From the IMG/VR virus record IMGVR_UViG_3300027771_000138, positions 1-20,213 of that record: a DNA stretch of 20,213 bases; one strand, 5' to 3'. Position numbers and translations under genes: made by a program. The notes under the pieces were generated by a model, which did not search any database, had not been told where the DNA came from, and was given only the letters and a program-made list of their open reading frames with translations. This document shows positions 1 through 20,213 of the stretch, piece by piece (within the stretch, counting starts at the first letter, position 1; each line of letters starts with the position of its first letter). Source of the stretch: a virus.

Positions 1-84
1 ATCAGGCATTATTACTCCGCCTGAAGTCATCTCTTCTGGATCTAATTGTTTAATTACTACTTTTCCTCTGATTGGTTCAATCAT
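1..84 (-). CDS. groES: GroES/gp31-like co-chaperonin, N-terminal part only
   Basis: Only the first 28 codons lie in the window; the gene runs off the left edge. The start ATG is at 84-82. A strong Shine-Dalgarno GGAGG lies 7 nt upstream of it (about 92-96). The visible protein begins MIEPIRGKVVIKQ and contains EEMTSGGVIMPD. This matches the N-terminal beta-strand of the 10-kDa co-chaperonin family (typically IxPLxDRVVVKxxxxEExTxGGIxLPD). Family knowledge: GroES caps the GroEL folding chamber, and T4-like phages encode their own version (gp31) to fold the large major capsid protein. The mobile loop and dome, which would separate GroES from gp31, lie outside the window. It follows the DNA polymerase gene by 66 bp on the same strand. 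A TATAAATT late-promoter-like sequence lies in that gap. Confidence 0.82.
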   Translation of the reverse strand, partial: MIEPIRGKVVIKQLDPEEMTSGGVIMPD

Positions 85-105
85 AATATAACCTCCGTTT
101 TGTTT

Positions 106-113
106 AATTTATA
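106..113 (-). promoter_or_regulatory. possible T4-type late promoter for groES
   Basis: On the minus strand this reads TATAAATT, one base away from the T4 late promoter consensus TATAAATA. It lies about 22 nt upstream of the groES start and just upstream of its GGAGG ribosome site, so the leader would be very short. The region is AT-rich, so a chance match is quite possible. No sigma-gp55 gene is visible in the window to support late-promoter use. Confidence 0.27.
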
Positions 114-126
114 ACTTTTTATTTAC

Positions 127-149
127 GTATATAAATATATTTTATATAC
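127..149 (-). repeat. perfect AT-rich inverted repeat after the polymerase gene
   Basis: The minus strand reads GTATATAAA, a 5-nt loop ATATA, then TTTATATAC. This is a perfect 9-bp stem starting 1-2 nt after the polymerase stop codon. No U-run follows, and the stem is nearly all A-T. It is therefore a poor intrinsic terminator and more likely an mRNA 3'-end stabiliser, processing site or protein-binding palindrome between polymerase and groES. Confidence 0.5.
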
Positions 150-150
150 T

Positions 151-2607
151 TTATTTTGTTACTTTTTCCTTAATTATTTCTTTATATTCTTCTAATATAA
201 CCTTTACACTATCAATATACTTAAATTCTTTTAATTGGTCAATTACTTGCTTTTCAAAAAACTTGTCATAGTCTATTTCAAATACATCTTTTCTTTCATC
301 TATAAATCTTAAATCTTCTTCATTAAGACATATTGCTGTTTGTCTATCTCCTGGCTTCAGGTCTTCTTCGCAGTTGCTTTTTATATAGAAGAGATAAGGA
401 TTATCAGTATTGTTAATTGCAGTTTTTAACATTTTATTAGCCCATTTGGAGGCCTTAACATGTTGAGGCATAGTTTTAATATATTCATCAAACTTCTTAG
501 TAAATGATTTTGATATACCTATAAGCTTATAGTCTACTGATTCTATTTTTTCACGTAAAGCTATAACATGTGCTAGAGTTAATTGATCCCTAACTGCAAA
601 TTCTGCTATTTTATTTAGAGCTCCTTTCATAAATTCAGGAGTATCTTTACGAATAATATTCATACCTCTAATATACTTTTCACCAGTATCTCTAATTATA
701 CCATAATACCTTTTCTTTGAATTACCAAAATATATTTTTTCCATATCATATTCAAACTTAAGGTCCATATGCATATATTCATCTTGTAATCCTGTATTAT
801 ATTTTTTTACTAGATTTTCTTTTAGTTTTTCATTAAAAAATTCTAATTGTTTTACTATTTCTGGTTCAGTTTTACCTTCAGATTTTACAAATATAGAATC
901 TGTATCTCCATATAAAGTTTTGTGGCCATATTGTTGGAATTCTATTACTGCAAATTTTAGCGCTTGCCTAGCAAAATATGTAATTGCATCTGCTACTTCG
1001 GGCTTATATAGTCTAAAGAAATTGAAACCCATTGCACCATATGCTGAATTTAATATCAATTTATATGCCCATTGTCGTTTATCCATTGCAACTTTTTCAT
1101 CGCCTTCATATTCACCAGCCTTTAATGCTCTATTTATTTCTACCCTCTTCAAAAATAATTTTTTAAGCACATAAGGAAGTAATCCTAACTTATGATCTTG
1201 AGAATAAAATAAATATCGTCCACCAAATAAATCATCATGCTTACCTGTGTCTACATATTTTATGTCATCATCCTTTAGTTGTTGAACAACATCTTCTATT
1301 TCTATACCTATTTGCTTGCAACCTTTTTCAGAAGCAATAAATGTTTCTGGGCTAAGATTAAATGCCATCATAGATGTTGGATATAGGGAAGTATAATCCA
1401 TAACTGTAACGTTATCGTGGGCTCCTGGTTCAGTTGGATTAAATACTATTGCACCTGTATATTGTTGTTTTCTACCATTACGCCTCATTGGAAAAATAAG
1501 TTTATTATGGAATTCTTTAAGTATATAGTTATCAACAATCATTGATTTGTAAAATACTAATCCTAAAGAATCTAAATTGGCAATACTCTGTATGGTTGTA
1601 TATAGACCAAAAATATTTATTTTGTCATTTATTTCTTTTAGTATTTCAACATCTCTAATACCATACTCAATAAACCCCTTGAAGTTTGTTTTCCAATCTT
1701 TCCAAGTTACGTCTGTTAGCTTATCTAATCCACCTTCACCAACTATTTCTTTTACTGCAGTTGCTAGTTTATAGTTTGGAAGATTATAGCCCATATCTTT
1801 TACGCCTTCCATCATATCAATATGGTCTAGACCTTTAATATTTACTTTCCAATAGTCGCCACGTTTTCTAATATAAACATCCTTTATTGGAGATAGATTT
1901 TCATATGGTAAACCAAGAACCCTACACCTATTAACAATATATGGTAGGTCATACCCTGCAGAATACCATCCACTAATTACATCAACCTTCATCATATTTA
2001 ACATATTGATAAATCCAAGTATCATGGTCTCTTCATCTTTGCAAAGCATATAAACATATTCACCCTTATTTACAATTTTAGGTTCTTCATATTCCTTCGT
2101 ATGTTCTGGATGCCAGGCGAAAACAAAATATTTATTTTTACTCGGTAAATAACATTGTAATGAGGTGATTGGCTGCTTTGCCTTTTCAGGCATATTATCT
2201 CTTGGATTTTCTGGATCATACCATGTTTCAATATCAAAATACATAACATTTCTATAATCTGACCACTCTAATCCTTTGTCTAAAACAAAGTTAAATTCAG
2301 GACTCTTATCACATTCAAATATTCTACCAGGATATTTTTTAGATATTTCATTTCTTATTTTAATGGAAGTGTAGTGTACCTTAAATACATCTTCTTGATA
2401 TAGTGAAGAAAATATTGTTGTGTCAGAACAATCAAATTGTTTTATATCCAATATATCACCGATATGTTCTGCAGAATAGAAGAAGTAATCCTTGAAATTA
2501 TCTACTTTAGTTACGAATTCTTGATTTTCATCGTAACCGTATTGATATATTTTGTATATACCCCTGTCAAATTTTGACGTTATTCTTGATAGCTTGAATG
2601 TGCTCAT
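151..2607 (-). CDS. 43: family B replicative DNA polymerase (gp43-like)
   Basis: This is the phage replicative DNA polymerase, with 3'-5' proofreading and 5'-3' polymerase activities, 818 aa (T4 gp43 is about 900). Exo I is FDIET (about residues 124-128), Exo II lies in the stretch around 209-222 ending YDLPY, and Exo III is YGIRD (315-319). All carry the expected metal-binding acids. Polymerase motif A is DYTSLYP (404-410). Motif B is a Lys near 516 followed by NSAYG (520-524). Motif C is YGDTDS (566-571). The KKRYYG motif near 631 is the usual B-family thumb-proximal element. All key residues are intact, so the enzyme should be active. The start ATG has no evident Shine-Dalgarno; the 85-bp leader instead holds a conserved promoter-like block shared with the 5' nuclease gene. 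The upstream neighbour is a base-hypermodification-superfamily gene, so the polymerase may have to use a modified dNTP or copy modified templates. Confidence 0.97.
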   Translation of the reverse strand: MSTFKLSRITSKFDRGIYKIYQYGYDENQEFVTKVDNFKDYFFYSAEHIGDILDIKQFDCSDTTIFSSLYQEDVFKVHYTSIKIRNEISKKYPGRIFECDKSPEFNFVLDKGLEWSDYRNVMYFDIETWYDPENPRDNMPEKAKQPITSLQCYLPSKNKYFVFAWHPEHTKEYEEPKIVNKGEYVYMLCKDEETMILGFINMLNMMKVDVISGWYSAGYDLPYIVNRCRVLGLPYENLSPIKDVYIRKRGDYWKVNIKGLDHIDMMEGVKDMGYNLPNYKLATAVKEIVGEGGLDKLTDVTWKDWKTNFKGFIEYGIRDVEILKEINDKINIFGLYTTIQSIANLDSLGLVFYKSMIVDNYILKEFHNKLIFPMRRNGRKQQYTGAIVFNPTEPGAHDNVTVMDYTSLYPTSMMAFNLSPETFIASEKGCKQIGIEIEDVVQQLKDDDIKYVDTGKHDDLFGGRYLFYSQDHKLGLLPYVLKKLFLKRVEINRALKAGEYEGDEKVAMDKRQWAYKLILNSAYGAMGFNFFRLYKPEVADAITYFARQALKFAVIEFQQYGHKTLYGDTDSIFVKSEGKTEPEIVKQLEFFNEKLKENLVKKYNTGLQDEYMHMDLKFEYDMEKIYFGNSKKRYYGIIRDTGEKYIRGMNIIRKDTPEFMKGALNKIAEFAVRDQLTLAHVIALREKIESVDYKLIGISKSFTKKFDEYIKTMPQHVKASKWANKMLKTAINNTDNPYLFYIKSNCEEDLKPGDRQTAICLNEEDLRFIDERKDVFEIDYDKFFEKQVIDQLKEFKYIDSVKVILEEYKEIIKEKVTK

Positions 2608-2627
2608 AGTTTAATTTTTATATAGGT

Positions 2628-2690
2628 TAATATAATCATTTTATTTGAAATAAAAAAATTATAGGTGAATATTTTCGAAAAGTTATTAAC
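2628..2690 (-). promoter_or_regulatory. conserved promoter-like block upstream of DNA polymerase (copy 1)
   Basis: This is noncoding sequence between the hypermodification-superfamily gene and the polymerase start. It matches the block upstream of the 5' nuclease gene (17950-18002). Over the 42-nt proximal part there are only about four differences, both copies end in the same GTTAATAACTT word (minus strand), and this copy carries an extra 10 nt in between. On the minus strand it ends in GATTATATTA, a -10-like element also seen in shorter form at 5770 and 8495. Conservation in otherwise drifting AT-rich intergenic DNA suggests a functional early or middle promoter, or a regulator binding site. 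Confidence 0.55.
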
Positions 2691-2692
2691 AA

Positions 2693-4150
2693 TTATTTGA
2701 TATTGTAAGAAGCACCTTCTTTTTCTAAAAGATTAGCTTTAACCATTTCTTGCATTATTGCCCAACTTTCTTTCCATGTTGAATCTAATCTTAATCCGTG
2801 GCCACCTTCTGTTTGTATAATTTTTAATACCTGTTGGTGGGATACACCATTGCCACCAAGGAAATGCATGATTCTAGTTATTAAATCTACATTAGTTTGG
2901 TTTAAGGTTATTTTTTTAGGTTTAGCTACCTGTATTTTGTTTACGATTTCAGCTGAAGCTTCTTCTTTAATCATTTTTACCTTACAACTTTCACCAACTA
3001 AAACCTCTTCCATTTTTTCAAATAATAGTTCAGGAGTTTGTTTTTTTGTAGTCACTCTTGCAACCTTTCTCTTTTTAATTAGGTGGGGGTTAGCTTTTAA
3101 TCTACAATATACAGAATATTGGCAAAGACTAACTTCAGTACCATAAGATTTTAATTCGTCTTGTTCTTCTTCAAATATTTTAATACCGTTTTCAGTAGTA
3201 TGGTTCCATAATTCTTTGTGGAATTCTATATCTAAAATTTCCTTTTGATTTTCTCTTATCCAAACAACCCTTTCACCTAAAGGTACGTCTTTTTTAGATA
3301 AATTTGGAAACAATAATTCAAGGGTTTCACATGCTCCTGGTCCAGGAGCTACAAATTTAGAATCATGACTAAAGTTTAATTTAGGATTTACTGAATTAGA
3401 TGTAGAACAATGGTATCCATAGTAATCTCCAATCATGCTTTCACCTGTAAGATATAGGAATCCTTCATGGAGGTCTTTGGATTCTCTCATACCAGTCATA
3501 ACTGTCTTTTTAGAATTATATCCTGAAGGTCTGTGTGTCCAAGAGGCTATCCATTCAGATACATTAGACCATGTTCCTTTATCATCGTGCCTTGCATTTC
3601 CTAAATACCATTCATTAACAAACCTTCGTCCAGCCGTTTGAATACTTGTATGTAATTCAGTTGTACCCCAAATCCTTTGCTTATTTTCTTTGGCAGATAC
3701 TGCAATTTTTCTAAGTTTTGTTGTATATTCTCCAACTACTCCTGTTTCTTTGAATGCTAATTGTTCTTTTCCAAGAAGTATAAAGTCTATATGTGCTTTT
3801 TTATTATCATCAATTCCAGTTAAAACATTATGTACGCCTCTGGCCCCGTAAAAGTGAGAGATAATAGTATTACCTATGACATTTTGCCATTTGAGGCCAG
3901 GAATAGTTACAATATTTTCCATAATATAAATCATTCTATCATCTGCTGTAATTGATGGGTGAAAATATTCTACTTCTAATCCTAATGCTGGGTCAGTTGG
4001 ATTGTAAGAATCAACTATTCCTTTTTGAAAAAGCGTTCGTGTATTAACCATCTTTACAAAATATTCATAGTCTTTTAAGATATCCCAATCTATAGAATTT
4101 CTTAATAGTTGGTCCTTTGTACTTCCAGGCTGTATTAAAATATTATTCAT
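2693..4150 (-). CDS. putative DNA base hypermodification protein (5-hmdU DNA kinase helical domain / aGPT-pyrophosphorylase superfamily)
   Basis: This 485-aa protein has the hallmarks of the all-helical, DNA-glycosylase-like superfamily. That superfamily includes the helical domain of 5-hydroxymethyl-dU DNA kinases and the alpha-glutamyl/putrescinyl-thymine pyrophosphorylases of phages with hypermodified thymine. A helical block around 88-111 (KWQNVIG...HFYGARGVHNVL) stands where the family has its FR-LLFK-FN-TWELL segment. Residues 265-281 contain KFVAPGPGACETLELLF, very like the family's FVVAGPGA...KCF signature. LCQYSVYCR (342-350) matches the family's LCEVDKYAR element. There is no P-loop, so unlike the hmdU kinases it has no fused kinase. 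Residues about 415-485 look like a winged helix-turn-helix. Known members act on DNA in which a modified pyrimidine has been activated. The substrate here is unknown. It overlaps the HAD gene by 8 bp, with AGAGG 6 nt before its ATG, so the two are translationally coupled. Confidence 0.68.
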   Translation of the reverse strand: MNNILIQPGSTKDQLLRNSIDWDILKDYEYFVKMVNTRTLFQKGIVDSYNPTDPALGLEVEYFHPSITADDRMIYIMENIVTIPGLKWQNVIGNTIISHFYGARGVHNVLTGIDDNKKAHIDFILLGKEQLAFKETGVVGEYTTKLRKIAVSAKENKQRIWGTTELHTSIQTAGRRFVNEWYLGNARHDDKGTWSNVSEWIASWTHRPSGYNSKKTVMTGMRESKDLHEGFLYLTGESMIGDYYGYHCSTSNSVNPKLNFSHDSKFVAPGPGACETLELLFPNLSKKDVPLGERVVWIRENQKEILDIEFHKELWNHTTENGIKIFEEEQDELKSYGTEVSLCQYSVYCRLKANPHLIKKRKVARVTTKKQTPELLFEKMEEVLVGESCKVKMIKEEASAEIVNKIQVAKPKKITLNQTNVDLITRIMHFLGGNGVSHQQVLKIIQTEGGHGLRLDSTWKESWAIMQEMVKANLLEKEGASYNIK

Positions 4151-4538
4151 CTAAATCCTCTAGATGTCTTATATTTTCTTTTTCTGTAAAATCGTGTGAG
4201 ACATGAATAACCTTGCCTTTCCAAGTTTTTTCTATTTCTGCTTTTTGAACTTCATCGTCTTCAAAGAAAAACTGCACATCAATTCCTTCTTCATTCTTTA
4301 CAAACTTTAATGTATTTGCCTTATGTATACCTGAACTTTCTCTGCCTTTTTGGTTAAATGGCAAAGGATTAAAGTAAACATTGTTTGTTATACCATGTTT
4401 TAATAAAAAAGCTTTGGTTTCTGGTTCTTCTTCGTAACTTCTACCAGTTATAATAATATCATTTGGTCCTGGTCTTACTCCACATATACCATTACCTAAA
4501 TGAATAACTCCATCTATATCAAATCCATTTACTTTCAT
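4143..4538 (-). CDS. minimal HAD-superfamily phosphatase-like protein
   Basis: This is a 131-aa capless HAD fold. Motif I is FDIDGV with nucleophile Asp7 and general acid Asp9. Motif II is IITGRS (Thr31). The motif III Lys is in HKANTLKF (about 73), and motif IV is FFEDDEVQ with acids at 93-95. All catalytic positions are present, so phosphatase or phosphotransferase activity is expected. Capless HADs of this size often act on nucleotides, nucleic-acid ends or sugar phosphates. The ATG overlaps the stop of the inositol-phosphate synthase gene (TAATG), and its own end overlaps the next gene, so the three are co-translated. One inference is that it dephosphorylates the synthase product to free inositol. 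Another is that it works on a phosphorylated or pyrophosphorylated base in the neighbouring modification pathway. The sequence does not decide between them. Confidence 0.72.
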   Translation of the reverse strand: MKVNGFDIDGVIHLGNGICGVRPGPNDIIITGRSYEEEPETKAFLLKHGITNNVYFNPLPFNQKGRESSGIHKANTLKFVKNEEGIDVQFFFEDDEVQKAEIEKTWKGKVIHVSHDFTEKENIRHLEDLDE

Positions 4539-5737
4539 TATGATTTTACTTTGTTCATTTGTTTTGATGTAGATTCTGTCAGTCTTCTATTAGCTAGCTC
4601 CGTGCATTCATAAATAGCATCTGAAAACATCATTTGATCTGGTGGGGTTTTTTGAGTAAATGCTGAAGGACCTCTTAATGCTCCTACAACTCCTAATTCT
4701 CTAGCAACTTTCAAATATCTAAGTGCATCAATTACTACTCCTCCAGAATTTGGACTATCTTGAACACTTAATTGAGCATCAAATAATACTGGAGAACCTC
4801 CAAATCCTTCAAGCTCTAATCTAAAGTTTGCAACTTTGTTATCTCCATAAAAGTGAATATACTCAGATGGTCCAGCATGTAAGAATGAATCATTAGTTGA
4901 AATACCTCTAATTTCATTTTGCGCTCTAATAACATTTTCTTTAGAAATCTTCTTAGAAGCTAATCTATTTTTATCTTCCATATTCAAAAAGTCAGTATTA
5001 CCACCTACATTTCTTTGAATGTGAGCTTTTACATGGTGACCTCTTTCAAAAGCTAATTCTTGTAGCATTTGAGATACGATACTTGCACCAAATTGAGAAC
5101 GCATATCATCTCCAATTAATGGAATTCCAGCATCGATAAATCTTTGTTCCCATACAGGGTCAGAAGCAATAAATACTGGGATACAATTTACAAAAGAAAT
5201 TCCAGTTTCTAGACAAATTTCAGCCCAAAATTCTGTAGTTTTTTGAGAACCTACTGGTAAATAATTAACTAATATTTCAACTTTTCTTGCCTTTAATTCT
5301 TTAATTACTTTATCTTTCCATTTTCTCTCCAATCTAGGAGTCCAAGATACTCTATTCATATCTGTAGAATTTCTTAACTTTTCAGAAACTAAGAATCTAT
5401 TTTCTTCAGGATAATTATCCATAAGTCCAGCATAACCGTCAATAACAGGGGCTTCAAATACTGGAGCTGTAGATTTAATAGTATCTACAATATTCCATGA
5501 GCAGTTTGGTTTCTGTCTCAAAGCTTTTCCTAATGGTAAACCGATTTTACGTTCATCAATATCATATCCTACTACAAATTCGACATCACCAGCTAAATAG
5601 CCACCAATGTCCATTTTCATTACTCCAGTTTTTGCATCAGTATGTTCAGCGTAATATTGAACGCCTTCAACTAAAGATGTTGCACAGTTTCCTGCTCCGA
5701 TAATTCCTACTTTAATTTTCTTGTTTTTCTTTGCCAT
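4538..5737 (-). CDS. ino1: myo-inositol-1-phosphate synthase, prokaryotic type
   Basis: This enzyme converts glucose 6-phosphate to 1L-myo-inositol 1-phosphate (EC 5.5.1.4) using bound NAD. The 399-aa length fits the bacterial/archaeal class. The N-terminal Rossmann NAD-binding motif is GIIGAGNCATSL (11-22). Family blocks follow in order: NYLPVGS (158-164), FVNCIPVFIAS (182-192), GDDMRSQFGAS (209-219), NVGGNTDFLNM (243-253), RLASKKISKE (258-267), GPSEYI (289-294) and DSPNSGGVVIDA (327-338). The GDD(I/V)K-SQ lysine seen in many homologues is Arg here, a conservative change; the KKISK lysines are kept. No truncation is visible. It lies 100 bp after the SGNH-like gene and overlaps the HAD gene by one base (TAATG). 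In cells the product feeds phosphatidylinositol, mycothiol or di-inositol phosphate synthesis. Its role in a phage is unknown; its neighbours raise the possibility of a DNA modification precursor. Confidence 0.93.
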   Translation of the reverse strand: MAKKNKKIKVGIIGAGNCATSLVEGVQYYAEHTDAKTGVMKMDIGGYLAGDVEFVVGYDIDERKIGLPLGKALRQKPNCSWNIVDTIKSTAPVFEAPVIDGYAGLMDNYPEENRFLVSEKLRNSTDMNRVSWTPRLERKWKDKVIKELKARKVEILVNYLPVGSQKTTEFWAEICLETGISFVNCIPVFIASDPVWEQRFIDAGIPLIGDDMRSQFGASIVSQMLQELAFERGHHVKAHIQRNVGGNTDFLNMEDKNRLASKKISKENVIRAQNEIRGISTNDSFLHAGPSEYIHFYGDNKVANFRLELEGFGGSPVLFDAQLSVQDSPNSGGVVIDALRYLKVARELGVVGALRGPSAFTQKTPPDQMMFSDAIYECTELANRRLTESTSKQMNKVKS

Positions 5738-5769
5738 TTTAATTCTTCTTAATTGTTATTTGTTTTATA

Positions 5770-5783
5770 TAATATAATAAAAA
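5770..5783 (-). promoter_or_regulatory. promoter-like element upstream of the inositol phosphate synthase gene
   Basis: The minus strand reads TTTTTATTATATTA. The identical 14-mer occurs at 8495-8508 before the thymidylate-synthase-like gene, and its ATTATATTA end matches the blocks before the polymerase and nuclease genes. It lies about 33 bp before the synthase start, in a 100-bp gap that contains no gene. It is likely a -10 region, but the sequence is low-complexity. Confidence 0.4.
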
Positions 5784-5837
5784 TTTTTCAATCGGTAAAA
5801 TTATTTCACCTTTAATTTTCTCATAATAAATACTAAG

Positions 5838-6914
5838 CTAGGATAAAAAAACTTCACTTTTATGATATTTATTTTCACAATTATTTTCCATATCCCACCT
5901 ATAAAATTCTCTACTGACATGTACACTTTTTGGTTTTTCCATTGCATCAAAAGATAATTGTTGTTTTTCATTTAACATTTCTTTAGGCCAGGATCTTGCT
6001 GTCCATCCATGAGTTTCACAAACAGAATCTATAGTATCATTAAATACCTGTACAACCTTTGACCGTTGTTCCCATGTTCCATAAAATGGAGTATCTTTAT
6101 AGTATCCTGTTTTAGGTAATTTTCTACTTTCATCTTCAATAGGTATAGCATGTACCAATTCAACATTTTTTATACCTAAACAATTTATCTGATCTGCCAA
6201 GTACTCTACCATAACTTCAGTAGCCTTCATCATATTAGTTGTTTCTCTTCTGCATAGGTGATGCCTAATATCTATATTGCCTACATAGAATGTTAAATGG
6301 GTTAAATCGTCAGTATTTATTCCAGACTTTTCCATGATTTTAACCTTTAAGCCATCTCTTAATACAGAATAAAGAGTTAAACCATCATTTCTACTGGTCA
6401 TATATCCAGGTTGATACATTGAAAAAGAATGACTATCACCAAAACATAATTTTGTAGTTTTTTCTACCCTGTCAAACATTTCAGTTTTATCTACTGCTTT
6501 TTGTAATTCTTCTAAATCTATTATCTGGGCAAATGGAGAAGTAGAACTATTTTTAAGCCTTTTTGAAACCATATCTACTAGATCTGGCATTTCGTGTTGT
6601 AGGGATAATAATCTTCCGGGGAAACTTTCTAACTGGATGAGTTTTTTACAAAAATCATCGCCTAACCCTCCAAATAAATTAAGAGTACCTTCAAAACTTA
6701 TACCCATATACAGTATGATTACATCATAGTTATTTAACTTTTCAGATTTATCTAAAATTGTTACGTCAGTGTATCCTGCGTTTATGCATTGGTTCATTAC
6801 CTTGTGGGCCCAAGCTCCATTGTGATTTGATATTCTTTTTGATATTGTACCAGATAGTCCGTCAATACCTATTTTAATACCTTTATCCTGAATTTTGTCT
6901 GTTAATGTTATCAT
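5838..6914 (-). CDS. SGNH/GDSL hydrolase-like protein with N-terminal Rossmann-like region
   Basis: I place the start at the ATG at 6914-6912, one base after the dUTPase stop, with AGGAAC upstream (6923-6928). An in-frame ATG at 6971 would give 377 aa but lies inside the dUTPase gene. The protein is 358 aa. Residues about 12-75 look like alternating beta/alpha segments (IKIGIDG..., TDVTIL, YDVIILYMG). The C-terminal half carries FGDSHSFS (158-165), like SGNH block I with Ser161, and YVGNIDIRHH (210-219) in the place of the G-x-N-D block. A final SVHVSREFY (330-338) resembles block V, but the Asp three before the His is Lys. It may be an esterase, a deacylase or an inactive binder of sugars or acyl groups. 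It sits between the dUTPase and inositol phosphate synthase genes. The family assignment rests on short motifs only. Confidence 0.5.
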   Translation of the reverse strand: MITLTDKIQDKGIKIGIDGLSGTISKRISNHNGAWAHKVMNQCINAGYTDVTILDKSEKLNNYDVIILYMGISFEGTLNLFGGLGDDFCKKLIQLESFPGRLLSLQHEMPDLVDMVSKRLKNSSTSPFAQIIDLEELQKAVDKTEMFDRVEKTTKLCFGDSHSFSMYQPGYMTSRNDGLTLYSVLRDGLKVKIMEKSGINTDDLTHLTFYVGNIDIRHHLCRRETTNMMKATEVMVEYLADQINCLGIKNVELVHAIPIEDESRKLPKTGYYKDTPFYGTWEQRSKVVQVFNDTIDSVCETHGWTARSWPKEMLNEKQQLSFDAMEKPKSVHVSREFYRWDMENNCENKYHKSEVFLS

Positions 6915-6915
6915 A

Positions 6916-7353
6916 TTATTTTGTTCCTGATGAACCAAATCCACCTTCTCCTCTGTCTGATACACTTTCATATAAATTATGTTCGTCTACTAATTCTACT
7001 ATTGGATTACCTAAAGGTAATAATACAAACTGAACTATTTTATCTCCAGCATCAGCAGTTTGATCTTGTGAACTAACATTAGTTAAGTTTAAATGTAATT
7101 CTCCTTGGTAACCATGATCTACTACACATGCACCAACATGTAAACCTTTCTTTGTTGCAACTCCAGATTTATTAAATGCTATTAGTGCAAAACCTTTTGG
7201 TACGTTTACCTTTATACCAGATGGTATCAATACAGATTCTCCTGGTGTTAAGTAACTGAATACGTGATCATTTGGTATAAAGAAATCTATACCTGCGTCT
7301 GTTGAATTTGCTCTTGTTGGGGTTTTTACGTCTCTAATTTTACTTATCTTCAT
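6916..7353 (-). CDS. dut: deoxyuridine 5'-triphosphate nucleotidohydrolase (trimeric dUTPase)
   Basis: This enzyme hydrolyses dUTP to dUMP and pyrophosphate, keeping uracil out of DNA and supplying dUMP. At 145 aa it is the standard length for the homotrimeric family. All five motifs are present: TDAGIDFF (18-25), NKSGVA (61-66, usually PRSG-A), GACVVDHGYQGE (74-85, with the catalytic Asp and base-stacking Tyr), GDKIVQFVLLP (103-113) and RGEGGFGSSGTK (134-145), the C-terminal arm that closes over the substrate. The start overlaps the stop of the DUF6378-like gene (TAATG), and a further ATG follows it closely downstream. Together with the two genes before it, it forms a tightly coupled nucleotide cassette. 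Presence of the phosphate-binding final arm argues that it is active. Confidence 0.95.
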   Translation of the reverse strand: MKISKIRDVKTPTRANSTDAGIDFFIPNDHVFSYLTPGESVLIPSGIKVNVPKGFALIAFNKSGVATKKGLHVGACVVDHGYQGELHLNLTNVSSQDQTADAGDKIVQFVLLPLGNPIVELVDEHNLYESVSDRGEGGFGSSGTK

Positions 7354-7631
7354 TATTTTTTCTCCTTAATATAATTATCTAATCCACCTAAATATGCTAC
7401 TGCATCTAATAAATTATCCTCTCTGTAATTGTACGAGTGTCTTGATAATTTTAATGCAACTAAAACTGCGTAAATATCTTCTGCAATTAAATCTTTTCCA
7501 GTCATCCCACTTGCAATTTTTGCTGCTCGTTCCATGCCTTCGCTAAATGGTCCATACCTTCTCTCCTTTTCTTCTGATCTATTACTGATTATTTCATCAG
7601 CTCTTTTCAGTATTGATTCTTTCTTTTTCAT
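7353..7631 (-). CDS. DUF6378-like small helical protein, possible MazG-type nucleotide pyrophosphohydrolase
   Basis: This 92-aa, all-helical protein has the pattern I associate with phage DUF6378: an N-terminal RYGPF (25-29), then EDIYAVLVALKLSR (51-64), then a short loop and REDNLLDAVAYLGG (70-83). The spaced Glu/Asp residues (51-52, 71-72, 76) with a Lys/Arg between two helices resemble the metal-binding helices of all-alpha NTP pyrophosphohydrolases such as MazG and dCTPases, but I cannot confirm homology. It overlaps the thymidylate-synthase-like gene by 4 bp (ATGA) and the dUTPase gene by 1 bp. Its place between a predicted dCMP-modifying enzyme and a dUTPase suggests a nucleotide job, for example dCTP to dCMP, the role played in T4 by unrelated gp56. 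That job is an inference. Confidence 0.55.
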   Translation of the reverse strand: MKKKESILKRADEIISNRSEEKERRYGPFSEGMERAAKIASGMTGKDLIAEDIYAVLVALKLSRHSYNYREDNLLDAVAYLGGLDNYIKEKK

Positions 7632-8467
7632 ATAAATAATTTTTTTATTTGTTTATTTGTAAAATTTATTAGCTCTAATTTTTCCATACTTTTTTGAGGT
7701 AAAAATATCTTTTCCCTATCTATATAATCTATAGTTATTTCTGGTTTTAATATCCATTGCTCATCATATTTAGGTTGTACTTGTTTTGATGCATCCATAA
7801 GTATATTATCCTTCATTTCATAGTGCATTTCATATAAATGTAAACTACCAGCACTGTGATAATAAGAACCTAGTTCTAGATCTGGATATATTTCTCTTAA
7901 CTCATTTAACATTAGTTGCTGAAATAATGCAAAATTAAATATGTCGTTACACATACCGAATATAATATCATTACTTCTCATATTAACTCCAAGGTGTAAT
8001 TTGTTTTCTCTTATAAATACCTGAAGATATTGTGTACATGGAATATCATGCCAATTTTTAGTTTTATGATATGGTTGACCTATTACTATTGTGCATCGTC
8101 TGGAGTCTTTATCCTTTGTTAATTCCTGTTTAATCCAACTCCATTGTTCTCCAAGAATAAAACTACCATAATTAGACTCCACTTCATTTTGGCCGTCTTG
8201 TATTCTAAGCCAAATATTAGCACATTTACCAATATTATCTACCCTCTTATTTCTAGATAGATACCATAAAAATTCCATAACAGCATAATTCGTATTAAAT
8301 TTTCTAGATGCAAAACCGATACCTAATTTTGTAGGATCTGTTAATTCAAAAGATCTAAATAATAATTCTGTTTGGTTGGTGCCGTTACTACTCACACTGT
8401 TTCCAAAGCCATTTAGTGCTTGTAGTTCAGATAAGAATAGTTCGTGAAGATTGTTAAATTTGTTCAT
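7628..8467 (-). CDS. thymidylate-synthase-family enzyme, predicted dCMP hydroxymethylase (or dCMP methylase)
   Basis: This 279-aa ThyA-fold enzyme keeps the core catalytic residues: Glu65 (E. coli TS E58), Arg123-Arg124 in DSRR, nucleophile Cys144 in DIPC, the R-S-x-D phosphate and base contact (164-167), Gly171, and His210/Tyr212 in LHLY. An ungapped alignment of RSNDIIFGMCNDIF with E. coli RSCDVFLGLPFNIA puts Asp175 where TS has Asn177, the residue that selects dUMP. In known dCMP hydroxymethylases this position is Asp (T4 gp42 Asp179), and Asn-to-Asp mutants of TS accept dCMP. The active-site PCH is PCT, and the N-terminal phosphate-binding Arg segment (TS R21) is not recognisable. The reaction is therefore probably transfer of CH2OH (or CH3) to C5 of dCMP with a folate donor. 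It starts the cassette with the DUF6378-like and dUTPase genes and has a promoter-like element just upstream. Confidence 0.8.
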   Translation of the reverse strand: MNKFNNLHELFLSELQALNGFGNSVSSNGTNQTELLFRSFELTDPTKLGIGFASRKFNTNYAVMEFLWYLSRNKRVDNIGKCANIWLRIQDGQNEVESNYGSFILGEQWSWIKQELTKDKDSRRCTIVIGQPYHKTKNWHDIPCTQYLQVFIRENKLHLGVNMRSNDIIFGMCNDIFNFALFQQLMLNELREIYPDLELGSYYHSAGSLHLYEMHYEMKDNILMDASKQVQPKYDEQWILKPEITIDYIDREKIFLPQKSMEKLELINFTNKQIKKLFI

Positions 8468-8494
8468 ATAACCTAATTATTTTTTGTATATAAC

Positions 8495-8508
8495 TAATAT
8501 AATAAAAA
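8495..8508 (-). promoter_or_regulatory. promoter-like element upstream of the thymidylate-synthase-like gene
   Basis: The minus strand reads TTTTTATTATATTA, the same 14-mer as at 5770-5783, followed by GTTATATAC. It lies in the 50-bp gap between the mutase-like gene and the thymidylate-synthase-like gene, about 28 bp before the start codon. It shares ATTATATTA with the polymerase and nuclease upstream blocks. Confidence 0.4.
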
Positions 8509-8517
8509 TAAATGAGA

Positions 8518-9471
8518 CTATAAAACTTTTTTATGATTATTTTCACTACTAATATAAAATTCTTGAAGTTGATTTGCTTTATTATATATAGTTTCTAGGG
8601 TTGTATTTTCATTCCATTGTGAGAATTTTCCTACTAAGTCTATACCTAGTAATTTATTCATAGATAAGTTATCTGAAATTTGAGTTGATTCTACATATTT
8701 TAGAATTTTATTTTCTTCTATATTTTTTTCATATATATTTCTCATGGATTCATATATAATTTTATTATCTATATATGTTTTCCTATAATATGGTTTTCCA
8801 GTTGCCAACACTTGTTTATATAGATTAGATAACGTTTTATCTTCACTAGAATCTAAACTGCAAACATAAATAAATTTATCATTATATGGTAAATTAAAAC
8901 CATCTAATTTATAATTTTCTATTATTGACTTTCTTAATTTTCCACTTGTTTCTAATGAAACCAAATCTATAATATTCATTGTTGATATAATTTTATCATA
9001 TTCTATAAAATCATCGTCAAAAATTATTTTTCCTGATAAATCTAATTCTTTTATTGGTTTATCTATTACTCTTTTATATATAATACCTTTAATTTTTTCA
9101 ATAAATAAGTCATAGCTTTCTTCTGGACCCAAATTATTTATACTAATATATTTTTCATATTTAGAATATGTTGTATTATATGATTCTTCAACTAAAGTTT
9201 TACCTCTAGTGTATAGGGCATATAGGTTTTCAAAGTTTTTTGGTAATATAGACGTACATTTTCCTCTATCTATATAAAATCTCTCAAATTCTTGTATTTC
9301 TAAAGTATCAAATTCTTGCCTTATAATAGAAATCAATGATGGTTGAATTATTTTGGGCCCACAATTATAATCTAATTCTTCTAATGTTTGGTGTAGTATT
9401 ACAGTTGTTTCAGGAAACAAATATCCTAAAAAATAAGATACATCATTATTTCCTATAATATATTTATCCAT
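8518..9471 (-). CDS. UDP-galactopyranose mutase / flavin oxidoreductase-like protein with eroded dinucleotide motif
   Basis: I choose the ATG at 9471-9469, which overlaps the stop of the preceding large gene (TAATG), giving 317 aa. An in-frame ATG at 9507 would lie inside that gene. The protein opens KYIIGNNDVSYFLGYL (3-18), where FAD-binding relatives have YIIGxGxxGLxxAxxL; the second and third glycines are missing. Later pieces fit the same fold. CGPKIIQP (37-44) resembles the mutase GPHxxHx segment. EYDKIISTMNIIDLVSL (157-173) is like the common YDxVIxTxPxxxLxxL strand. LLGIDLVGKFSQWNENTT (274-291) is like the C-terminal FAD-contact GR...W element. It may be a diverged UDP-sugar mutase, an amine-oxidase-like enzyme, or a non-catalytic relative. 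It lies just before the pyrimidine-modifying gene. Confidence 0.5.
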   Translation of the reverse strand: MDKYIIGNNDVSYFLGYLFPETTVILHQTLEELDYNCGPKIIQPSLISIIRQEFDTLEIQEFERFYIDRGKCTSILPKNFENLYALYTRGKTLVEESYNTTYSKYEKYISINNLGPEESYDLFIEKIKGIIYKRVIDKPIKELDLSGKIIFDDDFIEYDKIISTMNIIDLVSLETSGKLRKSIIENYKLDGFNLPYNDKFIYVCSLDSSEDKTLSNLYKQVLATGKPYYRKTYIDNKIIYESMRNIYEKNIEENKILKYVESTQISDNLSMNKLLGIDLVGKFSQWNENTTLETIYNKANQLQEFYISSENNHKKVL

Positions 9472-12400
9472 TAAAATGCTGTTCCTCTTAAAAACATCAC
9501 TGAACAACTAGCATACCATTTAGTTGCACAAGATAGATGTGATGCTGTTACTTGAAATTGTACTGAAGCCGTATATACTCCAGCTTCTCCTGCATTATAA
9601 TTACCTCCAAGATTATTGTTCGATCTCATTGGCCAGTTTCCAAGTATAGAACCAATGCCTGGCCACCAGGAGGCGTTGGCTTTAGTATTTATTGCGGGTA
9701 TATATGTTGGTCTTTCTACAAATGATTGTGATGTAGCTGTGTCCATGAATGAACCAGTTACAGTTGGCCAGTTTTCTGATCCAGAATGAAAATTTACTCC
9801 TTCAGAATTATAATGGCCTATTTCGACAGCATTCCATTCAAATGTTAGGCCGAATTCATTTGTTAATCCAGAATTATTAAGGGGTGTTCTATTAGAACCA
9901 GTAATATTAGGAATATAGGGCTTATCGAAATTTGGGGGTTGAATAGAATTGAGATATGGACCAGGATGGGCTTGTGGGTATCCGTCAACTCTTGGGGTTA
10001 AAAAAGTATCTGGGTAGCCTGGACAATTTGTTATTGATGCTGTTAAATATGGCATTGTAAAATGAGGCCAATGATCTTCAGTACCTGTACCATCAGGATA
10101 AAATCTACCAACAACAGACGATTGAGAGTGGTTGTACTTAAATGATGATGAACCAAACATAACTGCTGAAGGTTCCCAAATGGCAGGGATTGCATAACTC
10201 AAACTTGGTTCAATTAGATTACCTAATATTTTACCATTCCAAAATCCTCCAGATTCTCCATGTACCTGTGGCATTTCAAATCTTAAATTTATATCTGCTG
10301 CTGGTTTATTAAATGTTACTGTTGAAGTTTTTAGGGAATAACATGAATACTGGGAATCACGTAATACTAACTTTACCGTCATTGGCTGGCCAAAGGAAGC
10401 TGAATTTGATGAGCTCATATGAAACCAAGAAGAAGTAAATTGACTACTTAAATCAATATTATCTGGTACAGAACCCATTTCTTGTGGATCTATCCGTCCA
10501 TTTCCAAGATAATCTGAACCACTATTTACAATGTATGTTTGTGTATTAGTATATGCTGTTTTTGATTGAGAAAACCATGCTGACATTCCATCACTCATGT
10601 TTGAATTCCATCCAGCATTATTTTGTGTTCCTACTGACCACGTTGCTTGGCCTACATATAAACCTGGCATAGGAAAAGCTGCAAATGATACTGAAGTGTC
10701 GCAACCACATGGACTACCTACTTGCCATGGTCCCATTTGTTCTGGGGTACCAGGTTTTCCGGTAATTGTCACGTCTACATCATCAAAACATGAACACTCT
10801 ACTGTATAATTGTCTCCATCTAAAAGATGGGAGCTACTACTAACAACTGTCCACCTATAAGTTGCTGTTGGGCCCATGAGTTGAGTACCCTTTGTTGTTC
10901 TATTAGTTAAATCAACTAATATTCCATTAGTAAGTGAAGAATATGCTAGGTTTGGATCTAAATAAGACCATTCTCCTGATCCTGTCCCTGCAGCCATAGT
11001 AAATGATTCATTATTTTGGCATAAATCTAAATTTGGACCTGCAACAGCTGAACAAGTCGATACTAACTTTACAAGTGTAGTGTCATAAAATGCACATGGC
11101 CCATTAGATATACATAAACTCATAGTATAAACATATGGTACAGCATTATTTTGTAGAGCCGATATTGCACTTGTATTTAATGAGTGGGTTGTATGGGGAT
11201 TCGGAAAAACAAACATTTCAGGTGCTATTGGAGCACAAGGATTTCCTGCAGTGTATAAGCTCCAAGTTGGTACAGATATATTTGGAAAAGGATATACTGG
11301 ACCAAAACCTTGAAAAGACACAGATGGAAAACAAGTTACTATGTTAGGGCCTGCATCTATTCCTGGGTTAAACCATATGTCTATTGAACCTGAAACATTT
11401 TCACAACAATTTGGAGTAATTGTAGATAATGGAGGACCTAATGGGGAACTGAAACTAGGTTGGGTGCTTGCTGAATTATAGCAAGGATTATCAGGGTTTG
11501 AAAATACTGACGCAGTAAATTGTATTGTCGTACTTCCTAAAGCATGGGTTGCTGGATCCATGATAAATCTCCAGAATCTTTGTTCTGAGTTTGGCGCTAA
11601 GAATTGTCCTGGGTCTGGGCAATGCCAAGAAATAGTATCATAATTTGATACTTCTAATAATCCGTCTAAATCTAGTAATGTTCCAGGATTATCTTGACAA
11701 ACAGAACTACTACCATTCCAAGTTGGAGCTCTATTTAATTGTAATAAAAAACAACACTCATTTGTTGCTTCTAAGCTACCAGTAATTATACATGAACTAT
11801 TGAATGTCCAATAGGTTTGAATTCCAGTTAATGGTGGTCCATCATCTCTTGAATATGTTGGTGCGCCGCCGCCTTGCTTTCCGAAACCTATATCCATTAA
11901 GAAGGGCTTGCCCGCGTGGGCAGGTAATGGACATCGTGAACCAGTTTGGGTAGAATATAATCTTATCTTATTTGGATAAACAAATGAAGCAGATGGGAAG
12001 TCATGGATACCACTCATTAAACTATTGGGATCAAAACCTGGCGCAACCAGAGACATTTCATGATATAAGGAAGATGCACTGTTTATTTTCCAAGCAAGAG
12101 AATATAATGAATTACTATATGATGGGTGGGTTGGAGCTAATAATTCTCCATCAGAGGTTCTAGCTGAATTAGAACAAAATGCTAGTACTGGGGCGGTCCC
12201 GGGGTTGACCAAACTGTTATGCATTGCACTTCCAGCATCTTCATCAGAACCTGAAACCATACCTATTGGGGAATAATAATTATTTGAGCCACCACCAGTA
12301 TTTACTTCATCCCACGTAAAGAGCATTGTGTGGGCAGCCCAGGTCCCAATCGTAGTTTGTAGATCAGAATGTGAACCACTGGCCAGTTTGGAGGAAGAAA

Positions 12401-13298
12401 GGTCTGTAGACATACTAGGGAAATTAGGGTATTCTAAATCTATATATCCTGTGACAGGGGCGATGGTAGCAAGTGGATTGGCTATTAAAGTAGATTCTTG
12501 ATAACAAACATCTATTTCCATTGGCCATGGAGATTTTATTTCAGCTGATAATGTTGTAGCTGCTTGGGTAACTGAAGATCCTGACCATGAAATATTTCCA
12601 TCTCCACTTGTAATTTCCGATAACCATGTTTGAGTTTGGCCTGTTGCTGATCCAGATAGATTAAGTGTAAATGTTGAAGAAGAAACACAAAAGGATCGAG
12701 TAGTTGAACATGGAACTTGGTATATATTTGCATCTGGTCCACATGAGCAATAATCATTTGTAAAACCTTTGACAACAATTCCATTTTCAAGTTGATAACT
12801 ATTTGTCCCAGTAGTAAGCCAATTTACTGTTGTACTTATTTGGGGACTTTCATTATTTATAGTATTGCTTAAGACAACAACATACATATATAAATCACTT
12901 TGCCACGAAACTAATCTAGTTCCTGGTACGGCCGAAGAAGCAGGAATAAATGTATTTTGAGAAGTACCACCACCATCCCATCTAAGAACCAATTGGTCTT
13001 CCGTTGCTCTAAACTTAAATCCATCATTAGTAAGTATTTCAGTATTTGCAGGATTATTTGGAGCAGTACTTCCACTGCCAATAAATAAATATACAAAATC
13101 TACACAATCATTTATTCTATCCTTTGTTTGTACACTACTTTCTTCAACATAAATTACACTACAACTAGTTGTTCCAGTTGCGTCTGTAGGCGTCCAAAAA
13201 TGCTCGGTTAAGCTATCAAAATAACTTTGAGATAATTCTACGGTCGAAAAGTCTCCTTCTGACGTATTTATAGATGTTGAAATGTCACTTATACACAT
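9471..13298 (-). CDS. very large Ser/Thr/Cys-rich protein with tandem PKD/Ig-like repeats, probable virion or adhesin protein
   Basis: This 1275-aa protein has no signal peptide or membrane segment. It is rich in Ser, Thr, Asn, Gly and aromatic residues and unusually rich in Cys, including CSC, CC and CGC clusters. Related units can be seen in the middle: around 533-560 (VCQDNPG...ISWHC), 648-681 (AGPNIVTC...PTWSL), 752-780 (VAGPNLDLC...GSGEWSY) and 862-889 (SPCGCD...ATWSVG). Each unit has an early Cys, a central W-S strand and later Cys residues, like the PKD/Ig-like repeats of Bacteroidetes surface and gliding-associated proteins. The last 270 residues contain many Pro, Trp and Gly and no clear repeat. 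The likely role is a tail fibre, decoration or host-binding protein. Its place inside a nucleotide-metabolism run is odd. I see no Shine-Dalgarno; the ATG at 13298 is the first available. Confidence 0.6.
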   Translation of the reverse strand: MCISDISTSINTSEGDFSTVELSQSYFDSLTEHFWTPTDATGTTSCSVIYVEESSVQTKDRINDCVDFVYLFIGSGSTAPNNPANTEILTNDGFKFRATEDQLVLRWDGGGTSQNTFIPASSAVPGTRLVSWQSDLYMYVVVLSNTINNESPQISTTVNWLTTGTNSYQLENGIVVKGFTNDYCSCGPDANIYQVPCSTTRSFCVSSSTFTLNLSGSATGQTQTWLSEITSGDGNISWSGSSVTQAATTLSAEIKSPWPMEIDVCYQESTLIANPLATIAPVTGYIDLEYPNFPSMSTDLSSSKLASGSHSDLQTTIGTWAAHTMLFTWDEVNTGGGSNNYYSPIGMVSGSDEDAGSAMHNSLVNPGTAPVLAFCSNSARTSDGELLAPTHPSYSNSLYSLAWKINSASSLYHEMSLVAPGFDPNSLMSGIHDFPSASFVYPNKIRLYSTQTGSRCPLPAHAGKPFLMDIGFGKQGGGAPTYSRDDGPPLTGIQTYWTFNSSCIITGSLEATNECCFLLQLNRAPTWNGSSSVCQDNPGTLLDLDGLLEVSNYDTISWHCPDPGQFLAPNSEQRFWRFIMDPATHALGSTTIQFTASVFSNPDNPCYNSASTQPSFSSPLGPPLSTITPNCCENVSGSIDIWFNPGIDAGPNIVTCFPSVSFQGFGPVYPFPNISVPTWSLYTAGNPCAPIAPEMFVFPNPHTTHSLNTSAISALQNNAVPYVYTMSLCISNGPCAFYDTTLVKLVSTCSAVAGPNLDLCQNNESFTMAAGTGSGEWSYLDPNLAYSSLTNGILVDLTNRTTKGTQLMGPTATYRWTVVSSSSHLLDGDNYTVECSCFDDVDVTITGKPGTPEQMGPWQVGSPCGCDTSVSFAAFPMPGLYVGQATWSVGTQNNAGWNSNMSDGMSAWFSQSKTAYTNTQTYIVNSGSDYLGNGRIDPQEMGSVPDNIDLSSQFTSSWFHMSSSNSASFGQPMTVKLVLRDSQYSCYSLKTSTVTFNKPAADINLRFEMPQVHGESGGFWNGKILGNLIEPSLSYAIPAIWEPSAVMFGSSSFKYNHSQSSVVGRFYPDGTGTEDHWPHFTMPYLTASITNCPGYPDTFLTPRVDGYPQAHPGPYLNSIQPPNFDKPYIPNITGSNRTPLNNSGLTNEFGLTFEWNAVEIGHYNSEGVNFHSGSENWPTVTGSFMDTATSQSFVERPTYIPAINTKANASWWPGIGSILGNWPMRSNNNLGGNYNAGEAGVYTASVQFQVTASHLSCATKWYASCSVMFLRGTAF

Positions 13299-13349
13299 AT
13301 ATATATAAATATAACTTTAAGATGAATTTACAATACATCTAATCTTATA

Positions 13350-13547
13350 TTATCCTTTTACCCAATCTTCCAATTCTTTAGGATCTGGTATTCTTACCAT
13401 TTTATCACATGTTTGACAATAGCACCTAGCATTATTCTTATCATCAAATTTAATTTGCTGTGTGGAATGTTTGCAATTATTTTGAAATTCTTCTATTTCT
13501 TTTTGATATTCCTTTAACTTTTTTTGCAACTCGTCTATCTGTATCAT
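13350..13547 (-). CDS. small coiled-coil plus zinc-ribbon-like protein
   Basis: This is a 65-aa protein. The N-terminal 25 residues form a charged amphipathic helix (LQKKLKEYQKEIEEFQ), likely a coiled coil. Next come CKH, then CYCQTC about 17 residues on, giving a C-x-H ... C-x-C-x-x-C set that could bind one zinc. I do not recognise a family. The start could be GTG at 13559 or ATG at 13547. I choose ATG because the GTG lies inside an excellent Shine-Dalgarno (AAAGGTGAG) spaced 7 nt from the ATG. It follows the ribonucleotide reductase by about 60 bp and precedes the giant repeat protein. Small zinc proteins of this kind in phages are often transcription or nuclease regulators, but nothing here shows a function. 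Confidence 0.62.
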   Translation of the reverse strand: MIQIDELQKKLKEYQKEIEEFQNNCKHSTQQIKFDDKNNARCYCQTCDKMVRIPDPKELEDWVKG

Positions 13548-13554
13548 GAGTTTT

Positions 13555-13563
13555 CTCACCTTT
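13555..13563 (-). promoter_or_regulatory. strong ribosome binding site that fixes the start of the small zinc-ribbon-like gene
   Basis: The minus strand reads AAAGGTGAG, complementary to the 16S anti-Shine-Dalgarno over eight or more bases, 7 nt before the ATG at 13547. The apparent upstream GTG start is part of this site, so the ATG start is favoured. Confidence 0.65.
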
Positions 13564-13609
13564 AATTTTTGCGTTAAACAATTCTTTAAGGTATAACTCT
13601 TGGATCCAA

Positions 13610-15469
13610 TCAGGTAATTTCACAACTTCCTCCTGCACATGCTAGTTCGCCCGATAGATCCGTGTTGTCTTCTACTTCGATAACATTTGATAAATCTATT
13701 TCTGTTAATGATTTCATCATTTCTTTATATTTTGTTTTTGTAATATCTTCAAATGGAGCTTGTGTATAACTACCACCATCATAAGGTAGTACAGCTAATC
13801 CATTGTATGAATCTCTATTTGTCCACATCCATTCTCCTGCCAATTCCCAATCTTCTTTTTTCAATGAAATTGTTGCAGAAACATTATGTGTATTTGAACC
13901 CTTTCTGTGGCCACCAACTACCCAGTCTGCGGCTACTTTTTTTACTCTATCCAATAATGCGAATGGAGATTCTGTTCTTGTTATTGATCCGCTTGGTGCT
14001 TTTTGCGGTACAGTTATACATGCCGTATCATGGGGCCTAAAGTATTCATCTTCTATTAGTTCTGGGTGATTTTGTTTTAGGTACGGGTATATTGATTCAT
14101 TCTTACCAACTCTAATTCTTCTAATATAATAATCATTATGCCATGCATGAATACCTGATGACGTACCTAGAACTAATGAAGTTGTTCCAGCTGGTTTTAC
14201 AGTAGTACATCTTGCAGCTTTATTTATTCCAATCAATTTAGCAACTCGAGAATTTTCTCTCTTAACTATATCTGCTGCTTTTTGCATATCATAACCAAGT
14301 ACTCTACCACTACCGATTCCAGTCATTGAGACACCAACTAAAGCTTCTTTTTCTGTTGTCTCTTGCCATATCTCTCTAAGATAATGGAAACTAGTATATC
14401 CGGCTTGGAGTGTTCCTATAAATGCGGCTGCTTTAACTCTTTCATTTAAGTCTTCTTGTGATTCTATATTTGAAACATTTACTTCACATAGGTTGCAAAA
14501 CTGAAAAGGTCTTAAAGCAATTTCGCAACATGGGTTTGTTCCCCAATCTTTATCATTATTAAGATATATACCAGGTTCACCTGCCCCTGATAACTCAACC
14601 CTTTTCCACAAGTCCATGAAAAATGATTTTGTAATTTTATGTCTCATTAAACATGCAGAATTATTTGCTCTACCTCTTTGTGGATTCAACTCCCACCAAT
14701 TACCTACTTTACAAGAAATCATCTGATCATCGTCTGCAGAAAACAAACTAATCAATGCAGCTCGTCTAATTCCACCAGCTAAAACTGCGTCAGCAATATA
14801 ACATACAATATCATGAGCTTCAAGTGTAGTTAATTTTTCACCATTTTCTTTTGTTTCTAAAATACCTCTTACTTTTAAGATACATTCTTTTAATGGTTGA
14901 GGTCCTGGGGCTTTACCACCTGATGTAACGAGCATAGAACCCTTTGGTCTAATATCTGAAAAATCAAAATCAATATTGCTTCCGCCACCATTCATATAAG
15001 ATTTCATTAGAACTTTAATTGCATCAGCCCAACCTTCTATTGAATCACCAACCAAAAATCTTCTAGTTCTTTTTGGCCAGGGTTTTTGAATAATTGGAAG
15101 TTTTGCAACGTGGTGTTTTTGAACTGAATAGCCTACGCCTGTGCCTCCTAATAGCAAAAACATTGTTTCATTAAACGAGTCAATAGAATCTATTGGTAAA
15201 TATGCACAATTATAAATTCTATTTGGAGATATTTCAATTGGTTTACCTGCAAACTGCATACTTCTCATTGAAGGAAGTACCTTTTTATCATGAACATATT
15301 GGTATGCAGTTGATATCTCACCTGTTAATTCAGGATATGTTTTTTGATGCATTAGCATATTCCTTGTAACTAACTCTTCCCAAGTTTCTCGCCTATTTAA
15401 TTCAGGTACGTATTTTGCGTACTTCATATAAACTGTAATTTCTGATAGAATTTGATTTGATATTTGCAT
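13610..15469 (-). CDS. nrdJ: adenosylcobalamin-dependent (class II) ribonucleoside-triphosphate reductase
   Basis: This enzyme reduces ribonucleotides to deoxyribonucleotides using a B12-derived radical, with no oxygen or second subunit needed. The 619-aa protein matches the monomeric Lactobacillus leichmannii RTPR type (739 aa there). NCAYLP holds Cys88 (RTPR C119). NPCCE (312-316) holds the radical Cys314 and Glu316 (C408, E410). Cys325 lies exactly 11 residues on (C419). The C-terminal tail ends in C-AGGS-C (611 and 616), the same five-residue spacing as the RTPR redox pair C731/C736 that takes electrons from thioredoxin. All catalytic residues are thus present despite the shorter length. 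An AAGGG ribosome site lies about 8 nt before the ATG. The host must supply or take up cobalamin, or salvage it. The gene lies behind a terminator-like hairpin, so it may be a separate transcription unit. Confidence 0.95.
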   Translation of the reverse strand: MQISNQILSEITVYMKYAKYVPELNRRETWEELVTRNMLMHQKTYPELTGEISTAYQYVHDKKVLPSMRSMQFAGKPIEISPNRIYNCAYLPIDSIDSFNETMFLLLGGTGVGYSVQKHHVAKLPIIQKPWPKRTRRFLVGDSIEGWADAIKVLMKSYMNGGGSNIDFDFSDIRPKGSMLVTSGGKAPGPQPLKECILKVRGILETKENGEKLTTLEAHDIVCYIADAVLAGGIRRAALISLFSADDDQMISCKVGNWWELNPQRGRANNSACLMRHKITKSFFMDLWKRVELSGAGEPGIYLNNDKDWGTNPCCEIALRPFQFCNLCEVNVSNIESQEDLNERVKAAAFIGTLQAGYTSFHYLREIWQETTEKEALVGVSMTGIGSGRVLGYDMQKAADIVKRENSRVAKLIGINKAARCTTVKPAGTTSLVLGTSSGIHAWHNDYYIRRIRVGKNESIYPYLKQNHPELIEDEYFRPHDTACITVPQKAPSGSITRTESPFALLDRVKKVAADWVVGGHRKGSNTHNVSATISLKKEDWELAGEWMWTNRDSYNGLAVLPYDGGSYTQAPFEDITKTKYKEMMKSLTEIDLSNVIEVEDNTDLSGELACAGGSCEIT

Positions 15470-15502
15470 ATTATATCCCTTTATTGTTGTAAATTATTAT
15501 TG

Positions 15503-15530
15503 AAAAAAATAACTGGCTGTTAGACCAGTT
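15503..15530 (-). terminator. rho-independent terminator-like hairpin after the helicase gene
   Basis: The minus strand reads AACTGG, an 8-nt loop, CCAGTT, then A and seven Ts. The 6-bp stem is short but is followed directly by a U-run, about 30 nt after the helicase stop and 34 nt before the reductase start. It probably ends or attenuates the gp32-helicase transcript. Confidence 0.55.
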
Positions 15531-15559
15531 GCACTAATAAATATCGATATATACATATA

Positions 15560-16903
15560 TCAATTCATTTCGTCGAATTTCTTTTTCATCATTTTTCTTA
15601 AATATTCATTATGGTTGTCCATTTCCTTTGTAGTTTCTTTTCCTTGTATTGATGTATCTACATATATATCTATTTGACCGTTTGAAGCATTCATTTTACT
15701 AGGGAATGTTATACCATCAGGACCGAATCTATTTTTAATAACATGCCATCTTCCTGTATTTGCTAGCTTATCTTCTATTTTTCTACTCAAGGATAGAACA
15801 AAATCTGCAGTCATAATTTTACTATATGATTCTGCAATCTTTTCTGCTCCAATTATATCATCTTCTAAAGCTGATCTATTTGCTTGTGATGCAGTCCAAA
15901 CTGGTATTTCATATTCACCTGCCATACCTCTTAAATCTTCATAGATATTACCAAGTTCTAATCTAATTTCTTTCCCATGTCCACGTAAAAGATCTGCATA
16001 ATCTACTATAATTAAATCTGGTTTTTTTCCAAATGCCATACATCTTTGAATATGGGCCGATATAGTATTTACAGTTGCGGCCTTAGTTGGATAGTATTTT
16101 ACAATTAAATCACCCTTTAATGTTTCAACCTTTTTCTTAACATCATCAATATTATATTTTAATTCTTGGGCCTGGATTCCCGTGAATACTGCGTCATATC
16201 TTAAACCTACATAAGCTGCATTTAATTCAAGAGTATAATGTATAACATTTAGTCCTGCTTTTACTGCATTTGCTCCTACATTTACAAGGGCCCATGATTT
16301 TCCAATACCAGCAGGAGCAACCATTACCCCTAATTCACCTTTACCTAAACCACCGTCTGCTATATCATCAATTGCATCCCACCCAGTTTTTACTGTATTT
16401 CTAACTGAGTCTAGATATCTTTCATCTATGTGTTTTGCGTATTCATGGCCGACATCTTTTTCTACACCAGCCTTCATAGCATTATCAACCTTAATTTTTA
16501 TAGAATCATAATCTCCCCTATTTAATAATTCAACAGATTCAATTATGGCTTTTTTTATTTCTTGATTTTTACAAAATTCTAATGCTTTATTTTTAACAAA
16601 ATCTAGGTCTTCTGCATCCATCTGGCCAAAGGCTTCTTTTAGATTATCAGCAATAGTTTTTTGAAGTAATTCATTATCCATTTCTACTATTTTAACCTTC
16701 ATAGCTTCCAATGTTGGAGTGGAATTATATTCCTTAAAATAATCTTTAATAATATCTAATATTATAATATTGGCTTCTGATTCAAAATAAGAAGATTCTA
16801 AAATATCTAATATTTGTTGTAGGAATAGTTTATCTTTGAATAATAAAGCTATTAACTTTATTTGAAAAGAATATCCAAAATCACTTAACTTATTTACTTT
16901 CAT
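15560..16903 (-). CDS. 41: replicative DNA helicase, gp41/DnaB type
   Basis: This hexameric 5'-3' helicase unwinds DNA ahead of the polymerase and anchors primase. The protein is 447 aa (T4 gp41 is about 475). The N-terminal 150 residues are helical, as in the DnaB/gp41 collar. The RecA-like motor starts near residue 170. Walker A is APAGIGKS (196-203), the catalytic Glu lies in YTLELN (around 223-228), Walker B is LIIVDYADLL (297-306), and the H3-type TASQANRSA (338-346) senses nucleotide and DNA. A basic KNRFGPDG near 390 fits the arginine-finger/H4 region. Its ATG overlaps the end of the 5' nuclease gene by 14 bp in another frame, so the two are coupled. No primase or helicase loader is visible in this window. 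Confidence 0.94.
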   Translation of the reverse strand: MKVNKLSDFGYSFQIKLIALLFKDKLFLQQILDILESSYFESEANIIILDIIKDYFKEYNSTPTLEAMKVKIVEMDNELLQKTIADNLKEAFGQMDAEDLDFVKNKALEFCKNQEIKKAIIESVELLNRGDYDSIKIKVDNAMKAGVEKDVGHEYAKHIDERYLDSVRNTVKTGWDAIDDIADGGLGKGELGVMVAPAGIGKSWALVNVGANAVKAGLNVIHYTLELNAAYVGLRYDAVFTGIQAQELKYNIDDVKKKVETLKGDLIVKYYPTKAATVNTISAHIQRCMAFGKKPDLIIVDYADLLRGHGKEIRLELGNIYEDLRGMAGEYEIPVWTASQANRSALEDDIIGAEKIAESYSKIMTADFVLSLSRKIEDKLANTGRWHVIKNRFGPDGITFPSKMNASNGQIDIYVDTSIQGKETTKEMDNHNEYLRKMMKKKFDEMN

Positions 16904-17945
16904 TATTTTCTTCTCTTATTGCAAAAGCATTTAATGTAGAAAAAGTATCTTTAAGCCATAGTTGGGGATTTTTTATGTTCATGTTTATAGAATCTTCTAA
17001 CAACATTTTCATAAAATTTGGTTTTATAAGTTTAGGTATTTTAGATTTACAAATATTATTTATAGACTCTTTGGCTCTACCAGATATATCAACCTCTTCT
17101 AATTGCATTAACTTATGGTTTAGTTCTAACATATCTTTACTGCCTAAAATAGATTCTGATAGTTTTGTACCATCGTCAGCTGACTTTATGTGTTCAAATA
17201 TATCTTCTAGTCCTATTTTTTTATCTTCAAATAATATGGGTAATCTTTTTTGTAGTGTTTTAGTACCTGCACCACGTATCCCTGGAATATTATCTGAACT
17301 ATCACCTGTTAAAACCCTATACATTAAGAAATTTTTTGAATCTATATCAAATTCTTCCTTAATAGTGTCTTTGAAATAGAATTTTTTCTTAGTTGGCGAC
17401 CACACTTGTACCCTGTCATCTATGAGTTGTAGAAAGTCTTTATCGGTTGACATTATAATACATTGACTTTTAGGATACACTTGTTGAGAAATATAAGCCA
17501 TTGAATCATCAGCCTCTATATTTTCTATAGACATTACACTAACAGGTAGTTGTTCTAAGTATTGTGATAGTCTTTGTAGTTGTTGTGCCATTGCTACTCT
17601 TTCATCGTCAACACTATTAAACTCATTTATCCTGGTCATTCTGTGTTTAACTCTACGAGTTGCTTTGTAGTCTGGAAAAAGTTTTCTACGTCGTTGACTT
17701 CCGCCTTTACCGTCAAAACAAATAATAACTCTAGTTGGTTTTATGTTTCTAATTGCATATCCTATTGACATTAGAAATCCAGTAATACCACCAACATGGG
17801 TACCATTTTCATTGACAGTTGGTACTACAACAAATGCTCTTATAAACGTATTTAGTCCATCTATAATTAAAATCCTGTCATTTGCATCTTTAGGCAATTC
17901 CTGCTTTTCCAGGCTTGCCAACATATTTAGGTATTTTTTATTCAT
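16890..17945 (-). CDS. rnh: T4 RNase H-type 5'-3' exonuclease / flap nuclease
   Basis: This nuclease removes RNA primers and 5' flaps from lagging-strand fragments. The 351-aa protein has the complete FEN/RNase H metal site: IDGLN (Asp29), CFDG (Asp78), IEADDS (144-148), STDKD (166-170) and GDSSDN (214-219). After these come GIRGAGTKTLQKR (222-234), the helix-hairpin-helix DNA-binding element. The basic GGSQRRRKLFPDYKATR stretch (80-97) is the helical-arch entry region typical of the family. The length fits T4 RNase H (305 aa) with a longer C-terminus. It is the first gene after the structured noncoding block, and its start lies 4-5 nt after the conserved promoter-like block. No clear Shine-Dalgarno is present. 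Confidence 0.93.
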   Translation of the reverse strand: MNKKYLNMLASLEKQELPKDANDRILIIDGLNTFIRAFVVVPTVNENGTHVGGITGFLMSIGYAIRNIKPTRVIICFDGKGGSQRRRKLFPDYKATRRVKHRMTRINEFNSVDDERVAMAQQLQRLSQYLEQLPVSVMSIENIEADDSMAYISQQVYPKSQCIIMSTDKDFLQLIDDRVQVWSPTKKKFYFKDTIKEEFDIDSKNFLMYRVLTGDSSDNIPGIRGAGTKTLQKRLPILFEDKKIGLEDIFEHIKSADDGTKLSESILGSKDMLELNHKLMQLEEVDISGRAKESINNICKSKIPKLIKPNFMKMLLEDSINMNIKNPQLWLKDTFSTLNAFAIREENNESK

Positions 17946-17949
17946 ATAG

Positions 17950-18002
17950 TAATATAATCAATTTAATTGAAATAAAAAAATTTTGGGTGAAAAGTTATTA
18001 AC
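17950..18002 (-). promoter_or_regulatory. conserved promoter-like block upstream of the 5' nuclease (copy 2)
   Basis: This 53-bp noncoding block directly follows the structured RNA candidate and ends 4 bp before the nuclease start. It matches 2628-2690 upstream of the polymerase: TAATATAATCA, then TTGAAATAAAAAAATT, GGTGAA and AAGTTATTAAC (plus strand) are shared in the same order. This copy lacks a 10-nt segment between GGTGAA and AAGTT. The -10-like GATTATATTA lies so close to the ATG that the transcript would be leaderless or nearly so, unless the active element is further upstream. Confidence 0.55.
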
Positions 18003-18021
18003 AAAAATAAAAGGCTCTTGG

Positions 18022-18261
18022 TTGATTAAAACAGTCGCAATATAAGTGAGGACTTTTAATCTTAACATTCTACACCACGAGAAGGTGGCCTTTTTTCGTA
18101 GAACTTTGTATATTGCGTAAGCTCTATCACTCTTTTAGTACTAGTTCCCCTACAGTGACTCTCAGAGAACATTGGTATCAGCCCTAAAATAGCTTCAGAC
18201 TTGCGGGTTTTTGGTATTGGCCACTAGGTCTACCTAAACCACTTTCGCAATATACTTAATA
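18022..18261 (-). ncRNA. candidate structured noncoding RNA with alternative pairings
   Basis: No gene fits this gap between uvsX and the nuclease gene. By my count 76 of the 180 bases from 18061 to 18240 are G or C (42%), well above the AT-rich surroundings. On the minus strand a perfect 10-bp closing helix joins GTATATTGCG (18255-18246) to CGCAATATAC (18117-18108). Inside it, GTTCTC (18170-18165) pairs with GGGAAC (18149-18144) using one U-G wobble that exists only on the minus strand. The loop of that hairpin carries TCACT, which can pair with AGTGA (18131-18127) as a pseudoknot. Downstream are a GTAGAA/TTCTAC hairpin enclosing a GTGG/CCAC stem, and an 8-bp GATTAAAA/TTTTAATC hairpin whose loop holds a second TATATTGCG (18044-18036). 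That copy competes for the same partner. I recognise no known RNA family. It could be a switch, ribozyme, attenuator or stable phage sRNA. Confidence 0.6.
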
Positions 18262-19386
18262 TTAACCTGTTGGAGGTGCTTCATCTGTATGTTCTAAGTC
18301 ATCAATTCCAAAATTATCTAATTTGTAATCCATTATAACTTTATCACATATCTTCTTATACACTTCTTCCTTTAATGTTGGGTCAGCTTCTAACTTTCCA
18401 TTCCAATCTTTTGAAAGGAATTTAATTTCTTCACCTGAATCTCTAGTTAAAGTATACCAACTACCACCTTGCTTAATCATTCCATAGTCTTTTAGAATTC
18501 TTAACCATCCACCTAAATCGTCTATTCCAGATTCGAAATAAATATCGAATTCAGAAGTTCTCAATGGTGGACCCATTCTGTTTTTAACAACTATACATTT
18601 GGTCTTAATTCCAACAACTTGGTCTTTTCCATTAACCTTTGCTTTAATTTGACCTGCAGCCTTTAACCTTAACCTACAAGATGCATGAAATTGTAATGCC
18701 TTTCCACCACTTGTTGTCCAAGGGTCTCCAAACATTACACCAAGTTTTTGACGTAATTGGTTTGTAAATATCAAAGCAATTCTCTGGCGACCAATCATGT
18801 TTGTACACTTTCTCATTGCCTTTGAAATAACAATAGCCTTTCCAGTCGACCAACCGTCTTTACTGTAATCAGCTTCTTGTTCTACTCTAGTAGTTGCAGC
18901 TGCAACTGAATCTACAACTATAGTTACCAGTCTATCCTTGTCGCTTTCTCTAACTTTACTAATGATGTTTTCTATAACTTCAAATATATCTTCAACTGTT
19001 TCTAATTGAATATATAATAGCTTTTTAGTATCAATACCTAAACACTCAAGAAATTCTTCATTTACTGCATTTTCAGTATCTATAAATACAGCCAATCCAC
19101 CCTTCTTTTGTGTGTTTGCAAGTATTTGTGCAGCAACTAAAGATTTTCCTGAAGCCTCCATACCAGTTATTTCGGTAATTCTACCAACTGGAATACCACC
19201 ATTAGGCCTATTAGCTATCGCAATATCAAGCATAGAAGAACCTGTTGAAATCCATTCAGTTAAATCTGTTGGTGTTTCATCGGCTCCATCAAGAAAGTGG
19301 GCTACTTTAAAGTCCTTAAATTTCTTGTTTAAGCTATCAGCTAATACTTCTGCTAATTTATCTCTGTCTTCTCGTTTATTTACCAT
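18262..19386 (-). CDS. uvsX: UvsX/RecA-type recombinase
   Basis: This recombinase coats ssDNA and catalyses strand exchange for recombination-dependent replication and repair. The protein is 374 aa. Walker A is GMEASGKS (75-82), and the strand VTIVVDSVAAA (154-164) holds the Walker B Asp. TNQLRQKLGVMFGDPWTTSGGKALQFHAS (split across 208-236) corresponds to RecA's TNQ...GGxALKFYAS region, including DNA-binding loop L2 and the ATP-sensing Gln. The first 40 residues form the polymerisation helix region. The tail is acidic (DDLEHTDEA), as in RecA proteins. The start lies 5 nt after the gp32 stop with no Shine-Dalgarno, so translation is probably coupled to gp32. The uncommon Walker A Glu-Ala-Ser in place of RecA's Glu-Ser-Ser is typical of phage forms. 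Confidence 0.95.
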   Translation of the reverse strand: MVNKREDRDKLAEVLADSLNKKFKDFKVAHFLDGADETPTDLTEWISTGSSMLDIAIANRPNGGIPVGRITEITGMEASGKSLVAAQILANTQKKGGLAVFIDTENAVNEEFLECLGIDTKKLLYIQLETVEDIFEVIENIISKVRESDKDRLVTIVVDSVAAATTRVEQEADYSKDGWSTGKAIVISKAMRKCTNMIGRQRIALIFTNQLRQKLGVMFGDPWTTSGGKALQFHASCRLRLKAAGQIKAKVNGKDQVVGIKTKCIVVKNRMGPPLRTSEFDIYFESGIDDLGGWLRILKDYGMIKQGGSWYTLTRDSGEEIKFLSKDWNGKLEADPTLKEEVYKKICDKVIMDYKLDNFGIDDLEHTDEAPPTG

Positions 19387-19391
19387 ATCTA

Positions 19392-20183
19392 TTAACTAAA
19401 CAAATCGTCAAAGGCTTTACTAATATCATCAGTTTTTCCTACTTTAGCTGGCGCTTTTGCAGTTGCTGTGTCGTTATTAGTACCATTAGTTTTGTTTTCC
19501 CATGGTAAATCTCCAACATCTTCACCTTCACCTTCTGGACTTAACCAAGTTTCTAGTGCTCCTTTTAATTCATCATATGAAACTTTCTTAAAAATACTAA
19601 AAATTTCTTGTTGTCCACTAACGATTTTATCAGCAAGAGCTTTGTCTTCGGTTGCTGGTGTTTGATTTGGTTTAACACGGATTGCAGTTTTTGGATATGT
19701 TCCTGCTCCTTCTGACGGAGTAAATTCAACAACAATATCTCTACCATCTTTAAGACCTGTAATATCACCATAATCTGGATCTGAAATAAATCCTAATAAT
19801 TCTGCGTATACTTGTTTTCCGAATCCCCAAAATTTAACACCTTCACCTTCTTCTCCACGTACAATTACTGGTACGTAAACCCTCATTTTAGGTTCTAATT
19901 TTTTAGAAAGTTTCCAATCATCTGAATTACCAGTTGATTTTAATTTTTCTGCAAATTCTACTACTGGGTCAGATTCACCATGCGTTACTGGTGATAAATA
20001 GTTTCTTTTACCTAAGTCATAGTGAAAGAATAATTCCAAGAATGGATTATCTGTATCATGTTGGTAAGGTACTATTCTCACTTGATTTTTACCTGGACTT
20101 GGTTTCCATAAGCTGGAAGTCCTAGTTGTTTGAGACTGTAAGTCTCCTAGTTTTTTGCGGATTGCATCTAAGTCAATTGCCAT
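19392..20183 (-). CDS. 32: gp32-like single-stranded DNA-binding protein
   Basis: This protein binds ssDNA cooperatively at the fork and recruits replication and recombination partners. At 263 aa it is somewhat shorter than T4 gp32 (301 aa). The N-terminal basic segment (about 1-22) precedes an OB-fold region with aromatic clusters: SSLWKP (23-28), the FFHYDLGKRNYLSP stretch (52-65) and VKFWGFGKQVYAELLGF (116-132). The C-terminus is acidic and ends DDISKAFDDLFS, the usual partner-binding tail after a Thr/Asn/Ala linker. No cysteine occurs anywhere, so the His/Cys zinc site of T4 gp32 is absent; the residues where it should be read YLSPVTHGESDPVVEFAEKL. A strong AGGAGA ribosome site (20190-20196) sits 8 nt before the ATG. 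It heads the uvsX-nuclease-helicase run, a T4-like order. Confidence 0.85.
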   Translation of the reverse strand: MAIDLDAIRKKLGDLQSQTTRTSSLWKPSPGKNQVRIVPYQHDTDNPFLELFFHYDLGKRNYLSPVTHGESDPVVEFAEKLKSTGNSDDWKLSKKLEPKMRVYVPVIVRGEEGEGVKFWGFGKQVYAELLGFISDPDYGDITGLKDGRDIVVEFTPSEGAGTYPKTAIRVKPNQTPATEDKALADKIVSGQQEIFSIFKKVSYDELKGALETWLSPEGEGEDVGDLPWENKTNGTNNDTATAKAPAKVGKTDDISKAFDDLFS

Positions 20184-20213
20184 TTTTTTTCTCCTGTTTT
20201 AATTATTATTTAG

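Follow-up and report, generated by a model that had tools for sequence, protein, structure and literature searches.

The analysed stretch of DNA (the window; 20,213 nt, IMG/VR record IMGVR_UViG_3300027771_000138) comes from an uncultured virus with bacterial hosts. On its minus strand, uvsX is followed by a 5′-3′ exonuclease gene, and the RNA studied here lies between these two DNA-replication genes. An earlier note, made from the sequence alone, had named both genes, and Pfam matches agree with it (Table 1). Pfam-type gene annotation also gave matches to a B12-type ribonucleotide reductase (13610-15469) and a myo-inositol-1-phosphate synthase (4538-5737), both on the minus strand near the T4-like replication module.

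The same note had described a word occurring three times in the gap and proposed that it forms an RNA with two mutually exclusive helices. The three words are where it placed them: read on the minus strand, TATATTGCG occupies 18254-18246 and 18044-18036, and CGCAATATA occupies 18117-18109. The inverted copy pairs over 10 bp once 18255/18108 is counted and over 9 bp otherwise. The 8-bp hairpin was likewise confirmed (GATTAAAA at 18061-18054 with TTTTAATC at 18031-18024), with the second TATATTGCG partly inside the loop and partly next to it. When the 240-nt region was shuffled, 32% of the shuffles contained a 9-bp inverted pair and 11% repeated a 9-mer directly; the two features occurred with a common word in 0.05%, a figure calculated post hoc. 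G+C is raised, at 0.42 in the upstream domain and 0.36 in the ribozyme described below, compared with 0.32 in the whole window. Folding of the single minus-strand sequence was unremarkable (z = −1.3). The plus-strand RNA was rejected as a candidate, with a weaker fold (z −0.84) and no match to the HDV-like fold. The three words turned out to be spread over two adjacent RNAs, 18255-18108 and 18104-18009, rather than belonging to one. The interval that had been marked ends at 18022, one base short of C18021, and leaves out the P2′ strand (18015-18009).

Table 1 Features between and including uvsX and the exonuclease gene (positions in the window).
Feature	Positions	Strand	Basis
5′-3′ exonuclease, downstream gene	16890-17945	-	Pfam 5_3_exonuc_N, E 7e-33
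HDV-like ribozyme, predicted	18009-18104	-	Covariance-model match 18104-18004, 124.8 bits; covariation
J4/2 AACCAAGA with catalytic-type C18021	18016-18023	-	C in 46/46 copies, then Y-R-A
P4 (the 8-bp hairpin of the earlier note); inner stem 18053-18051 / 18036-18034	18024-18061	-	6 compensatory pairs
P1.1, C18081-G18066		-	Invariant
P3 (18086-18084 / 18076-18074) and L3 UUCUCGU (18083-18077)	18074-18086	-	P3 and L3 U-U-C-N-C-G invariant
P2 5′ strand; partner 18015-18009, pseudoknot with P1	18088-18094	-	4 compensatory pairs including 18087-18017; P2 absent from search model
P1 5′ strand; partner 18073-18067, G1-U38 wobble at cleavage site	18098-18104	-	99.7% paired; 5/7 pairs compensatory
Predicted self-cleavage site, A18105 / G18104	18104-18105	-	First P1 base, G in 46/46 copies
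Structured 3′-UTR domain of uvsX; 14-pair closing helix 18255-18242 / 18121-18108	18108-18255	-	Covariation
Apical hairpin of the domain, 18170-18164 / 18150-18144	18144-18170	-	
uvsX (RecA-like recombinase), upstream gene	18262-19386	-	Pfam RecA, E 3e-62

We collected relatives of uvsX from IMG/VR and gathered the ribozyme core by pattern. A covariance model, R2, contained P1, P3 and P4 only, and P2 was counted separately. R2 recovered the element in many loci missed by the first pattern, giving a total of 56 distinct IMG/VR contigs, and 14 of the 18 records searched whole carry the ribozyme, with one strong copy each. The match in the window was the only strong one there (runner-up, 12.1 bits). 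As read by hand, the P2′ strand GCCUUUU pairs with AAAAGGC located between P1 and P3. The HDV-like layout is complete and ends at 18009, where P4 is followed by J4/2 and then P2′. Most of the second TATATTGCG is inside the P4 loop.

The hallmarks of the class (G1, L3 U-U-C-N-C-G, G39 and J4/2 C-Y-R-A) were invariant in all 46 aligned copies. Among 43 distinct sequences, 97.9% of cells were paired in a nested double pseudoknot of P1, P2, P3, P1.1 and P4. Fifteen pairs in P1, P2 and P4 were compensatory, compared with a mean of 7.0 in shuffles, none of which (0/500) reached that number. Sliding the partners by 1-3 columns as a control lowered pairing to 32-45%. Although P2 lies outside the search model, it pairs too, and four of its positions show compensatory changes. 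The cleavage-site G at the base of P1 faces U in 39 of the 43 sequences and C in the other four. Across 1.5 Mb of viral loci, a strict descriptor built from HDV-like features matched the window's ribozyme family alone. Once loosened, the descriptor also picked up other HDV-like ribozymes from unrelated phages. A version of the strict descriptor with another base at the catalytic position was not a valid control, since it can match those elements in a shifted register. Similar DNA was not found among 50,697 phage records. When the core pattern was run against an 84,980-species genome set (pattern search only), none of the 24 matches passed the core-plus-P1 check. On this comparative evidence, we assign 18104-18009 on the minus strand with high confidence to the HDV-like self-cleaving ribozymes, with cleavage predicted, and the minus-strand RNA very probably cuts itself in the manner of the hepatitis delta ribozyme.

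No Rfam RNA was called in the window at the gathering threshold, and a tRNA/tmRNA scan called neither. An Rfam scan had been suggested by the earlier note; run permissively on the gap, it gave one match, to RF02682 (HDV-F-prausnitzii; 25.7 bits, E 0.007, 18104-18053). Scores of 25.7 and 21.0 bits place the element outside RF02682, whose gathering cut-off is 44 bits. The alignment is also half-misplaced: P1, L3 and P1′ are sensible, and the bases after P1′ give U for the catalytic C and no P2 partner. The HDV-like class had escaped notice because the element falls short of the nearest Rfam model's cut-off. The ribozyme shares with RF02682 and the HDV-like class the P1-P2-P3-P1.1-P4 layout, a 7-nt L3, C-Y-R-A in J4/2 and G at the cleavage site. 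It differs from RF02682 in forming its own sequence family, in its long AT-rich P4, and in its setting, a phage mRNA in which a stem precedes it. The suggestion that the layout belongs to no described family thus fails for the 3′ part, which falls in a known class. Of the options left open there (switch, ribozyme or regulatory RNA), the ribozyme is the one upheld. A real pseudoknot exists as well, but the relevant one is P1/P2, which had not been seen.

The upstream part, 18255-18108, is on covariation grounds a structured RNA separate from the ribozyme. The 14 positions of its closing helix comprise the 10 bp previously described, one A-A mismatch (in the window) and three further pairs. Twelve compensatory pairs were counted in the domain in six relatives (0/500 shuffles), seven of them in the closing helix. 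The helix stays paired although both of its strands have changed, as in the compensated variant GUAUAUCACAUAAG/CUUAUGUGAUAUAC of L009, and it stops 3 nt before G1. Covariation thus bears out that the minus-strand RNA is structured and, of the two helices proposed, upholds the first; the second did not hold up. The apical loop (18159-18154) possibly pairs with 18131-18126 as a pseudoknot; these pairs show no variation. Divergent versions of the domain with an invariant GCTGANACCAAT core were seen after uvsX in L022, L028-L034, L040, L041, L052 and L076, mostly followed by intrinsic terminators. Kinship of the domain with the tRNA-like RNA of the second clade (below) was considered and rejected, the shared GCYGA...CAAUG being too short.

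Control of the RNA by two mutually exclusive helices, rejected as a candidate, is now highly improbable. The perfect 9-10-bp matches of the window, and the rarity of such a triple word in shuffles, speak for it. However, the longest match for the alternative helix, 9 bp in the window, is down to 4, 5 and 6 bp in L006, L009 and L089, whereas the first helix is maintained by paired changes; the second direct copy falls in the P4 loop, which is variable, and the majority of ribozyme copies have no upstream domain.

All checked ribozyme copies are intergenic. In every locus where uvsX and the exonuclease gene could both be placed, the ribozyme sits somewhere between them and shares their orientation. 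In the window's clade it usually comes straight after uvsX, with the exonuclease gene always next; in L012, an FkbM methyltransferase gene stands between the domain and the ribozyme. A second clade, whose uvsX is ~72-76% identical, has other genes on both sides, and its ribozyme follows the gene for a 65-aa DUF4494 protein. Among 14 control genomes, DUF4494 matched only a Bacteroides; this weak indication, which comes from relatives, suggests that the host is perhaps one of the Bacteroidota.

A stem is predicted to end 0-6 nt ahead of G1 in 25 of the first 26 flanks examined. For comparison, 10.7% of random 60-mers taken from these loci had a terminal stem of at least 6 bp no more than 3 nt from their end. 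The flanking stems are unrelated in sequence: they include the domain, an 18-bp hairpin (L086), a hairpin of at least 15 bp (L013), an ~80-nt element and the DUF4494 hairpin. The last contains the stop codon of its gene (AAGGUGU...ACACCUU) and has compensated variants, e.g. AAGGUAUU...AAUACCUU. There was no clear upstream stem in L012, L252, L253 and L259, and a weak one in L249. Many stems of the second clade are short and individually not significant, and a test for perfect helices across 170 nt has little power in AT-rich DNA.

Other RNAs were observed in these loci. The conserved ~80-nt element (AAGACCGGCATCA...GAA...), with compensated closing stems, precedes the ribozyme in L057, L072, L245, L254, L262 and L269, and the same element follows uvsX in L043, L044 and L046. 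A conserved RNA of ~220 nt, whose acceptor stem and T arm (GGTTCGAATCC) are tRNA-like and which has a long hairpin-bearing insert, lies right after uvsX in L018, L019, L027, L036, L038, L051, L053, L058, L059, L065-L068, L071, L072 and L080; where tested, neither Rfam nor ARAGORN called it. ARAGORN reported a permuted tmRNA-like gene on the phage contigs L241 (6489-6831) and L269 (1814-2156). A tRNA-Ala(TGC) starts directly after the ribozyme P2′ strand in L006 (3250-3324) and L099 (13643-13717).

Eleven relatives have a version of the domain after uvsX and then an intrinsic terminator, with a stem of about −16 to −21 kcal/mol followed by a U-tract. In the twelfth domain carrier, L034, no terminator passed the test. 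The R2 covariance search found no ribozyme in these loci. No terminator, defined as a GC stem directly followed by a U-tract, was found in the window between 17500 and 18700. The window's stem resembles intrinsic terminators in standing at the 3′ end of an mRNA, in the place that terminators occupy after the domain in relatives; it differs in that no U-tract follows directly and the ribozyme comes next instead. L003 and L007, whose uvsX is almost identical, have neither the ribozyme nor a clear terminator, and the device is thus dispensable.

The loosened search also found L325, part of an unrelated 69.6-kb phage contig (IMGVR_UViG_3300043442_000931). L325 carries 13 minimal HDV-like ribozymes on the minus strand, all intergenic, within ~8 kb (~39-48 kb of the contig); no such ribozyme was found in 58 kb of the contig's remainder. 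All 13 come after a GC hairpin, in most cases resembling GGGGCUUCGGCCCC and always stopping 0-4 nt short of G1, and most cassettes lie 21-23 nt past a stop codon and 23-30 nt ahead of the next start codon. None of the 13 was called by Rfam at gathering level. Additional HDV-like candidates were noted in L280 (5011, 5531 and 6828), L309 (5953) and L342 (minus strand, 1520 and 1919), several right after a strong hairpin, and the cassettes of these three contigs resemble those of L325.

We propose that the stem and ribozyme form a cassette whose main role is probably 3′-end formation of the uvsX mRNA, because stems of unrelated sequence adjoin the cut, relatives swap in terminators, and L325 repeats the cassette. 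RNA polymerase would read through the gap, and the ribozyme would fold as a nested double pseudoknot during transcription. C18021 would help to cut the RNA 5′ of G18104 (18105|18104). The uvsX message would then end 3 nt past the closing helix with a 2′,3′-cyclic phosphate and be shielded there against 3′ exonucleases, and the exonuclease message would begin with a 5′-OH and the folded ribozyme. The cassette would replace a terminator in ending the upstream message. Comparison of the loci shows the structure, its conservation and synteny, the nearby stem and the exchange with terminators; from these we infer catalysis, its timing, an effect on mRNA decay or stability and any benefit to the phage.

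Since one cleavage creates both ends, an active ribozyme could instead serve mainly the downstream message, its defined, structured 5′-OH end affecting the stability or translation of that message, and the constant position of the exonuclease gene in the window's clade fits this. We consider it unlikely: the next gene varies among clades, a tRNA-Ala may intervene, and the spacing ranges from 12 to more than 200 nt, whereas the upstream stem stays beside the cut. Slightly less likely still is that the ribozyme is active but its cleavage matters little for regulation, the element being tolerated or selfish and the upstream stem only insulating it from misfolding. A self-contained stem would keep flanking bases out of P1, and L003 and L007 manage without the element; against this stand the long conservation at one syntenic place, the invariant active-site bases, the exchange with terminators and the 13 cassettes of L325.

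Processing of tRNA in the style of theta ribozymes is very improbable. The class is the same, and L006 and L099 have tRNA-Ala after the ribozyme, but theta ribozymes cut at the tRNA 3′ end, whereas here the tRNA comes after the ribozyme, and most copies, including that of the window, have no tRNA. There is equally little to recommend a degenerate HDV-like fold retained for structure alone, without catalysis: P1.1 has one standard pair only, but neither the catalytic-type C nor the active-site loop varies, although the helices have drifted.

HDV-like ribozymes are already known from phages. The theta ribozymes of gut phages (Kienbeck et al. 2024, PMC10879173) are likewise HDV-like and found in tailed-phage genomes, with Bacteroidota hosts probable there too, and many of their copies away from tRNAs (526 cases) were left with an unexplained role. 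They are minimal, without a P4 domain, and cut tRNA 3′ ends, a tRNA-associated member being taken here to have its cleavage site at most 5 nt from the tRNA 3′ end; in contrast, the window's ribozyme has an 11-pair P4 with covarying pairs, and its predicted cut follows an mRNA stem in a window without tRNA. Hammerhead ribozymes possibly cutting prophage transcripts are also known: according to the part of a 2011 report drawn on here, clustered prophage hammerheads were proposed to cut long transcripts into operon- or gene-length messages (PMC3088659). They belong to another ribozyme class, and that part of the report describes no dedicated stem-loop at the cut. Judged against the open-licence literature, with a report elsewhere possible, what is new here is an HDV-like family with P4 from environmental phages, together with its domain and the arrangement of stem and ribozyme with terminator exchange.

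We give an even chance to the wider proposal that several unrelated phage lineages use cassettes of a stem-loop and an HDV-like ribozyme instead of terminators, producing hairpin-capped mRNA 3′ ends with cyclic phosphates. Most genes of the ~8-kb stretch of L325 would be punctuated in this way, and the window would hold the long-P4 version.

A repeated word in a single genome can mimic a switch that the relatives do not have. The present family adds a full-size, P4-containing group of HDV-like ribozymes that Rfam models do not call. HDV-like ribozymes occur in many phage genomes, and their role outside tRNA maturation is an acknowledged open question; trimming of mRNA 3′ ends is newly proposed for the class. 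A stem-loop placed just before the predicted cut, present in unrelated phages and exchangeable with terminators, offers a specific hypothesis for what the non-tRNA copies may do.
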